In this document: positions 1-64,000 of the stretch, in pieces
Position numbering within the stretch: the stretch's first letter is position 1
How the letters are laid out: the number at the start of each line of letters is the position of its first letter
Assembly: GCA_032139905.1 (NCBI GenBank)
Contig: JAQJDB010000006.1
Location: 744,001 to 808,000 of the forward strand
Origin: Nitrospira sp. MA-1
Lineage (GTDB): Bacteria > Nitrospirota > Nitrospiria > Nitrospirales > UBA8639
Reading direction: 5' to 3'
Length of the DNA: 64,000 nucleotides
Program-made: the position numbers and the translations under genes
Notes under the pieces: generated by a model
The model's input: the letters and a program-made list of their open reading frames with translations, nothing else
The model's database searches: none
What the model was told of the DNA's origin: nothing

Positions 1-1
1 G

Positions 2-1027
2 TATCGTCTCCACACCAGCGGTACATCGGGTACTCCACTTAGCATATGGTGGAGTCTTAAGACTGCACGTGCCTGGCACGCTTTATTTGAAGCGCGTTGG
101 CGCAATTGGTATGGAGTATCCCGACATGATCGATGGGCAATTTTAGGCGGCCAAGCAGTTGTGCCCCCTAATACATCTAAGCCACCATTTTGGGTATGGA
201 ATGCTCCAATGAACCAGTTGTATATGTCTGCAAATCACATAAGTTCCAAAGCAGCTCCAGCCTATATGGATGCTCTGCGTAACTATAAAATAACGCATAT
301 GATAGTCTATCCATCTTCAGCTTCAGTATTAGCCCGGGAAGCTTACGGACAGAAATTACTGACTCAGGGAATTAAAGTGATTATTACAAATGCCGAACCC
401 CTTCTGCCTTGGCAACGCGATTGTATAGGGCAAGGATTTGGGAGTGTGGTGCGAGAAACTTATGGGATGGCCGAGATTGTAGCTGCGGCATCTGAATGTC
501 AGGATGGAAAATTGCACTCTTGGCCTGAAGTGGGATGGCTTGAATGCTTGAGTGATGAAATGAACGAGCCCGCGCTATCAGGTTCCTCTGGTCGGCTAAT
601 TTGCACTGGATTGCTGAACACAGATATGCCTTTAATTCGATATGAGGTTGGTGACCGTATGAGCTCCATTACCGAACATGCATCGTGCAAATGTGGGCGT
701 ACGCTTCCGATCTTATCCGGCATCGAGGGTAGGACTAATGACATGTTAATTGCGTCGGATGGACGACGAGTCTTTTGGGTCAACCCGGTTTTTTATGGCC
801 TCCCTGTGCAAGAGGCGCAAATTATCCAAGAAAGTTTGGACCGTATGTGTGTAAAATATGTACCGGCATCCACCTTTACAGTTGAAACTGAGCGTGCCAT
901 TATCGGACGCCTACAGGAGAGAGTGGGGCAGGTAAAAATAACCATGGAGCAAGTGAGTAATATACCTCGTGGAGCAAATGGAAAATTTCGTGCCGTGGTT
1001 TGTAATCTGCCTAGCGAAAACTTATAG
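2..1027 (+). CDS. phenylacetate-CoA ligase-like adenylating enzyme (PaaK/CapK family), 5' truncated
   Basis: The frame is open from base 2, so the gene begins before the window; 341 residues are visible. Fragment residues 4-12 (HTSGTSGTP) form the Ser/Thr/Gly-rich ATP-binding loop of adenylate-forming enzymes, followed by a PaaK-like core (ETYGMAE, then LIRYEVGDR) and a Cys-containing stretch (CKCGRTLP). Enzymes of this family activate a carboxylate as acyl-adenylate or acyl-CoA. Beside glycosyltransferases, the CapK-type subfamily is known from capsule and O-antigen loci, so a role in acyl or amino-acid decoration of a surface glycan is inferred. The GTG at 161 lies inside the conserved domain and is not the start. 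Substrate unknown. Confidence 0.8.
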   Translation, partial: YRLHTSGTSGTPLSIWWSLKTARAWHALFEARWRNWYGVSRHDRWAILGGQAVVPPNTSKPPFWVWNAPMNQLYMSANHISSKAAPAYMDALRNYKITHMIVYPSSASVLAREAYGQKLLTQGIKVIITNAEPLLPWQRDCIGQGFGSVVRETYGMAEIVAAASECQDGKLHSWPEVGWLECLSDEMNEPALSGSSGRLICTGLLNTDMPLIRYEVGDRMSSITEHASCKCGRTLPILSGIEGRTNDMLIASDGRRVFWVNPVFYGLPVQEAQIIQESLDRMCVKYVPASTFTVETERAIIGRLQERVGQVKITMEQVSNIPRGANGKFRAVVCNLPSENL

Positions 1028-1644
1028 TTGCATTGAACAAATGCCAGTTGCATCTTAACAAATTATTTCGGGTACATTCTAAATGGGGAATTTTCAGTCT
1101 GTTAGAGTTAAGTTGAAGATATTCAGATAACGATACACCCCCAAAGTTAAAAGCTAAGAAAGTTCTACTGACAGCCTAAAAAATCCGGTACCATTTTCCG
1201 TTGCTGCCGGGATCAATCGGGAATTTTCTCGGTAAGGGTGACGAATCTCTTTGGATGAAATACGAGCAGCCTGCCAATACTTTCCAATTGGCCTTCAACC
1301 GAGATTGCTCCAGAGAAAGATTCCGTGGATTTTTTTTAATCATACCCCTCAAAAGCAATGTTCGTTCCGTGGACCGCACAGCGAAGATTACTGCCGATCC
1401 GATACTTTATGGGCACAATAAATTATTGGCAAAAAGGGAGTCGGGCTCATATTGAAATCTGATAAAAGTAAAATATTGTGTCTAGGGTGAAGGTTAATGA
1501 AGTTAGCAGACCATACAAAGACTAGAGGACACAGACCCAGGATAGGTTGAACTTTTTGAAAATTGTCACGGGTGTAAACCCGTGGCGGTTATTTTTTTCC
1601 TAACATAAACAAAGTTTCCAGGCGCTTCGTTAAAAAAACATTAT
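1028..1644. other. intergenic region, no supported gene
   Basis: This AT-rich gap separates the ligase from the next glycosyltransferase. Short open frames on both strands (about 1176-1455) have no recognisable motif and no convincing ribosome site. No clear terminator hairpin was found. It may be the relic of a deleted gene. Confidence 0.5.
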
Positions 1645-2868
1645 ATGCGGCTTGCTGTTTTCACTAGTCAGTTTCCAGGGCGGGTTAATACGTTTTTTGC
1701 CCGGGACATGCGACCCCTTTTGGAGGCTGGTATCGAAATTGATGTGTTTCCAATCTATCCTCTTGATCCATTGCTGTGGAAGTTTGTTCCCGACATTCTT
1801 GGAGAGGAGTTTTTGCCTCGGAACAGGATTCATCACCTTAATCTTCCTTACGACCTTCGATTGACTATTTTCACCTCGTTCCTTAAATTCCGGACGTTTC
1901 TAAATGATACCTTTCGGATTACTGCCTCAGGTCTCAAATTCGGTGTCACCCCCGTATCAAAAAGTGCTTACGTATTTCTGAAAGCACTTGCTTGGGTTCA
2001 TCAGCGCTCTGATGAATACGATCATGTTCTGGGATATTGGGGGAATTATGCAGCAACCTGCGCGTATGTCTTCCATCGATTGATGAACCGGCGGGTACCA
2101 TTCTCCATTTTTCTCCATGCCGGGACCGATCTTTACCGCACGCCGGTGTTTATGAGACAAAAGCTGCTTTATGCAGCCAATATCATTACCTGTACAGAAT
2201 TTAATCGCAAATTCCTAAACGACCATTATTCAGACATCTTCTCCCTGATTTCAGAGAAAATTTTTGTGCACCTTCATGGTCTGGACCTTAAAGCACTCAC
2301 CTTTGACCCGACGAACAGGCCAAAGAGCAAAATTCTGGCAGTCGGCAATTTTGCAAAAAACAAGGGCTTTGACTTTCTATTACGTGCAGCCTGTGAGCTA
2401 AAACATGAGGGGATAGTTGCTGAATTGGAACTAGTGGGTGATGGTGCAGAGATGGAAAATTTGAAGTTGCTGGCAAAAGAATTGGGCATTTCTGAGCAAG
2501 TAAGCTTCTCTGGTTGGATAAAACCTGATGATGTTCAGAATGCCATGAGGAAAGCGACCATTCTCGTTCATCCTTCAACCGGTTTGGGAGATGGGGTTCC
2601 CAATGTCATCAAAGAGGCTATGGCTGTTGGAACGCCCGTTATTGCTTCGAGTGTGGCCGGCATTCCCGGCATGTTGGATAATGGGCGGTGTGGTATTTTG
2701 GTGCCTCCGCAAAATGTCGCAGAGCTTGCCAAGGCAATAAAGTCCTTACTTGCGGATCAGTCATTACGGCTTCAATTTGCTGATGCGGCACGTGGGCATA
2801 CAGAAAAACATTTCGACCTTTGGAAAAATGGGCAACGGTTGGCTGACCGCCTTCTTTCGACTACCTAG
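1645..2868 (+). CDS. glycosyltransferase family 4 (GT-B fold)
   Basis: This 407-residue protein transfers a sugar from an activated donor, probably to a lipid-linked glycan at the inner membrane face. The N-terminal acceptor half starts MRLAVFTSQFPG and contains HAGTDLYR. The donor-binding half begins near residue 228 (ILAVGNFAKNKG) and carries the E-x7-E type motif around residues 320-330 (NVIKEAMAVGTPVIAS) and the GILVPP loop, all typical of GT4 (Glycos_transf_1). The length is normal for the family. It resembles the WcaL/colanic-acid branch, but donor and acceptor cannot be read from sequence. The ATG at 1645 is the first start before the conserved N-terminus. Confidence 0.88.
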   Translation: MRLAVFTSQFPGRVNTFFARDMRPLLEAGIEIDVFPIYPLDPLLWKFVPDILGEEFLPRNRIHHLNLPYDLRLTIFTSFLKFRTFLNDTFRITASGLKFGVTPVSKSAYVFLKALAWVHQRSDEYDHVLGYWGNYAATCAYVFHRLMNRRVPFSIFLHAGTDLYRTPVFMRQKLLYAANIITCTEFNRKFLNDHYSDIFSLISEKIFVHLHGLDLKALTFDPTNRPKSKILAVGNFAKNKGFDFLLRAACELKHEGIVAELELVGDGAEMENLKLLAKELGISEQVSFSGWIKPDDVQNAMRKATILVHPSTGLGDGVPNVIKEAMAVGTPVIASSVAGIPGMLDNGRCGILVPPQNVAELAKAIKSLLADQSLRLQFADAARGHTEKHFDLWKNGQRLADRLLSTT

Positions 2869-3007
2869 CTCTGAAATTTAATACCTGTCCATTGGCCATA
2901 GCTGCATATTTATCTATTTTAGTACACATAGTGCCGAAGGGGCTAATATTGTGCGGGATGATCAAACTGAAACTAAAGTAAAGCAGAAAATACTTCTAGT
3001 TAAGTAA

Positions 3008-3136
3008 ATGGCACTCAAGCTTTGCATACCCATCTCCACAAAAATTATGGCGAAATTAGATGTCCCGTGGCTGAACAAAATTTTAGCTACTGCTATTGAT
3101 GCCAGATTCATTAACTACCTGGAAACCAGTCTATGA
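3008..3136 (+). CDS. possible 42-residue ORF overlapping the wecB start
   Basis: An ATG at 3008 opens 42 codons that end in a TGA overlapping the wecB ATG by four bases (ATGA), the classical layout of translational coupling. The peptide shows no known motif and no transmembrane segment, and no strong Shine-Dalgarno sequence precedes it. It could be a translated leader, the tail of a deleted gene, or chance. wecB itself has no obvious Shine-Dalgarno sequence, which gives the coupling idea modest weight. Confidence 0.22.
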   Translation: MALKLCIPISTKIMAKLDVPWLNKILATAIDARFINYLETSL

Positions 3137-4224
3137 GTAAAATTTGTACGGTTGTTGGGGCACGCCCCAATTTTATGAAAATGGCGCCTGTTATTCTTGA
3201 ATTTAAACGGCGCGAGTTGCCGCAGTTTTGTGTGCATACGGGGCAACATTATGATTCGCAAATGTCCACAATTTTTTTTGATGAATTAGGTATGCCCAAG
3301 CCTGATGCTTTTTTGGGCGTTGGATCGTGTTCGCATGCGGAACAGACTGCACGTATAATGACCTCTTTTGAGAAACTCTGCCTGGAGCAAAAGTTTACTT
3401 TGGTTATTGTCGCGGGTGATGTCAATTCGACACTCGCCTGTGCACTCGTTGCCGCCAAACTTCATATTCCGGTTGCCCATGTGGAATCTGGATTGCGTTC
3501 CTTTGACCGTTCAATGCCAGAGGAAATTAATCGGATTGTGACCGATCATCTTTCCTCCATACTTTTTACCACCGAGCCCAGTGGAAATGACAATTTGCAC
3601 AACGAAGGAGTTTTTGTAGGTCAGACTCATTTTGTTGGCAATACGATGATTGATAGTTTGAAGGCTCACTTGGATAAGGCTTTGGCTGGGAAACCTTGGC
3701 AGAAATTGGATATTGAGCCTCATTCCTATGGTTTGGTGACCCTGCATCGTCCTGCTAATGTCGACGACCTTCCCACTCTTTCCCAGATTGTTTTGGCTCT
3801 GAAAGAAATTTCCGGCGAACTTCCACTTTTATTTCCCGTACACCCTCGTACTCGTGCAGGGCTGGAGCAAATATTATCTGATTGGGCTCCTATTAGAATC
3901 ATCGAACCGTTAGGATATTTAGACTTTTTGGCGTTAATGGCCAAAGCTAAACTGGTTCTTACCGATTCAGGCGGGATTCAAGAAGAAACGACTATTTTAA
4001 AAGTTCCTTGTGTAACCATACGCCCCAACACTGAGCGTCCCATCACAGTAGAAGCCGGAACCAATAGACTTGCAGGAGTCACCAAGGAAGGCATTGTTGC
4101 AGCCGCCAAAGCCGCTCTTTCACAGAAATCTTTAAATAAAAACCCACCAGCTCTTTGGGATGGGCAGGCGGCCAGCAGGATAGTTGATGTCATTGAAAAA
4201 TTTTGTGCGAAAACACACAAGTAA
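3133..4224 (+). CDS. wecB: UDP-N-acetylglucosamine 2-epimerase, non-hydrolysing
   Basis: The enzyme interconverts UDP-GlcNAc and UDP-ManNAc, feeding ManNAc-derived sugars into surface glycans. At 363 residues it has the family length. GARPNFMKMAPVI (9-21) begins the Rossmann-like domain, HTGQHYD (35-41) binds the nucleotide sugar, and the acidic catalytic residues appear as D96 (AGDVNST), E118 (HVESGLRS) and E131 (MPEEINR), with H205 in LHRPANV. The C-terminal signature TDSGGIQEE and the RPNTERP loop that contacts UDP are intact. It lies between glycosyltransferases in the polysaccharide region. There is no UDP-ManNAc dehydrogenase (wecC) in the window. Confidence 0.95.
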   Translation: MSKICTVVGARPNFMKMAPVILEFKRRELPQFCVHTGQHYDSQMSTIFFDELGMPKPDAFLGVGSCSHAEQTARIMTSFEKLCLEQKFTLVIVAGDVNSTLACALVAAKLHIPVAHVESGLRSFDRSMPEEINRIVTDHLSSILFTTEPSGNDNLHNEGVFVGQTHFVGNTMIDSLKAHLDKALAGKPWQKLDIEPHSYGLVTLHRPANVDDLPTLSQIVLALKEISGELPLLFPVHPRTRAGLEQILSDWAPIRIIEPLGYLDFLALMAKAKLVLTDSGGIQEETTILKVPCVTIRPNTERPITVEAGTNRLAGVTKEGIVAAAKAALSQKSLNKNPPALWDGQAASRIVDVIEKFCAKTHK

Positions 4225-4682
4225 GCTGGTTTTATTGAATGTTTTTTAGGGTGTAATACCCTTGCATCCGTTGATAAATTTTTCTGATGAATGTTTCAGG
4301 TGCTCTTGATTAGGAGCTGGTTCTTCAGGAGATTGGATGGGTTCCCAATTCCTTTAAATTTCTGTTTAGAAATCGAATGGTAGTGTAATTTGTGGCAGGA
4401 GATAATTTAAAAATTGAGATGGCTACATTTTTGACAGTCATTTCGGGTTCGAAGTTCTGAGATGTATTCCCTTCATTTGCAAATGGACACCATTATACCT
4501 CCAGCTTCTTTTTGAAATATTGTCCGCGAAAAAAATGACCCTACCAAATATCAGGCCCATTAATCTTCTCTCTTTTTTACCTCAATCCAAGCATACCTGA
4601 GTTTAGGAAGTACTATAATTTGGTCCACCTACTTCCAAGTTTCAGGCCATGTCCATAGAGGGGTGTTTCTGAAAAACGTGGC
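4225..4682. other. intergenic region between convergent genes
   Basis: An AT-rich gap of about 460 bases lies between wecB (+) and a minus-strand glycosyltransferase. I see no open frame with coding character, no tRNA and no strong stem-loop with a T-run. Confidence 0.5.
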
Positions 4683-5876
4683 TCAGTTTTCATGTGCCAC
4701 TTTTTTTAGGATGTCAAGCATCCTATCCGCAAGATAATTCTTGTCAAAATATTTCTTAGCTACCTGTCTGGCCCGTTTACCCATTTCCTGCGAGAGATGC
4801 GGATTATCTTTCATGAAAATCAATTTGTCCGCAAGCTCTTTAGGGTCATGGGCATTTACCGTAAACCCTATTTCATGGTCGTTAAGGAAATCTTTAATCC
4901 AACCCTGTGTCGTCTGAATTACTGGCACGCCGGCGGCCATCGATTCAAATAATTTATTGGGTGAGGAGGTGTCGAATACCGGTAAGGGTTTTAAAGGAAC
5001 AACTGAAGCCAATGCATGCTGAACATAACGCACCAGAGTGGATTTCGGCATAAGATTCAGTGATAAAACATTGATTAATCGCTCTTTGCTAACACGCTCT
5101 ATCAATGCTTTTTTCAACTGTCCTTCTCCAATAAACACCACCTGGATGTCACTCCTGCCCTGCTGCAATAAAATTGAGGCTGCATCCAGCAAGTATCCAG
5201 GATGATTCACTTCACCGATGTTGCCAAAATATATCGCATAGCTGCCTGCTTGAAGACCCGCAGGGGGAGGAAAGGTATTTGAAAACAACTCAATATTGGC
5301 AGCATTTGTAACGCTTTCCACCCGGCACGACGGAAATCTTGCCTGGATGTCCTGCTGTATCCCAGGGGAAAGTCCGATGATTGTGTGTGAACTTTTGTAA
5401 CAGAGTTTTTCTAAAGCATATAAGAGTTTAATTACGATGGGATTTTTCAGTAGGCCCATTTTCACAGCCCCCTCAGGCCATAGGTCACGTGCTTCAAAGA
5501 CCAGTTTTCTCCCCCGCATCCGCGCCACTAGTCCGGGAATTCCCACTGTAATGGGGCCCGAAGAAGCAATCACTACATCGGCTCTAAGGGTGAGTGCATA
5601 CCATGTGGAAATCATGGCATATTGAGCAAATGTCCAGATTCTCTTTAGGACAGACTGTTGGTTATCAATCAGCACGTTGATTACTTTCACGTGGATTCCG
5701 TCAATAAGCTGATCAGAAATCCGTGTATTTGAATGAAGATCAGACTTGGAGTAAATGGAGGTGACAACCGTTACGTGATGTCCTTGCTCTGCCCAGCGTT
5801 TGGTAAATTCATAGACACGCGTACCCCACGTGCCTTCTGATGTAGAGAAATATTGGTAGAAATAGACGATATTCAT
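4683..5876 (-). CDS. glycosyltransferase family 4, WbuB-like
   Basis: This 397-residue GT-B protein opens with MNIVYFYQYFSTSEGTWGTR, the N-terminus seen in WbuB-type transferases (an assigned role of WbuB is addition of a FucNAc-type sugar in O-antigen synthesis). FEARDLWPEG near residue 128 and the donor-site segment NKLFESMAAGVPVIQT (E311) support GT4 membership. It is the only minus-strand gene among the first polysaccharide genes and is flanked by two gene-poor stretches, suggesting separate insertion or inversion. Donor sugar is not determinable. The ATG at 5876 directly precedes the conserved N-terminus. Confidence 0.85.
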   Translation of the reverse strand: MNIVYFYQYFSTSEGTWGTRVYEFTKRWAEQGHHVTVVTSIYSKSDLHSNTRISDQLIDGIHVKVINVLIDNQQSVLKRIWTFAQYAMISTWYALTLRADVVIASSGPITVGIPGLVARMRGRKLVFEARDLWPEGAVKMGLLKNPIVIKLLYALEKLCYKSSHTIIGLSPGIQQDIQARFPSCRVESVTNAANIELFSNTFPPPAGLQAGSYAIYFGNIGEVNHPGYLLDAASILLQQGRSDIQVVFIGEGQLKKALIERVSKERLINVLSLNLMPKSTLVRYVQHALASVVPLKPLPVFDTSSPNKLFESMAAGVPVIQTTQGWIKDFLNDHEIGFTVNAHDPKELADKLIFMKDNPHLSQEMGKRARQVAKKYFDKNYLADRMLDILKKVAHEN

Positions 5877-6506
5877 AGGCAGTGCAAATGTGTATTCTAA
5901 ACCTAACTTTTGCCTATGTAAATTTTAAGCCTCTTCCAATAGGAAATGAGTCTGAACGTCTGGCGAGTTTTCAACAGAAAGTGAGTCTGAAGCGGGATGA
6001 GTTTCGAGCCTGACCGGAGGATGAAAACCATCATGACAGAGGTGTCCTCGTTTCCTGACCAAGTCCCGGCCACCCGATAAATGGATCGCACTTTCTTCGG
6101 CAATGTGGCACTCTCCAACTGTGGGCGCCACTCATTCATGACTTCGTTCCGAAGCCACTCCCGCATTTTCTGAACTTTCTGCGGCCTTGCTTCTTGCCAG
6201 AGATCTGGGCAGACATGAAGGAAGGAATGTAATAACTATCGCGATGAGACGATACTGGCGTCCTGGGTAAATCTTAATTCACCCCCGCAGGGGACTGCGG
6301 CATTGAAACCTGGAATGGTCTTTGCCATACTTGATGCGATCGCCCATCAGGTCAATACCAACAATGCGGCGGACCTCTCTATATGCCCCTTAAGCAAATA
6401 TTCACTAAGATTCATTGCCGCATTCAAAATGTCGACCAACTTATCCGTACCCGATCCAGAGTTCAGACTTGGTAATGGATTGGGAAATACTTTATTTTCT
6501 AGCAGA
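5877..6506. other. gene-poor stretch, possible degenerate sequence
   Basis: Minus-strand frames at 5903-6166 are open but show no motif I recognise. The open frame upstream of the next gene (from a TTG at 6303) is probably unused, because the Rossmann motif starts at 6507. The neighbourhood is rich in transposon debris, so this may be scar sequence. Confidence 0.4.
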
Positions 6507-7421
6507 ATGACCCGAATCTTACTCACAGGTGCTTCGGGGTTTCTTGGCAAGCAATTGGTTGAAAAGCTGAAGGCAGATTTTGAATTGCTTACGATTGGAA
6601 GATCGAAAGGAAATGATATAGCGTTTGATTTTAGTTCTGGAATATACAGGGGTTTGGGGTCATTGGATTGTATTATTCACGCTGCCGGTCTTGCCCACAA
6701 AATTCCTTCATCACAATCGGAACAAGATGAATTTTTTAGGGTAAATCTTGGTATAACTGATAATTTACTGAAAAGCCTTCTTCATGAAAGGACATTGCCG
6801 AAGTCATTTTTGTTTATAAGTTCGGTTTCAGTTTATGGATTGATGAGGGGTGAAAATATCTCCGAGGACCATCCATTGCAGGCGAATGATCCCTATGGAA
6901 AAAGTAAAGTTGAGGCAGAATATTTATTGCGGCAATGGTGTGAGGTTCATGGTGTTGCACTTACAATTTTACGGTTGCCGCTTTTGGCGGGCGCATTTCC
7001 ACCAGGAAACCTGGGTGCCATGATAAATGCCATGAAAAATGGTCGCTATTTCAGTATTGATGGGGGAAAAGCTAGAAAGAGCATAGTGATGGCTTCCGAT
7101 GTAGCTAAGATTATCCCAACAGCAATAGATTTTCCTGGTGTTTATCATTTGACGGATGGTCACCATCCGTCATTTTTTGATCTTGAGGGTGTCATATCTG
7201 GGCAGCTCGGTGTTAGTAGGCCGAGAAATATTCCAGCCTTTGCCGCCCGTTGTATTGGTTTTTGCGGAAAGTTAGTGGATATCATTACTCCTGGGAGATC
7301 GCCAATTACCCCCAGGAAAGTTGAAAAAATAATTTCAACGCTTACATTCAATGATCAAAAGGCCCGGCAAGTGCTAGGTTGGAATCCCAGTCGAGTGATT
7401 GATGCTTTTAGAATATCCTAA
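6507..7421 (+). CDS. NAD-dependent sugar epimerase/dehydratase (extended SDR)
   Basis: The protein has 304 residues from the ATG at 6507, chosen because the nucleotide-binding motif GASGFLG (8-14) must lie near the N-terminus; the frame stays open further upstream without homology. Extended-SDR features are the Ser of ISSVSVYG (about 105-110) and the catalytic pair Y130-x3-K134 (YGKSK). Such enzymes epimerise, dehydrate or reduce nucleotide sugars. Pairing with the WbpL/WecA-like transferase just downstream (20-bp overlap) recalls O-antigen loci in which a WbpK/WbpV-like epimerase supplies UDP-QuiNAc or FucNAc to that transferase. That assignment is inference. Confidence 0.85.
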   Translation: MTRILLTGASGFLGKQLVEKLKADFELLTIGRSKGNDIAFDFSSGIYRGLGSLDCIIHAAGLAHKIPSSQSEQDEFFRVNLGITDNLLKSLLHERTLPKSFLFISSVSVYGLMRGENISEDHPLQANDPYGKSKVEAEYLLRQWCEVHGVALTILRLPLLAGAFPPGNLGAMINAMKNGRYFSIDGGKARKSIVMASDVAKIIPTAIDFPGVYHLTDGHHPSFFDLEGVISGQLGVSRPRNIPAFAARCIGFCGKLVDIITPGRSPITPRKVEKIISTLTFNDQKARQVLGWNPSRVIDAFRIS

Positions 7422-8409
7422 AGGCATTTTTCTAATCGCAACACTAATTGCACTTATTGTTGCAAACCACCTTTATTTTAAATTAGCCCTTCATGCAGGA
7501 ATTGTTGATGTACCAAATCAACGCAGTTCACACCTTTTGCCAACCATACGGGGCGGGGGAGTTGTTTTTGTCGTAGCTCTCCTGTTTTGGTTTTCTCTTA
7601 ATGCCAAGCTCTATCCATGGTTTATTGCTGCAGTGTTGCTAATTGCTATCGTTAGTTTTGCTGATGATGTTCGGAGCTTGTCTGCATCCGTCCGTTTTTT
7701 TGTGCACCTGATCAGCATTATTTTGCTTGGAATTCAGGTTGAGCTGTTTGCCCAGCCGCTATGGATTTTTTTTCCGGTTATTATCGTTGGTATTGGAGCC
7801 ATAAATTCCTTTAATTTTATGGACGGCATCAATGGTATTACGGGAATATATGGTCTGGTTAACCTCTTGACCTTTTTCTATATTAATCAAGAAATTATTC
7901 ATTTCATAGATGACAGTCTTCCACTGTATATCTTGATGAGTATTTTGGTATTTCTTTTTTATAATTTCCGAAGACGTGCTGTGTGCTTTGCCGGTGATGT
8001 TGGAAGTATAACCCTGGCATTCATTCAGGTTTTTTTGTTAGTGAAGTTGATCATTGAAACGCAACAATTCTCTTGGATTTTTTTGTTTTTGGTGTTTGGT
8101 GTTGACTCGGTAGTGACTATTTTGTATCGGTTGAGAAAGGGTGAAAATATATTTAAACCACACCGGTCACATTTATACCAATATCTTTCGAATGAAATGG
8201 GGAAATCACACCTGATTATTTCCAGTGTTTATGGACTATTGCAGTTGGTAGTTAATGCTATATTAATCCTTTTTCTTCCTTATAGTTCCGTTGGGCTAGT
8301 AGTATTATTTGCCACAATTTTTGTGGTTTTGTATGTTGTAGTTCGTGAACAGGTTTTATCTAGATTGGGTATAAAAGGGTTTGTGGGAGATTCCAAGTTG
8401 TTTGTGTAA
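7402..8409 (+). CDS. polyprenyl-phosphate N-acetylhexosamine-1-phosphate transferase (WecA/WbpL/MraY family)
   Basis: This polytopic enzyme of 335 residues loads the first sugar-phosphate onto undecaprenyl phosphate at the cytoplasmic membrane. Family motifs are all present: DVPNQRSSH and RGGG (36-53), the Asp pair in SFADD (85-89), NFMDGINGITG (138-148), FAGDVGS and PHRSHLYQ. Around nine or ten hydrophobic helices surround them. The start is the ATG at 7402; the TTG at 7399 is less likely. It overlaps the SDR gene by 20 bases, indicating translational coupling. A second initiating phosphosugar transferase of a different fold occurs at 10103, so the region may build two glycans. Confidence 0.9.
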   Translation: MLLEYPKGIFLIATLIALIVANHLYFKLALHAGIVDVPNQRSSHLLPTIRGGGVVFVVALLFWFSLNAKLYPWFIAAVLLIAIVSFADDVRSLSASVRFFVHLISIILLGIQVELFAQPLWIFFPVIIVGIGAINSFNFMDGINGITGIYGLVNLLTFFYINQEIIHFIDDSLPLYILMSILVFLFYNFRRRAVCFAGDVGSITLAFIQVFLLVKLIIETQQFSWIFLFLVFGVDSVVTILYRLRKGENIFKPHRSHLYQYLSNEMGKSHLIISSVYGLLQLVVNAILILFLPYSSVGLVVLFATIFVVLYVVVREQVLSRLGIKGFVGDSKLFV

Positions 8410-8766
8410 GCGGCGGTGAGCTGTCACCGTTCTTGGGTTATTTTCCATATATAGGTCCTTCGAGTGTTGGTAGCTCCTCTCTTTTTAACCCAGTTGAAGA
8501 GAGGAGAGAGCGGATTTTCTGACTGGTGACCGACCCCGGTAATACAGGCCGCTGGGCAGTTGAGAATTTTGCCTTCGACATGTTCGATTAAGGATGATCA
8601 TGCTGGGGTCTCAAACTGACATAAGGGCACCTCAAAAAATCTGAAGGTCGCCTTATTTGTCATTGGGTAAGCGAACCCATTATGGAAACGGTCCTACGGG
8701 GGGAAAGGATGCGAGCGGTCTCCTGACATCTGGGTTCCGGCCCATGGTTCCCCCTTGGCTCATTGA
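8410..8766. other. intergenic region with a short inverted repeat
   Basis: No gene is supported here. The stretch includes a perfect 8-bp inverted repeat (CTCCTCTC at 8474-8481 and GAGAGGAG at 8499-8506) without a following T-run. The rest has no clear coding frame and merges into IS5 debris. Confidence 0.45.
8474..8506. repeat. 8-bp inverted repeat
   Basis: CTCCTCTC (8474-8481) pairs perfectly with GAGAGGAG (8499-8506) across a 17-base loop, about 65 bases after the transferase stop codon. There is no T-run, so an intrinsic terminator is doubtful. Confidence 0.35.
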
Positions 8767-9272
8767 TTAAAGCAATTGCCCTTGGGCCGGAAGAGTGAAC
8801 AGAAGAAATCGGTGAAAATTATACGCCAGATTCCGGAGCCCAATTTTGGCCCGAGCCTGGACAAACCCGATTGTGGGAAGCACCTTGCCCTCCATCGGCG
8901 TGACATGATGGCCAAAGTTATGTTCGACGCGGGCTCAAACGCGCGGCCGACGCCAACTGGTCTGATGTTGAGCCGCCATCAGAAGGGTATCCGATACCCT
9001 TTATACTGAACCCGAGAGCGCAGCTTTCGCCGTTTCAGTTTGGCTTCGATCGCCTGAAAACGATAGACCGCATCTGCCCAGACGTCACAGCCAGCGGTCT
9101 TAGCCAGCAAAACCTCGTCGAGGGCTTGACTGTCATGTATCGCCGCGTTGGTGACGGTATCGCGCCGAATGAGTTTATACTTCCAAGCAATATTGGGATG
9201 TTTGTTGTATGTGAAGCCCAGCAACGGATCACTTGATGGATGCGATGGGACAACGAGGTGCGGCCCTCTCAA
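8767..9272 (-). pseudogene. IS5-family transposase remnant
   Basis: Two minus-strand pieces in different frames rebuild the C-terminal half of an IS5-type DDE transposase. The first (9272 to about 8980) reads KYKLIRRDTV, HDSQALDE and DVWADAVYR, matching the region around the second catalytic Asp. The second (about 8930 to 8767) reads VEHNFGHHV, GFVQARAKIGLRNLAYN, the usual C-terminus with its final E and R/K residues. A frameshift and a small deletion separate the two, and the N-terminal half is missing, so it is dead. It shows past insertion into the polysaccharide locus. Confidence 0.8.
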
Positions 9273-9355
9273 GCGTCAGAGGGCCAGAGTTCTTGTCAAT
9301 GTAGGCAGAAAAAGGTTAACAGGTGGCTTGATTTCTGTGGAGTATTACATTAACC

Positions 9356-9550
9356 TCAATAGTTTCCAGGGGTTGCAACTAGTCCAGCCACTTCCGCATT
9401 AAGGGCATGGGCGAGAAGTTGTTGGGCTCCACTCTGAATCAAGTCCATCAGTGCATCGTTTCTTCCTCGCTCTTGTTTCTCTGGTTTGCTACGCTCCTTC
9501 AACATGGCGTTTCTCATTCGTGGTGGTCGTCTTCCAACACCCATGGCCAC
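9356..9550 (-). pseudogene. IS256-type transposase N-terminal fragment
   Basis: About 60 residues resemble the N-terminus of IS256/mutator transposases (DALMDLIQSGAQQLL followed by ALNAEVAGLV). No catalytic domain follows. It lies between the IS5 remnant and the aminotransferase remnant, as part of a patchwork of broken genes. Confidence 0.55.
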
Positions 9551-9660
9551 CCGAGAGGCTGGGACTTTTCAATTCAAGTCAAACACTACTTTCGGGTTTA
9601 GCTCGGATTACGATTCACCCTGTGATGGAGAACGTTGAGTACAGCTGATATCCTTCCATT

Positions 9661-9933
9661 ATTACATTTAGGCCTAGGAATATTATAGTTCGGATAGAAC
9701 CAAATTATAGATTTTTGAATAAACAGGGCATCGGAACCAGTGTGCATTTTATCCTCTTGCATCTTCACCCCTATTATAGGGATAATTACCGGTATCTCCC
9801 CAAAGATTTCTCTGTGGCTAGTTCCGTATTTGAACGAATTATTTCTCTTCCCATTTATCCCAAAATGCCAGAAGGTCATATCCAATATGTCATTGAGGTT
9901 GTCGCAACCCTTATCAAATCGCACTGGCGATAA
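9661..9933 (+). pseudogene. DegT/DnrJ/EryC1 aminotransferase, C-terminal remnant
   Basis: The plus frame encodes IGTSVHFILLHLHPYYRD, then SVFERIISLPIYPKM, the conserved C-terminus of PLP-dependent sugar aminotransferases (ArnB, perosamine and QuiNAc4N synthases). The PLP-lysine domain is absent and upstream sequence is transposon debris. Such enzymes normally follow a 4,6-dehydratase, which is encoded directly downstream (10103), so this is probably a lost step of the same amino-sugar pathway. Confidence 0.75.
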
Positions 9934-10102
9934 GTAATCGAGGCATTGAGACTCAGATTCTTGAAGCTTTCTAGTGGATACATGGTCTGTTCCCCCCCTC
10001 CTTGTGGTGGTAGCTCTCCTTTTCTATCTAATTGGAAAATGATAGAGATCAAAATTTACATTCCATTCAAGTGGGTTCAATGTTCATTCAGGAGTACCGG
10101 TG

Positions 10103-12643
10103 ATGACTAAGCGTGTTGTTGACACTCTTGGTGCGTTTTTTGGCTTAGTGGTGTGTATGCCCCTCTTTGTCCTGCTCGCCTTCCTTATTAAAGTGAACTC
10201 TCGCGGGCCTGTGTTGTCCTGTCAGGAGCGCGTGGGACGAGGGTTTCGGCCATTTTGTCTGTATAAATTTCGCACGATTGAGCAGGACGTCTCTGCAAAG
10301 GGAGGGGAGCTGACCATTGGCGAAGATCCTCGTGTGACCAGCATAGGAAAGTATTTGCGCCAGTTGAAGCTTGACGAGCTTCCGCAGCTGTTCAATGTTT
10401 TGATAGGGGATATGAGTCTGGTAGGCCCACGTCCGGAGGTGGCCTATTATGTTGAAAAGTTTAAAGAGGACTATCACGATGTTTTGACGGTCCGGCCTGG
10501 TTTAACGGACCTGGCTTCTCTGAAATACATCGATGAAAAGAGCGTGCTCGGAAAAGTCGAGAAACCCGAAGACGAGTATACGAATAGGATCCTGCCGGAA
10601 AAAATCCGCTTAGCAAAGCTATATATTGAACATGCTTCTTTTGCTTTTGACCTTGCCGTCATTGCCCAGACGCTATTGCAACTTCTGGGTTTACGGAGTG
10701 TAATTTTAAAGGTTACCGATCGTGACAATCATGATGAAGTGGCTTTTCTTGAGGGGTCGGTGGTTTTCCAGCTTATTACCAAATACCGGCGTCCCATTAT
10801 CATAACGCTGGATCTGGGCCTGATTGTGTTGGCCAATTATCTGGCGTTCTGGTTGAGATTTGACGGCCATCTTCCCCAAGACGCCACGCAACTTTTGCTC
10901 AAGACTTTGCCAGGTCTGCTTGTAATTCGTGGGATTGCCTTTGGGGTTTTTCGCCTGAATGAAGGGCTGTGGCGGTATATTAGTATCTGGGATTTAAAAA
11001 AAATTACGGGTGGGGTATTGGCTGGGACCGTGGTGTTCTATGGCTTCGTCAATTGGGGGCTTGGTATTCCCGGCTATCCCCGGTCCATTTTTATCATTGA
11101 TAGTATCCTTTTAGTCGGATTTCTTTGTGGGATCCGGCTTGCTGTCCGAATCTTTCGGGAGCGAAAGGTTTTGAGAAAAACGAAACGTGTTCTCATTATT
11201 GGGGCTGGTGATGCCGGTGAAAACATCGTTCGGGAGATGCAATCACATTCCACCTCATCCTATACGCCCATTGGATTTGTGGACGATGATGTCTCCAAAT
11301 TGAGCAAGCGCATCCATGGAGTAAAAGTTCTGGGAACACGCCAGGATCTATCACGCATTCTTCACACGCACTTACCGGAGGAAGTCTTAGTGGCCTTGCC
11401 TGGGACGAATTCAGCCGTTCTTCGCGACATAACGGCACTTTTGGCGCCATTTAACGTGCGTATCAAGACCCTCCCGAACTTGGGTGATATCCTGGAAGGC
11501 AAAGTCACGATCAATCAGATACGGGATCTCGCGATTGAGGATCTGCTTCAGCGTCCCCCTGTGGGGTTGGACCCCCAGCCCGTTCGCAATTTAATTGATG
11601 GGAAGCGAGTATTGGTGACTGGGGCGGGCGGGTCTATTGGTTCTGAGCTCTGCCGCCAAATTATCGCGCTAGGGCCTAAGACCCTCATCCTATATGAACG
11701 ACACGAGAACAGTTTATACGCGATTGCGGGGGAGCTGACGGATCAAGGCCATGCCGGTGTGATTCATGAAGTGCTGGGAGATATCACGGATGTTCCACGT
11801 CTCCACGAGACATTCAAGACGTACCGTCCCGAGATCATATTCCATGCGGCGGCCCACAAGCATGTGCCGTTAATGGAAGCGAATCCCGGAGAAGCTTTTA
11901 AGAATAATGTCTTGGGCACACGTTTAGTGGCCGAAGCGGCCGCACACTTTGGTGTCGAGCATTTTGTCTTGATTTCAACAGATAAGGCTGTCAATCCATC
12001 CAGTGTCATGGGGGCGACCAAACGGGTGGCGGAATTGGTTGTCCAGGCCATGGCGAGTCAGAATCAGAGTCAAACGCGATTCCTGACCGTTCGCTTTGGT
12101 AATGTTTTGGGCAGTAATGGAAGTGTCGTGCCGCGCTTCCAAAAACAGATAAAGGCTGGGGGACCAGTCACGGTCACACATCCTGAGGTTCGGCGCTATT
12201 TCATGCTGATTCCTGAAGCGGTGATCTTAGTATTGCAGGCTGCTGCCCTTGGGGAGCAAGGCGCTATTTATGTCCTCGAGATGGGCGGACAAATCAAACT
12301 TGTGGATCTCGCGCGTAACCTCATTCGACTCTCTGGCCATGTGCCTGAAAAAAATATTCCCATCCAGTTTATCGGTCTTCGACCTGGAGAAAAGCTCGAA
12401 GAAGAATTGGTCGGGGAATGTGAGCGAGCTGTGCCTTCATCAATTGATAAGATCCTCAGGATTCAATCAATCCAGTCCCTTGATCAGGCATTCCTGACAA
12501 ATATTCTGAGCAAGTTGGAGGATGTACAGATATTGGGCCATTCTCCCTCGGTGATTGAGCTCCTTCAGCAGTTGGTCCCGACTTTTCATCGTCCTGAAAT
12601 TTTGGAACTGGCAGCAATGAGTGAGGAATATCAAATTCACTGA
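10103..12643 (+). CDS. fused polyprenyl-phosphate sugar-1-phosphate transferase and UDP-sugar 4,6-dehydratase
   Basis: One 846-residue frame joins two enzymes. Residues 1-203 form a PglC/WcaJ-type monotopic transferase: N-terminal membrane hairpin, KFRT (55-58), the Asp-Glu dyad D91-E92 in LDELPQLFNVL, and VGPRPE. After a linker, residues 230-350 hold about four membrane helices, 360-470 a CoA-binding-like Rossmann domain (IIGAGDAGE), and 500-780 the catalytic dehydratase with GAGGSIG (507-513), STDK (625-628) and MGATK (636-640), where Met replaces the SDR Tyr as in WbpM/PglF. It would make a 4-keto-6-deoxy sugar nucleotide and also initiate glycan assembly. Start ATG 10103 follows AGGAG at 10090-10094; a GTG at 10100 is also possible. 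Confidence 0.9.
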   Translation: MTKRVVDTLGAFFGLVVCMPLFVLLAFLIKVNSRGPVLSCQERVGRGFRPFCLYKFRTIEQDVSAKGGELTIGEDPRVTSIGKYLRQLKLDELPQLFNVLIGDMSLVGPRPEVAYYVEKFKEDYHDVLTVRPGLTDLASLKYIDEKSVLGKVEKPEDEYTNRILPEKIRLAKLYIEHASFAFDLAVIAQTLLQLLGLRSVILKVTDRDNHDEVAFLEGSVVFQLITKYRRPIIITLDLGLIVLANYLAFWLRFDGHLPQDATQLLLKTLPGLLVIRGIAFGVFRLNEGLWRYISIWDLKKITGGVLAGTVVFYGFVNWGLGIPGYPRSIFIIDSILLVGFLCGIRLAVRIFRERKVLRKTKRVLIIGAGDAGENIVREMQSHSTSSYTPIGFVDDDVSKLSKRIHGVKVLGTRQDLSRILHTHLPEEVLVALPGTNSAVLRDITALLAPFNVRIKTLPNLGDILEGKVTINQIRDLAIEDLLQRPPVGLDPQPVRNLIDGKRVLVTGAGGSIGSELCRQIIALGPKTLILYERHENSLYAIAGELTDQGHAGVIHEVLGDITDVPRLHETFKTYRPEIIFHAAAHKHVPLMEANPGEAFKNNVLGTRLVAEAAAHFGVEHFVLISTDKAVNPSSVMGATKRVAELVVQAMASQNQSQTRFLTVRFGNVLGSNGSVVPRFQKQIKAGGPVTVTHPEVRRYFMLIPEAVILVLQAAALGEQGAIYVLEMGGQIKLVDLARNLIRLSGHVPEKNIPIQFIGLRPGEKLEEELVGECERAVPSSIDKILRIQSIQSLDQAFLTNILSKLEDVQILGHSPSVIELLQQLVPTFHRPEILELAAMSEEYQIH

Positions 12644-13038
12644 TAAGATTGCCTAGCTAAAACCCGCGAGTTTGACGGATAGTGGGTGACAATAGGTTGA
12701 TTCTCGATTCTGCTTGAAAGCCCATAGGATCCAAATTTCCTGTTATTCTTAATTTTCAGTTTGATTTATCCGAGAGGGCATAAAGCCTTAAGTTTGCTTG
12801 ATCTTGATAAAAATTGTTTTTATAAGTTAATGTTTTTAGTTAGGGTAAAAAGTTGTGAAGAGATTACCCTTGTCTACAAGGGTCAGTTGCTGTGGTAAGT
12901 AAATTTACCTTCGTTAATAGCGGTAAAAAATGAAATATCGTTTAGAAACATATGCTTAAGTGAGTCGAGAAGGCTTTTTTAAATTTTTCCCCTGGTCGGA
13001 TGGTGTTAATTGGGGTATCTAGAGAGGGTTTGCTACTA
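12644..13038. other. upstream region of the polysaccharide export operon
   Basis: About 395 AT-rich bases carry no gene. They contain a plausible sigma-70 promoter (12798-12826) and would form an untranslated leader of about 200 bases before the Wza-like gene. The frame from 13000 lacks a start with a good ribosome site. Confidence 0.5.
12798..12826 (+). promoter_or_regulatory. candidate sigma-70 promoter of export operon
   Basis: TTGATC at 12798-12803 and TATAAG at 12821-12826 are separated by 17 bases, each one or two mismatches from consensus. It is upstream of five co-directional export genes. Eye-based and unproven; the surrounding AT-richness raises the chance of a coincidental match. 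Confidence 0.35.
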
Positions 13039-13752
13039 ATGAAGGAACTTAAGAGGATGAGAATTCTATTTGTTGTGGCTACGTTTATTCTCCTGTGTGG
13101 CTGTAATTCAGGGTGGAAGGGAATGAAAACCGTTGATGCTTCGAATTTGGAACCAAATGGTTACCCTGCTCTTTCTGGAAAAACAAAAGTTGATCCTCCA
13201 TCTTTAGTTCCTGGGCAAGAGCATGAAAGAATCAATATCGATGATCCACGTTATATAATCCAACCTGGGGACCAATTAAGCGTAAAATTCTTTTTTAATC
13301 CGGAATTAAATGAAGAGGATTTAGTTGTGCGCCCTGATGGGCATATTTCCCTCCAATTGGTTCATGAAGTTAAGGCCGCAGATTTGACCCCCATTCAGCT
13401 TAAAAGCATTTTGGAGGAAAAATATGTTGGACAACTGAAAAATCCGGAGATTGCCGTCATTGTTCGTTCAGTCCGGGAGCCTTATAGAATCTATGTCGAT
13501 GGGGAAGTCAAAACACCGGGAGAATATGAAATGGTCGGATCACTAAGTGTGTTGCAAGCAATTGCGCGTGCCGGGGGTATGAAGGAGGATACGGCTAAGA
13601 AAGGCGACGTGAAAGTAATACGTGAGGATCAAGATGGTCAGAGATTTGTTATTAATGTGGATTTGGACAGGGCTCTCAATGGAGGGGATTTGAGTCAGGA
13701 TATTCGACTACTCCCGTCTGATATGGTCTATGTGCCAAGGTCATTTTGGTAG
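13039..13752 (+). CDS. Wza-like polysaccharide export lipoprotein
   Basis: The protein of 237 residues forms an outer-membrane exit channel for exopolysaccharide. It begins with a lipoprotein signal whose lipobox ends LCGC, lipidated Cys at residue 22. A polysaccharide-export (PES) domain follows from about residue 73 (YIIQPGDQL, FFFNPELNE, VRPDGHISLQL), then an SLBB-type domain (YVDGEVKTPGEYE, LQAIARAGG). The ATG at 13039 is preceded by GAGAGGG with a 10-base gap; the frame's upstream GTG at 13000 would put the signal peptide too deep. First gene of the operon running to 18686. It is shorter than E. coli Wza, which has extra SLBB repeats and a C-terminal helix. Confidence 0.9.
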   Translation: MKELKRMRILFVVATFILLCGCNSGWKGMKTVDASNLEPNGYPALSGKTKVDPPSLVPGQEHERINIDDPRYIIQPGDQLSVKFFFNPELNEEDLVVRPDGHISLQLVHEVKAADLTPIQLKSILEEKYVGQLKNPEIAVIVRSVREPYRIYVDGEVKTPGEYEMVGSLSVLQAIARAGGMKEDTAKKGDVKVIREDQDGQRFVINVDLDRALNGGDLSQDIRLLPSDMVYVPRSFW

Positions 13753-13855
13753 GTCAATGGGTTTGCCTGTGTAAGTAAGAATGTTGCCTGCATTTCCAGG
13801 CTCAATCCTTTTCTATATTACCAATGGAGATTAATGCCATTAAGAGAGATTTGTT

Positions 13856-15040
13856 TTGAAAAGGAATGAAAGGAATACCGTGGATATTACAAATATTCAA
13901 TTAGCTTATCGATGGTTTTATAGACATTCTCTGATTAGGCCAAACACTGTGCCTGTTTTACTCGCACTCGTCCTCTGTGGGGGAATTTCCGTCCATCAGA
14001 CACCCGCTTATGCCGACCCCGGATCAGTAGTAATCGGAAAGGCTTCGAACCCTGAAGATATAGAAAAAATTGAAAATGAAGTATTTTCGATTATGAAACA
14101 ACAACTCCGTTCTTATCAACAAAGCCTGGAAGAATCCGAGGGGCGTCTTCAGGATTTTCAACGGAAGCATGGAATTATATTAATTGAAACGCAAATGAAT
14201 CATCTTCTTCAACAGCGTTTATCTTTGGACGATTCATTAAAGCAGGCCGAAAACCAAGTCAAAGGCTTTCAAGAGAGACTTGCTTGGGTGCAGGGTCAGA
14301 TAAGCCAAATTCCAGAACAGATCCCTCTTTCCAGTTCGGCTTCAGAGCAAGGGGTAGTTGGTGGGGCCAAGAATAATTTACTAACCCTGCAATTAAAAGA
14401 GCAGGAACTTTTAAACAAATATACCGAGAATAACCCTCATATTCAGTCAATTCGAAAAGAAATGGAATTGATTAATCAGTTCATAAAGGAACAGGAATCT
14501 CAAGTGGCCCGTAGTGTATCCACTGGCAAAAACCCGCTCTATCTTGAGATGGAAATGCAATTATTTCACACCCAAGCCGATCTCGTATCAGCTGAAGCTC
14601 AGAGTGAAGTGATTAAGCAACAGATTGCTGGTGTGGACAAGGAACTGGATAGGCTGAGAAATTTGGGGCCGGAACTCGATGAACTTCGGCGCCAAGTCAC
14701 AGCAGATGAAAAAAATTACATAAATTATCTCACCAAAGTAGGGAAGACGCCACCACAAGATTATCAAATTCAGGTTGGGGATCAGCTCGATATTAAATTC
14801 TTTTTCAATCCGGAACTCAATGAAACCGTTCTGGTCCGTCCTGATGGGCGTATCGCCTTGCAGTTGGTCGGTGAAATTACTGTTGTTGGACATACCGTGG
14901 AACAAATTCGAGCGATATTAATCAAGACATATTCCGGGCAACTCAAAAATCCTGAAGTGGCGGTCCTTCTTCGATCAACAAATGTGCCAGGGGAAGATTC
15001 CGGCACAACAGCTGCTGAAGGGAATTTTGGAGGGAAATAA
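13856..15040 (+). CDS. secreted coiled-coil protein with C-terminal Wza-type export domain (chimera)
   Basis: This 394-residue protein has an N-terminal hydrophobic signal (about 30-52, ending near AYADP), a long Gln/Glu/Leu-rich coiled-coil region (about 60-295) resembling the periplasmic helices of Wzz/GumC proteins, and a terminal PES domain (about 302-380: YQIQVGDQLDI, FFFNPELNE, VRPDGRIALQLVGE) almost copying that of the preceding lipoprotein. It lacks an SLBB domain and a C-terminal transmembrane helix. I infer a periplasmic link between co-polymerase and export pore. The start is probably TTG 13856 behind AAGAGAG; GTG 13880 is the alternative. No family with this exact order comes to mind. 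Confidence 0.75.
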   Translation: MKRNERNTVDITNIQLAYRWFYRHSLIRPNTVPVLLALVLCGGISVHQTPAYADPGSVVIGKASNPEDIEKIENEVFSIMKQQLRSYQQSLEESEGRLQDFQRKHGIILIETQMNHLLQQRLSLDDSLKQAENQVKGFQERLAWVQGQISQIPEQIPLSSSASEQGVVGGAKNNLLTLQLKEQELLNKYTENNPHIQSIRKEMELINQFIKEQESQVARSVSTGKNPLYLEMEMQLFHTQADLVSAEAQSEVIKQQIAGVDKELDRLRNLGPELDELRRQVTADEKNYINYLTKVGKTPPQDYQIQVGDQLDIKFFFNPELNETVLVRPDGRIALQLVGEITVVGHTVEQIRAILIKTYSGQLKNPEVAVLLRSTNVPGEDSGTTAAEGNFGGK

Positions 15041-15043
15041 CAT

Positions 15044-16522
15044 ATGGAACCTGAAGTCTATGCGGCTGATGATGGTTTACCCTACCCCCTGGGAAGTGTA
15101 CGAGATGTTCTGACCGCTCTTTTTAAGCATAAGACTAAGGTCCTCACTATTTTTCTGTTGGTTGTTGGCATTGTTGCAGGCTATGTCTTTACATTAGTCC
15201 CTCTCTATGAAGCTAAAACCAGTCTACTTTTGAAGCTTGGGAGGGAGCATGTATTTCGTCCTGAAGTAGGGAAAGAAGGTCAATTTGTTAAATATAATGA
15301 GGATGCTGCTCTTCAATCGGAATTAGAGATTATTTCTAGTAAGGACCTCATAAGGCGGGTCGTAAGCACTTTAGGTATTGAAAAAGTCTATCCGGAATTT
15401 TTAGACCCTTCATTGGAGATTCACGACCCTTTAGAAAAGGGGGTTTCAACATTTTTGAAGAATCTTCTACCCATCCCCGTCAAGGGTTCGAGCGTACTTG
15501 AAATATCGTATTTGAATCCCCGGCCTGAGGTTGCAGCTGAAGCACTCAACCTCCTTGTTGAATTACTGAAAGAGAAGCATCTTCAAGTGTTTAGCGATCC
15601 GAAGGCTTCATTTTTAACGAAACAATTACATACCTACCAGGAGAAATTGGAACAGTCAGAAGCAAATCTTCAGGCTTTTAAACATAGGCATGATCTTTCC
15701 TCCCCTCTTGTCGAACAGCAACGCCGTCTCCTGGATCAGCGGGCCACTCTGGATAGTGATTACAAAACCACCAAGAATAAGCTGCAAGGATTGGTAGGTA
15801 AAATCGCTTCACTTGATACTCAGATGAAAACCATTCTCGAAAGTATTTCTGATTCCACAGTGGAAGAAGGGGGAAACCTGGAAAAGGCCAAAGCGGAATT
15901 GTTTGCTCTGAGACGTGAAGAACAAAAGCTTTTAGCCAAGTACACCGAAACTAGTTTTCCTGTTTTAAGCCTTCGAACGGAAATTGACCAGGTGGAACAG
16001 TTTATTCTTGCCGAACAAAAAAACGAGCGTGCCAATACAATAGCAAGTGGAAAGAAAGCAATGTATAGCGAGCTTGAAAAGGAGAGACTGGGGGCCGTGT
16101 CCGAGTCAACAACCCTCCAGGCAAGCCGTGAGGTGATTGCCCTTCAAATGGAGGATCTTGACAAAAAAATCCAGAGACTTGACGAATTAAATAAAGAAAT
16201 GATTGTCCTGGAGCGGCAGAGGGCAGCAGATGAGCAAAATTACAATTTGTATCTTTCTCGAGTAGAGGAAGCGAATGTATCTGAAGAAATGGACCGGCTC
16301 AAAATGGCCAATATTAGCGTGATCCAACGCGCAGAGGTCCCTGGAGGCCCAGCTGGACGTTCTCCAATACTGCTTGTAACGTTGGGAGCCATTTTGGGGA
16401 TAATGGCTGGAGCCGGATTTGGACTTCTATTAGAGTACTTCCAAGGTGCCTATACTCGCCCTGAACAAGCGGCAAACGATTTAAACCTTCCCCTCCTGGC
16501 CACTTTTGGTCAAAAGCTGTAA
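15044..16522 (+). CDS. Wzz/GumC-like chain-length determinant (polysaccharide co-polymerase)
   Basis: This 492-residue inner-membrane protein has one transmembrane helix near residues 30-52, a conserved Wzz segment (PLYEAKTSLLL), a long periplasmic coiled-coil region (about 180-420) and a second helix near 440-465 followed by a short cytoplasmic tail. It sets glycan chain length with the flippase/polymerase. The BY-kinase domain sometimes fused to such proteins is absent here and supplied by the separate gene at 17910. GGAGG sits about 10 bases before the ATG. Gap to the preceding stop is three bases, so the genes are co-transcribed. Confidence 0.9.
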   Translation: MEPEVYAADDGLPYPLGSVRDVLTALFKHKTKVLTIFLLVVGIVAGYVFTLVPLYEAKTSLLLKLGREHVFRPEVGKEGQFVKYNEDAALQSELEIISSKDLIRRVVSTLGIEKVYPEFLDPSLEIHDPLEKGVSTFLKNLLPIPVKGSSVLEISYLNPRPEVAAEALNLLVELLKEKHLQVFSDPKASFLTKQLHTYQEKLEQSEANLQAFKHRHDLSSPLVEQQRRLLDQRATLDSDYKTTKNKLQGLVGKIASLDTQMKTILESISDSTVEEGGNLEKAKAELFALRREEQKLLAKYTETSFPVLSLRTEIDQVEQFILAEQKNERANTIASGKKAMYSELEKERLGAVSESTTLQASREVIALQMEDLDKKIQRLDELNKEMIVLERQRAADEQNYNLYLSRVEEANVSEEMDRLKMANISVIQRAEVPGGPAGRSPILLVTLGAILGIMAGAGFGLLLEYFQGAYTRPEQAANDLNLPLLATFGQKL

Positions 16523-16538
16523 TAAGAAATTTATCACT

Positions 16539-17900
16539 ATGTATCTAGCATTTTACGGACTCAAAAAAGAACCATTTCATACCACTCCTGACCCAAATTT
16601 CCTTTATCTGAGCCCCAGCCATAAGGAAGCGATGGGGGCTATTATCTATGGAATTGAGAGAAGAAAAGGTTTTGTCGCCATTTATGGCGAAGTCGGGGTT
16701 GGGAAAACGACGATTATTCGTGCGTATCTTGAAAAGACGAGTGACCGGAAACAGAAAACAGTCTACATTCTTAATCCAGTATTATCTTTTCATGGGCTTC
16801 TGACCGACATATTTCGAAGCCTGGACCTTGTCCCGTCTCATGATGATTCCGCTGAGATGGTCAATCAACTTCAGGAAGCGTTGATTCAAGAATACCGGCG
16901 GGATAGCACCGTTGTGCTGGTAATTGACGAAGCTCAAAATATGCCAGTTAAAACATTGGAGCAGTTGCGGCTGCTTTCTAACCTGGAAACATCCACAGAC
17001 AAACTTATCCAAATTGTGTTAATCGGGCAACCAGAATTAACAACATTGCTGAATCATCCTACCCTGAAATCCTTAAACCAGCGCATTGCCCTCCGGGCAA
17101 CAATCCATCCGCTGCAACAGAAAGAAAGCCAAGCCTATATTGAGCATCGGATTGCACTATCATCATCCACCGGGGCGCCTTTATTTACGCAAGGAGCCAT
17201 GAAACTGATTATTCGTGAGGCTCAGGGGATTCCACGGAGAATTAATATTCTTTGTGATAATGCGCTGATTACTGGATATGGCAAGCAACAAAAACCGGTC
17301 TCTATTAACGAGGTGCGAGAAATTCTTGTTGACATGAATGGCTCTCGTTCCTCATATCTTGTGAAGTGGGCGGTCGGTGTTGCTGTGGTCATACTCTTAG
17401 CAATTGGTGCTTTTTTATTAAGCCCGATTTTTCTTCCTGGAAACGCTGGAGTATCCCAAGTAGGCCTGAGCGAACGTGACAGTCAGAACGTGAGGGCGAC
17501 CTCCTCTGAAAAAATGTCTCAGGAAAGCATAGGTCAACCTGGAGAGCCGTTGATGCCTATGGCCCCATCTGGCTCAGAAATTGATAGACCTATTCCTCAT
17601 ACAGATAGAGGAGGGGATGGTGTTATGACGAAAACCCCAGTCGAAAAGGTAATAGAATCAGCCAAGTCTGATGGTAAAATCAGGGATCACACTGAAGCGG
17701 CTTCAAAGTCAAGCTCAGTTTTACCAGTTACCAGGGCCGTCAGAGAGGGGGATAATTTGAGTCAAATAGCCAATGAAGCCTATGGTTCTTCAAGCCGGCA
17801 ATATGTGGAATGGCTCCGTCGGCATAACCCAGAAATCAGCGACCCCGATATCATTCTTCCAGGTCAAAAAATTGTGTTACCTGAGTACGTGAAAGAATAA
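16539..17900 (+). CDS. ExeA-like AAA ATPase with transmembrane helix and LysM domain
   Basis: From ATG 16539 (453 residues; the upstream TTG lies in the previous gene) the protein starts MYLAFYGLKKEPF, diagnostic of the ExeA/GspA ATPase family, including the ATPase associated with exosortase-type EPS loci. Walker A is GEVGVGKT (50-57), Walker B is VVLVIDEAQ near 130. A helix at about 270-295 anchors it in the inner membrane, then a low-complexity linker leads to a LysM domain (about 395-450: VREGDNLSQIANEAYG, LPGQKIVLP) that should bind peptidoglycan. Sixteen bases after the co-polymerase gene. It may couple ATP hydrolysis to assembly of the export apparatus across the cell wall. Confidence 0.87.
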   Translation: MYLAFYGLKKEPFHTTPDPNFLYLSPSHKEAMGAIIYGIERRKGFVAIYGEVGVGKTTIIRAYLEKTSDRKQKTVYILNPVLSFHGLLTDIFRSLDLVPSHDDSAEMVNQLQEALIQEYRRDSTVVLVIDEAQNMPVKTLEQLRLLSNLETSTDKLIQIVLIGQPELTTLLNHPTLKSLNQRIALRATIHPLQQKESQAYIEHRIALSSSTGAPLFTQGAMKLIIREAQGIPRRINILCDNALITGYGKQQKPVSINEVREILVDMNGSRSSYLVKWAVGVAVVILLAIGAFLLSPIFLPGNAGVSQVGLSERDSQNVRATSSEKMSQESIGQPGEPLMPMAPSGSEIDRPIPHTDRGGDGVMTKTPVEKVIESAKSDGKIRDHTEAASKSSSVLPVTRAVREGDNLSQIANEAYGSSSRQYVEWLRRHNPEISDPDIILPGQKIVLPEYVKE

Positions 17901-17909
17901 GACAACATT

Positions 17910-18686
17910 ATGAGTAAAATTTACGATGCTTTGCAGATTGCCTATGGGGAAAAGTTGGGTTCTGGGAATGAGTCCAAAAAAGAACCCATAGAAGTTCCTT
18001 CTGTATCGATCCCGTCGCCTTCTTTATTACAAGTTAGAAATACAACGTCTTGTCCAAGGCTTTATAATGAATCCGAATTGATGGTCATGGCACAAAACAT
18101 TGCCGCACTTCTTCCAAGCCCTGACAAAAATGTCATTCAGTTCATCGGGTCAAGAAAGGGCGAAGGTACGTCCACGCTTGTTCGGGAATTTGCTCTGGTT
18201 TCCTCTCAGCACAGCAATAAGCCTGTCCTTCTTGTTGAAGCAGATCTTATGCACCCCTCGCAGTATCAGGCATTCGGGATCGAGGCCAAATCCCCTTTGG
18301 ATCATGTATTAAAGGATGGGAAAGCCCTTGATGGGGTCGTTTCTCAGGTTGACCAATCGAATCTTTTTCTAGCTACATTATCTTCCAAAGTTCAATCAGC
18401 TCTTACAACACGAACTTTTTACAATCCTACTGATATGTGGAAAATTGTTCGTGAACAGTTTTCCCTCATACTCATAGATTCGTCTCCGGCCAATGTCACA
18501 GCAGATAGCTTGGCACTTTGTGAAACTGTTGATGGTATTGTGTTGGTGGTTGAAGCCGAACAAACCCGTTCGGCTGTCGCAAAAAAAGTCAGAGATCAGA
18601 TTCTTATGCAGGAAGGAAATCTCCTTGGTATGGTGTTTACCAAACGGCATTTATACATCCCGGAATCTCTCTATAAATTCATTTAG
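17910..18686 (+). CDS. CpsD/CapB-like cytoplasmic tyrosine kinase (BY-kinase)
   Basis: The protein of 258 residues has the BY-kinase P-loop set: Walker A in GSRKGEGTST (80-89), Walker A' in LLVEADLMHP (about 107-116) and Walker B in LILIDSSP (about 182-189). The N-terminus MSKIYDAL is typical of the kinase partner of Wzz/GumC proteins in EPS operons. Such kinases autophosphorylate a C-terminal Tyr cluster to control polymer export; only two Tyr residues (LYIPESLYKFI) end this protein, so the cluster is minimal. Last gene of the export operon, nine bases after the ATPase. Alternative: ParA-like ATPase without kinase activity. Confidence 0.85.
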   Translation: MSKIYDALQIAYGEKLGSGNESKKEPIEVPSVSIPSPSLLQVRNTTSCPRLYNESELMVMAQNIAALLPSPDKNVIQFIGSRKGEGTSTLVREFALVSSQHSNKPVLLVEADLMHPSQYQAFGIEAKSPLDHVLKDGKALDGVVSQVDQSNLFLATLSSKVQSALTTRTFYNPTDMWKIVREQFSLILIDSSPANVTADSLALCETVDGIVLVVEAEQTRSAVAKKVRDQILMQEGNLLGMVFTKRHLYIPESLYKFI

Positions 18687-18855
18687 GTTTCCCTTTCCTT
18701 CCAAACTGCCTGTTTTTCCTCTGTCGTTTAACTTCACATTACTTTTTTTATTGTTTCATTTGAGGAGCTCTGCGGTAGTAAGGTTTCCCCAAATACAGTT
18801 TGATGAAAACTAGATTTTTCTGTTTTGTGCCGTCGGTCCCATTCAGAGGTAGTTC

Positions 18856-19875
18856 TCAACCAGAAAAGAGGGCGATTTCGGCTGTTTGATTGACATGACG
18901 TTGTCTCATAAACTCATTCGATGTCAGGTGTCCGAGCGATCTATGTAGGCGGCGTGGATTCCTGTTCCCACGTTTCGATGATCGTTTGAACGGCATTGAG
19001 CGACTCGACCTGATGAATGCTTGAGCACTCGTCTCGCAACTGCCCGTGATAGGAATTCGCTGTCATGATCCACAGTTATCGACCGCGGTCCTGGTTTCCC
19101 TTTCAGCGCACAATCCAAGGCCCGGCCCGCAATTTTCCCGACATTTGAAACCCCGCCTCTAGCGCTGGTCTGTGGCACCTTCAGTTATCCAAGACAGGGA
19201 GAATCCGAAACGACCGTCTCCCCGCCAGAGTATCTTGCACGAAATTCATGCTCCGGTGCATAGTTGGTCCCATGGGCGTGGGAGCGGGACCGCGATGCCA
19301 AGCCATCTATTTCCGTCTCCAAACCCGTATGCGGAGTTGGAGCCCTCCGAGTCGACAGACGGCGGATGGGTTTTTGATCCATCGGGGACTCTTACGCTAC
19401 ACAAGAGGACCCAGATCCCCAGATAGCTAAATCGCGGACGGGCATACGCCCAATCACGAATCCGAAAACGCAATGCCGATTTATCCTTGGCCCGGCTCCG
19501 TCGATACCTAAGGCACGCTTCAACTGAGGAGCTAACTGACAGGCCCGCCCACCACTCACCGCGAACGTCCGCTGAAACCACTGAACTAATTCCCGGCGGT
19601 GAACGGGGCCGCAGACTTTTTTTCGCAACGCTTCCGACAGCCTATGCTGATCCAGCGAGAGATAGGCTACTACTCGCTTCAACCGACCATTTTCTTCTTC
19701 CAACTGCCGGAGTCGCCGGAATTCACTCACCCCAAATAGGCATACTTTTTCTTCCACACAGAAAACGTCGTCTTTGCCACGCTTGGTTGGCGGCAGATGT
19801 TCCCCACCGAGGTGTCCTCTTCCTCTTGGGGAAGGGCAGAGATGACCGGTCCTCCGAGAATTCCGAATGCTTCAT
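18856..19875 (-). pseudogene. IS3-family (IS407-like) transposase pseudogene
   Basis: Reading the minus strand in three frames rebuilds an IS3 element. OrfA starts at 19875 (MKHSEF), shifts frame and continues as WKKKYAYLGVSEFRRLRQLEEEN. OrfB follows as ALRKKVCGPVHRRELVQWF, then in another frame IRDWAYARPRFSYLGIWVLL, then SMNFVQDTLAG, then ITVDHDSEF around a catalytic Asp, and finally LRDECSSIHQVESLNA and SNEFMRQRH. At least four frameshifts, several stops and an internal deletion between the DSEF and LRDEC blocks leave it inactive. It follows the export operon and bounds the polysaccharide region. Terminal repeats could not be identified. Confidence 0.85.
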
Positions 19876-20014
19876 AGATTTTTCCTTTCGTGTTGGACCA
19901 CCGAAGCTGCCTTTTTACTCGCGTTCTGATGGGCGTTCATTTTTGGGGCAGACGTCAATTGGTTCTATGAGTTGCATGCAGGAGTAGCAATAATATTGAG
20001 AAACGATCTTAGGT

Positions 20015-20689
20015 TTAGGAAGATCGTAGAGTGTTTTCTATATCGTCCACAATCTGTGGAGACAGGGGCTTCTGTTTAGGATCATACCGAGCAATGACCG
20101 CTCCGTTCCGGTTAATAAGAAATTTTTGGAAATTCCAGGTAATCTCCCCCTTAAAGCTGGTGTCTTCGGTGAGATAGCGATAGAGGGGGTGCTTCTGTTC
20201 ACCAATCACCGTGATTTTACTAAACAACGGGAATTCCAAGGAATACTTTGTATAGCAAAATTCCGCGATTTCCTTGTTGTCTCCAGGTTCCTGTTTGCCA
20301 AAGTCATTCGCCGGAAAGGCCAAAATCGTAAATCCTTGATCGCGGTATCGTTCATATAAGGTTTGGAGTCCGGCATACTGCGGCGTATTTCCACAAAAGC
20401 TTGCCGTATTCACGATCATCATGACCTGTCCTTTGAACTCGTTGAGGGAGCGTGGTTTATTATCAATATCTTCCATGGTGAAGTTGTAAATTTGTGAAGC
20501 CGGTTTATCCTTTGTGAAATCAAATTTTGAAGCTTGTTGATCTGAAGGGAGTAGTTGGGGCTGGGGTTCATTGGCCACTGCTTCTCCTATAGATGTTGAA
20601 TACTCCTGACTACATCCGCTAAAGATTACTAGCGCACACAGTGTGGCTATTGAGGCATAACGAGGAATGAATAGATTTGTGCCTGCCAT
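20015..20689 (-). CDS. glutathione peroxidase-family lipoprotein (Cys type)
   Basis: The protein of 224 residues reduces peroxides with thiol donors, often thioredoxin in bacteria. It begins with a lipoprotein signal (lipobox Cys26, FSGC) and so acts on the periplasmic side. The peroxidatic Cys99 is in VNTASFCGNT, Gln133 in FPANDFGKQEPG and Trp185 in TWNFQKFL; Cys145 may be the resolving Cys. The ATG at 20689 follows AGGAGG by seven bases, which decides against the upstream start at 20716. It is a stress gene at the edge of the redox/light island, with a thioredoxin encoded 0.8 kb upstream. Confidence 0.92.
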   Translation of the reverse strand: MAGTNLFIPRYASIATLCALVIFSGCSQEYSTSIGEAVANEPQPQLLPSDQQASKFDFTKDKPASQIYNFTMEDIDNKPRSLNEFKGQVMMIVNTASFCGNTPQYAGLQTLYERYRDQGFTILAFPANDFGKQEPGDNKEIAEFCYTKYSLEFPLFSKITVIGEQKHPLYRYLTEDTSFKGEITWNFQKFLINRNGAVIARYDPKQKPLSPQIVDDIENTLRSS

Positions 20690-20889
20690 GATGAATCCTC
20701 CTGAGATAATGGACAACCAGTCATTCGTTTACTCCAGTGTAATTCTGAACCTCCGGTCAGGGCAATTGGCCCAGATAGAAATATCAACTGGACTATTAGG
20801 TGTTTGAACTTTTTCCTAATAAACCCATACTGGGTTCTAGAAAAATAGCCAAAGGCATTTGTGCTTGAGAATATGATCGGAAATGGGAT

Positions 20890-21222
20890 TCACAGAAAGT
20901 CGCTGGCCCCGCCTTCGATAGCCTTAATCATCGTCGACCGAGTGGGATCTGCAGGCATCATGACCACTGAAATGGTCAGATCTTTTCCAGAGTTGTTTTA
21001 GCGTCGTCAAGTCCTCGATGATCGGCATTTCAAGGTCAAGGAAAATCTCATTAACGGATTCCGTTTTAAGGGCCGTAAGTCTCTCCAGGTTGTTCGAGGA
21101 AGGTGGAAACTTCAAATCTAATTTTTCTCAATCTGTCGTGAAGAAAAAATTATAGTTTCCTGTTCATCGACTACCAGAATTCGTTCGCCGATAGGAGGTA
21201 CACCTGATTTGTAAACCAACAT
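20890..21222 (-). pseudogene. response-regulator receiver (REC) domain, decayed
   Basis: Three short minus-strand pieces in shifting frames match a CheY-like receiver: GERILVVDEQET from an ATG at 21222, then IFLDLEMPIIEDLTTLKQLW with the phospho-acceptor Asp, then ISVVMMPAD, IKAIEGGASDFL ending at 20890. In-frame stops after the first piece and a frameshift before the last break it. No partner kinase is visible. The order and spacing are those of a single-domain regulator or of a CheB N-terminus. Confidence 0.7.
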
Positions 21223-21468
21223 TTCTCTATGGTTTATTGCTTTTTATCTTTATCACTATCATATCGACTTCATCCCTTGTGGGGGCCAAAGAAATATAAT
21301 GAAACGTTAGACAATTTGGAGTAACTAGAGGGTATGGGGGGAGGCACATGACGTGAAGAAAGAAGCTCTCATCGTAATAAGCCTGGCATAGTTCTTCCAA
21401 GTGTGAAACATATTTGAATCACATTAAGAAAGAAACCCGTAAAAATTTTCAATAAATCCAAAACCGGG

Positions 21469-21798
21469 CTAATGGGAATTTTCAAGCCAAGGAGAGAGCT
21501 GCTCGATGATCTGATCCTTTTTGCCGATCCCACCAATGAATTGCTTGAATTCCCCATTCAGAAATAGGGCTAAGGTAGGAAGGGAATGAATCTCTAATTC
21601 CCCGGGAATGAGGAAATTCTCCTGCACGTTCATTGTGAGGATGAGAAGGCGTTTCCCAAGCTCTTTCTGCAAGTGCTCTAATTCTTTGGTCAGAGCTCGA
21701 CAATGGCCACAGTCGGGCTGCCAAAATTCTACTAAAACGGGGACGGGCGATTTTTCAATCATCCCATCAAACTCTCGATCAACTACTCCCTGAATCAT
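21469..21798 (-). CDS. thioredoxin-family protein with CGHC active site
   Basis: This 109-residue protein has the thioredoxin fold: the EFWQPDCGHC motif with Cys30 and Cys33, and the cis-proline loop SLPTLALF (Pro74). The dipeptide between the cysteines is Gly-His, as in protein disulfide isomerases and DsbA-like enzymes, rather than the Gly-Pro of classic thioredoxin, which usually gives a more oxidising potential. No signal peptide, so cytoplasmic. The ATG at 21798 fits the family's N-terminus better than the TTG at 21807. It probably serves peroxide or disulfide reduction. Confidence 0.85.
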   Translation of the reverse strand: MIQGVVDREFDGMIEKSPVPVLVEFWQPDCGHCRALTKELEHLQKELGKRLLILTMNVQENFLIPGELEIHSLPTLALFLNGEFKQFIGGIGKKDQIIEQLSPWLENSH

Positions 21799-22208
21799 GT
21801 TCGCCAATCTTGATTGCTTAATATTGCCTAGGAAATTCGCGCATTTTCCGGAAACAATGAATGATCATGATGTTAACTGATTTGTAAGGATAGGTTGAAG
21901 AATTTGCCTCTGGTTTTGGGTATCTTTTGGGTAGTAGGGTCTTCTCCCGGTTTCCCAGTGAGACTTGATGGGCACCATGTCAGGACCATGGGAGGCTTCC
22001 CGGCTCAACGGGCCTATTTTATCATGACGTTGATCTTCTAGGACGATAACCCAGTTTCACTTTCTCATGCCTTTTGTGGATGACTTCAATTTGTTGTGAA
22101 ATTCATTCATGAGGCCTTTAGTAAATTTAGGAAAATGGAATCCGTGCGATCATTAATGTAAGTATGAGTAGGAAGGTTACGGAAAATTTTCTTCCTAGAT
22201 GAATACTA
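21799..22208. other. intergenic region, no gene seen
   Basis: About 410 bases hold no convincing open frame, repeat or terminator. It separates the thioredoxin gene from the DCC-family pseudogene; both lie on the minus strand. Confidence 0.5.
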
Positions 22209-22598
22209 TTAGGCACGGCCAGTCAGTCGCAATCGATTTTTGGCAAACCAGGTATATGTGTTCACCAAGAGTTTATTGAAGATTGGTCTTCGGCTACACC
22301 GAGCAAGAAAGCCTAGCCCAACTCCCTCCCACATTTTCCTGAACACCTCGACACCTGTAATGAGGGTTCCATCCGACCAGCGGGCATGGATCACTTTCTC
22401 CAAATTACATTGGCTCAGTCCATGGTCTGTGGCATGTTAAGACGAATTTGAAAGATCAATGAAATGAAGATGGGCTTTTCGATTGAACATTTTCATCAGA
22501 TCGATCTCTCGACGACAAATCGGGCATTCGCCGTCATAATAGACCCTCAGTGGGTACGGCTTCGTGGAATGCGGGCGTGGCTGTGTCTTCGGGTTCAA
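22209..22598 (-). pseudogene. DCC-family (DUF393) thiol-disulfide oxidoreductase with in-frame stop
   Basis: The minus strand from a TTG at 22598 encodes the family hallmark VYYDGECPICRREI with its CxxC, then FIDLSNSS and a TAA stop near 22439. The same frame continues at once with the rest of the family: HGLSQCNLEKVIHARW, TGVEVFRKMWEGVG and the C-terminal WFAKNRLRLTGR. Apart from this nonsense codon the 129-codon gene seems intact, so the lesion is recent or a sequence error. DCC proteins are predicted thiol-disulfide oxidoreductases and are often encoded near photolyases, fitting the photolyase gene immediately upstream on the same strand. Confidence 0.8.
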
Positions 22599-22695
22599 AG
22601 CAGGATTTGTTTTTCAGATCTCATGAATGACTCTTGAGAACAAGGGAAGTCCCCGTATCCAATTGCGACCGAGTTGTATGGGGCATTTGCGATGC

Positions 22696-24126
22696 TTAGG
22701 TCAATCCCGAAAATGCCTCCAGCGCTCGCTCACGGGAATCGCTGAGTTTGACGATCGGCAGGGGATAATTCTCTCCGAGTAGCACCCCCGCTTCTGCCAA
22801 CACTTTTTCGGGTGCTTCCCAAGGATTATGCAGGTATTTCATCGGCATCTTTTTTAACTCGGGGATGAACCGTCGAACATACTCGCCATCTTCATCGAAC
22901 TTTTTTCCCTGCGTGACGGGGTTGAAAATTCTAAAATAGGGTGCCGCATCGGCCCCACAGCCTGCAATCCATTGCCAGCTGGCACTGTTGTTGGCAAGAT
23001 CGGCATCGACCAATGTATCCCAAAACCAGTCTTCCCCAAGGTGCCAGTGCAACATGAGGTTTTTAACCAGAAAGGATCCGACAATCATGCGAATGCGGTT
23101 ATGCATGTAACCGGTTCCCCACAGTTCACGCATGCCGGCATCCACGATGGGGTAGCCGGTTTGACCTTGTTGCCATCTTTTCAGGGCTTTTAGATCTTTA
23201 CGCCAGGGAAAGGTATTAAATTTCTTTTGCAGATTTTTTCGGGGGAGCTCCGGGAAGTGAAAGAGCAGACTGTGAGAAAATTCCCGCCAGCCCAGTTCAC
23301 TTAAAAACGTCTCCCCCTCCTTCCGCCATCCTTCAGCGCCCATGTGTTGTTTGGCGGCATGCCACACCGCATTCGGTGAGATTTCTCCGAAATGCAGATG
23401 CGGCGATAACCGCGAGACATTGTTTCTGGAGGGATAGTTTCGGCCTTCTTTGTAGTGTTTGAGGCCGCTTTTGAGAAACGCTTTCAGTCGAGCCTGTGCC
23501 CCGGCTTCTCCGGGCTCCCAATGTTTGGCAAGTTTTTTGTGCCAGGGAATATTTGGCAGCAGGTCCAGATCTTTCAGTGCCACACCTTTGTATGTGGAAA
23601 GCCTTAAATTTTTTGGGTCTTTTAGGGGTTGTCGGGGTTCATTGCCATTTCTGAGACATCCATTTTGATAAAAGGGAGTGAACACCTTATACGGAGTGCC
23701 GTCGCTTTTGAGCGCTGTCTGGGGTTCAAAAAGCAGGGAGCCGTTACAGGTGTGAACCTCGATTCCTTCGGTCTGCAATGTTTCTTGTATGTGTGCATCC
23801 CTGGGGATTCGCCAGGGTTCGTAACATCGGTTCCAATAAATTGCCGCTGCTCCTGCCTCTTTGATGACGTCCATCAGGACCTTTTGAGCCGGTCCTTTCT
23901 TGAAGCACAGATTGCCCTCGAATGTTACGTTCAGCACCTTGAGACTTTCATGCAGCCACCAGCGGCTGGCAGCGCCTAACTTCCATTCTCCGCTATTTTC
24001 CTCATCAAGAATAAATAGTAGGAGGATAGGGTGCCCTGTTTTATGGGCCGCCAACAATGCCGGGTTGTCCTTGATGCGTAAATCCTGGCGAAACCAGACC
24101 ACGACTGGGGAGTTGTTTGTTGTCAT
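22696..24126 (-). CDS. phrB: deoxyribodipyrimidine photolyase (class I CPD type)
   Basis: The 476-residue flavoprotein repairs UV-induced pyrimidine dimers using blue light. The N-terminal antenna domain starts VVVWFRQDLRIKDNPAL (8-24). The C-terminal FAD domain shows SPHLHFGEIS, the SELGWREF helix, FPWRKD, GYPIVDAGMRELW, GYMHNRIRM, the DWFWDTLVDADLANN flavin loop (with the N5-facing Asn) and the ASWQW and RIFNP segments. ATG 24126 follows AAAGG; the start at 24144 lacks one. It lies between the DCC remnant and the BLUF-PsiE gene on one strand, supporting a light-response cluster. A cryptochrome-like role cannot be excluded but the repair residues look complete. Confidence 0.93.
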   Translation of the reverse strand: MTTNNSPVVVWFRQDLRIKDNPALLAAHKTGHPILLLFILDEENSGEWKLGAASRWWLHESLKVLNVTFEGNLCFKKGPAQKVLMDVIKEAGAAAIYWNRCYEPWRIPRDAHIQETLQTEGIEVHTCNGSLLFEPQTALKSDGTPYKVFTPFYQNGCLRNGNEPRQPLKDPKNLRLSTYKGVALKDLDLLPNIPWHKKLAKHWEPGEAGAQARLKAFLKSGLKHYKEGRNYPSRNNVSRLSPHLHFGEISPNAVWHAAKQHMGAEGWRKEGETFLSELGWREFSHSLLFHFPELPRKNLQKKFNTFPWRKDLKALKRWQQGQTGYPIVDAGMRELWGTGYMHNRIRMIVGSFLVKNLMLHWHLGEDWFWDTLVDADLANNSASWQWIAGCGADAAPYFRIFNPVTQGKKFDEDGEYVRRFIPELKKMPMKYLHNPWEAPEKVLAEAGVLLGENYPLPIVKLSDSRERALEAFSGLT

Positions 24127-24281
24127 GCTATGCCTTTGGCACAATTCAAAGCCGAAAATTCAATGCTCCACACTAACTAAAAGAAAAAATTCCGTGATTA
24201 CCATTTGGCTAAATCCTGATTCAGCCAAAGGATGGTATTGGGTTGAATTCCGATGGAGGGGGCAACCCAACATTCGTTGTA

Positions 24282-25166
24282 TTACAGATTATCTGGTTCT
24301 CCCCAGGTAAACCGTCTTTCAATGAGCCAGTAGGTAATGCCTAGCGCCAGCACCACCGCAGCAGTTGCAAAAATATAGGGAGGTGTGATTTCTTTGAAAT
24401 CGAAAATGATCACCTTTCGGGCTATGGCCATTAAAGCTGTAGCTATGACCATTTTAATGTGAATGACGTCTTTGCGTATATACAGCGTAATGTTAATGAA
24501 AATTTCTATGGCAATGAGAACGGCTAGAAATGCTCCAAATGTGGTGACGATATCCCTAATGGTAAATGTCGTGAAACTCGGCAATATGAGTTTTTGATAA
24601 ATGAGGTACACCACATCAACGACTCCCCACAAAATGGTAAACACCATCAAGACTGCCAGGACTTTTACGGCTGCCCGTATGGTCTGGTGGAGAACTTGTA
24701 TGAGACGATCTTCTTGATCGAGGGATAATTCTTCCTGCCCGATTTTTTTGAGCCGGTCTTTGCGGAAATGCTCCATCAGGGAATCCACAATACTCTCGTG
24801 GCTTCCCAAAAAAGTCGTATTGAAATCCTTCTCAACGAGGTTTTCGAGGCCTTTCACGGCCTGAAATTCTTCTCCGGATACCCTTTTAAATCCCATGCTC
24901 CAGTCGGCATACTCGCGACGATCCACGGTTTTTTTCTTCAGCACTTGAAAGTCGGTGTGGCGAGGATCTTTTTTGATTCTCGCAATCAATTCATGTACAG
25001 CCTGCTCTTCCCCTTCCAGTATTTGGATGAAGGTATTGTTTCCATACAGCAACATTCCGGTTATGCCTAATCGTGCATTGTTTTCACGGCTGCTCCTTAG
25101 AATCTGTTCCAAATCCTCTTGTGACATCGGTTTCGTGGCGGTACTGATGTACGAAATTTGGATCAT
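24282..25166 (-). CDS. BLUF blue-light sensor fused to PsiE-like membrane domain
   Basis: Residues 1-95 are a BLUF domain binding FAD. The photocycle residues align without gaps to AppA: Tyr6 (Y21), Asn30 (N45), Gln48 (Q63), Trp89 (W104) and Met91 (M106), in ISYIS, GITGMLLYGN, FIQILEG and DWSMGF. After a linker helix (about 110-150), residues about 160-290 form four membrane helices resembling the phosphate-starvation-inducible PsiE family (TFGAFLAVLIAIEIF, LYIRKDVIHIKMVIATALMAIARK, ending YWLIERR). BLUF outputs known to me are EAL, cyclase or short helical domains, so a membrane PsiE output is unusual. ATG 25166 follows GGGGGA. Function of PsiE is unknown; a light-gated membrane protein is inferred. 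Confidence 0.85.
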   Translation of the reverse strand: MIQISYISTATKPMSQEDLEQILRSSRENNARLGITGMLLYGNNTFIQILEGEEQAVHELIARIKKDPRHTDFQVLKKKTVDRREYADWSMGFKRVSGEEFQAVKGLENLVEKDFNTTFLGSHESIVDSLMEHFRKDRLKKIGQEELSLDQEDRLIQVLHQTIRAAVKVLAVLMVFTILWGVVDVVYLIYQKLILPSFTTFTIRDIVTTFGAFLAVLIAIEIFINITLYIRKDVIHIKMVIATALMAIARKVIIFDFKEITPPYIFATAAVVLALGITYWLIERRFTWGEPDNL

Positions 25167-25610
25167 TAATTTAATCCCCCTTCACATGAGCGAATGGTCT
25201 ATGATGTTGTTTTTTAATTGTAACCATAGGGGAATGAGTCCGATAGGTCATATGGCACAGAAGGGGGATAGGAATGAGAACAGTTTCCATCTCAAGCCCT
25301 AAAAAAGGTACCCAGGCAAAGGTACCCAGGCTTTAGCGGAAGGAATTATTCCTCGTGGCGTGGAGTAATTTATACTGAATTGAGGGAGAGCTCCACACTT
25401 GAAATGCTGAGGTTGAAAGCAAGGTCCATTTCCGCGGTCTCATGGGCACCTGATAGGCGCAGTTTGTATTCTCAAATTTTCATGCCCCGAATGGCGTGGA
25501 AACACAAAGTTCTTCAGATGCCTATCCGCTAAACCCTCACAATACTTTCCCTTGGACTCTAGGGCCTTGGTGAGATTTGGCACTCCTGAAGAGTTTATTG
25601 CAATATTCCG
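25167..25610. other. intergenic region with short tandem repeat
   Basis: No gene is supported. Two perfect tandem copies of a 14-base unit (AAAGGTACCCAGGC) occupy 25304-25331. The region should contain the promoter of the minus-strand BLUF-PsiE gene, but I see no clear consensus. Confidence 0.5.
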
Positions 25611-26567
25611 CTAATTTGGCATTTGAGCCGTAAACCAGGTCGAAATACCTTTCATGCCATTACGCTCTACATTCGAGCCGTCCCACACGGCAAAGGCCAC
25701 TGGAAAGCTTGAACCAGCAATAAACTGGACATCATTGGGATCATCAGTCGTCAGGGCTCGTTTCATGACGACGCGCCACGTCGGTCCATTACAACAACCT
25801 CCTTTAAGGGCGCCATAAGGTTCCCATAATCCGTTGCCCAGTACGTTTTGTGCTGACTGGGTGGTGAGAGTGCTAAAGCCATTGGCGTTGAGATCTTCTA
25901 CAGAACTGATCCGGAGGGAGGGATCTGACATGATATTGCCTGACCAGATGCCCTCATTAAAAGGCCCAGCGCTTCGTCCGGTTCGATTCGTATAGGTGAC
26001 CCCTCCTGAGGGCTCCTCATAATAATAATCCCAGGCAATGGCCGGGTATTGTTGGTCCACGTCCCACATGCCGGCCACTCCCATGCCTAGGTCTTTTTGC
26101 CATTCAGCGTTCCATCGCCAAATATTCACGGTTCCCCCTGATTGCCCCATGCATTGAAATGGGGGAGCTCCGGCATCCTGAACCGGAAACTGGATGGCCA
26201 TTTGATCCCGAAAATCTTGAGGCCCGATAGTGGTATTGTTAATGGTCTGATCACCCCAGTTTGCCCAGACGCCAACGTCTTGTCCGTTGGTGGCCATCTT
26301 CACCATCACGGTCTTAACCGAAATATTCGGGTGCATGGGGGTGGTAATGGTCTGACCGCTCAATGGAACGACAACTCCGGGGACGGACTCCCAAATTGGA
26401 TTTGCCGCATCCATCGCGATGTTTCCCTTGATGGAAGCAATGGGAATCGTCACCGGTTGGCTCACCGCTAGGGGGATGTCAATCATGGCTAAGAACGCCG
26501 CTACAATCAGAATTCCAGGGATTGGCAGGATTGAAATCATTCGGTGTTGATACCTAGGCTGTTTCAT
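25611..26567 (-). CDS. secreted heme-b protein of the ethylbenzene dehydrogenase gamma / NxrC type
   Basis: The 318-residue product has an N-terminal signal (ILIVAAFLAMIDIPLAV) and the domain of type II DMSO-reductase-family gamma subunits: PIWESVPGVVVPL near the start, NIWRWNAEWQ in the middle, and the conserved C-terminus RALTTDDPNDVQF, PVAFAVWDGSNVERNG, STW. Such periplasmic subunits bind one heme b and relay electrons from the molybdenum enzyme. In Nitrospira, proteins with this domain are candidate gamma subunits (NxrC) of nitrite oxidoreductase. No NxrA or NxrB gene occurs in the window, so partnership is inferred. ATG 26567 follows AGGAG, deciding against the upstream 26645 start. Confidence 0.75.
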   Translation of the reverse strand: MKQPRYQHRMISILPIPGILIVAAFLAMIDIPLAVSQPVTIPIASIKGNIAMDAANPIWESVPGVVVPLSGQTITTPMHPNISVKTVMVKMATNGQDVGVWANWGDQTINNTTIGPQDFRDQMAIQFPVQDAGAPPFQCMGQSGGTVNIWRWNAEWQKDLGMGVAGMWDVDQQYPAIAWDYYYEEPSGGVTYTNRTGRSAGPFNEGIWSGNIMSDPSLRISSVEDLNANGFSTLTTQSAQNVLGNGLWEPYGALKGGCCNGPTWRVVMKRALTTDDPNDVQFIAGSSFPVAFAVWDGSNVERNGMKGISTWFTAQMPN

Positions 26568-26657
26568 GTTGCTCCTGTTCGCTGAATCATTAAATCTCAA
26601 TGTTCCTAATTCATGGCTCGCCTCGTTTTGGAAGAGTCTCATCACATCAGTGGGTAA

Positions 26658-27296
26658 TCAGCACCAAACTTTTTTTAGCCCTGGCTTCTTTGACAGCTTT
26701 ACTTCTGCGAGGCGATAACGACTCCACAGGCCGATAGAGGCGATGCTCCCCGCCAAAATTATGAAGGCTCCCCAAAAAAGTGCAAATGGTTGGCTCATAC
26801 GATTATTTCTCCTGTTGATGAATGGAAAGGCCGATGAAAGTGCTAAAGAGGAAAGGGATTCAGGTTGGTGCCCCCACAAACTGATGCTCACCTGGTGAAT
26901 GATTTTTCTCCAGGCAGATTCCATGGCAGGGCTCCAGGCATCTTCTGCCAATTCAGAAAAAATGTCTAAATAGGTCTCCGCCATCCTGAGCAGGTGATGA
27001 GGTTGCAGGTGGCTTACCGTTGTGGGTGCCAGATCTGCCCATTGTTCTCTGATGGGTGACCGAATTTTTCCGCTTAAGCGGATTTCCTTGATGATCGTAT
27101 CGAGGATCTGGACGATGCGCCTGCTGAATGGTTGTAGCCCCATTGTTTGGAGAGAAGTGGCGATCTCAGGATGCTCTCGCAACAAGCGATGGAACAGCTT
27201 GTCGGCAAATGCATCTTCACTTTCCTTGATCCATCCTAGGCCGCATTCAAGTATATGAATCTCCGAATCTGAAAAATTGGGGGTAATTTGTTCCAT
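26658..27296 (-). CDS. globin-like protein with C-terminal membrane anchor
   Basis: Residues 1-140 resemble a single-domain bacterial globin: an A-B helix segment (ESEDAFADKLFHRLLREHPEI), an E-F region around residues 55-75, QPHHLLRMAETYL (98-110) for the G helix and SPAMESAWRKIIHQVS (122-137) for the H helix. A membrane helix at about 171-191 (FALFWGAFIILAGS) anchors the C-terminus. By eye the proximal F8 His position falls on Thr92, with His96 as a possible substitute, so heme binding is uncertain. ATG 27296 is the first Met before the domain; a TTG at 27344 is possible. It precedes the NxrC-like gene by 90 bases, suggesting joint expression and oxygen or NO sensing at the membrane. Confidence 0.65.
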   Translation of the reverse strand: MEQITPNFSDSEIHILECGLGWIKESEDAFADKLFHRLLREHPEIATSLQTMGLQPFSRRIVQILDTIIKEIRLSGKIRSPIREQWADLAPTTVSHLQPHHLLRMAETYLDIFSELAEDAWSPAMESAWRKIIHQVSISLWGHQPESLSSLALSSAFPFINRRNNRMSQPFALFWGAFIILAGSIASIGLWSRYRLAEVKLSKKPGLKKVWC

Positions 27297-27524
27297 GGGA
27301 GAAGTGCCCTTCCTATGGTTCTCTAAATATAGCTTCTTTTTCAATGTACACCCTGGGGTCTAGGGGAGGTCAAAGAAAAATGAAAAACCTTCGACAACGA
27401 AAGGCCGCTCAAGACTTGCGTGCGCATGTCGGAAGGTAGACCGTCTCAATGACGACTATGGAGATTGAAGTGTTGTTGGGTCGGGGAATTCTAGAAAACG
27501 GGGAGGATGCCGGATATCAGGTCT

Positions 27525-28763
27525 CTAGCCATTTTCGAATCTTTTCTGCCGCACGACGACTGGAAAAAGGGCTCCATCCATAGTCCCGGTGGCAGAAAAA
27601 TCCCCACAAACAACGACTCCATCCTGAATATGTGTCTGACGAGAGAACGGGTTAGGAAATGGTGGAACCTGGGCAGGTTGGGCGGCGGTGATGGAATAGG
27701 CTCGAATTGGTTGCCAGCCTTCGACTTGTGAGCCAAACCATTCACGCAATTGTTGGCGAACCCGGGTGGCAAGGTCTCCTATGGAAGGATCAGCATGGTT
27801 TAACACTGAAACGGAGATCAATTGTTTGTTGGACGTGGAATAGGTCGGGGCGATTTGAGTGAGGACACAAAGATTGTTAATTGGACCGACTCCCTCTCCG
27901 TTCAATAACAGAAACGGCCCTGAAAAAGGCGGCTCAGAGGTAGCATAGTAGAGACATGTTACATGGCGATAGGGAGCTGGATTGAGTCCGGGAACAAGCC
28001 TGGTTGCGGCTGGTCCGTCGGTGGCCACGACAATGGCGCGAGCGGATAGAGGCTCCCCTGATTCCAAGGTTACCGAAGTCTTTTGCATGAATGTGACCCT
28101 GGCTTGAGTGCGAATTCGCCCTGCCGGAAGACGGGATACCAATTGTCGGGGAATGGCTCCCATCCCTCCGGCGGGAAGTGAAATGTCTCCAGACGCAAAT
28201 ATCCGAAAAGCAAATTCCGCCATACGACTGGAAGTCTGTAAATCCGAATCCAAAAATACGCCACCAAGGAATGGTCGAAAAAATCGTTCGATTATGGAGT
28301 AAGAAAATCCGAAATTTTTAAGGTGTTGGAGTGTTGAGGTTTCGGGCCTTTGAAATAAATCGTTCAAGCTTCCTGTATTTGCCCGATGGCGAAATGTTGT
28401 TACCCGGATTTTGTCTGAAAGGGTGCCGATAGGAGTGAAGAGCGCTTGAATTCCCTGAAAAGGATGTCAGAAGGGATCCGGCATCCGATGCCATTTACCA
28501 AGACACCGAATCACTGCACCTGGGAAAAATTGATGGAGCTCGAGGGCAGGGTAATTCAATATGCGTTTGGCCTCAGGATACGCAGTGGAAAAGACCTGGA
28601 AACCCCGGTCTAGAAGGAAACCATCAACGTGATCTGTGCGAATCCTCCCCCCCTACGTCTTCTGATGCTTCAAGCAGTAAAAAGTTTATCCCATAATCCG
28701 CTAATGTTTTCGCGCAGGAAAGTCCGGCAAGACCTGCTCCGAAAAGGGCACATCAGCATTCAT
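27525..28763 (-). pseudogene. FAD-dependent oxidoreductase (phytoene desaturase/amine oxidase fold), broken
   Basis: Minus-strand reading gives a near-complete flavoprotein: GAGLAGLSCA (FAD dinucleotide loop), LLLEASEDVGGRIRTD, then DRGFQVFSTAYPEAKR, a TGA at 28467-28469, and in the same frame HPFQGIQALFTPIGTLSDK and the rest to VVVCGDFSATGTMDGA, the C-terminal FAD motif. A one-base shift near 28750 also separates the ATG at 28763 from the FAD loop. With these two lesions the gene is probably inactive; the 280-codon open piece is only its C-terminal two thirds. Related proteins act in carotenoid or porphyrin chemistry, which would suit a light-responsive cluster. Confidence 0.8.
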
Positions 28764-28833
28764 GGGAGAAATATGTTGGTTGAGGCCGAGAAAGGAAAAA
28801 GGTATATGCCTGATGTTCGGAAAGTCGTGCAAA

Positions 28834-29190
28834 TTATGACTCTTCCATCACTTCAATTGAATTGCCGAAGGGATCGGTGATATAGACTGAATTGAGTCCG
28901 TCCCGGTGGGTGATGAGATCTCCAAATTTGTTGGCATCTGGACGGCTGAGCGCAAAATGAGAAGGATGGTCCCGAGGCAGAACAAGGGCCAGTTTGGTAT
29001 TGGCGAAGGCCAGAAGCGCCCAGGATTCATCGATGTAGTCCACGCAACAGTTGAAGCGGGAGGTATACCATTCGACCGCTTTGGCCACGTTCGGGACTGG
29101 AATCGCCACATGATGGATGGTATCCAGTTTTGGGGGCCTGGACGGTGGCTTTCGCTTTCTGGTCAAGGGGCTTTGCCCTTTGGGTGCCAT
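28834..29190 (-). CDS. VOC-superfamily (glyoxalase/dioxygenase fold) protein
   Basis: This 118-residue protein has one vicinal-oxygen-chelate unit: IHHVAIPVPNVAKAVEWY with a metal-type His, then DYIDESWALLAFANTKLALVL, and a C-terminal VYITDPFGNSIEVME with the metal Glu. The basic N-terminal tail (about 20 residues) is unusual. VOC proteins range from glyoxalase I to antibiotic-binding proteins, so no substrate is claimed. It lies 60 bases downstream of the chelatase gene on the same strand and is probably the fourth gene of the DUF523-CarH operon. Confidence 0.75.
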   Translation of the reverse strand: MAPKGQSPLTRKRKPPSRPPKLDTIHHVAIPVPNVAKAVEWYTSRFNCCVDYIDESWALLAFANTKLALVLPRDHPSHFALSRPDANKFGDLITHRDGLNSVYITDPFGNSIEVMEES

Positions 29191-29250
29191 GCGCTTGTGT
29201 CTACCTCTCTACGCGTATTGAACGGTGGATGAAAAACCTTATTAAGCCTA

Positions 29251-29757
29251 TCAAAATTGTTGGATATGCTCCATCAGCATTCTTGAGACCTTCTCCAGGT
29301 TGAACGGCCAGGCATAGATGAGAGTCACCTTCGGATGTTTCTTTCTAAGTTCCTCCAGTTCTTCAGGGATTTCACTTTCGGAATGCGATCCTCCCGGAGT
29401 AAACATGGTCGAAACTACGGTAATAGTCTCTGCTCCCTCTCGAATGAGGGATTCCACTGCTTCGGCGAGGGTCGGTCCGCAGAACTCATTATAGGCCAAG
29501 CCAAACAACGATCCGTTCAAGAGTGGCTTCATGGCAGCCCCAAGGGATTCGAGGCCGGCCTGGTAAGGATCGGTCTCAGGGGTCCGTGGCCAAGTACGAA
29601 CCTTGTTATCCAATTCTAATTCTTCAGGTGACATGGGAGTGCCGGCTGCTCTCCGCTGGGCTTCAAGGCGTTTCAATTTGGTAATGAGGTCCGATGGATA
29701 TCCTTTAGGGATGCCTCCGTGTCCGACAAGAAGAATAGCTTTTTTAAGGTCTGCCAT
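29251..29757 (-). CDS. CbiX/SirB-like chelatase (sirohydrochlorin cobalto-/ferrochelatase family)
   Basis: The 168-residue protein has the type II chelatase fold: LLVGHGGIPKG with the metal-binding His near the N-terminus and the second site STMFTPGGSHSESEIPEEL. Such enzymes insert cobalt into sirohydrochlorin for B12 or iron for siroheme. An insert between residues 30 and 70 (rich in charged residues, TPMSPEELELDNKVRTWP) is longer than in the small CbiX-S. ATG 29757 follows AAGGAG. It sits 21 bases after the B12-dependent regulator, suggesting that cofactor supply and sensing are linked; alternatively it serves siroheme for the nitrite reductase at 44211. Confidence 0.8.
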   Translation of the reverse strand: MADLKKAILLVGHGGIPKGYPSDLITKLKRLEAQRRAAGTPMSPEELELDNKVRTWPRTPETDPYQAGLESLGAAMKPLLNGSLFGLAYNEFCGPTLAEAVESLIREGAETITVVSTMFTPGGSHSESEIPEELEELRKKHPKVTLIYAWPFNLEKVSRMLMEHIQQF

Positions 29758-29778
29758 AAATCAAACTCCTTCAATAGA

Positions 29779-30738
29779 CTAGGTGGTGAATGAGGACGAG
29801 CTTATGTTCTTTGCCATGTGAGGAAGGTGAGTTCGGGGTTGAACCGTTTTGACTTCTTGAATCTGACCAAAATAGGAAATATTGTGGGTGCTGAGTAGTT
29901 GGGCAAAGGGTGTGAACCCGGGTCCGCCCACCACCACCTCACACAATGGCTGCAGATGTTGAGTAATATCACGAATCCAGGTTTGTAGTGTGCCTGTACC
30001 CGGTTCAATAATGCAGGAAAGAATAATAAGCTGTGCGTGTTTTCGGCGCAAGGCCATTTCCAACATCTCAAATGAGACATTGGGCCCGAGATAGATACTA
30101 TGCCATCCAATGCTTCGTAAGAGCACCGAAGCTGAGAGCGGACCGATTTCATGAAAGTCTCCAGGCACGCAGGCAATCAAGGCGTGCGGTCTTCCAAGAG
30201 GAGATTCTTCCCTGATGATGTTGATGAGGTGTTGGCGCACCAAACGGCTCACGCTTTGTTCTCCCCTCAAACTGATTCCTCCCTGATGCCATAGCTCACC
30301 AATCAGTCGCAAGAAAGGAAAGATAATGATAGTCAAAGCCCGTTCGAGCCCCAGACCATCAATCCAGTTTTCAAGCATGGTGGTGATTCCCTGCACATCC
30401 TGCCGCCGCGCGGATCGAATCATTTCCTGTGCGTCATTCCAATATGTGGAGGGTATCCCTGAGAGATCAAGGGGGACATGCTGCATCAACTGTCGGAGTT
30501 CGTGCTCACCGGCCTGGGCTAATTGACCAATGGACTCACCATGATCCACCTGTGATTTCAGGTACAGGAGAAATTGAATATCGTCTTCAGTAAAAAGTCG
30601 ATAGCCGTTAGAAGCTCGCTGAGGATGGACCAATTGGTAGCGTTCTTCCCATTTCCGAATCACGTGGGCGCTGAGTCCTGTCGTACTGGCCACAGATTTA
30701 ATGCGAAATTTCTGGGAATCGTTTGCAATGTTAGACAT
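29779..30738 (-). CDS. MerR-type regulator with cobalamin-binding domain, CarH/LitR-like
   Basis: The protein has 319 residues: an N-terminal MerR helix-turn-helix (about 10-80: TTGLSAHVIRKWEERY, GYRLFTEDDI), a four-helix domain (about 95-180) and a B12-binding Rossmann domain (185-310). The axial-ligand motif D194-x-H196-x2-G199 is intact. The photoreceptor signature W-x9-E-H appears as W150...E160-Q161, so the final His is Gln; H151 next to Trp, which CarH uses after photolysis, is present. CarH repressors release DNA when light breaks adenosylcobalamin. The start overlaps the upstream DUF523 gene by eight bases, so it is translationally coupled. A B12-sensing but less light-active role is possible. 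Confidence 0.87.
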   Translation of the reverse strand: MSNIANDSQKFRIKSVASTTGLSAHVIRKWEERYQLVHPQRASNGYRLFTEDDIQFLLYLKSQVDHGESIGQLAQAGEHELRQLMQHVPLDLSGIPSTYWNDAQEMIRSARRQDVQGITTMLENWIDGLGLERALTIIIFPFLRLIGELWHQGGISLRGEQSVSRLVRQHLINIIREESPLGRPHALIACVPGDFHEIGPLSASVLLRSIGWHSIYLGPNVSFEMLEMALRRKHAQLIILSCIIEPGTGTLQTWIRDITQHLQPLCEVVVGGPGFTPFAQLLSTHNISYFGQIQEVKTVQPRTHLPHMAKNISSSSFTT

Positions 30739-31765
30739 GATTGCGCAACATCAGCTCTTTCGGATGTGGATTGAGATAAACCTGATCCATTAAATAGGGA
30801 ACAGCCAGGATGCGCACATAATGTTTAATGAGCGTCAGAGGAACAGCCAGGGGTGTGAGATGCCGGTGGTAATCCTGAATGGTTTCCTGCAACTCGGCCC
30901 GTTCAATGGTGCTCAGTTGTTTTTTGAAGTAGCCGGCCAGATGCTGGAGGACATTGACATGCTTTCGCACGGTGGCCTTGATTTTCAGCGCGTCCATAAA
31001 TAGGGGACCATAGCGACTGGCAAGGTCCCCAGGTGTATAATGGCCAGCCTTCGCGATGAGCTGCCCAAGGTCGTGATAATGTGAACGGCTGTGGGTGAGC
31101 AATAAATATTTGTGGCGGGTATGGAATTGCACAATGGCCCCTCGGCTGATTCGATGCTCCTGAAATAAGGTTTTCCACCTTCGATAACAGAAAATGCGCT
31201 CGATAAAGTTTTCCCGAAGGGGGGCATCACTCAAACGACCTTCCTCCTCCACAGGAAGCAGGGGAAATGCGTGTTGGAATGCGGAGGCAAAGATACCCGT
31301 TCCCTGCTTGGAAGGTTGACCTTTATCGGTATAGACCTTGACCCGATACACACCGCAGCTTGGGGAACTTTTTTTAAAAATATACCCATCCAAATCACTT
31401 CCCTGTAACTCCTGAACCCGGCGCTGACTAAAGTCGTGCAGGGTGGCGGTGTGATCAATGTGGGAGCGGATGGTCAGGAGTTGTGGAGCCTCAGGATCGC
31501 CGGCCAAATGCATGGCTTCTCGCGGAGTACTCAGTCCGGCTTCCACTTCCGGGCAGACGGGAAGCCATTCGACGAACGGGGCTAGGACATCTGTGAGAAA
31601 GGCATCACGTTTGTGCCCACCATCGTATCGAACGGTATCACCGAGGAGGCATTGGCTGATCCCAAGTCGCGGCTTATGATCAGAAAGGGGCTCAGCCATA
31701 TTGTTGTCGGGTCGGGTCGTTTTTTTGTGAGGTTTGTGATCGATGTCGATAAGTGGTGTGGTCAT
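30731..31765 (-). CDS. DUF523-DUF1722 protein (YbgA-like)
   Basis: The 344-residue protein contains DUF523 (LGISQCLLGDTVRYDGGH, CPEVEAGLSTPRE, KKSSPSCGVY, with Cys residues that could bind metal) followed by DUF1722 (residues about 195-335, with SRSHYHDLG and YGPLFMDAL). E. coli YbgA contains DUF1722 and is encoded next to phr; fused forms sit in LitR/CarH light regulons of several bacteria. The biochemical function is unknown to me. The ATG at 31765 was chosen over the far upstream 31915 because the extension has no domain. It heads an operon continuing into the CarH-like gene, the chelatase and the VOC protein. Confidence 0.85.
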   Translation of the reverse strand: MTTPLIDIDHKPHKKTTRPDNNMAEPLSDHKPRLGISQCLLGDTVRYDGGHKRDAFLTDVLAPFVEWLPVCPEVEAGLSTPREAMHLAGDPEAPQLLTIRSHIDHTATLHDFSQRRVQELQGSDLDGYIFKKSSPSCGVYRVKVYTDKGQPSKQGTGIFASAFQHAFPLLPVEEEGRLSDAPLRENFIERIFCYRRWKTLFQEHRISRGAIVQFHTRHKYLLLTHSRSHYHDLGQLIAKAGHYTPGDLASRYGPLFMDALKIKATVRKHVNVLQHLAGYFKKQLSTIERAELQETIQDYHRHLTPLAVPLTLIKHYVRILAVPYLMDQVYLNPHPKELMLRNHV

Positions 31766-31970
31766 AGGGGTGTGTAATCCCTTTCCTGACGGGTGACGGA
31801 TCCGCCATGCCCATGTCGCATGTTTCTCAATCCTTCTCCGGCGTTGAGTGCCTTTTATGCATGACAAGTTTCCCCAAGGGTTTGGCGTTCCTGAATCCTT
31901 CCTAACTTCATTCAACCCCTCGGATTCGGTTTCCCAGGGGAGATGGCCTGCCCTGCAACTTTTACTCCAT

Positions 31971-32462
31971 TTACATGGCTTGAGGCGTTTGCTCCATTAA
32001 CACCGATTCGTTAATTCTCACGACGCTGACGGTGCGTTCACCTTTCGGGCCGGTAAGTCCCAGTCGGACGGTGCTTCCCACTTCTCCACGGATAAGCCCT
32101 ACCGCCTCCTGATAGGTTTTCCCGGCTAGGGGGAGCCCGTCGACTGTCAGAATTTCCTCCCCATGATTCAGTCCAGCGCGTGCGGCGGGTCCGGACGGAT
32201 GCACGGCGCGAATGATCAATCGAGCAGGTTCTCCAATTCGAACCGCTGTAATATGCAGGGCAAGTCCGACAATTCCCGAGGGAGCGGGTGTGTTGGCGCC
32301 TGGAGGGCTGGCGTGGGGGTTGCTGGAAGTTGGGGGTTTTTCATCTGCCTCTTCGTAAGCGAGACTTCCGGGAGCGAATAAGCCAACCAGGAGCCAAGCC
32401 ATGACGAAACAGGGAAGCATGAATCTGCTTACGCGATTGTTGAAAGGTGCATAGAGGCGCAT
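31971..32462 (-). CDS. secreted PDZ-domain protein
   Basis: Of its 163 residues, the first 35 form a signal peptide or anchor (FMLPCFVMAWLLVGLFAPGSLAY). A Pro-rich spacer follows, then one PDZ domain (about 65-155: VHPSGPAARAGLNHGEEIL, VDGLPLAGKTYQEAVGLIRG), of the kind found in DegP/CtpA proteases but without any protease domain. It probably binds C-terminal peptides in the periplasm. AAGGAG precedes ATG 32462 by nine or ten bases. Twenty-two bases downstream of the DUF4149 gene, so likely co-transcribed. Confidence 0.8.
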   Translation of the reverse strand: MRLYAPFNNRVSRFMLPCFVMAWLLVGLFAPGSLAYEEADEKPPTSSNPHASPPGANTPAPSGIVGLALHITAVRIGEPARLIIRAVHPSGPAARAGLNHGEEILTVDGLPLAGKTYQEAVGLIRGEVGSTVRLGLTGPKGERTVSVVRINESVLMEQTPQAM

Positions 32463-32484
32463 ATCTCAATTCTCCTTTTATAAA

Positions 32485-32961
32485 TTACGGCGAGATGCCG
32501 AATAAGCCCATGAGGCACAAACCCATGAATAAGACCAGGGAATTCAGTTGGACGGAAAGGCGGTGAAGACCATCCCGTTGTTGTTGAAGTAACGGGGTCG
32601 TGAGGCCTCTAGCCTGCTTGGCTTTCAATTGGTCACTGAGGTCATTGATTTGAGCAATGAGGGGTGTCCGGCAGTAATGCTCAATGGCCAGAACGCCTAA
32701 CCAGATGGTGGCGGGAAGCAGGACGATGGATTCAAATCCATTCAGCAGTCCCAGGGCAATGCTGGTGGTCCAGCCAACAGCAGCACTGATCATTCCCAAT
32801 CCATAATACTGAGGAAACAGGCTTCGGACGACTTTGGCGAAGGTGTCGGTATCCAGGGTCCGTGAGAGAACCGGCGCGGTCACAAACGACAGAAAGACAA
32901 TCTTGCCCACCAAAATGGCCATGGCCAACAAATTGAAAAAAATAAGAATGTGTTCAGTCAT
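32485..32961 (-). CDS. DUF4149-type (TMEM205-like) membrane protein
   Basis: The 158-residue product has four predicted membrane helices (about 5-28, 50-72, 78-95, 135-156) with FVTAPVLSRTL after the first, as in DUF4149 proteins, and a charged cytoplasmic stretch between helices three and four (SDQLKAKQARG). Molecular role unknown. It follows the broken thiol peroxidase gene on the same strand and precedes the PDZ protein. Confidence 0.75.
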   Translation of the reverse strand: MTEHILIFFNLLAMAILVGKIVFLSFVTAPVLSRTLDTDTFAKVVRSLFPQYYGLGMISAAVGWTTSIALGLLNGFESIVLLPATIWLGVLAIEHYCRTPLIAQINDLSDQLKAKQARGLTTPLLQQQRDGLHRLSVQLNSLVLFMGLCLMGLFGISP

Positions 32962-32973
32962 CGTGTCACCCCC

Positions 32974-33567
32974 TTAAGAAGCATTGGGCAGCAGGCTTTG
33001 GGGCACCCGCAAGGCCTGGGAAAAATCAGGTAACTGGTCCATAGGAACTGTTTCAACATATCGAATACTGCCCTTGGCATCCAGTATGAGCATCGCGCCG
33101 GAGAATGCTCAAGTCTTCCAGAAGAAGCCCTGTCTGTGTGCCGAACCGATATTCAAGAACGTCCGCTAAAATGGTATATGATGAATATTCGCCTTAGCAG
33201 AAAATTCCTGTTGATCGTTGTAGGCAATCGTACTCAAGGTGACGAACGTCATCAGGTGATCCAATCCTCCATTGCGTTCGCTGAATCGGTGTGTCTGTTC
33301 ATCGCACACCGGCGTATTCAACTATGGTACGACGTTGATTAACGTCATGTTCCCCCTGAGGTTATCGAGGGCAACGGTCCCTCCATCTTCTCCGATGGCG
33401 CTCGCAGAGGTAATGAGGTTGCCTTTCTCCAGGGAGGGCGATGCTCCCAGAACAGAGGATTCCCAGAAAAAAGAACGACTCCGACAGTAAAAATTGAAAA
33501 GCACAGCATGAAGAAGATGACCGAAAGTGATTGTTTTTTTGCCTCTAATATTCATCGGTTCGCTCAT
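32974..33567 (-). pseudogene. thiol peroxidase (Tpx-like peroxiredoxin), multiply broken
   Basis: The minus strand encodes a peroxiredoxin in pieces: GGTVALDNLRGNMTLINVVP, a TAG at 33322-33324, then LNTPVCDEQTHRF with the peroxidatic Cys, ANIHH, a TAG at 33166-33168 where a frameshift restores LADVLEYRFGTQTGLLLEDL, and a second shift restoring AMLILDAKGSIRYVETV to the stop at 32974. The 5' part carries a hydrophobic stretch that could be a signal. At least one nonsense and two frameshift lesions make it a pseudogene. Its loss removes one peroxide defence from a cluster that still has glutathione peroxidase. Confidence 0.88.
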
Positions 33568-33605
33568 TAGATTCTATGAGAATAGTCCGGCTGCGTCCCT
33601 TGAGT

Positions 33606-34523
33606 TCATGCTTTGCCCAATATTGATTGTAATGCTTTCTGTAGGGTGGGAAAGGAATATGAAAATCCGCTATCCAGGGCTTTTTGCGGGAGAACGTGTT
33701 GTCCGGTTGTCAGCATTGTCGCGAGCTCTCCCAGAGCGATATTCAACGCAAATCCAGGAACCGGCAACCAGGAGGGACGATTCATCGTTTTTCCCAATGT
33801 CGTACAAAAGTGCTGCATGGTCACTGCTTCCGGAGCGACGCCGTTAACCGTCCCATCGAGAGTGGGGTGGGTGATGATAAAAAGGATAAGGCGAGCAAGA
33901 TCATTCCGATGGATCCACGAAACATATTGAGTGCCGGGTAGAACGGGACCGCCCAGAAACACGCGAAACGGCACAGTCATTTTTGATAGAGCTCCGCCAT
34001 CCGGTCCCAAGACCATTCCGAATCGGACTGGAATCACCCGAAGGTCCAAGGCTTCGGCCTCCATGGCCGTATTTTCCCAAACCTGAGAGAGATCTGAAAG
34101 AAAGCCCTTACCACGCGTAGAAGATTCATTCAGCTCTTCTTCACCCCTGGCTCCATAGAAGCCGATTCCCGAGGCGGAAATAAAGGTGTGAGGTTTGTGT
34201 TTCCAGGTCGGTATGGCCAGAAGCAAGGCTTGGATCGGTTCCACCCGGCTATCAATGAGCACTTGCTTCCGCTTGTCGGTCCAGCGGGAATCGGCAATCG
34301 GTGCACCGGAAAGATTGATGACAACATCTGCACCCTCACATTCCTGCGCCCATGGTCCCAGAGTGACTCCATCCCACTGGACGAAATGACGTTGTGGGGT
34401 GGCAGACGCAGTGTAATTTTCTGCATGGCGGGTGAGAATGATGACGGAATGTCCTTCTTCAATCAACATCCGGCAAACCTCTCGTCCGATAAATCCAGTT
34501 CCACCGGCAATGACCATCTTCAT
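33606..34523 (-). CDS. TIGR01777-family NAD(P)-binding epimerase-like protein (YfcH-type)
   Basis: The protein has 305 residues. The N-terminus MKMVIAGGTGFIGREVC carries the GxxGxxG loop, then INLSGAPIADSRW and SASGIGFYGARGEE, both hallmarks of the YfcH/SulA-like branch called TIGR01777, with a C-terminal DUF1731 segment (LPVPGFALNIALGE, GFSYSFPTLQKAL). The classical SDR Tyr-x3-Lys is replaced in this family; substrate unknown. AGGAGA precedes ATG 34523. The gene is frequently seen in light-responsive, photolyase-containing clusters, in keeping with its place here. Confidence 0.88.
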   Translation of the reverse strand: MKMVIAGGTGFIGREVCRMLIEEGHSVIILTRHAENYTASATPQRHFVQWDGVTLGPWAQECEGADVVINLSGAPIADSRWTDKRKQVLIDSRVEPIQALLLAIPTWKHKPHTFISASGIGFYGARGEEELNESSTRGKGFLSDLSQVWENTAMEAEALDLRVIPVRFGMVLGPDGGALSKMTVPFRVFLGGPVLPGTQYVSWIHRNDLARLILFIITHPTLDGTVNGVAPEAVTMQHFCTTLGKTMNRPSWLPVPGFALNIALGELATMLTTGQHVLPQKALDSGFSYSFPTLQKALQSILGKA

Positions 34524-34533
34524 GTTCAGTCTC

Positions 34534-35502
34534 CTATCTCATGATTTCAGAGGGGGCATCCCATTCTTGCAATTCCACCGTAGGAACAATATGAGCATCT
34601 CCCACCAGATCAATGCCAAAAGGATCGGGCTTATGCGTATCTTCAGGGTAGGCAGTTGTCGAAGTTGAGGAAACATCCACGTCCACGTTGAGGGTGCGTC
34701 CGGGAAGGATGTGAATGGACGTGATGGTCTGACCCATCGGGTGCCAGATGACGAGATTGTAGGTTCCCGGCGGAATGTCAGTGATGGAAAATTCACCTCG
34801 TTTTCCCGCCTGAGTGACATAGGGATGTGGAAGTACAATACCCCACCCTTCCATAAATTCATGATAGCTACAGCGAAAGAGGATAATGCCTGTCTTCTCC
34901 ACCGCATACGTGACTTTCGTCCCGGCTCGATGGGTGCCGGTCTTGCCTTCTGAAAGAAAATCACCCTTACGATTATCGGGATGCGGTGGAAGAGTCTGCC
35001 CGAACAGATGAAGTCCACCCGTGGCAGAGGTTAGAAAAATTTCGAGTTTGTGTTCAACAGGATCCCAATTTTGAAAATGGAGGTCCTGACCGGCTTTTGC
35101 GGTGCCGACATGAGGAAGAAACATACAGTCTTTGGTTTGAACCATGGCCGGTGTCGAGGGAGCGGCTTTTCCTCGGGGGACGTTCTCCAGATAAACCACG
35201 GCACCAGGCAGGGAGTGGTTTGGACCCGGTCTGGTGATGGGAGACAACCGCCAACCTTTTCCGTCAGAAATTCGTCCACAATAATAGGGATCGGCTGAGA
35301 GAACGAGGTTGTACCGTCTTGGTGAATGAAGTGTTCCCTTCATGAAGACGGATCCCTTAAGATCCCCCCCAGCGAAATTTGGGATTTCTTCATAAGCGAA
35401 TCCTGAATGCACAGGATTCAGCACCGCACAAAAAGTCACGGCGAAGACCGCGAGTATGGTTCCTCTAGCGGGAAAGAGGGGCTCTGTTCTCAAAATCAAC
35501 AT
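34534..35502 (-). CDS. secreted cupredoxin-like protein with carboxypeptidase-regulatory-like domain
   Basis: This 322-residue protein has a signal peptide (about 15-36, ending SGFAYEE). The middle part resembles plastocyanin-like proteins: TVKDCMFLPHVG-type and HFQNWDPVEHKL stretches and FRCSYHEFMEGW, a Cys-x2-His segment where a mononuclear copper could be held. The last third (GEFSITDIPPGTYNLVIWHP) is a beta-sandwich of the carboxypeptidase regulatory type. Proteins of this architecture are common in Nitrospirota and often accompany periplasmic cytochromes. Copper binding is inferred only. It lies ten bases upstream of the TIGR01777 gene. Confidence 0.68.
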   Translation of the reverse strand: MLILRTEPLFPARGTILAVFAVTFCAVLNPVHSGFAYEEIPNFAGGDLKGSVFMKGTLHSPRRYNLVLSADPYYCGRISDGKGWRLSPITRPGPNHSLPGAVVYLENVPRGKAAPSTPAMVQTKDCMFLPHVGTAKAGQDLHFQNWDPVEHKLEIFLTSATGGLHLFGQTLPPHPDNRKGDFLSEGKTGTHRAGTKVTYAVEKTGIILFRCSYHEFMEGWGIVLPHPYVTQAGKRGEFSITDIPPGTYNLVIWHPMGQTITSIHILPGRTLNVDVDVSSTSTTAYPEDTHKPDPFGIDLVGDAHIVPTVELQEWDAPSEIMR

Positions 35503-35555
35503 GATTGTCTGCCTGTCGATATCCCATGAATCGAATGATGTTCTATGCCTCTACA

Positions 35556-36143
35556 TTATTCAACCGGAAAGGAGATGATAATTCCTCCCATGACGTCACC
35601 CAGTTTCCGATCACGTTTTGGGCTGAGGAGGTGTGTGTTATGACAAGTGACGCAGGCCCTGGAGATTGCCCGGTCTGCATAGATCGCCTGGAAATATGTT
35701 TGTTCCCCCTTGGTGATGTAACCTGTGGCCGGTTGAGACGGCTCACGTTCTACGGCCGCCAGACCAGCTTCTTCGAAGTCCGAGGCAGGACCATTTTTTT
35801 GGTAAATAGGCAGACGGCTTGCCAGACGATACTCAAGGCCGATGCCTTTCTCCTTCACGGCAGATCCCGACAGCAGCAGCATTTGAGCCGGAAGGGGCAG
35901 AGCGTTCCGGGACTCCCAGGTTTCCGAGGCGATGACCGTTCCTGTTTCCTGCATGCGGTCGACGATATGGGTGGTATACAGGGTCCGGTCAGATTCGATC
36001 ACCGCATAAATGAAGTCTGCCACGATTTCCGGTCGAACGCCTTTGATCGAATGAGTGCCTTCTTCGCTAGCAGCGATGTCTGACATAGAAAAGCCCAAGA
36101 GGATCACCGCTGAAGTTAAATAGAGGACTTGGAGCGTTTTCAT
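35556..36143 (-). CDS. DUF3365 mono-heme c-type protein
   Basis: The 195-residue secreted protein has an N-terminal signal (about 1-25) and one heme-binding motif Cys164-x2-Cys167-His168 (ACVTCHN), followed by SPKRDRKLGDVMGGIIIS, the typical end of DUF3365/Tll0287-like domains. These PAS-like heme domains are thought to sense redox state or gas ligands, or carry electrons. ATG 36143 fits the signal peptide; the open frame begins 75 bases earlier inside the SUMF1 gene. Overlap in the region of 36164 with the preceding frame is avoided by this start. Third-from-last gene of the SUMF1 cluster. Confidence 0.8.
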   Translation of the reverse strand: MKTLQVLYLTSAVILLGFSMSDIAASEEGTHSIKGVRPEIVADFIYAVIESDRTLYTTHIVDRMQETGTVIASETWESRNALPLPAQMLLLSGSAVKEKGIGLEYRLASRLPIYQKNGPASDFEEAGLAAVEREPSQPATGYITKGEQTYFQAIYADRAISRACVTCHNTHLLSPKRDRKLGDVMGGIIISFPVE

Positions 36144-36163
36144 CACAACACCTTTATGATTCA

Positions 36164-36991
36164 TTACTGTGTATTGCTTTCTGACTCGGTCTGACCCGGA
36201 CCAATGTCCCGCGCACATCGAAACCCGATGCCATGAGTTTTTAGTGCAAATCCACCCTTGCCTCGGGAGGTGGCTCTCAAATCAGTATCAAAACTTTTCC
36301 ACGATCCTCCACGGAGAACTTTTAAAATTCCGGTCTCCGGGCCTTTGGGATTTTTGTCCGGAGCGCTGGCATAGTATTCGGAGGCATACCAGTCCTGCAC
36401 CCATTCACGGACATTGCCGGCAAGGTTTCGGAGTCCGTATGGTGATTGGCCTTCCGGAAGGGCCGTCACTTCGACAAAGGTCTTTTTCTCTTCCCAGTCT
36501 CTTTCAAAATTGGCTTGTTTCGGAGTAGGTGCTTGGTCCCCCCAGGGGTAGAGACGACCATCGTTTCCTCGAGCCGCTTTCTCCCATTCGGCTTCGGTCG
36601 GCAGACGCTTTCCGGCCCAAAAGCAATAATCGACGGCATCATGCCAGGTGACCTGGACGACTGGGAGTTCCGCAATGCCCTCTTCCTTGTTGAACGGGCG
36701 TTCGGCGAACACATTCATTGGCGGTTTATGTAACGTTTCATCCAGGAATTTCATGTAATGCGCATTGCTCACTTCATACGTATCGATGGCAAAGGCATTG
36801 AGGTAAATCTTGCGGCGAGGCTGTTCGTCGAGGCGACCCTCTCCTGGGGCGCTTCCTCGTATGAACGGACCGGCCGGAATAGTCATCATTTCGACCGGGT
36901 CCTTTTCTATCGTGGTCGCTTCCGCTGCCGTGGCAGTCGGTGGGGTAACTGTCAGCATGAGTGCGATTATCATTAAACACCACATCTTCAT
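36164..36991 (-). CDS. SUMF1-domain (formylglycine-generating-enzyme-like) secreted protein 1
   Basis: The protein of 275 residues has a signal peptide (1-22) and a complete SUMF1/FGE-sulfatase fold: MMTIPAGPFIRGS, DTYEVSNAHYMKFL, VQVTWHDAVDYC, KRLPTEAEWEKAARG, YPWGD, NLAGNVREWVQDWY, VLRGGSWKS, GIGFRCAR. The two catalytic cysteines of true FGE are missing: the relevant segment reads TDLRATSRGKGG. It is therefore probably not a formylglycine-generating enzyme. GGGAGAAG precedes the ATG, which overlaps the stop of the upstream gene by four bases. Confidence 0.88.
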   Translation of the reverse strand: MKMWCLMIIALMLTVTPPTATAAEATTIEKDPVEMMTIPAGPFIRGSAPGEGRLDEQPRRKIYLNAFAIDTYEVSNAHYMKFLDETLHKPPMNVFAERPFNKEEGIAELPVVQVTWHDAVDYCFWAGKRLPTEAEWEKAARGNDGRLYPWGDQAPTPKQANFERDWEEKKTFVEVTALPEGQSPYGLRNLAGNVREWVQDWYASEYYASAPDKNPKGPETGILKVLRGGSWKSFDTDLRATSRGKGGFALKTHGIGFRCARDIGPGQTESESNTQ

Positions 36992-37371
36992 TGTTTCTTC
37001 TCCCGACTTGCCTGAACAATGTTCTGAGTGATCTGCATGATCTTTAGTGTGAGAGTGTTTACGGCATCAAATTGGTTGTCCCGCTCAGCCTTTCTGGCCT
37101 CCATCAACAACGCGCGGGCTTCGTGTAACTGTCGTTCAATGCTGGACTGAACTGCTGGTGAAGCCAGGGTTCCTCCGATGGCCGCAGCATGAAACTCCTC
37201 CCAGGCGTGTTCGGTGGCCTGGGAGGCTTGGTAAATAAGGCCCCGGCTCCCTTCCTGCTCCTGTGCCGCCACTGGGGGAACTCCGTAGACCGGAGTTCCA
37301 CCCTGGATCATGGGAATGCAGGAGAGGAAGAGGATTCCTGCCAGATAAGAGGAGGCCACTCGCATGTTCAT
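36988..37371 (-). CDS. small secreted helical protein in SUMF1 cluster
   Basis: This 127-residue protein starts at ATG 37371 with a signal peptide (MRVASSYLAGILFLSCIPMIQGG). The mature part is helical and charged (QATEHAWEEFHAAAIGG, IERQLHEARALLMEARKAERDNQF, LTLKIMQITQNIVQ), resembling small metal-binding or TPR-like helical repeats; no family is recognised. The stop overlaps the next SUMF1 start by four bases (ATGA), a coupling that suggests the two proteins are made in a fixed ratio. The longer frame from 37494 overlaps the upstream gene and is not preferred. Confidence 0.7.
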   Translation of the reverse strand: MNMRVASSYLAGILFLSCIPMIQGGTPVYGVPPVAAQEQEGSRGLIYQASQATEHAWEEFHAAAIGGTLASPAVQSSIERQLHEARALLMEARKAERDNQFDAVNTLTLKIMQITQNIVQASREKKQ

Positions 37372-37414
37372 TACTATTATATTCCTTGCTTGATTGACCC
37401 TCATGGGAATGTTC

Positions 37415-38530
37415 CTACCGAATATTGTCTTGAACGATCGCCTGCATCTGTTGAAGTTCTGTATTATGAGGATCGAGTTCAAGGGCGGTGGCAATTTGTG
37501 TCTTGGCCTCCTGCCATTTTTCTTGTCCCATTCTCTTCATGGCGTCAATCGTAGCCGTTCGTACTTTGTCATTGACTACCGTGGAAGCGGATTTTGCGCA
37601 TCGGAATCCCAGTCCTACCCCGTAGCTGTTATTGGATGGATGATTCCAAAACCGATGTGTGGTGGTGATGCTGGATTGTGCGGCAATCCATGATCCACCC
37701 CGAATGACCCGCTTCTCACCGACGGTCAGGCGATCCACATATGTGCCGGTTCCGCCGATCCAGATGGGTTTAAGTGGCCCCATGGTGTTCACCGAATGGG
37801 GAGTCTTCCTGTAAAAATCCGGGTCATACCAGTCTTCCACCCATTCAAAAACATTCCCAGCCATATGGTGAAGGCCGTACGGGCTTGCCGCTTCCGGCAT
37901 GGAGTCAATCGGCAGGGTGGCAGCATGATTTTTGCCAAAGTTGGCTTTTGCTGCATCGAACTCGTTACCCCACGGGTATTTCAATCCCTCAGGGCCTCGA
38001 GCGGCTCGCTCCCATTCGGCTTCTGTCGGGAGTCGCTTGCCTTTGAATTCGCAATAGGCCTTGGCATCAAACCAATTCACTCCAACCACCGGCTGGTTGG
38101 GTTTGTTCAATCGCGGGTCGTCCCAATAGGCTGGTCCGGGATGCCCCTTGGTCTTCATGAACTCTGCATAGTTGCTGTTTGAAACTTCGTATTTGTCAAT
38201 AAAATAACCATCAACCACGACCCAATGGGCCGGTCCCTCATCATGAAATGCCTCTTTGGACCAGGGCATACTCATTCTCCGTTGATAGAGTGTTGCAGAG
38301 TCGCCCGTGGTTGACGTGGCCTTAGACGGATCTTTGTCGATGCCCATGATGGAAGGGCCGAACGGCACATACGACATTTTGTCTGGCACGACCGCACTGT
38401 CCTGAGCGAATGCTGCCGATGGATGAAGGGTTAACAGGAGACTGCCGAGGAGGACGCCTGCCACAGGCAGGCGTCCTCCTGATCTGGTCAATTTTTCATT
38501 TCTGACTTCTCCAGATTTTATGTTTGTCAT
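37415..38530 (-). CDS. SUMF1-domain secreted protein 2 with C-terminal TPR-like helices
   Basis: The 371-residue protein has a signal peptide (about 19-42, ending AFAQ), a SUMF1 domain with an N-terminal insertion (DKDPSKATSTTGDSAT), then DKYEVSNSNYAEFM, KRLPTEAEWERAARG, HMAGNVFEWVEDWYDP, VIRGGSWIAAQ and GVGLGFRCA. The FGE catalytic Cys pair is replaced (SSITTTHRFWNHP). The last 45 residues are helical (MGQEKWQEAKTQIATALELDP), like one TPR unit, shared with the next paralogue. GGGAAG precedes ATG 38530. Tandem duplication with the 38603 gene is evident. Confidence 0.88.
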   Translation of the reverse strand: MTNIKSGEVRNEKLTRSGGRLPVAGVLLGSLLLTLHPSAAFAQDSAVVPDKMSYVPFGPSIMGIDKDPSKATSTTGDSATLYQRRMSMPWSKEAFHDEGPAHWVVVDGYFIDKYEVSNSNYAEFMKTKGHPGPAYWDDPRLNKPNQPVVGVNWFDAKAYCEFKGKRLPTEAEWERAARGPEGLKYPWGNEFDAAKANFGKNHAATLPIDSMPEAASPYGLHHMAGNVFEWVEDWYDPDFYRKTPHSVNTMGPLKPIWIGGTGTYVDRLTVGEKRVIRGGSWIAAQSSITTTHRFWNHPSNNSYGVGLGFRCAKSASTVVNDKVRTATIDAMKRMGQEKWQEAKTQIATALELDPHNTELQQMQAIVQDNIR

Positions 38531-38602
38531 AACGTTCTTCCCGTTTAGTTAAAGGCTGTCGAATAAATGATCAAGGATCATGACGATCGGGACTTCCATG
38601 GT

Positions 38603-39610
38603 TTACTTTTTGTCTTTATTGATTTGATCCATGATCAATGTTTGGGTCTGCAGATATTCTTCATTTTTCGGATCGGCCTTGAGAGCCTTCTCAATGGATG
38701 TGAGAGCTTCCTGCCATTTTTCCTGCCCCATGCTGATCAGAGAGAGCATGAAGTCATATTGGACGTTCTGAAGCCCCGCTGGAGAGGCCGCCTGGGCACA
38801 GCGGAAACCTAAACCAACGCCATAAGAATTGTTCTCAGGTTGGTTCCAGAATCGATGGCTGGTATGAAGGGAGCTAGCCGGTGCTAACCAGGAGCCCCCT
38901 TTTAACACTTTGACCTGACCCTGATTCGCAAAATTGAGACCTGTGGAAGGACCTTGGGGGTTCATGGCAGGGCTGACGTTAAAATAACCGGGATCATACC
39001 AATCTGACACCCATTCAAAAACGTTGCCGGCCATGTTATAAGCCCCGAATCCACTCTTACCTTCTGGATAGGAGTCCACAGCGGTTGTCTGCCCGACGGT
39101 TTGACCATAGTTGGCCTTGGAAGCATCAAGCTCATGTCCCCAGGGGTAATGGGCATGTCCATCAGGCCCTTTCGCCGCTCGCTCCCATTCCGCTTCTGTC
39201 GGCAATCGTTTCCCTTTCCATTCGCAGAAGGCGCTGCTGTCATACCAATTGACTCCCACCACCGGTTGCTCGGGTTTGTTAAGTCGTGGATCATCCCAAT
39301 AGGCCGGAGCTGCGTGTCCTGTGTTCTTCATAAATTCCTTGTAATCTTTGTTGGACACCTCATACGTGTCGATGTGGTAGGCATCGAGGACCACGTTGTG
39401 AGGTTTCTCATCCTGATGATTTTCACTGCCCATCACAAATTCACCTTTAGGCACGAGGACCATATTTTCAGGACCGGCGCTCAATGCAGGAGTAGTGATG
39501 AGGAGTAGTGAGGCCATCATGGTGCCACCGATGGTCTGATGAAACGGCTTCATAGAGAAATTCTTCCGATAGAGTGAATGGGAGATTGAGAAGTTCCGTG
39601 GTACATTCAT
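38603..39610 (-). CDS. SUMF1-domain secreted protein 3 with C-terminal TPR-like helices
   Basis: The protein has 335 residues. A signal peptide covers about residues 20-45 (ASLLLITTPALSAG). The SUMF1 fold reads MVLVPKGEFVMGSEN, DTYEVSNKDYKEFM, KRLPTEAEWERAAKG, NMAGNVFEWVSDWYDP, VLKGGSWLAPA, GVGLGFRCA; again no catalytic Cys pair (SSLHTSHRFWNQP). The C-terminal MGQEKWQEALTSIEKALKADP is TPR-like. ATG 39610 follows GGAGGG by eight bases; an internal ATG at 39553 with a GGAAG site is an alternative. It is the first large gene after the zinc-ribbon gene, in the operon facing away from the CarH-like gene at 40024. Confidence 0.88.
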   Translation of the reverse strand: MNVPRNFSISHSLYRKNFSMKPFHQTIGGTMMASLLLITTPALSAGPENMVLVPKGEFVMGSENHQDEKPHNVVLDAYHIDTYEVSNKDYKEFMKNTGHAAPAYWDDPRLNKPEQPVVGVNWYDSSAFCEWKGKRLPTEAEWERAAKGPDGHAHYPWGHELDASKANYGQTVGQTTAVDSYPEGKSGFGAYNMAGNVFEWVSDWYDPGYFNVSPAMNPQGPSTGLNFANQGQVKVLKGGSWLAPASSLHTSHRFWNQPENNSYGVGLGFRCAQAASPAGLQNVQYDFMLSLISMGQEKWQEALTSIEKALKADPKNEEYLQTQTLIMDQINKDKK

Positions 39611-39626
39611 GACGATAACCCTCCGG

Positions 39627-39869
39627 TTAATTGTTTGAGTGATGGTGAAAGAGATGCCGGTTTTTTAAAACCGTGGCATCAAATAGATCTCCGCATTGCA
39701 GGCATATCCACACGGGGATCTGAAATTCAGAGGTTCCTTGATCGGGAGAGATGCAATAACTACTCACCAAGAACCCTCCACAGCGCGAACAGGCATGAAG
39801 CAATCTTCCAGCATTTTCAGTTTGCCTCCTTCCCGTTTGCTGGTTGGTGTGTTTTGTGGTGTGTGTCAT
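39627..39869 (-). CDS. small zinc-ribbon protein
   Basis: The 80-residue protein has two paired cysteines, CSRCGG (27-30) and CLQCGD (56-59), spaced like a treble-clef or ribbon zinc site, between a polar N-terminus and a His-rich tail (HLFHHH). GGAGG stands about 8 bases before ATG 39869, the best ribosome site in this stretch, which supports it as real. It begins right at the divergent control region shared with the CarH-like gene and is 16 bases ahead of SUMF1 protein 3, so it is probably the first gene of that operon. Function unknown. Confidence 0.65.
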   Translation of the reverse strand: MTHTTKHTNQQTGRRQTENAGRLLHACSRCGGFLVSSYCISPDQGTSEFQIPVWICLQCGDLFDATVLKNRHLFHHHSNN

Positions 39870-39894
39870 TGTAGTCCCTCCGTTTTAAATTACA

Positions 39895-39930
39895 ATTAGA
39901 CAAATGTTGTTTGACTTATGTTTGTCTAAT
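39895..39930. promoter_or_regulatory. perfect 10-bp inverted repeat, candidate CarH operator
   Basis: ATTAGACAAA (39895-39904) and TTTGTCTAAT (39921-39930) are perfect complements 16 bases apart. Related TTTGAC/TTTGTC hexamers recur at about 39911, 39963 and 39988, giving an array of similar half-sites in the 154 bases between divergent genes. Autoregulation by the adjacent MerR/CarH-like protein is the simplest reading. Unproven. Confidence 0.5.
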
Positions 39931-39988
39931 GTATGTTCATAGTTATAGCAATGCGTTCAATGTTTGTCAATTGTTTTAAAAAAATGAT

Positions 39989-40017
39989 TTGACATACATT
40001 ATACACATTGATATAAA
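39989..40017 (+). promoter_or_regulatory. near-consensus sigma-70 promoter of CarH-like gene, leaderless
   Basis: TTGACA (39989-39994), a 17-base spacer and TATAAA (40012-40017) make an almost perfect housekeeping promoter. Start of transcription would fall around 40024, the A of the first ATG, so the mRNA should have no 5' leader. No Shine-Dalgarno sequence precedes the gene, in agreement. The -35 box overlaps a TTTGAC repeat, well placed for repression. Confidence 0.65.
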
Positions 40018-40023
40018 TACCTA

Positions 40024-40923
40024 ATGCCAATGTATAGAATTCATCGTTTTTCCAAGCTTACCGGCCTTTCTCCCCACGTCATACGAGCCTGGGAGCGGCG
40101 ATATGGGCTGGTGAACCCTGTTCGAGGCGATAATCGTTATCGCCTGTATACGGATGACGATGTGGTGTTGTTTCGATATCTCAAGTCTCAGATAGACCAG
40201 GGGTTGTCGATTGGGGAATTGTCCGTGCAAGGACGTGAGCATTTACAGGAGCAGGCTCAGCGGGTATTTGTGGAAACCCATCGTGAGCCGCCACCGTCTG
40301 AACGTTTGGTTACCGATTTATCACAGGCGTTAGAGGAGAATGATCGTGTGGGTTTTGAAAGGAAATTGAATGGCGCCTTAGCCGTGATTCCTTTTGAAGA
40401 AGCGTTACATCGTTTTTTACTCCCCTTACAAGAACGGGTTGGACAACTCTGGCATGATGGAAAGCTTGGCGTGGGCCAGGAACATTATGCGTCTAATCAA
40501 GTCAAACAAAAAATTTTTTCGGCCTTGAACCATTTTCAAACCTCAGATGTGGGACCTGTGGTAGTCATTGCCTGTCCTACGAATGAATGGCATGAAGTTG
40601 CGGCAATGACGGCAGCCTATGTCTGCCGGGCACGGGGTTGTCGAGTACATTATTTGGGGGCCAATTTACCGATTCCTGAATTAGCGGCCTATTGTGACCG
40701 GAACCGTCCCACCTGTGTGTTGCTTTCTGTGACAATGATGGAGTCTTCAGAGGAAGCCCTCGCCCTGGCACAAGAAATAGCCGGTACCATTGTCCCGCTT
40801 ACTCCAGTCGGTTTAGGGGGCCAGGCTATCCAAGCTCATGCTGAGGCATTTTTGCAGGAAAATATCATCGTCTTTCAGGACTTGAAGGCTCTTGATCGTT
40901 TTGTGGTTTCTCTCAAGCACTAA
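40024..40923 (+). CDS. CarH/LitR-like adenosylcobalamin-dependent MerR photoreceptor regulator
   Basis: The protein of 299 residues has a MerR helix-turn-helix (RIHRFSKLTGLSPHVIRAWERRY, positions 5-27; the wing RYRLYTDDDV), a four-helix bundle (about 90-170) and a B12-binding domain (178-295). The photoreceptor motif W-x9-E-H is complete: W143, H144, E153, H154. The lower axial ligand is H190 in NEWHEVAA. By analogy to CarH, the dark AdoCbl-bound tetramer represses and light dissociates it. It is divergent from the zinc-ribbon/SUMF1 operon and upstream of a BLUF gene. Start is ATG 40024 or 40030; the promoter position favours a leaderless transcript. Confidence 0.92.
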   Translation: MPMYRIHRFSKLTGLSPHVIRAWERRYGLVNPVRGDNRYRLYTDDDVVLFRYLKSQIDQGLSIGELSVQGREHLQEQAQRVFVETHREPPPSERLVTDLSQALEENDRVGFERKLNGALAVIPFEEALHRFLLPLQERVGQLWHDGKLGVGQEHYASNQVKQKIFSALNHFQTSDVGPVVVIACPTNEWHEVAAMTAAYVCRARGCRVHYLGANLPIPELAAYCDRNRPTCVLLSVTMMESSEEALALAQEIAGTIVPLTPVGLGGQAIQAHAEAFLQENIIVFQDLKALDRFVVSLKH

Positions 40924-41117
40924 GCCTTCCTCCATTTGTTTTAGAGAATTTTTTCCCTTCCGATATTCCCTGTTTCATATTTGAGAAAGCTTTGATATGG
41001 TGCCCTTTTCCGCCATTCAGAGGCGATAGAATTCGAATGGCATGTTCCTGAATCAAGGCATTCAAAATGAGCAGAGCTCATTGCCTGAGACAATGATTTG
41101 AGGGAGGCTGCAGGGTT

Positions 41118-41573
41118 ATGGAAAACGACTTGTATCAAATCATCTATGCCAGTGCAGCAACACGGCGAATTGAAGAAGACGAGCTACTGTCGATGTTGAA
41201 ACACGCACGTAATAAAAACAAGCAACTTGGAATCACGGGTATGTTACTTCATTGTGATGGATCATTTATTCAGGCACTTGAGGGGCCCAAAGACCAGGTG
41301 ATGAATATGCTTGGGGTCATTCGGCAGGATTCTCGCCACAATCGAATTGTGGTGTTATTTCAAGGTCCGATCAAGAACCGGAGTTTTTCCCAATGGTCAA
41401 TGGGGTTCAACAGACCTTCCAAAGAAAAACTGGCAACGAGCGAGGGGTATACCCCCTATCTTGACGTAGGCGATGATTCCCAGGCCATTAACAATTACTC
41501 CAGTGTCGCCCTAAAATTAATTGGCGCGTTTCGTGAACTATCTGATAAACAATCTTCATCCATGGAGGGCTAA
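41118..41573 (+). CDS. short BLUF-domain blue-light sensor
   Basis: The 151-residue protein is essentially one BLUF domain with a C-terminal helical cap. The flavin-site residues align without gaps to AppA: Tyr10, Asn34, Gln52, Trp93, Met95 (IIYASAA, LGITGMLL, FIQALEG, QWSMGF). Short BLUF proteins act through protein-protein contacts, as in PixD or YcgF-like sensors; the partner is not evident. GGGAGG stands 11 bases before the ATG. It is 194 bases downstream of the CarH-like gene on the same strand, so both may be light-controlled. It shares ancestry with the BLUF half of the gene at 24282. Confidence 0.93.
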   Translation: MENDLYQIIYASAATRRIEEDELLSMLKHARNKNKQLGITGMLLHCDGSFIQALEGPKDQVMNMLGVIRQDSRHNRIVVLFQGPIKNRSFSQWSMGFNRPSKEKLATSEGYTPYLDVGDDSQAINNYSSVALKLIGAFRELSDKQSSSMEG

Positions 41574-42005
41574 CTCCATGCTCACTTGCATATTCTTCCG
41601 GAACATAGACCGGACCCTACCTATTTCGAAAACACTGCTGTGAAAGGACGGGTTCCCGCCCATAACACACGGGGTGCTTTGTCTTGTGCGAATGACTTTT
41701 TTGCAACGATGTCGTTACTCTTCAATTTTCTAAGACATGTCGGTGGACCCTCTACCTTCAAAGACATGACCCTTTCCTCTCTGAGCAATACGTGGAAGTG
41801 TCCCTGATTTAAAATGTCTGGAGCCTCATGTGTTCTCTCCCACCCCCTTCATGCATGTTTAAATGGCTTTTGTGATCAAAAATGAATCTCGGTCCGAGGT
41901 ATCGCATGGGTTGAGATGTGCTGGAATAAAGGAATGTGTGACTTCTGAAGCAAGGTCTACCATGTTGAGACATCAAGAAATTGCGCCAACACCCGAAAGA
42001 ACAAT
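41574..42005. other. intergenic region, no supported gene
   Basis: About 430 bases lie between the BLUF gene and the CPBP protease gene. A 73-codon frame at 41586-41807 has no motif or good start. No clear terminator was found. Confidence 0.45.
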
Positions 42006-42821
42006 ATGCCACTCCCGGTCCTCTGCTCTGAAGATTCTCCACCTCACGCTCCACCCCGGTTGAAACCCTGGCGGCACGCATGGTCGGCGGTCCTGATCGT
42101 TGGATGTTTCTATGTTGTTCAGGCCCTTGGGATCTTCATGGTTTCCGCTGTGGGCGGGGCGGTGGAGACGTTGGTCGGGGGAATTGACGTCGGGGCGCAG
42201 TTTGGCACGGTACCTCAGTATAAGGAAGTTTGGTTACTTCCCCTGTCGTTATGTGTGGGGACATTGGGAGCCATGATGGTGTCGATAGACCTGGCGAGAC
42301 GGCGAGCGGTCCTATCTTCGAATGCAAATGGGTTCAGTGAGCTACTTGGGAAATCCTATGATTTTCGAAATCTGTGGCGTTTTGTTTTGATGGGATTAGC
42401 CTTGGGTTTTGGATTTGTTGCCTTTACTGAATATGGTGGGCTCCCAGCGGACGATCTTCCTCAACCGCTCTTTGATGCCATGATCAGTGCGCCTCCTTCG
42501 TTACAGACTTTATGGGCTTTGATGATTGTTGGGGTATTTCCTGTTGTGGAAGAGGTGCTCTTCCGGGGGATTTTGTTTACCGGAATGTCGGAATCCTGGG
42601 GACCGGGTTTGGCTGGTTTCATGACCACGATGATCTTTGTTGGAGTGCATATGCCGAAAGTGCTTGAGTATTGGCCGGCACTATTAGCCGTTTCATTGGT
42701 TGGTTCGTTGACGATCCTGTTACGCATTCGAACAGAAAGTCTTGTGCCAGGAATCGCGCTCCATGGCACATATAACGGCGTTTTAGTCATGGTAGCGTTT
42801 CTGACGCAAGCCACTTCGTAG
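42006..42821 (+). CDS. CPBP-family intramembrane metalloprotease
   Basis: This 271-residue membrane protein has about seven or eight hydrophobic helices and the CPBP (Abi/Rce1) signature: EEVLFRG near residue 180 (Glu-Glu and Arg), a second motif with His in FVGVHMPK, and ALHGTYNG near 250. Such enzymes cleave membrane proteins or prenylated substrates, or mature bacteriocins; the target is unknown. The hydrophilic N-terminus (about 25 residues, Pro-rich) is unusual. A strong terminator follows about 160 bases after the stop. Confidence 0.85.
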   Translation: MPLPVLCSEDSPPHAPPRLKPWRHAWSAVLIVGCFYVVQALGIFMVSAVGGAVETLVGGIDVGAQFGTVPQYKEVWLLPLSLCVGTLGAMMVSIDLARRRAVLSSNANGFSELLGKSYDFRNLWRFVLMGLALGFGFVAFTEYGGLPADDLPQPLFDAMISAPPSLQTLWALMIVGVFPVVEEVLFRGILFTGMSESWGPGLAGFMTTMIFVGVHMPKVLEYWPALLAVSLVGSLTILLRIRTESLVPGIALHGTYNGVLVMVAFLTQATS

Positions 42822-42982
42822 TGCATCCGGTTTTCGTGGGGGTTTCGTTGTAAGCGTTTTCCTAAACTGATTGAATAGGTCTTTAGCCCTGATTGACAGG
42901 GGCTGACATGTCTGCTAAATAATTTACTAGCAACAATGAAGTTGCTGGTCATTTAGCAAAGATGTGTTTTTGGACAATGATC

Positions 42983-43019
42983 GTCCAATTCCTTTTCAAG
43001 GGATTGGGCGTTTTTTTTT
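42983..43019 (+). terminator. intrinsic terminator downstream of CPBP gene
   Basis: A 10-bp stem pairs 42983-42992 with 43000-43009 (one or two G-T pairs), with a seven-base loop, followed one base later by nine T residues (43011-43019). It is the strongest Rho-independent terminator in the window. Confidence 0.85.
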
Positions 43020-43156
43020 GCCGAATGCGAAACATGGGGTGATGGGTTCAGGGAACTGACGTATTGATCCGACAATCTTCCGAAACGAACGGTGTAATAA
43101 TTCGGTAGGAACAAAGAAATCAGACTTCATCATTTCGAGGAGTGAATGGTGGGGGA

Positions 43157-43227
43157 AGTGGCAAAGGCGCCACTGTTTGGGCAAGGCGGATTAATCCGGC
43201 CTTAGACCAGGCAGTTGGCGCTTTTTT
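43157..43227 (+). promoter_or_regulatory. structured leader with terminator/anti-terminator pairing before nitrite transporter
   Basis: Bases 43167-43175 pair with 43212-43221 (nine pairs, one bulge) and are followed by six T residues (43222-43227), a terminator shape enclosing an inner hairpin (83-203 of this hundred block, around GGATTAATCC at 43188-43197). The same left arm can instead pair upstream: AGTGGC (43157-43162) with GCCACT (43169-43174). The two folds exclude each other, as in attenuators. The transporter ATG is 40 bases further on, after AAGGAG at 43255-43260. Signal unknown. Confidence 0.5.
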
Positions 43228-43266
43228 ATTATGCGGATTACGGAATAACAGAATAAGGAGAGAGTC

Positions 43267-44157
43267 ATGCATACGGGGGATGTCGAACGAATGGTTCAGC
43301 TGGCAGAGAAGAAAGTGGGGTACTTCCGAAGTAATCCTATTGGGTACCTGGTCTTATCCGCCCTGGCAGGCATTTATCTCGGTTTTGGGATATGTTTGAT
43401 TTTCAGTGTGGGCGCTCCATTTTGGGCCGAAGGATCAGCCGGGTTTAAACTAGTGATGGGCGTGTCCTTTGGCATTGCGCTGACGCTGGTTATCTTTGCG
43501 GGTTCGGAACTGTTTACCGGAAATAATATGGTGTGTGCTCTTGGTGCTTTGGCCAAGGCCATCACGATGAAACAGGTCGGTCAGATTTTTTTCTGGTCGT
43601 TTGTGGGTAACCTCGCGGGATCAATGGGGTTGGCATGGTTGGTCGTACAATCTGGGGTGGTGGGACAGGCGCCTCAAAGCGATCTGCTGCTCAAGGTGGC
43701 CGCGCTTAAAATGAATCTTCCGATGTGGGAGCTGTTTATCCGCGGGGTTCTTTGTAACTGGCTCGTCTGTTTGGCAGTGTGGACGGCATCCCGCACGACC
43801 AATGATGTCGCGAAGATCATGCTGATTTTTTGGTGCCTCTTCGCATTCATCGGAAGTGGGTTTGAGCATAGCATTGCCAACCAATCGCTCTTGGGCATTG
43901 CCTTGTTTCTCCCGCATGGCCCGGATATTTCCTGGACCGGTTTTTTGTGGAATCAGTTGTGGGTCGTATCGGGAAATATCGTCGGTGGTGCCGTATTTAT
44001 GGGAGGAGCCTATTGGATCATCAGTCCTGTGCGTGGGTGGATCAAGAAAGCAGAAGCCGTAGCGGAAGTTGCGTCACTTGAATCGTCACGGAGGATTCCT
44101 GTACCAGCGGAGAGGGAGTTATTGTCTCAGCCCCTGGCAGTTGGGCGGGAGAATTAG
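43267..44157 (+). CDS. formate/nitrite transporter family channel (NirC-like)
   Basis: The 296-residue pentameric-channel family member has six membrane helices and the FNT signatures: AGIYLGFGI, GSELFTGNNM (helix-2 region), and the conserved central His in FIGSGFEHSIAN near residue 200. Because a nitrite reductase gene follows 53 bases later, nitrite (rather than formate) is the likely substrate, delivering it to the cytoplasm for assimilation. AAGGAG lies six bases before the ATG. Expression is probably controlled by the structured leader at 43157-43227. Confidence 0.93.
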   Translation: MHTGDVERMVQLAEKKVGYFRSNPIGYLVLSALAGIYLGFGICLIFSVGAPFWAEGSAGFKLVMGVSFGIALTLVIFAGSELFTGNNMVCALGALAKAITMKQVGQIFFWSFVGNLAGSMGLAWLVVQSGVVGQAPQSDLLLKVAALKMNLPMWELFIRGVLCNWLVCLAVWTASRTTNDVAKIMLIFWCLFAFIGSGFEHSIANQSLLGIALFLPHGPDISWTGFLWNQLWVVSGNIVGGAVFMGGAYWIISPVRGWIKKAEAVAEVASLESSRRIPVPAERELLSQPLAVGREN

Positions 44158-44210
44158 GAACTAGAGCAGGTCGTGTGACTGAATCGAGAAAGAAACGTGA
44201 AAGGATTCTG

Positions 44211-45827
44211 ATGAATAAGATTGAGGTGCTCAAAGGCGAAAAAGACGGGTTGGACATCAAAGAGGATATTGCCCGATATGCTGAATCGGGGTGGGAGGCG
44301 ATCCCGGATGAAGATATTCAACGGCTGAAATGGTATGGACTATTCCTTCGAAATCCCACACCGGGGCTTTTTATGATCCGGGTCCGTATTCCAGGAGGAA
44401 GAACCACTTCGGTCCAATTACGCACATTGGCGCATCTGGCCAACACCTATGGAAATGGCGTGTTGGATCTGACGACCCGTCAGCAGTTTCAGTTGCGGCA
44501 TCTGAAGATCGAGCATGTCCCGGAAGTCTTTCGTCAAATGGAAGAGGCGGGCCTTTGTTCGTTGCAAACCGGCATGGACAATGTTCGCAATATCATGACC
44601 TGCCCGGTGGCCGGGTTAACCACGCAAGAACAACTCGATGCAACAGACCTGGTGAAACGGCTGACAGAAGCACTGGTGGGACATCGGGCTTATTCGAATC
44701 TTCCTCGAAAGTTTAATTTGGCCATCACCGGTTGTCTCGACAATTGTTTACACCTCGAAACTCAAGATCTGGCACTGGTTCCGGCAATGCTGGAGGGACG
44801 GGACGGAGCGGTCATCGGGTTTAACCTGTTAGCGGGGGGGAAACTCGGCTCTGGGGGGTATCGCATTGCCACTCCGCTAGATGTATTCGTCAGCCCCCAG
44901 GAAGTGGTGGCCGTGACCGGAGCCATCCTTCGCGTCTTTCGGAATCATGGATGCCGGGACTCGCGCACGACTGCCAGACTGGCTTTTTTATTGGATGACT
45001 GGGGTGAAGAACGGTTTCGCATGGAAGTTCAGCGGGAAGTGGGATGGGAATTATCGCGAGCAGGAACCGATTCACGGAAGCACTCCGTCAATGATCATAT
45101 GGGGGTCTACCGGCAAAAGCAGTCCGGCTTGAACTACGTGGGACTCAAAATTCCCGTTGGCCGTATTCAGGGGGATGATTTACACGGAATAGCCGGCCTG
45201 GCTGAATCCTACGGCACAGGGGAACTCCGTCTGGCGGCTAATCAAGCCGTGGTTATACCACATGTTTCTGACCGCGTCTTAGGAGACCTTACGGAAGAGC
45301 CTTTATTAGAACGCTTTGTCTACAATCCCACGCCGGTACAAAAAGGATTAGTCAGTTGTGTAGGAAGCGACTACTGTAATCTTGCTGTCATCGAATCAAA
45401 AAGCCGAGCGGTGGAAACGGCAAAACGAATTGAAGCGAGCATCGGCGCGGAGATGAAACCCATCACCATGCACTGGTCGGGATGTCCCGCCGGTTGCGGC
45501 AATCATCTGGTGGCGGATGTGGGTCTGTTAGGGAAAAAGATCAAAGTTAAAGGGCAGATTGTCGAAGCCGTGGATATCTTTGTCGGCGGCCGGTCCGGTC
45601 CCGATCCCAAACCGGCCATTAAGTTGCTGGAGGATGTCCCGTGCGACACCCTGGCGGAGGTCCTAAGCGGAATCCTTCCGTACCATTCTCGGGAGAAAAT
45701 GCATCGCACAAAGGCTAAGACCATAAGTAAACGCAGCATACCCCGGCGTGCCATTGAGCCAAAAAATCCAATCAGCGGACAAAGCGAAACGTCTGCGGCC
45801 ATGCTCACATCAACAAGTATGAATTGA
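44211..45827 (+). CDS. nirA: ferredoxin-nitrite reductase (siroheme, assimilatory)
   Basis: The enzyme reduces nitrite to ammonia with six electrons from ferredoxin. From ATG 44211 (AAAGGA six bases before; the GTG at 44175 is less likely) it has 538 residues. Two ferredoxin-like half-domains and two siroheme-Fe4S4 core repeats are visible: TTRQQFQLRHL, GMDNVRNIMTCPVAG and FNLAITGCLDNC in the first half; the cluster ligands Cys383, Cys389, Cys425 and Cys429 (SDYCNLA, GCPAGCGNH) in the second. A sulfite reductase of the same family is the alternative, but the upstream nitrite-type channel supports NirA. The last 40 residues are low-complexity. Confidence 0.92.
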   Translation: MNKIEVLKGEKDGLDIKEDIARYAESGWEAIPDEDIQRLKWYGLFLRNPTPGLFMIRVRIPGGRTTSVQLRTLAHLANTYGNGVLDLTTRQQFQLRHLKIEHVPEVFRQMEEAGLCSLQTGMDNVRNIMTCPVAGLTTQEQLDATDLVKRLTEALVGHRAYSNLPRKFNLAITGCLDNCLHLETQDLALVPAMLEGRDGAVIGFNLLAGGKLGSGGYRIATPLDVFVSPQEVVAVTGAILRVFRNHGCRDSRTTARLAFLLDDWGEERFRMEVQREVGWELSRAGTDSRKHSVNDHMGVYRQKQSGLNYVGLKIPVGRIQGDDLHGIAGLAESYGTGELRLAANQAVVIPHVSDRVLGDLTEEPLLERFVYNPTPVQKGLVSCVGSDYCNLAVIESKSRAVETAKRIEASIGAEMKPITMHWSGCPAGCGNHLVADVGLLGKKIKVKGQIVEAVDIFVGGRSGPDPKPAIKLLEDVPCDTLAEVLSGILPYHSREKMHRTKAKTISKRSIPRRAIEPKNPISGQSETSAAMLTSTSMN

Positions 45828-45926
45828 GCCACTATTTGGTTGGAAGCTTCTTCCATCCATTGTGTGGACGTAGCACGGGTTCAAAGGTATTCTGGTATTG
45901 TGCTCATATGGATTGTCTATTAACGA

Positions 45927-46445
45927 ATGATTAAGCTTCTTGCCAAACTACTTCGTGTCCTGAATTCCGAGACCGAGCCGGGCCAACTCTCGTTGGGATT
46001 CTGTTTTGCCATGATCGTTGGGCTTACCCCGCTTCTGAGCTTGCACAATCTCTTTGTGCTCCTGTTGGTATTTATCCTGCGTGTGAATCTATCGGCTTTT
46101 CTGTTGGGGCTGGCGCTGTTTACCGGGATGGCTTATCTCCTTGATCCGCTCTTTCATCTACTGGGGTTGACCGTTCTGACCGCTCCATCGCTGGAAGGGT
46201 TTTGGACCTCCCTTTATCAATCGGTGTGGTGGCGATTGGAGCATTTTAATAATTCTATTGTGATGGGCAGCCTGGTGTTTTCTGTTGCTATGTTTGTTCC
46301 TGTTCTTCTGCTTTCGAACCTCTTGATTCGTCGCTATCGACAACATGTCCTGGCCTGGGTACAAAAAACCCGGATTATGCAAATGTTTAAAGCTAGCAAG
46401 TTGTATCAGACCTATGAAACCTTTTCGTCATGGAGGCCTAGCTGA
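45927..46445 (+). CDS. TIGR03546-family (DUF2062-like) membrane protein
   Basis: The 172-residue inner-membrane protein has about four helices (45-65, 62-85, 112-138) and the start typical of the family: LRVLNSETEPGQLSLGF, MIVGLTPL. It is translationally linked with the next gene (one-base overlap of TGA and ATG), a pairing known as TIGR03546-TIGR03545. Function unknown. The ATG at 45927 is the first in frame and precedes the conserved segment. Confidence 0.87.
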   Translation: MIKLLAKLLRVLNSETEPGQLSLGFCFAMIVGLTPLLSLHNLFVLLLVFILRVNLSAFLLGLALFTGMAYLLDPLFHLLGLTVLTAPSLEGFWTSLYQSVWWRLEHFNNSIVMGSLVFSVAMFVPVLLLSNLLIRRYRQHVLAWVQKTRIMQMFKASKLYQTYETFSSWRPS

Positions 46446-48235
46446 TGACGAAATGGATTCGGTGGTGGGGGCTTGGGGCGTTTGTCGTGTTTGCAGGCAT
46501 TTTCGGTTGCGTGTGGATATTTTTGGTGGATGGATGGGTGAAAAGTTTGATCGAAGGGGCAGGGACCGAAGCCGTGGGAGCTCAGGTAGAGCTGGATGCG
46601 GCTGATCTCAGCCTGTTTCCCGCTGGCCTCTCGTTGACCAGATTGCAAGTGACGAATCCCAGGAAGCCCATGACCAATGCGGTGGAAGTGGCCAACGTGA
46701 CTATGGGTTTAGATGGACTGAATCTCCTACGGCGAAAAGTCATTGTGGAAGAAATGGCTTTGGAAGGTGTTCGTTTGGGCACTCTCAGAACCACATCCGG
46801 CGCCGTCAAGCCAATCCCAGACGTGTCTGCTGAAGAGGAGTCCGGGATGTTTTCTCTTGCGCTTCCGGCTCTTGAAGTTCCTGACGTGAAAAATATTTTA
46901 GAAAAAGAAGACCTGGAAACCATCCGATTGATTGAGGCATTGAAAGGGGATGTTGAGCGGGAAAAAGAGGCATGGGAGGCAAGGTTGAAAGAGTTGCCGG
47001 GGAAAGCCCAGTTGGCCGAATACAAAGAACGGGTGAAAAGTCTGAAAAAGGCTGCAAAAGGCGGACTGGAAGGCGTTTTGGGCGGAGTGGGGGAAGTGCA
47101 GGTCTTGAAACAGGATATTGAGCAGGAAATTGAATCGCTCAAAGGGGCGAAGAAGGAGTTCGAGGAGAAGTTGGCGTTACTACGCACACGCCTCGATCAG
47201 GTGAAAACCGCACCGCAACGGGATATTCAACACCTCAAGGCCAAATACAATTTATCCCCAAAAGGGTTGGCTCATGTGAGTCAAACATTATTGGGGCCCC
47301 AGATTGGATCATGGGTTCATCAGGGAGCGGCCTGGTATGAACGAGCGAAGCCGTTTCTGGAAGGGGACCGCGCAGGGGGAGGAGAAGATGGCCCACAGGT
47401 GGACAAGCCTTTACGTGGGAAGGGTGTGGATGTGCATTTTCAGGAAGTGCATCCGCTTCCCGATTTCCTGATTCGTCTGACGAAGGTATCGATCAGTTTA
47501 GCGGTAGGTGATTTGGCCGGGACCATCCATAATATCACCAACGACCAACCGACATTGGGACAACCCATAACGTTTGTTTTTTCCGGAGACCGGTTGAAGG
47601 GGGTACAGTCTGTTTCGTTGGAAGGGTTTCTCAACCATGTGGTGCCCGCCGATTCCAAGGATCATCTGACGGTGCAGGCAAAAGGGTATGAAATGGATAA
47701 TCTGGCATTATCCAAAAATGATAAATGGCCCGTCACACTGGCTAGCGGGGTGGGTGGTGTCAACGTAAACGCGGATCTCAAGGACCGGGGATTGAAAGTT
47801 CATGGCATAGGGAATTTCCACAGTCTTCACTTCTCGGCAGGAAAAGATGGTGATACCAATCCTTTAACCAAATCCCTCAGCTCTGCCGTGGCGGGTGTAT
47901 CTGAGTTTTCTGTTCAGGCTAATGTGACGGGGACATTGGAACAACATGAAGTCACGGTATCCTCTGATCTGGATGGTGTTCTTCAGGATCCGGCTGGCAA
48001 GATGGTGAATGAAATGGCTGCAAAGTTTGGCACTGAACTTCAATCGGCCATCTCGGCGAAGATTGCCGAACCGATGCAACAACTTCAAAATAATTTTGGC
48101 GGGTTTGAAGAAATTGCCGGTCAATTAACCGAGCGCGTCACGCAGCATGATGCTGTGCTCAAAAGTCTTCTTGAAAAAAGCCTTCCTATCAAAGGATTAA
48201 AGGATCTTCCCGGCGGACTCAAGCTACCGTTTTAA
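46445..48235 (+). CDS. TIGR03545-family AsmA-like envelope protein
   Basis: The protein of 596 residues has one N-terminal membrane helix (about 8-30), then an AsmA-like start (LDAADLSLFPAGLSLTRLQVTNP; VIVEEMALEGVRLGTLRTTSG), a long coiled-coil stretch (about 165-265, rich in Lys-Glu-Leu) and a beta-rich C-terminal half. This matches the uncharacterised TIGR03545 family, always beside TIGR03546. A role in moving or organising lipids across the envelope is only inferred from the AsmA resemblance. Confidence 0.87.
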   Translation: MTKWIRWWGLGAFVVFAGIFGCVWIFLVDGWVKSLIEGAGTEAVGAQVELDAADLSLFPAGLSLTRLQVTNPRKPMTNAVEVANVTMGLDGLNLLRRKVIVEEMALEGVRLGTLRTTSGAVKPIPDVSAEEESGMFSLALPALEVPDVKNILEKEDLETIRLIEALKGDVEREKEAWEARLKELPGKAQLAEYKERVKSLKKAAKGGLEGVLGGVGEVQVLKQDIEQEIESLKGAKKEFEEKLALLRTRLDQVKTAPQRDIQHLKAKYNLSPKGLAHVSQTLLGPQIGSWVHQGAAWYERAKPFLEGDRAGGGEDGPQVDKPLRGKGVDVHFQEVHPLPDFLIRLTKVSISLAVGDLAGTIHNITNDQPTLGQPITFVFSGDRLKGVQSVSLEGFLNHVVPADSKDHLTVQAKGYEMDNLALSKNDKWPVTLASGVGGVNVNADLKDRGLKVHGIGNFHSLHFSAGKDGDTNPLTKSLSSAVAGVSEFSVQANVTGTLEQHEVTVSSDLDGVLQDPAGKMVNEMAAKFGTELQSAISAKIAEPMQQLQNNFGGFEEIAGQLTERVTQHDAVLKSLLEKSLPIKGLKDLPGGLKLPF

Positions 48236-48255
48236 CCGATACGTGAAAAAGTCTG

Positions 48256-49674
48256 CTATGTTTCACAAAGTTTGTTGTAGGCGTCGAGGGCCGCTACTTT
48301 GTAGCATTCCGCCAGCGTGGGATAATTAAAGACGGTCGTGAGGAAGTATTCGAGCCCACGTTCGGTGTGAAGGATGGCCTGTCCGATGTGAATGAGTTCT
48401 GTGGCTCCCGTTCCGATCACATGTACGCCCAAGAGCCGGTGATCGTTTCGATGAAATAACAGTTTCAACATGCCGTTTAAATCTCCCATGATTGTGCCAC
48501 GAGCGATTTCGCGGTAACGGGCTATTCCCACCTCATACGGAATTTTCTGGAGGGTCAGTTGTTCCTCTGTGGCTCCCACCATCGAAATTTCCGGAATGGC
48601 ATAAATACCAACAGGGAACAGGCTTGTCATGGGGTTGGCTTCCAGACCAAAGGCATAGCAGGCCGCTAAGCGGCCTTGCTCGGAAGAGGTGGCGGCCAAG
48701 CTCGGAAAACCGATGACATCACCTGCCGCCAGAATATGCTGGACTGGGGTGCGATATTGAGAATCGACCGGCAGGCGGCCGCGGGCATCTACAGTCAATC
48801 CCGCCTTCTCGAGCTGGAGTGTTGCTGTGGCTCCCGTTCGTCCGACGGAATAGAGGGCAAGGCCTGAGACCAGTCGTTTCCCGGAAGCCAAATGGATCAC
48901 GACTTTCCGGGATGGTGTGTCCGAAATTTCTAATTTTTCGACAGTTTCACCGAGACGAAAGGTGACCTGGTGATTCCGCATTTGATAAATGAGCTCATCA
49001 ACAATCTCACCATCGAGAAATTCCAAGGGACGAATTCGTGAATCCACAAGGGTGACTTCGACGCCAAGTGCCCCTAACATTGAGGCATATTCAATACCGA
49101 TGATCCCGGCTCCAACCACGGTCATGGTTCGTGGGAGCTGTTGCAGGTGGATGATGCCATCACTGTCAAAAATATATTGGCCGTCTATGGGAATATTGGG
49201 AGGAGGTGTCGGGATGGTTCCTACCGCAATCAGAATGTGGGCGCTCGACAGGGTTTGTGACTGGTTGTCGGTGTGAACCAACAGGGTGTGGGGATCCACA
49301 AAAGTGGCTTCCCCTTGGATGAGTTCCACATCGTTTCTTCGTAATTGATCGTTCATCACCTCACCTTCGGTGCGAATAACCTCCGCCACGCGCGCGACCA
49401 ATTGGTCGGCCGTGGGTCGAATTTTCGCTGTATCCGGTGAACGACCCCAATGTTGATGGGGTCCGGTAAAGGACATGACGGCTTCTCGAAAGGTTTTACT
49501 GGGAATGGTCCCGGTCTCTAAACAGGCACCGCCCACTGTACGCTTTTTTTCAATGACCGCGACCCGTTTCCCTATTTTGGCGGCTTGAATCGCCGCCCGT
49601 TGACCCGCTGGTCCGCTCCCGATACAAATGAGGTCGTATTGAAATTGAGTGGGTGTAGTGATTGAGGAGCTCAT
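48256..49674 (-). CDS. sthA: Si-specific (soluble) NAD(P)+ transhydrogenase
   Basis: This 472-residue flavoprotein exchanges hydride between NADPH and NAD. The FAD motif is CIGSGPAGQRAA (17-28); the region of the disulfide in related lipoamide dehydrogenases reads GGACLETGTIPSKT, lacking the second Cys, which distinguishes soluble transhydrogenase from the disulfide oxidoreductases. VVGAGIIGIEYA binds NAD(P); HIGQAILHTE and VFNYPTLAECYKVAALDA form the dimer domain. Convergent with the TIGR03545 gene, 20 bases between stops. Cytoplasmic. No Shine-Dalgarno is obvious. Confidence 0.92.
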   Translation of the reverse strand: MSSSITTPTQFQYDLICIGSGPAGQRAAIQAAKIGKRVAVIEKKRTVGGACLETGTIPSKTFREAVMSFTGPHQHWGRSPDTAKIRPTADQLVARVAEVIRTEGEVMNDQLRRNDVELIQGEATFVDPHTLLVHTDNQSQTLSSAHILIAVGTIPTPPPNIPIDGQYIFDSDGIIHLQQLPRTMTVVGAGIIGIEYASMLGALGVEVTLVDSRIRPLEFLDGEIVDELIYQMRNHQVTFRLGETVEKLEISDTPSRKVVIHLASGKRLVSGLALYSVGRTGATATLQLEKAGLTVDARGRLPVDSQYRTPVQHILAAGDVIGFPSLAATSSEQGRLAACYAFGLEANPMTSLFPVGIYAIPEISMVGATEEQLTLQKIPYEVGIARYREIARGTIMGDLNGMLKLLFHRNDHRLLGVHVIGTGATELIHIGQAILHTERGLEYFLTTVFNYPTLAECYKVAALDAYNKLCET

Positions 49675-49967
49675 GAGGATAAGACGAGGTAGGATGCCGT
49701 TATGGATGCTCCCTCAGAGCATAGCGTGAGAAAAGAGGGAAGTACAGATGAAATTTAACATTGATTCGACTGCCTCACGATTCTACAGAAATTGGATGAG
49801 GAGTCTGCGAGTAATCTCGGGCAGAGATAGCCTGCGTCAAAGGTGCGATTATCAACATTCTCCGGGAAAAGGCATATCCTCAACAATCGATGCTGGTTGT
49901 CACCCTTCCATTTCTCCGTCAGTTTTCCCGATGGAGAAGATCAGTGTATGAATTGACCAGGCGATTT
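49675..49967. other. short intergenic region
   Basis: About 290 bases between two minus-strand genes show no coding frame with motif support. The promoter of sthA should be here; no consensus was recognised. Confidence 0.4.
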
Positions 49968-50948
49968 TCAAGATTGGGGAGCTCGTGTGAGCGTGTGAAT
50001 GATGATTTCGGGAAAGCAGAAGAGGCGAATGGGAAATAGGGACGTGCCGACTCCTCGAGAAGTGTATCCTTGCATTGAACGGTATTGCCATGGGCCTGCC
50101 TTATAGGACCTGGGGCAACGACAATGGGTGATGATGGGATTGCCCCCAGGTAGACAAATTTGGCCTCCGTGCGAGTGGCCGCAGAGATAGAGGTCCATGC
50201 CGGCGTTCGAGGCTTCGGGAATAATTTCCGGCGAATGCACTAAGAGGATACGCACGGCGTCGTTGGGTGCGAGGCGTACGGTTTTCTCCAGATCGCCCGT
50301 TTCGTAATAATGGACATCATCCAACCCGAGGAGCCAAATCGCATCCGACCCCTTTTCCAGGGATTGCGCTTCATTGAGTAGCATTCGGATTCCACATCGC
50401 TCGAGCCCAGGCACCATTTCGAGCCAATCATGATTCCCCAAAATGCCCGTGACCCCGTAAGGAGCCTTGAGGGTCTTCACCAATTCCTCCATGAGTATCA
50501 ACGTCTTGTCATAATGGCCATAGGTGAGAAAGCGAAAATCACCGGTCATGACGCACAGGTCGTACTGCAGCCTGGACATGGCGGCCTGGAGCGCATGGCC
50601 TTTATCGATCATCCCCTCAATATGGAGATCTGACAAATGCACAATGCGAAATCCCTCAAAGGATTCTGGCAGGTGAGGGATGGAGACGGTGTGTTCGACA
50701 ATTCGGTATTGTGACGTATTCTTCACAGCTAATGGCCAAATACCGGTTGTTTTTAAGAGAGTCTTGATAAGCCAGGCAATGGCTGGAAATTCCTCCATGT
50801 GAATATGGAGGTGATAGCCTTTTAAGAGAAGGGCCGAATAGTGGGCCTGCATCTCCATGCGTTGGCCTGCATGTTCAGGTCCGATACGGTCCACTAATTT
50901 TGCAAAGGCTTCTTGGTCGTGGTGTTGGGTCATGTGCTTGTCAGCCAT
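49968..50948 (-). CDS. calcineurin-type metallophosphoesterase (YkuE-like)
   Basis: The protein has 326 residues. Its metal ligands are in order: HLSDLHI, MTGDF, GNHDW, LVHSPE and CGHSHGGQ. The N-terminal 75 residues (HIHMEEFPAIAWLIKTLLKTTG) hold one weak hydrophobic helix, so it may touch the membrane. Related YkuE/LpxH-like enzymes hydrolyse phosphodiesters, including UDP-diacylglucosamine; substrate not assigned. The C-terminal GVGTSLFPIRLFCFPEI is typical of the family. Start is ATG 50948 or 50933. Confidence 0.9.
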   Translation of the reverse strand: MADKHMTQHHDQEAFAKLVDRIGPEHAGQRMEMQAHYSALLLKGYHLHIHMEEFPAIAWLIKTLLKTTGIWPLAVKNTSQYRIVEHTVSIPHLPESFEGFRIVHLSDLHIEGMIDKGHALQAAMSRLQYDLCVMTGDFRFLTYGHYDKTLILMEELVKTLKAPYGVTGILGNHDWLEMVPGLERCGIRMLLNEAQSLEKGSDAIWLLGLDDVHYYETGDLEKTVRLAPNDAVRILLVHSPEIIPEASNAGMDLYLCGHSHGGQICLPGGNPIITHCRCPRSYKAGPWQYRSMQGYTSRGVGTSLFPIRLFCFPEIIIHTLTRAPQS

Positions 50949-50974
50949 GTGGGATCAGAGGTACCATTGCCATC

Positions 50975-51379
50975 ATGCAACGACTAGATCTCTTTCAACC
51001 CGGGTTGCCTGATATCCAGTTTGTTCTCATGGTGTTGGCATTGTGTACTGCAGAGCTGGAGACCATGAATGCGCCAGGATCCGTGAGAGAGACCGTGTTC
51101 AATCGGTGTTGGGCATTAATGCATGAAAGCCCTCCGCCTGTGAAGACACAAGAGCGGGTCCTTGATTTGACGCTTAGTGATGAGATTACCCTGGAGGCTT
51201 TGGTCCATGTCATTCGACAGACTTTCGAGGAGCATGGCTTTGTTGAATTGACCTGGGATCATCCACCAAGTGAACCCAGACGCGAATCGACTCCCGAAGC
51301 CGGCCCTTTGGTCGAGCGGTTACGGCAGTGGGAACCTCCTTCAGACAATTTGAATCCTCCCTCATCTTCATCAAACTAG
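50975..51379 (+). CDS. hypothetical protein, 134 residues
   Basis: Not recognised. From ATG 50975 the frame encodes an acidic, mainly helical protein (FVLMVLALCTAELETMN, TLSDEITLEALVHVIRQTFEEHGF) with a Pro/Ser-rich tail. It is divergent from the metallophosphoesterase and 26 bases from its start, so the two share a promoter region. Codon character looks coding, but there is no clear Shine-Dalgarno sequence. The longer frame from 50900 overlaps the opposing gene and is not preferred. Confidence 0.5.
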   Translation: MQRLDLFQPGLPDIQFVLMVLALCTAELETMNAPGSVRETVFNRCWALMHESPPPVKTQERVLDLTLSDEITLEALVHVIRQTFEEHGFVELTWDHPPSEPRRESTPEAGPLVERLRQWEPPSDNLNPPSSSSN

Positions 51380-51655
51380 TCCTCCATCCTGATCTTCGGA
51401 TGTCTTGGACCGGTTCCCCTTTCTGGCGGATGAAGATCTTTCCTGCCCAGCGGAGAATCACCCTCTGAGCTATGGCGATCGGTCAATGGTGGCGTTTGTC
51501 TGGAGCGCAAAAAAATAATCGGACTGCAATACGTGGACTTTGTGGTGTCTAATGGGGGGAGATGAACAATCGCATGGAGAACGTGCGAATCAATCAAAAA
51601 AAAGGTATCCTGTGGGCCTTTGGTAGCTTGGAAATGGTTACTGACTTCATGCAGG

Positions 51656-52645
51656 TTACGAGTTGACTGTCTTTACCTGTTTTGGCGTGGCCTGAGAAGA
51701 GCCAAAGGTTCCCAGGCTCCTGAATTTGGCCTCTCGTTGTTGTCGGAGCGCTGCCGGCGACAATTTCTGTAATTGCAGGAAATGGGTATCCAGTGCTTGC
51801 GAGATACGGTCGGCCATAGTTTTTGGATCTCGATGGGCACCTCCCATTGGTTCGGGTATGACCTCCTCGATAATATTAAGTTTGCGTAACTCCGGCCCCG
51901 TCATTCGTAAGGCGGTAGCGGCATCGGCAGATTTTGAGGCGTCTCCCCACAGAATTGCGGCACAGCCTTCCGGAGAAATCACCGAATAAATTGCATGTTC
52001 GAGCATCAGAATACGATCTGCCACTCCCAGGGCCAACGCTCCACCACTACCGCCTTCTCCTGTGACCACAGCCAGAATCGGCACCTGCAATCTGGACATT
52101 TCCAGCAAATTTCTGGCGATAGCTTCGGCTTGGCCGCGCTGCTCCGCATCAACGCCGGGGTATGCTCCTGGAGTATCGATAAAGGTGATGATGGGTCGGT
52201 TGAAGCGTTCCGCTAATTTCATGAGACGCAACGCTTTTCGGTAACCCTCTGGTTTGGCCATACCAAAATTCCGGCGCATGCGTTCCTTCAATGATTTTCC
52301 TTTTTCATGACCGATCGCCATGATTGAGCGGCCCCTCCATGTGGCAAACCCTCCCATGATTGCGCGGTCGTCGCCGAACAGGCGATCACCATGGAGTTCC
52401 ATGAAACCTTCCGTCATGTGTTCCAGGTAATCAGAAATCGAAGGGCGCTGTGGGTGTCGGGCGATCTGGCTATGTTGCCATGGCGAGAGATTGGCAAAGA
52501 TCTCACGCTCAAGATTTGCCAGTTGTTCGGTTGATTTGACGATGGCCTCCTGAACCGAAACCTTTTTAGATTTTGATTTCACCAACTTGGCAATGCGTTC
52601 CTCAAGTTCTTTCAGGGGTTTTTCAAAGTCCAGGTATTCACGCAC
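51656..52645 (-). CDS. accA: acetyl-CoA carboxylase carboxyltransferase subunit alpha
   Basis: The 329-residue subunit, with AccD, transfers CO2 from biotin to acetyl-CoA, the first step of fatty-acid synthesis. Marks are FEKPLKELEERI at the N-terminus, HGDRLFGDDRAIMGG, FIDTPGAYPGVDAEQRGQ, GEGGSGGALALGV and SPEGCAAILW. The start codon is GTG at 52645 with AAGGAG seven bases upstream. It follows dnaE by 25 bases on the same strand, an arrangement also seen in other bacteria (dnaE-accA). The C-terminal tail is longer than the conserved core by about 20 residues. Confidence 0.97.
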   Translation of the reverse strand: MREYLDFEKPLKELEERIAKLVKSKSKKVSVQEAIVKSTEQLANLEREIFANLSPWQHSQIARHPQRPSISDYLEHMTEGFMELHGDRLFGDDRAIMGGFATWRGRSIMAIGHEKGKSLKERMRRNFGMAKPEGYRKALRLMKLAERFNRPIITFIDTPGAYPGVDAEQRGQAEAIARNLLEMSRLQVPILAVVTGEGGSGGALALGVADRILMLEHAIYSVISPEGCAAILWGDASKSADAATALRMTGPELRKLNIIEEVIPEPMGGAHRDPKTMADRISQALDTHFLQLQKLSPAALRQQREAKFRSLGTFGSSQATPKQVKTVNS

Positions 52646-52670
52646 GGACAGGCTCCTTGGTAGAGGGAAA

Positions 52671-55600
52671 TTATTGGAAGGTGACCGTGGATGTGCCGAG
52701 GAGATGTTCCACTTCTTCTAAAAACTCCGGGGACGGAGAAATGCCGATGTCCGACAATCCTGACATGCTGGCGGTCAGATCCGGATGCAAGTGAAACGCC
52801 AACGAAATAGGGGTCGGACCACGGTGACGTTCGAATATGTCCTTTAAGTCTAGCAGATTATGGGGGAGAACGTCCTGTTCGTGGACCTGGAGCGTCACAT
52901 GCTTCACGGTTTCATTTTCTAATTGGGAGAGCGATTCGACTTTGGTGGCCTTGATGCGGGCGCCGTTATCCATCAGGTCAACGGTACCCGATATCCGAAC
53001 GACCGATTCCGGTCCCAATAATTCTTCGTGTTGCTTAAAGGTTTCAGGGAAAATAATGGCTTCAACGGTTCCGTGTAAATCTTCCAATTGGGCATAGGCC
53101 ATCCTGTTGCCTTTTTTCGTCGTGGTAATTTTGAGGCTTGAAATGACCCCGCAGACTTTGACCTCTCGTCCGTCGCCGACGTCGCGAATCGTCTGGGTCG
53201 AGCAGGTAGAAAAATGAGTGATCCCCACGCTGTGGCGGTTGAGTGGATGCGCAGTAATATAAAAACCGGTGAGCTCTCTTTCATATTTGAGTAAGTCATT
53301 CTGAGACCATTCGGGAATCTGTGGAATGACGAAACCAAACCCGTCTTGCTTTGGCGTGGCCGGTTCCGGAGCCAATATTTCAAACAGACTGGTTTGGCCT
53401 TCCCGTTTATTGCGTTGAATCGTCGAGGCATGCTCAAGGGCTTCATCCAGGACCTGAAACGTGCTGGCGCGCGTGAGACCCATAGAATCAAAGGCACCGA
53501 CCTTAATGAGTCCTTCCAACACCCGTTTGTTGACCTTCTGCGAATCAATGCGGCAACAAAAATCAATAAAGGAAGAAAATGGGCCTTCCGTGTCTCGGGA
53601 TTCTAAAATCACGTCCACGGCGTTTCCGCCGACGTTTTTTATCGCCACTAACCCGAATCGGATACCCTCAGGGACCACACTGAAGTTTTTTAAACTTTGA
53701 TTGGCATCGGGCGGCAGAATGTGTACTCCCAATTCGCGACATTCCGAAAAATAGCCAACCATCTTGTCAGTATTTCCCATTTCAGATGTCAGCAAGGCCG
53801 CCATAAATTCAGTGGGAAAATGGGCTTTCAGGTAAGCGGTCTGGTATGTCACGACCGCATAGGCGGCGGAGTGTGATTTATTGAACCCGTACCCGGCGAA
53901 AAAGGCCATTTGATCAAATAATTTTTCGGAGATTTTTTCCGAAATTCCCTTTCCTTTGGCCCCTGAGACAAACAATTCCTTTTGTTTGGCCATTTCCTCA
54001 TGTTTTTTCTTACCCATCGCCCGTCGGAGTAGGTCGGCTTGCCCAAGTGAAAATCCAGCTAACTGGTTGGCGACGGCCATCACCTGTTCCTGGTAAACGA
54101 TCACCCCATAGGTTTCTTTGAGAATGGGTTCCAATTGCGGGGGGTCATAGACAATTTGGGAGGCATCGCGTTTTCGTTTAATGAAATCGTCCACCATGCC
54201 GCTCTCTAAGGGGCCGGGGCGATAGAGTGCGAGAATGGCGATCAGGTCCTCAAAGGTTTCCGGTTTGATTTTGACCAACAGGTTTCGCATGCCGGAACTT
54301 TCCAGCTGGAATATCCCTGAGGTTTTTCCGGAACTGAGGAGCTCAAACGTCTGGAGATCATTCAAGGCTAGATTGTTAATATCCAAGGGAGACTCAGTTG
54401 GAAGCTTGGCATTGACCATCCGAACCGCGTCATGAATCATCGTCAGGGTTTTGAGACCCAGAAAATCAAATTTCACCAACCCGACTTTTTCCAAATCGGT
54501 CATGGTGTATTGGGTGACGATTTCGTCGTTACTTGTTTTGTAAAGGGGCACATGATCCATGAGGGGTTTTTGCGAAATGACCACACCGGCGGCATGAGTC
54601 GAGGCATGTCGAGCCAAGCCTTCCAGGGCCATCGCCGTATCCATGAGCTCCTTCATCTTGGCATCTTGATCGACAAGTTCTTGCAGCCGAGGTTCCAGCT
54701 TCAGGGAATCCTGGAGGGTGATGTTGAGTTGGGTGGGAACCAACTTCGCGACCCGGTCAACTTCTGCATAGGGGAAGTCCATGACTCTTCCCACATCCCG
54801 AATGGCCGCTTTGGCGCCTAGCGTGCCAAAGGTAATGATCTGACACACATGCTCCTCACCGTATTTCTCAATGACATAGTTGATGACTTCGCCGCGGCGG
54901 TCCATGCAAAAATCCATGTCGATATCCGGCATGGTGACACGTTCGGGGTTGAGAAAGCGTTCAAAGAGCAGGTTGTAGGTGAGGGGATCGAGGTCCGTAA
55001 TGCGCAGAGCGTAAGCCACGAGGCTGCCGGCGGCCGATCCTCGTCCGGGCCCGACTGGAATTTTTCGGGATCTGGCGAAATTGATGATATCCCACACAAC
55101 CAAAAAGTATCCGGCATACCCCATGGCATTCAGCACGGCGAGTTCGGTGTGGAGGCGCTGCTGGTAGACCTCGGGGGCTATGGCCGTCGGGCGTTCCCGT
55201 AAACGGGCTCGAAGGCCTTCTTCTGAAAGATGCTGAAGGTAGGAGTCATGTGATTGACCCTCAGGTACGTGATAGTCAGGCAGATATGTGGTTCCGAATT
55301 CCAATTGAAGATCGCACTGCTCGGCCACCTGGGTTGTATTCAAGACTGCACGGTCAAATTCTGAAAATTCCGCAATCATTTCTTCTGTGGACTTCACATA
55401 TAACTGGTCGGTGTCAAACTTCATCCGGTTAGGATCTTTGAGCGTTTTTCCCGTTTGAAGACACAGCATGATTTCATGCGGACGCGCATCTCGTTTATTG
55501 AGATAATGACAATCGTTGGTGCCCACCAGCGGGATGCCAAGCTTCTTATGAATCTCCAGTAATCCCCGATTCGCAACAAGTTGATGATCCAGGCCGTTGG

Positions 55601-56135
55601 CCTGCACTTCCAGGTAATAGCGGTCTTTTCCAAAGATGGACCGATACTCATCGGCCACCCGGAGAGCCCCTTCCATATCCTGATGGTTAATGAGCTGAGG
55701 CACCTCACCGCTCAAACACCCTGAAAGGGCAATGAGACCTTCTTGATGTTCCTGTAATAATTCCTTGTCCATGCGAGGCTTATAATAAAAGCCTTCAAGA
55801 TAGGCTTTGCTGGAGAGTTTAATCAGGTTGTGATAGCCAACTTGATTGGTCGCAAGAAGAATCAGATGAAAATACTCGTTATGCGCAAGGTGGCCTGCCC
55901 GCTGGGTACGGTTGCCTGGAGCCATATAGGCTTCACACCCGATAATCGGTTTCACATCATGAGCTTTGGCTTTTTGATAAAAATCAATGGCGCCAAAGAG
56001 ATTGCCATGGTCGGTCATGGCGACGGCGGGCATGCCGAAATTCTTCACCTGTTGGAACAGGGGTGTGAGTTGGTTGGCTCCGTCGAGGAGGCTATACTGG
56101 GTGTGAAGATGGAGATGAACGAATTGTGCCGGCAC
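52671..56135 (-). CDS. dnaE: DNA polymerase III subunit alpha
   Basis: The 1154-residue replicative polymerase shows, in order, the PHP domain (HLHLHTQYSLLDGA at 7-20, MTDHGNLFG), the palm with PGRGSAAGSL and the catalytic aspartates in PDIDMDFCMD (about 400), the GIFQLES and YRPGPL segments, the fingers (LLRRAMGKKK), the helix-hairpin-helix/beta-binding region, and an OB fold near residues 980-1060 (VKVCGVISSLKITTTKKG). Length and order are those of DnaE1. First gene of the dnaE-accA pair. Confidence 0.98.
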   Translation of the reverse strand: MPAQFVHLHLHTQYSLLDGANQLTPLFQQVKNFGMPAVAMTDHGNLFGAIDFYQKAKAHDVKPIIGCEAYMAPGNRTQRAGHLAHNEYFHLILLATNQVGYHNLIKLSSKAYLEGFYYKPRMDKELLQEHQEGLIALSGCLSGEVPQLINHQDMEGALRVADEYRSIFGKDRYYLEVQANGLDHQLVANRGLLEIHKKLGIPLVGTNDCHYLNKRDARPHEIMLCLQTGKTLKDPNRMKFDTDQLYVKSTEEMIAEFSEFDRAVLNTTQVAEQCDLQLEFGTTYLPDYHVPEGQSHDSYLQHLSEEGLRARLRERPTAIAPEVYQQRLHTELAVLNAMGYAGYFLVVWDIINFARSRKIPVGPGRGSAAGSLVAYALRITDLDPLTYNLLFERFLNPERVTMPDIDMDFCMDRRGEVINYVIEKYGEEHVCQIITFGTLGAKAAIRDVGRVMDFPYAEVDRVAKLVPTQLNITLQDSLKLEPRLQELVDQDAKMKELMDTAMALEGLARHASTHAAGVVISQKPLMDHVPLYKTSNDEIVTQYTMTDLEKVGLVKFDFLGLKTLTMIHDAVRMVNAKLPTESPLDINNLALNDLQTFELLSSGKTSGIFQLESSGMRNLLVKIKPETFEDLIAILALYRPGPLESGMVDDFIKRKRDASQIVYDPPQLEPILKETYGVIVYQEQVMAVANQLAGFSLGQADLLRRAMGKKKHEEMAKQKELFVSGAKGKGISEKISEKLFDQMAFFAGYGFNKSHSAAYAVVTYQTAYLKAHFPTEFMAALLTSEMGNTDKMVGYFSECRELGVHILPPDANQSLKNFSVVPEGIRFGLVAIKNVGGNAVDVILESRDTEGPFSSFIDFCCRIDSQKVNKRVLEGLIKVGAFDSMGLTRASTFQVLDEALEHASTIQRNKREGQTSLFEILAPEPATPKQDGFGFVIPQIPEWSQNDLLKYERELTGFYITAHPLNRHSVGITHFSTCSTQTIRDVGDGREVKVCGVISSLKITTTKKGNRMAYAQLEDLHGTVEAIIFPETFKQHEELLGPESVVRISGTVDLMDNGARIKATKVESLSQLENETVKHVTLQVHEQDVLPHNLLDLKDIFERHRGPTPISLAFHLHPDLTASMSGLSDIGISPSPEFLEEVEHLLGTSTVTFQ

Positions 56136-56748
56136 TCATATGATCCTTCCGTAAAAAAATTCTAATGAGCACTTCGAGTGAAGTCAAATGAAATCACCAT
56201 CTGAAAAATATCGCGGTGTCCGGTTTCTGAATTTTTTGAGAATTGCAAGAATAAAAGACAAAATTATGAGGAGAAATAAGGATAAAGTAATCCAGAAAAA
56301 ATGGGCACAAGTATGTGGATAAATCGGCAGTATCCGATTGAAACGCAAGAGAGAGAATGTGTTAAGCAGATTGCTTATTTGGTGGGCATTGTATTGAACG
56401 ATGAAACCCCTACCACAGGTTGGGTCATCAGGATGTTCAGAAAAATATCTGATTTAAGAGTCAAATTCTGCGCCATTCGTTCTCGACCATTTGGGGACTG
56501 TTGAATATTGTAAAAATTTTGCTATTTCATTCGCTGCTGAGGCACCGAAGCCTACCAGAAAATAGTGGAGTGTTCAAAAAGGCCGCTAGCGGCATTTTTC
56601 AACACTCCCCTTTGTCGTGCAGACATACTGGCATGCGCGCGCGCTTTGCGGAAAAGTTGTGAGGGGAAACCCAGGATGAATATAGTATAGTCAGCAGGAG
56701 AGAGCGTATCTGAAGTATGTGTTTTTCATGTAAAAGGAGTGGGAGGAC
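56136..56748. other. intergenic region with an inverted repeat
   Basis: About 610 bases upstream of both dnaE (-) and ybjQ (+). A 67-codon frame at 56301-56504 has no recognisable motif and is not called. The notable element is the 42-base inverted repeat at 56567-56608. Promoters of both flanking genes must be here. Confidence 0.5.
56567..56608. repeat. 42-bp near-perfect inverted repeat
   Basis: The arms GGAGTGTT (56567-56574) and AACACTCC (56601-56608), then AAAAA/TTTTT, enclose the palindrome GCCGCTAGCGGC (56582-56593), with only two mismatched pairs. Transcribed from either strand it gives a long hairpin with an A/T block in mid-stem. It may be a bidirectional terminator or a dispersed REP-like element; copies elsewhere in the genome would decide. 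Confidence 0.6.
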
Positions 56749-57069
56749 ATGATACTGACAACGACGCACAATGTTGAAGGCCATCAGATTAAAGACTATT
56801 TAGGTGTGGTCGCCGGAGAGGCTATCTTGGGCACTAATTTTTTCAAGGATTTTTTTGCCAATATTCGTGATATTGTCGGAGGCCGATCGGGGGCATACGA
56901 AAAGGAATTGCGACGCGCGCGTGAAATCGCCTTTCAGGAAATTCAGGAAGAAGCCTTGAGGGTAGGAGCCAATGCCATTGTTGGAATCGATTTGGATTAC
57001 GAGGTTATGGGAGAAACCGGGAGCATGCTCATGGTGAGTATAAGCGGGACTGCCGTGAGGGTTGAGTGA
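56749..57069 (+). CDS. ybjQ: YbjQ family (UPF0145/DUF74) protein
   Basis: The 106-residue protein matches YbjQ closely: [11 protein letters not shown] at the start, [47 protein letters not shown] and the terminal [10 protein letters not shown]. It forms a small pentameric alpha/beta fold; a heavy-metal-binding role has been suggested but function is unproven. AAAGGAGTGGGAGG precedes the ATG. It is probably transcribed on its own, 220 bases upstream of bacterioferritin. Confidence 0.92.
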
Positions 57070-57292
57070 CCGAATGGGTGACGGAGGGAGAGCTTCACAC
57101 CTTCATAAACTCGAAAGGTTGAACTTGAATATTCAGATCAACGAAGTTGAGAAAGGAATTCAATGTTAAACAATTTTCCCTAAATAAAAACATTGACCAA
57201 AATGAAGTTGGGCCGATAAACTATGTCAGTCGAATGAAACAGACATTCTCATTTCTTACGTCTGAAACAATCTTTAATAAAGGGGGACTTCC

Positions 57293-57766
57293 ATGAAGGC
57301 AAAAAAAGGCGTCGTCGATTTTCTGAATAAAGTTCTTACCAATGAACTCACCGCGATCAATCAATATTTCCTACACGGCGAAATGTGTGGAAATTGGGGA
57401 TACGAACAATTACATAACGAAATTAGAAAACACTCAATTGATGAGATGAAGCATGCGGAAGAGATTATTGAGCATCTTCTCTATTTAGAGGGTGTTCCGA
57501 ATATGCAACGGTTGGGAACGATTAAAATTGGGGAAACGGTTCCTGAGCAATTTAAATCAGACTTAGCTCTTGAGCACGAAGCGGTTGTTCTTCTCGCCGA
57601 GGCCATTGCCCATTGTACCACTGTGGGAGATTTCACTACACGGGCAAAGCTCGAAGGTATCATCAAAAGTGAAGAAGAGCATATCGACTGGATAGAAACC
57701 CAATTGGAAACGATTAAGCAGGTGGGAGTGGAAAATTATCTCAGCCAACATATGCATGAAGAGTAG
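57293..57766 (+). CDS. bfr: bacterioferritin
   Basis: The 157-residue subunit of a 24-mer iron store has every functional residue at the canonical position: ferroxidase ligands Glu18, Glu51, His54, Glu94, Glu127 and His130, and the heme-binding Met52 (DEMKHAEE). AGGGGGA-type ribosome site precedes the ATG. It sequesters iron and limits Fenton chemistry, in line with the peroxidase genes of the window. A strong terminator follows immediately. Confidence 0.97.
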   Translation: MKAKKGVVDFLNKVLTNELTAINQYFLHGEMCGNWGYEQLHNEIRKHSIDEMKHAEEIIEHLLYLEGVPNMQRLGTIKIGETVPEQFKSDLALEHEAVVLLAEAIAHCTTVGDFTTRAKLEGIIKSEEEHIDWIETQLETIKQVGVENYLSQHMHEE

Positions 57767-57790
57767 CCGTTTCTTTTTGTCAAACTTGAC

Positions 57791-57833
57791 AGGGCTTTCC
57801 GGGATTGCCGATGCATCCTGGAAAGCCCTTTTT
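57791..57833 (+). terminator. intrinsic terminator after bacterioferritin
   Basis: AGGGCTTTCC (57791-57800) pairs perfectly with GGAAAGCCCT (57820-57829), followed by a T-run to 57833. It lies 25 bases after the stop codon. Confidence 0.88.
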
Positions 57834-57924
57834 CATGGAATGATTGAGGGTTAGCTCGATCGTGAAACAGCCTGCATAGAAGGCCGGTTGTAGAGACTGG
57901 TGAATGCGATCATGGTCCTGCCCG

Positions 57925-60003
57925 TTATGTCGGAAAAAACCACGTCAGCCCACCCATGAACATCCGTGGAGTGCCGGGGACAAAGTGAATATCGGCAACA
58001 CCTCCGGCGGGTTCTCCCGGAAGACGGGACTCATAATAAAACTGGGCCTGACGCCAATCGGTATCGGTCAAATTGCGGATGCTAAAAAATGCCTCTAGGC
58101 GTCCGGTTGGTGGCGCAAGTGGGATTTTGTAGCGAAGAACCAGATCGAAAATCGTAAATGGTTCCAGTTTCACATTGTCATCTTCCGTGCCGGCACGGCT
58201 TTCCACGGTCAACATTTGCAACGTTCCCGATAGTCCAATCGGAAAGCGGGCTGTGACGGATGAAAACGCCGTGAACTGCGGCGCCAATGGGACGGCATCC
58301 CCCGTTTTTCGGAACTCGGCATGCGTATACGTAACATCGCCTCGAATGGTGAGCCAATCCAGAGGGGTGATTCGAGAGCTGAATTCTGTTCCCAGGCGAC
58401 GCGTCTTTCCTCGCGGTTCCGTTGTCCCTTCATCCCCCACGAATACCAATTCAGATCCCAGATCCAGCAGCCAAAATGTGGCGAGAAATTCGGACCAGGC
58501 CCACGGGCGGCTCCTGATACCGATTTCATAGCCAATAGCTCTGGTTAAGCTGTTAGTCGATGGATTTTCCACGGCATCGCGCGCATCATTGCTGTGAAAA
58601 CCGGTTCCAACATTCAAGAAGAATTCCGTCTGGTACCAGGGCCCAAAGACGAGATTGGCTTTTCCACTGGCGATGGCATTAGAGGCTGTCCCGTTTGGTC
58701 TTTCTGAGCAATCCGCCCCGCAACGATCTTTCACATTATACGTGAAGACATCAACACGACCGCCTCCCACAAATCGCATCCAGGGAAGGAATTGAAGGTC
58801 CAATTTCAGATAGGGAGAATAGGAGGCCTCGAATATGTCTGATTCCTGCGTGATCGCCAGGGACGAACGTTTCTGTTGCGTGCCCAAACGCACCTGGATT
58901 TGATCAAAGCGTGTCTGAAGTCCTGCCGTCATGGTGCCTTCATAATCGAGCAGGCGAAAAATCTGCCGATAACCGATATCACTTCCGGTCAACCATCGTC
59001 GGTCGGTCTGTTCAATCCCGTCACCATTTACTGGATCATTAAGATAAAACGTGAAGTTGCTGAACAGGGACAGGTAATAATATTGAGCCCACAGATTGGC
59101 GAATACTGTCCCTCCGCCGGGTAGATCGTAATGGTAATCCAATCGACCGGTGCTCCGTAACGATTTGCCGCCTTCTGAAGGATCAATGGAACCAAAGCGG
59201 TCTACCCCTCCGGACGTCACGTCCCGCAAAGGAATCTGGCCTGACCCGTTCCATCGTCCATAATATTGAGAAAGCGTCACACTGAGTTGCGATGTGGCTG
59301 AGGGATCAAACGTTAGTTTCGCCAGTCCGTTGTATCGGGTATTGCGATTGACAAAATCATAGGGGCCGTCGGTGTAATAAAATTCTCCCGCAAGAAGGGT
59401 GCGGAATCTATTGTGAGTGGGAGAGGTCATGAACAGATGGCGTTGGGTATTAAAATTCCCTCCGGCGGATTGGACCACGGTTTGGGGAACTGTCTCACGG
59501 GTGACATAATTGGCAGCGCCGGCGGTGGCAAAATCACCATATTCCACATGGTAGGGTCCTTTTTTTACCGTAATTTCTTCGATGGTTTCCGGAATAATGA
59601 AATTGATGTCCCCGTATCCTTGACCATGAGCATGGCTGCGCATGTTGATCGGCATGCCATCCACATGAAGGGCCAGGTCTGTGCCATGATCAGCGTCAAA
59701 GCCGCGCAGGAGAAACTGATCGGCCTTTCCGGCGCCGCCTGAATGTTCCAAAGTAATAAGACCGGGAGCCAACCGCAATAAATCGGCAGGCCGGCCTTGA
59801 GGCTGAAGCAGAATATCCTCATTCAGAATGATTCGGCTGGAGGATGCCGCGATAGGGCGTTCTCCAACGACCTGCACTTCCTCTAAAACCGTGACCTCCT
59901 CCTGGTCATGGCCTGATGCCGAATCCACCCACAAGAAACTGAAGAGAAGGAAGACCTGTATCCACCAGGCAGGATGAGGTGTGTGGGGATATAGGGCAAC
60001 CAT
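57925..60003 (-). CDS. TonB-dependent outer-membrane receptor, probably for nickel or a metal chelate
   Basis: The protein has 692 residues from ATG 60003, chosen because a signal peptide follows (about 12-32, ending DSASG); the upstream extension has no homology. A TonB box (VTVLEEVQV) leads to the plug (LLQPQGRPADLLRLAPG, GKADQFLLRGFDADHGTDLALHVDGMPIN, VKKGPYHVEYGDFATAG) and a 22-strand barrel ending in TWFFPT with terminal aromatic residues. The neighbour upstream is NikR, so a nickel-linked receptor is inferred; cobalamin or another chelate is possible. Confidence 0.88.
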   Translation of the reverse strand: MVALYPHTPHPAWWIQVFLLFSFLWVDSASGHDQEEVTVLEEVQVVGERPIAASSSRIILNEDILLQPQGRPADLLRLAPGLITLEHSGGAGKADQFLLRGFDADHGTDLALHVDGMPINMRSHAHGQGYGDINFIIPETIEEITVKKGPYHVEYGDFATAGAANYVTRETVPQTVVQSAGGNFNTQRHLFMTSPTHNRFRTLLAGEFYYTDGPYDFVNRNTRYNGLAKLTFDPSATSQLSVTLSQYYGRWNGSGQIPLRDVTSGGVDRFGSIDPSEGGKSLRSTGRLDYHYDLPGGGTVFANLWAQYYYLSLFSNFTFYLNDPVNGDGIEQTDRRWLTGSDIGYRQIFRLLDYEGTMTAGLQTRFDQIQVRLGTQQKRSSLAITQESDIFEASYSPYLKLDLQFLPWMRFVGGGRVDVFTYNVKDRCGADCSERPNGTASNAIASGKANLVFGPWYQTEFFLNVGTGFHSNDARDAVENPSTNSLTRAIGYEIGIRSRPWAWSEFLATFWLLDLGSELVFVGDEGTTEPRGKTRRLGTEFSSRITPLDWLTIRGDVTYTHAEFRKTGDAVPLAPQFTAFSSVTARFPIGLSGTLQMLTVESRAGTEDDNVKLEPFTIFDLVLRYKIPLAPPTGRLEAFFSIRNLTDTDWRQAQFYYESRLPGEPAGGVADIHFVPGTPRMFMGGLTWFFPT

Positions 60004-60199
60004 CGGGTTGATACTGAGGAAGAGGATAGAGGGGTAAATCTGTTGGTGACACGAAAAAATAATAAGTAACACGATTTGTAGCAAGGTCCGGTAATATTGT
60101 CAATTTAAAATTGTGCGGGTTAGGGAGAGAGGAGGTATGGGGAGGATCGGAAGCCATGCGGTGAGCAAGGAATATCTTGAAAGGAGGAATGAAGGAGCG

Positions 60200-60622
60200 C
60201 TATTTCACGGCCTTTCCGGTGGTCGTCATAGTAAGTTGTCCATGCTTGACCCCTTTGGTTTTAATCAGCAGATTGGCTAAATCGACGAGAGCCGAACTTC
60301 GCCCTTTGACCACAATAACTTCCAGACAGTGGTCGTGATCCAAATGCACATGCAGATTCGAAATGATTTGCTTCCCGTATTCGTGCTGATGATGAGTTAA
60401 TTGTTGCAGCACATCTGATTGATGATGGTCGTACACGAGAGTAATGGTGCCGACGGTCTCCTTATTTCCGCCCCATTCTTCCCCGACAAGTTGATTGCGG
60501 ATGAGGTCTCGAATCGCCTCCGAGCGATTCTGGTATCCTTTCCGAGTGATGTGTTGATCAAATGCGGCAAGGAGTGGTTCTTCAAGAGAAACCCCAAAAC
60601 GGACGAGTTGACTCATTGGCAT
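60200..60622 (-). CDS. nikR: nickel-responsive regulator NikR
   Basis: The 140-residue ribbon-helix-helix repressor has an N-terminal DNA-binding segment (VRFGVSLEEPLLAAFD, NRSEAIRDLIRNQLV) and a C-terminal ACT-like domain. The high-affinity Ni site is complete with the E. coli numbering shifted by four: His80, His91, His93 and Cys99 (HVHLDHDHCLEV). Nickel binding would repress uptake genes, probably the TonB receptor encoded 200 bases downstream on the same strand. Start may be ATG 60622 or 60616. Confidence 0.92.
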   Translation of the reverse strand: MPMSQLVRFGVSLEEPLLAAFDQHITRKGYQNRSEAIRDLIRNQLVGEEWGGNKETVGTITLVYDHHQSDVLQQLTHHQHEYGKQIISNLHVHLDHDHCLEVIVVKGRSSALVDLANLLIKTKGVKHGQLTMTTTGKAVK

Positions 60623-61250
60623 GTTCCTTCCAGATTGGTTTTGGCCGTCCCCCTATCCTATGGCCTTCTAAATACAAAAGACAATTGATGGGCCATAAGG
60701 TGTCCGAGTAATGCGGATGCCGGTTGGTCTACAACCGTTGCAGGTTTGAAGTCGTCTTGAGGAGGGTGAAAAGTATGAGGGGGTGAGAAAGTAGCGGTTA
60801 ATCCCAGAGTGACGAACCTGAGGGCAATGTCATCAGAGCGCCAAGAATGGTCCTCATTACACCCAGGCGGGCCTGGCACGCAATCAAATCCGGGACAAAA
60901 TGTTCAATGTGGTGTTTGGCGCAGGTCGCAAAAAATTGAATGCCCCCGTTGGCATTCAAGACGCGTCCGCGAAGGCGGTAGCACTGCGCAGGTTCCAAAC
61001 GGGCGGCCGGGAGCTTACTCCCTGAACAAGGTCCTCGACATGGATGGCCAAGGTTTCAACTTGAGCCCGTCCAATAAATGTGGCGTCAATCATAACCGAA
61101 CGTCTGTCGTTTGGGGAGTTGCGTAACTCCTGAGGCGGGTGCCGAAACGATTTCCAGAGATTGGAAGGGCCTCGTGAAAAACGATAAGAAGTGTATCTCA
61201 AGCCAATGGCGGAGTCCGGATTATTGAATCGGATGAGGGATATGACCGGA
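60623..61250. other. gene-poor stretch between NikR and protease genes
   Basis: Several short frames are open (60798-60998 and 60956-61291 on the minus strand; 60809-61126 on the plus strand), but none has a motif I recognise or a convincing start. The minus frames contain a few Cys-containing blocks (QCYRLRG, FFATCAKHH) and could be a frameshifted gene of unknown type. No call is made. Confidence 0.4.
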
Positions 61251-61709
61251 CTAATGAGTGAGAGATCTGATCCTGACGCAAACATTGTCAACGGAAGCGG
61301 CGACAGGCTGGCTCAGATTTTCTCCAAAGGTGGTATCGAAGACTTCAATGAGAAAGACGGTGATATCTTGAGGAAACTCATCTTGAAAGATGATACGGCC
61401 GGTCTGGACGGCGTGATCCCAACGAAAATTATGTGGGTTGAAACTTGGAGAAGGCTGGTTGATCAGGTCAGGGTCTGAGATCTGAAAGACGGTTCCCGGT
61501 TCTGATCCGCTGGAGCAGGCATCGATAATGGTCAGCTTACTGGCGCCATGGGCCTGAAGGAGCACATCGATCCCATTGGTACCTGCCTCAACAATCTGAA
61601 GATCGGATTGGGGATGTTTGGAATAATATGACTGAAGCCGTTGAGCCACAACGACTCCTATTCCATCATCCTTTCGATAGAGGTTTCCGCATCCAATGAT
61701 CACATGCAT
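61251..61709 (-). CDS. hydrogenase maturation endopeptidase (HycI/HupD family)
   Basis: The 152-residue protease clips the C-terminus of a [NiFe]-hydrogenase large subunit after nickel insertion. It starts VIIGCGNLYRKDDGIG with the family Gly-rich loop and Asp pair, then EAGTNGIDVLL, LTIIDACSSGSEPG and a His in WDHAVQ that would complete the Ni-sensing site. No hydrogenase structural gene is in the window. Its proximity to NikR and the TonB receptor suggests a nickel-use group. Confidence 0.85.
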   Translation of the reverse strand: MHVIIGCGNLYRKDDGIGVVVAQRLQSYYSKHPQSDLQIVEAGTNGIDVLLQAHGASKLTIIDACSSGSEPGTVFQISDPDLINQPSPSFNPHNFRWDHAVQTGRIIFQDEFPQDITVFLIEVFDTTFGENLSQPVAASVDNVCVRIRSLTH

Positions 61710-61812
61710 CGATGAAGTGTAGGATCATGTTGAGGGACTCGGCAATGGTTGCCCGGATCGCGGAGTCGGATCCGGAGAGGGGAGAGCGCGGGGAAACGAG
61801 GCGTTAACCTGA

Positions 61813-63645
61813 TTACTTACCTAGCGCCCGGTCCAGATTGAAGGCGGCGCTGATGAGGGCGAGATGCGTAAAGGCTTGCGGAAAATTGCCGAGTGCCTCA
61901 CCGTGATGGCCGGTTTCTTCGGCATAAAGCCCCAGATGGTTGGCATAACCGAGCATTTGCTCAAACACAAGACGGGCTTCTTCTAAGCGATTGCGATCCG
62001 CTTGTCCAGCGCGCGTCATGGCTTCTACAAGCCAAAACGTACAAAGATTGAACGTGCCTTCCTCTCCGTCCAGCCCGTCCTGAATTTCGGCTAAATTATA
62101 CCGGTAGACCAGTCCGTTGGAGACCAGGCCACCCTGTTCCGGCTTCCGGTTGATGGCATCCAGGGTCTTGAGCATACGGGGATCGGTAGGTGACACAAAA
62201 AACACGAGAGGCATCACTAAATTCGCGGCATCCAACGAAGTGCTTCCATATCGCTGAACAAAGGCTTGTCGTTCTGAATCCCATCCCTTGGCCATAATTT
62301 CTTCATAGATATTATCCCGGGTCTTTAACCATCGCTCGCGGTCGGCCGGGAAGGACCGTTTTTCGGCCAGGCGCAGCCCACGGTCCAAGGCCACCCAGCA
62401 CATCAATTTGGAATAGACAAAATGTTGCTGGCCCCCTCGGACTTCCCATATGCCTTCGTCCGTGCGTTGCCAGTTGTCGCACACCCAGTTGATCATGCGC
62501 CGAAGATGTTTCCAGAGATCGTAGGAAATGGGTGTGCCGTATTTATTATAAAGATACACCGAATCCATTAATTCCCCGTAAATATCGAGTTGGAGTTGGT
62601 TGTAGGCACCATTCCCCACCCGGACGGGGCGTGAGCCCCGATAGCCCTCGAGATGATCCAATGTTTCCTCGGTGAGTTGATGGCGTCCCTCGATGCTGTA
62701 CATCAGTTGTAAGGATCCGTCAGGATTCAATTCATGACAGCGGGCTTCCAGCCACTGCATGAAGGCCGAGGCTTCTTCGGTGAAACCGATACGTAATAAG
62801 CCATATAAGGTAAATGCGGCATCCCGGATCCAGGTATAGCGGTAATCCCAGTTTCGAACGCCGCCGATCTCTTCAGGAAGACTGCAGGTCGGAGCGGCGA
62901 CAATTGCCCCGGTCGGCTGGAACGTTAACAATTTAAGAACTAAAGCCGAGCGGTGGACCATTTCCCGCCAGCGACCGGTGTATGTGCATTGGGATAGCCA
63001 ACGACGCCAATAGTCGACCGTGTGTTTAAATAACTCTTCCGCTTGGGTTTCCGGGCAGGAGGAGGTGGCCTGGGTATGACCGGATTCGATCTCTTGCAGA
63101 CAAAAATCGACTTCTTCCCCTTCTTGAAGGGTGAACTCGGTAATGATCATGTCGCCGTCCTGCGTCAGTGGAATGGTGGATCCCAGTCGAAGTGTCAGGC
63201 GGGAGGTTTGAAATCGAGCTCCATCTTTGGTGATCGTGAGCGTATGGGTATCTCGACCATAGTTGAATGCCGGACGGCATTCGAGACGAAACGTCATCGA
63301 TTTTCTAATGGCTTGCACCCGGCGGATCAACCCGTCCCGGATGCAGTCAGTGGTGCGAAACCCGACCGGCATAAAATCGATCACCCGCCCGACTCCTGCC
63401 GGAGTATGAAACCGGGTCACGAGGACATTGGTATCGGGCCAATAATATTGTTTGGATTTGACTCCGTCAGGAACAGGAGCAACCTTGAACCGCCCACCCT
63501 TGGCATCATCCAGAATGGCGCAGAACACGCTGGGAGAGTCGAAATACGGATAGCAGAACCAATCGATGGACCCGTTCATGCCGACCAGGGCGGTCGTCTG
63601 CATGTTTCCGATCAGGCCGTAGTTTTCAATGGGCTGATAGGGCAT
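61813..63645 (-). CDS. glycoside hydrolase family 15 protein (glucoamylase/trehalase-like)
   Basis: The 610-residue enzyme has the bacterial GH15 layout: an N-terminal beta-sandwich ([32 protein letters not shown]) and an (alpha/alpha)6 barrel with [16 protein letters not shown], the acid-catalyst region near YLYN...PISYD and [15 protein letters not shown] near the C-terminus, which carries a conserved catalytic Glu. Members cleave alpha-glucosidic bonds in glycogen, dextrins or trehalose. No signal peptide, so cytoplasmic glycogen or trehalose turnover is likely. Start ATG 63645; ribosome site is weak. Confidence 0.92.
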
Positions 63646-63982
63646 GGTTTTTTTGTCGGCTCAAAAACGTTGAGTATTGATGACCAATCGAATGGGCACA
63701 ACCTGCGGTCCGAAGGCAATCATACTATGACACAAGGGCCTCGTGAAGGCTCGAAGGTGCCGGGATCAGGTGAGTTTTCTATTTATACCTGGAGAATTCG
63801 AATAAGGCTAGTCCAGGTCATTATTCCCCGAGTCTGAGCAAGCTGCCCGTGGTTGCAAGGAGCAGTTGCATGGAGCAATGACCGCTCCTAAGTGTGAATC
63901 AAAGGATGAAAATCCTGGTCAATTGCGATACATTGTGCAAATCTTCTCCGGGTTGTTCAACTCGCAAGGAATAGGGAGTTCG
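63646..63982. other. intergenic region at window end
   Basis: About 337 bases upstream of the GH15 gene and of the gene starting at 63983. No tRNA, terminator or open frame stands out. It should hold promoters for both. Confidence 0.45.
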
Positions 63983-64000
63983 ATGTCAGTGCGGGAAGCC
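63983..64000 (+). CDS. start of a further gene, cut by the window end
   Basis: An ATG at 63983 is preceded by AGGGAG with a five-base spacer and opens six codons to the end of the window. The strong ribosome site is the only evidence; no product can be named. Confidence 0.35.

Follow-up and report, generated by a model that had tools for sequence, protein, structure and literature searches.

We found a gene in Nitrospira sp. MA-1 that joins a complete BLUF domain to a PsiE membrane domain within one reading frame. Both domains are known individually; their combination is new to the literature searched and constitutes a multidomain BLUF receptor with an integral-membrane output. The gene lies at 24282..25166 on the minus strand of the window, the whole 64-kb stretch of DNA that was analysed, and encodes 294 amino acids in one open reading frame from the ATG at 25166 to the stop; the plus strand of this interval is broken by many stops. 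The BLUF domain comprises residues 1-92 (24891..25166, minus strand) and matches Pfam family PF04940 over positions 1-92 of its 92-position profile (117.9 bits, cut-off 25 bits, E 2.2e-34). The PsiE domain comprises residues 166-285 (24312..24671, minus strand), matches PF06146 over profile positions 2-120 of 122 (126.1 bits, cut-off 23.9 bits, E 1.1e-36) and contains four hydrophobic segments centred near residues 174, 215, 246 and 273. Between them lies a linker of residues 93-165 (24672..24890, minus strand), whose end (about 141-165) aligns with the tail at the N-terminus of PsiE proteins that stand alone. The original prediction had located the reading frame correctly and left out its strand; its proposal that a single frame runs from BLUF into four PsiE-like membrane helices agrees with the Pfam matches and the hydrophobic segments, as does the expectation of a BLUF match by HMM search, and the range of 155-290 that it gave for PF06146 was right to within about ten residues.

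The sensor half retains the residues of the BLUF photocycle. Y6, N30, Q48, W89 and M91 are invariant in an alignment of 12 non-redundant fusions, and their predicted AppA spacing was verified by phmmer, which aligned residues 2-93 with residues 17-108 of the AppA chain 2iyg at equal lengths and a constant offset of 15. Among proteins of solved structure the closest is PixD Tll0078 (E 4e-21), where the same five residues align. PixD/Tll0078 and AppA-type proteins thus share the whole BLUF domain with the fusion, with Y, N, Q, W and M at identical spacing, but PixD-type proteins finish in short soluble cap helices, whereas the frame of the fusion runs on into a four-helix membrane domain. In an AlphaFold model of poor overall quality, residues 2-80 follow the order E-H-E-E-H-E with pLDDT values of about 70-84, the reference fold being a ferredoxin-like beta-alpha-beta-beta-alpha-beta arrangement. 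The BLUF-EAL receptor BlrP1 and the BLUF-cyclase receptor PAC resemble the fusion in coupling an N-terminal BLUF domain covalently to a C-terminal output; their outputs are soluble enzymes, whereas that of the fusion is an integral membrane domain with no recognised enzyme signature. To our knowledge, and in the papers cited here, BLUF domains act on soluble enzymes, regulators or partner proteins, and our literature search found no paper linking BLUF with PsiE.

A full-length fusion is encoded 17 times in 15 genomes or plasmids. Eight of these are Nitrospirales genomes, including Nitrospira sp. MA-1; two of the eight, each a single contig (G029 and G030), carry two tandem copies apiece. Beyond this order, the fusion occurs on a Candidatus Thiodictyon syntrophicum plasmid (63% identity, with 99% of the length aligned; already in public databases, labelled only 'PsiE family protein'), in one gammaproteobacterium (G961, 50% identity), and in 5 of 78 genomes of a single-order class of Pseudomonadota, to judge by its size and ranks probably the Zetaproteobacteria (41-42% identity). 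An even sample of the phylum Nitrospirota held it only in the nearest relatives. In a 369-genome sample from the class to which G501 belongs, taken by us as Gammaproteobacteria, one genome carries the fusion and 13 carry a PsiE that is of the same subfamily but unfused (52-65% identity), any BLUF being present in 31 genomes of a 203-genome sample of this class; a 298-genome sample of the Sulfurovum phylum contained unfused PsiE or unfused BLUF and no fusion. With so few carriers in these samples, the fusion is rare and patchily distributed. Carriage by phages or mobile elements was considered and rejected: viral contigs held no relatives of the fusion, and a single copy, that of Thiodictyon, is on a plasmid. 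The BLUF, linker and PsiE parts are all under purifying selection, with dN/dS values of 0.04-0.14 in each part alike (compared with loci L006-L009), and the join itself is therefore maintained.

The fusion may have arisen once and then been transferred and lost, or it may have arisen on more than one occasion. A single fusion clade is not rejected in the tree of PsiE domains (AU p 0.12), and the BLUF tree places a BLUF from Acetobacteraceae inside the fusions (AU p 0.036), which fits a loss of PsiE in that lineage as well as separate fusion events. The Acetobacteraceae protein (L012, 6001-6612) consists of BLUF and part of the linker (44% identity over residues 1-163), with no PsiE following. 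In the tandem second copies of G029 and G030 (L050, 10378-11265; L051, about 10100-10986), the second membrane helix is altered and the conserved E221 is lost (IVPIFSSSLAPIIAIAIF), and the C-terminus is of the type found in the window, as if these copies had recombined or were diverging in function.

The genes around the fusion point to light and oxidative stress. The next gene downstream encodes a DNA photolyase (22696..24126, minus strand), the sole FAD_binding_7 match in the genome. No terminator-like site lies between the two genes on the minus strand, and a terminator-like hairpin is present upstream of the fusion (25306..25331, minus strand); sites of this kind are no more numerous in the region than chance would give. 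Further along the minus strand are a glutathione peroxidase (20015..20716), with homologs close to the fusion in other genomes as well, a FAD-dependent amine oxidoreductase (27525..28367), a MerR-B12-binding regulator with LitR/CarH-like domain make-up (29779..30738), and a RudS-type protein combining a 2-thiouracil desulfurase (TudS) domain with DUF1722 (30731..31915; compare PMC11417400). A thioredoxin is also among the genes within about 17 kb. The set of MerR-B12 regulator, photolyase and RudS known from the LitR/CarH light regulon is thus present around the fusion. On the plus strand follow a second MerR-B12-binding regulator (40024..40923) and a solo BLUF protein of 151 amino acids (41118..41573), which is the genome's one BLUF besides the fusion. 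A LitR-type operator (TGTACA-N12-TGTACA) was not found upstream of the fusion, the consensus being that of Pseudomonas and possibly not that of a nitrospiral host. No RNA family reached the gathering threshold in 19000-43000, and promoter-like sites did not exceed the chance number, with zero on the minus strand.

The same setting recurs in other genomes. In Nitrospirales and in the small Pseudomonadota class, the fusion lies within a photo-oxidative-stress island of MerR regulators (B12-type in Nitrospirales), photolyase, glutathione peroxidase, RudS and lipocalin. The tightest case, L047, shares with L049 the gene order glutathione peroxidase, MerR, photolyase, RudS, an unassigned gene, lipocalin, BLUF-PsiE and ferrochelatase; at L045, lipocalin, MerR and glutathione peroxidase accompany the fusion. 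A light-stress marker (MerR, photolyase, RudS or glutathione peroxidase) occurs within about 10 kb at 9 of 13 fusion loci, as opposed to 1 of 20 control loci drawn from genomes with unfused PsiEs (Fisher p 1.6e-4), the fusion loci representing two lineages and not being independent of each other; the Thiodictyon and G961 loci carry no such marker. At two loci, a ThiI-like gene lies directly upstream of BLUF-PsiE (L046, 8103-10221, confirmed by Pfam; L048, 8247-10407, recognised by eye). ThiI belongs to the tRNA 4-thiouridine synthase family, and RudS removes 4-thiouridine. Together with RudS at other loci, the ThiI-like neighbours would indicate a recurring tie of BLUF-PsiE to a near-UV-sensitive tRNA modification. 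The Class II LitR/MerR-B12 light-inducible gene sets share with these islands the MerR regulator, photolyase (PhrB), RudS, FAD oxidoreductase and SDR (PMC9758184, PMC11417400); they differ in that we found no mention of PsiE or BLUF-PsiE in the two papers and in that the Pseudomonas operator is absent upstream of the fusion. The predicted covalent joining of BLUF to a PsiE membrane module stands and is conserved across two phyla; the light-stress island had escaped the original prediction.

We tentatively propose, with a probability of roughly 0.45, that the fusion acts as a blue-light receptor embedded in the membrane and that its PsiE half adjusts the homeostasis of the membrane or of ions as part of a photo-oxidative-stress programme. 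The sensor, its placement in the membrane and the light-stress context are well supported, and the output on membrane or ion homeostasis is what we infer. The BLUF domain would reside in the cytoplasm, with the N-terminus inside, and bind FAD; light would cause the usual rearrangement of hydrogen bonds between Tyr6 and Gln48. The signal of BlrP1 exits through its C-terminal helices (PMC8846402), and in the fusion the change in BLUF might likewise pass through C-terminal cap and linker helices to TM1, the first PsiE membrane helix. This would alter the PsiE four-helix bundle with its conserved buried charges, and PsiE could then influence membrane or ion homeostasis by itself or by way of a partner that transports cations. 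Within such a programme, BLUF-PsiE would provide a fast, post-translational arm, and the surrounding MerR-B12, photolyase, glutathione peroxidase and RudS genes a slow one. A covalent link of BLUF to a polytopic membrane domain in at least three lineages represents a different use of a flavin photoreceptor. Together with its usual setting of light-stress genes, the fusion suggests that some component of the cell membrane is under the direct control of light. In non-phototrophic bacteria, blue light is reported to shift the membrane potential through potassium channels, and a LOV photoreceptor has been implicated in such a shift in Bacillus subtilis (reviewed in PMC12627116). BLUF being light-switchable, the fusion makes PsiE perturbable at will, with the same protein compared in the dark and in the light, and thereby offers a way to learn what PsiE does.

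Unfused counterparts of the two domains strengthen their connection and hint at the kind of output. In G764 (L076), a solo BLUF gene (7531-7944, minus strand) and a solo PsiE gene (8223-8717, plus strand) are divergent and about 280 bp apart, the PsiE being 62% identical to that of the fusion. In G1053 (L080), a solo PsiE lies within an island of SDR, FAD oxidoreductase, DUF1365, Cfa, OYE, lipocalin, photolyase, MerR and RudS genes. BLUF is furthermore over-represented in gammaproteobacterial genomes that carry the same PsiE subfamily (about 6 of 9 against 25 of 194, p 5e-4), a statistic that ignores relatedness and draws on two overlapping samples, the second of which possibly leaves out G842 and G854. 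On gene content and order, this pattern of solo genes is a classic Rosetta-stone sign of a functional link, independent of the fusion. Kef-type antiporters adjoin solo PsiEs of the same subfamily at L074, L075 and L079, cation P-type ATPases adjoin solo PsiEs at L011, L074 and L079, and a MgtC-like protein does so at L011; other close solo PsiEs adjoin PhoD-like or unrelated genes. Cation transporters lie near 4 of 17 solo PsiEs and at 1 of 20 control loci (p=0.16), the four cases being close relatives, and no Kef or cation P-ATPase match is present within about 10 kb of any fusion. With this p value and its absence at the fusion loci, the transporter association is a hint only. PF06146 includes E. 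coli PsiE and orf14 of the tLST island, which share the Pfam domain found in the fusion at 126 bits, and tLST likewise shows an association with stress: KefB and the PsiE-like orf14 belong to a single oxidative-stress module on which chlorine resistance depends (PMC8290217). Canonical members of the family differ from the fusion in being unfused, and the tLST members are only about 31% identical to the PsiE query, 71% of which is aligned. A more direct version of the ionic output appears rather doubtful to us: PsiE would be a pathway for ions or protons, or would switch Kef-type antiporters, and BLUF itself would open, close or retune it. If this version were true, light would shift membrane potential or cytoplasmic pH within seconds, the fusion would be a natural blue-light-gated membrane protein that works without retinal, and the PsiE family would have its first molecular function; any ionic output would make the protein a flavin-based optogenetic membrane tool.

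PsiE could also merely tether BLUF to the membrane, with the signal passing to a separate soluble or membrane partner and the activity of PsiE not being controlled by light. PapB, PixD and other short BLUF proteins work through partner proteins (PMC8846402), the Acetobacteraceae protein lacks PsiE yet retains BLUF and some of the linker, and two further, unfused PsiE genes in the genome of Nitrospira sp. MA-1 imply that PsiE function need not depend on BLUF. What makes such a tether unlikely is the conservation inside the membrane domain: E/D221, N225 and Y229 in the second helix and R250, K251 and D/E256 in and after the third are kept in all 28 of 28 fused and unfused proteins, with Y279 in the fourth helix as a further conserved PsiE residue. 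Charged and polar residues buried in this way exceed the needs of an anchor and argue against such a role, as do the adjoining solo BLUF and solo PsiE genes of G764. PsiE is a widespread family for which we know of no molecular activity, and a search for a solved PsiE structure gave no convincing match (best E 0.77). The two AlphaFold models, built from 5-7 sequences, are of low confidence (pLDDT 54.6 and 58.8); both contain four long helices in the PsiE part. The linker is modelled as helical, with pLDDT below 50 from residue 86 to 156, and a long helix spans residues 149-194, at a confidence that makes it unreliable. E. coli psiE takes its name from its induction by phosphate starvation. In the host, one of the other two PsiE genes (L056, 7987-8538) lies in this classical phosphate context, beside a cluster read by eye as phoU-pstBACS, and this Pho-linked solo gene is encoded elsewhere than the fusion.

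The gene content of the islands is also compatible with a PsiE that, switched by BLUF, protects or repairs membrane lipids under photo-oxidative stress, for example by binding lipids or by organising lipid-modifying enzymes. Related islands hold a cyclopropane-type fatty acid synthase, DUF1365, FAD oxidoreductase, SDR and lipocalin, and comparable light-inducible sets under LitR in Pseudomonas comprise photolyase, SDR, FAD oxidoreductase and the fatty-acid modifying enzyme UfaM (PMC9758184). We regard this role as improbable in view of the lack of an enzyme signature in PsiE and of the ion transporters, PhoD-like and unrelated genes that likewise neighbour close solo PsiEs.

That BLUF senses something other than light, for example temperature or the redox state of its flavin, with light being incidental, is less probable still. 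Some BLUF proteins are reported to respond to temperature, and the host is a non-phototrophic nitrospiral; all photocycle residues are nevertheless kept, and the neighbourhood of photolyase, RudS and MerR-B12 regulators is specifically light-related. An artefact, whether two genes falsely joined in assembly or a frameshift overlooked between them, is excluded by independent assemblies that keep the identical continuous frame (at least 15 genomes or plasmids, some of them single contigs, including G029 and G030) and by the purifying selection across the linker.

Several further genes are of interest in their own right. The FAD oxidoreductase of the window (27525-28770) represents the C-terminal part of a gene of the 415-amino-acid type: it has 280 amino acids here and 415 in a relative, and the missing part can be aligned upstream, in the same frame except for one stretch that lies in a different one, which suggests a stop or compensating frameshifts. 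The gene at 26658-27344 encodes a protein of 228 amino acids with no Pfam or NCBIfam match, in which a globin-like N-terminal region and a C-terminal membrane helix can be recognised by eye; it is retained beside the island in relatives (L050, L051). The second MerR-B12 regulator is followed by the solo BLUF protein (40024-41573), and the two could form a second light-sensing pair in the window. In G912 (L104, from 1495), a BLUF domain is followed by what appears, by eye, to be a response-regulator receiver domain.
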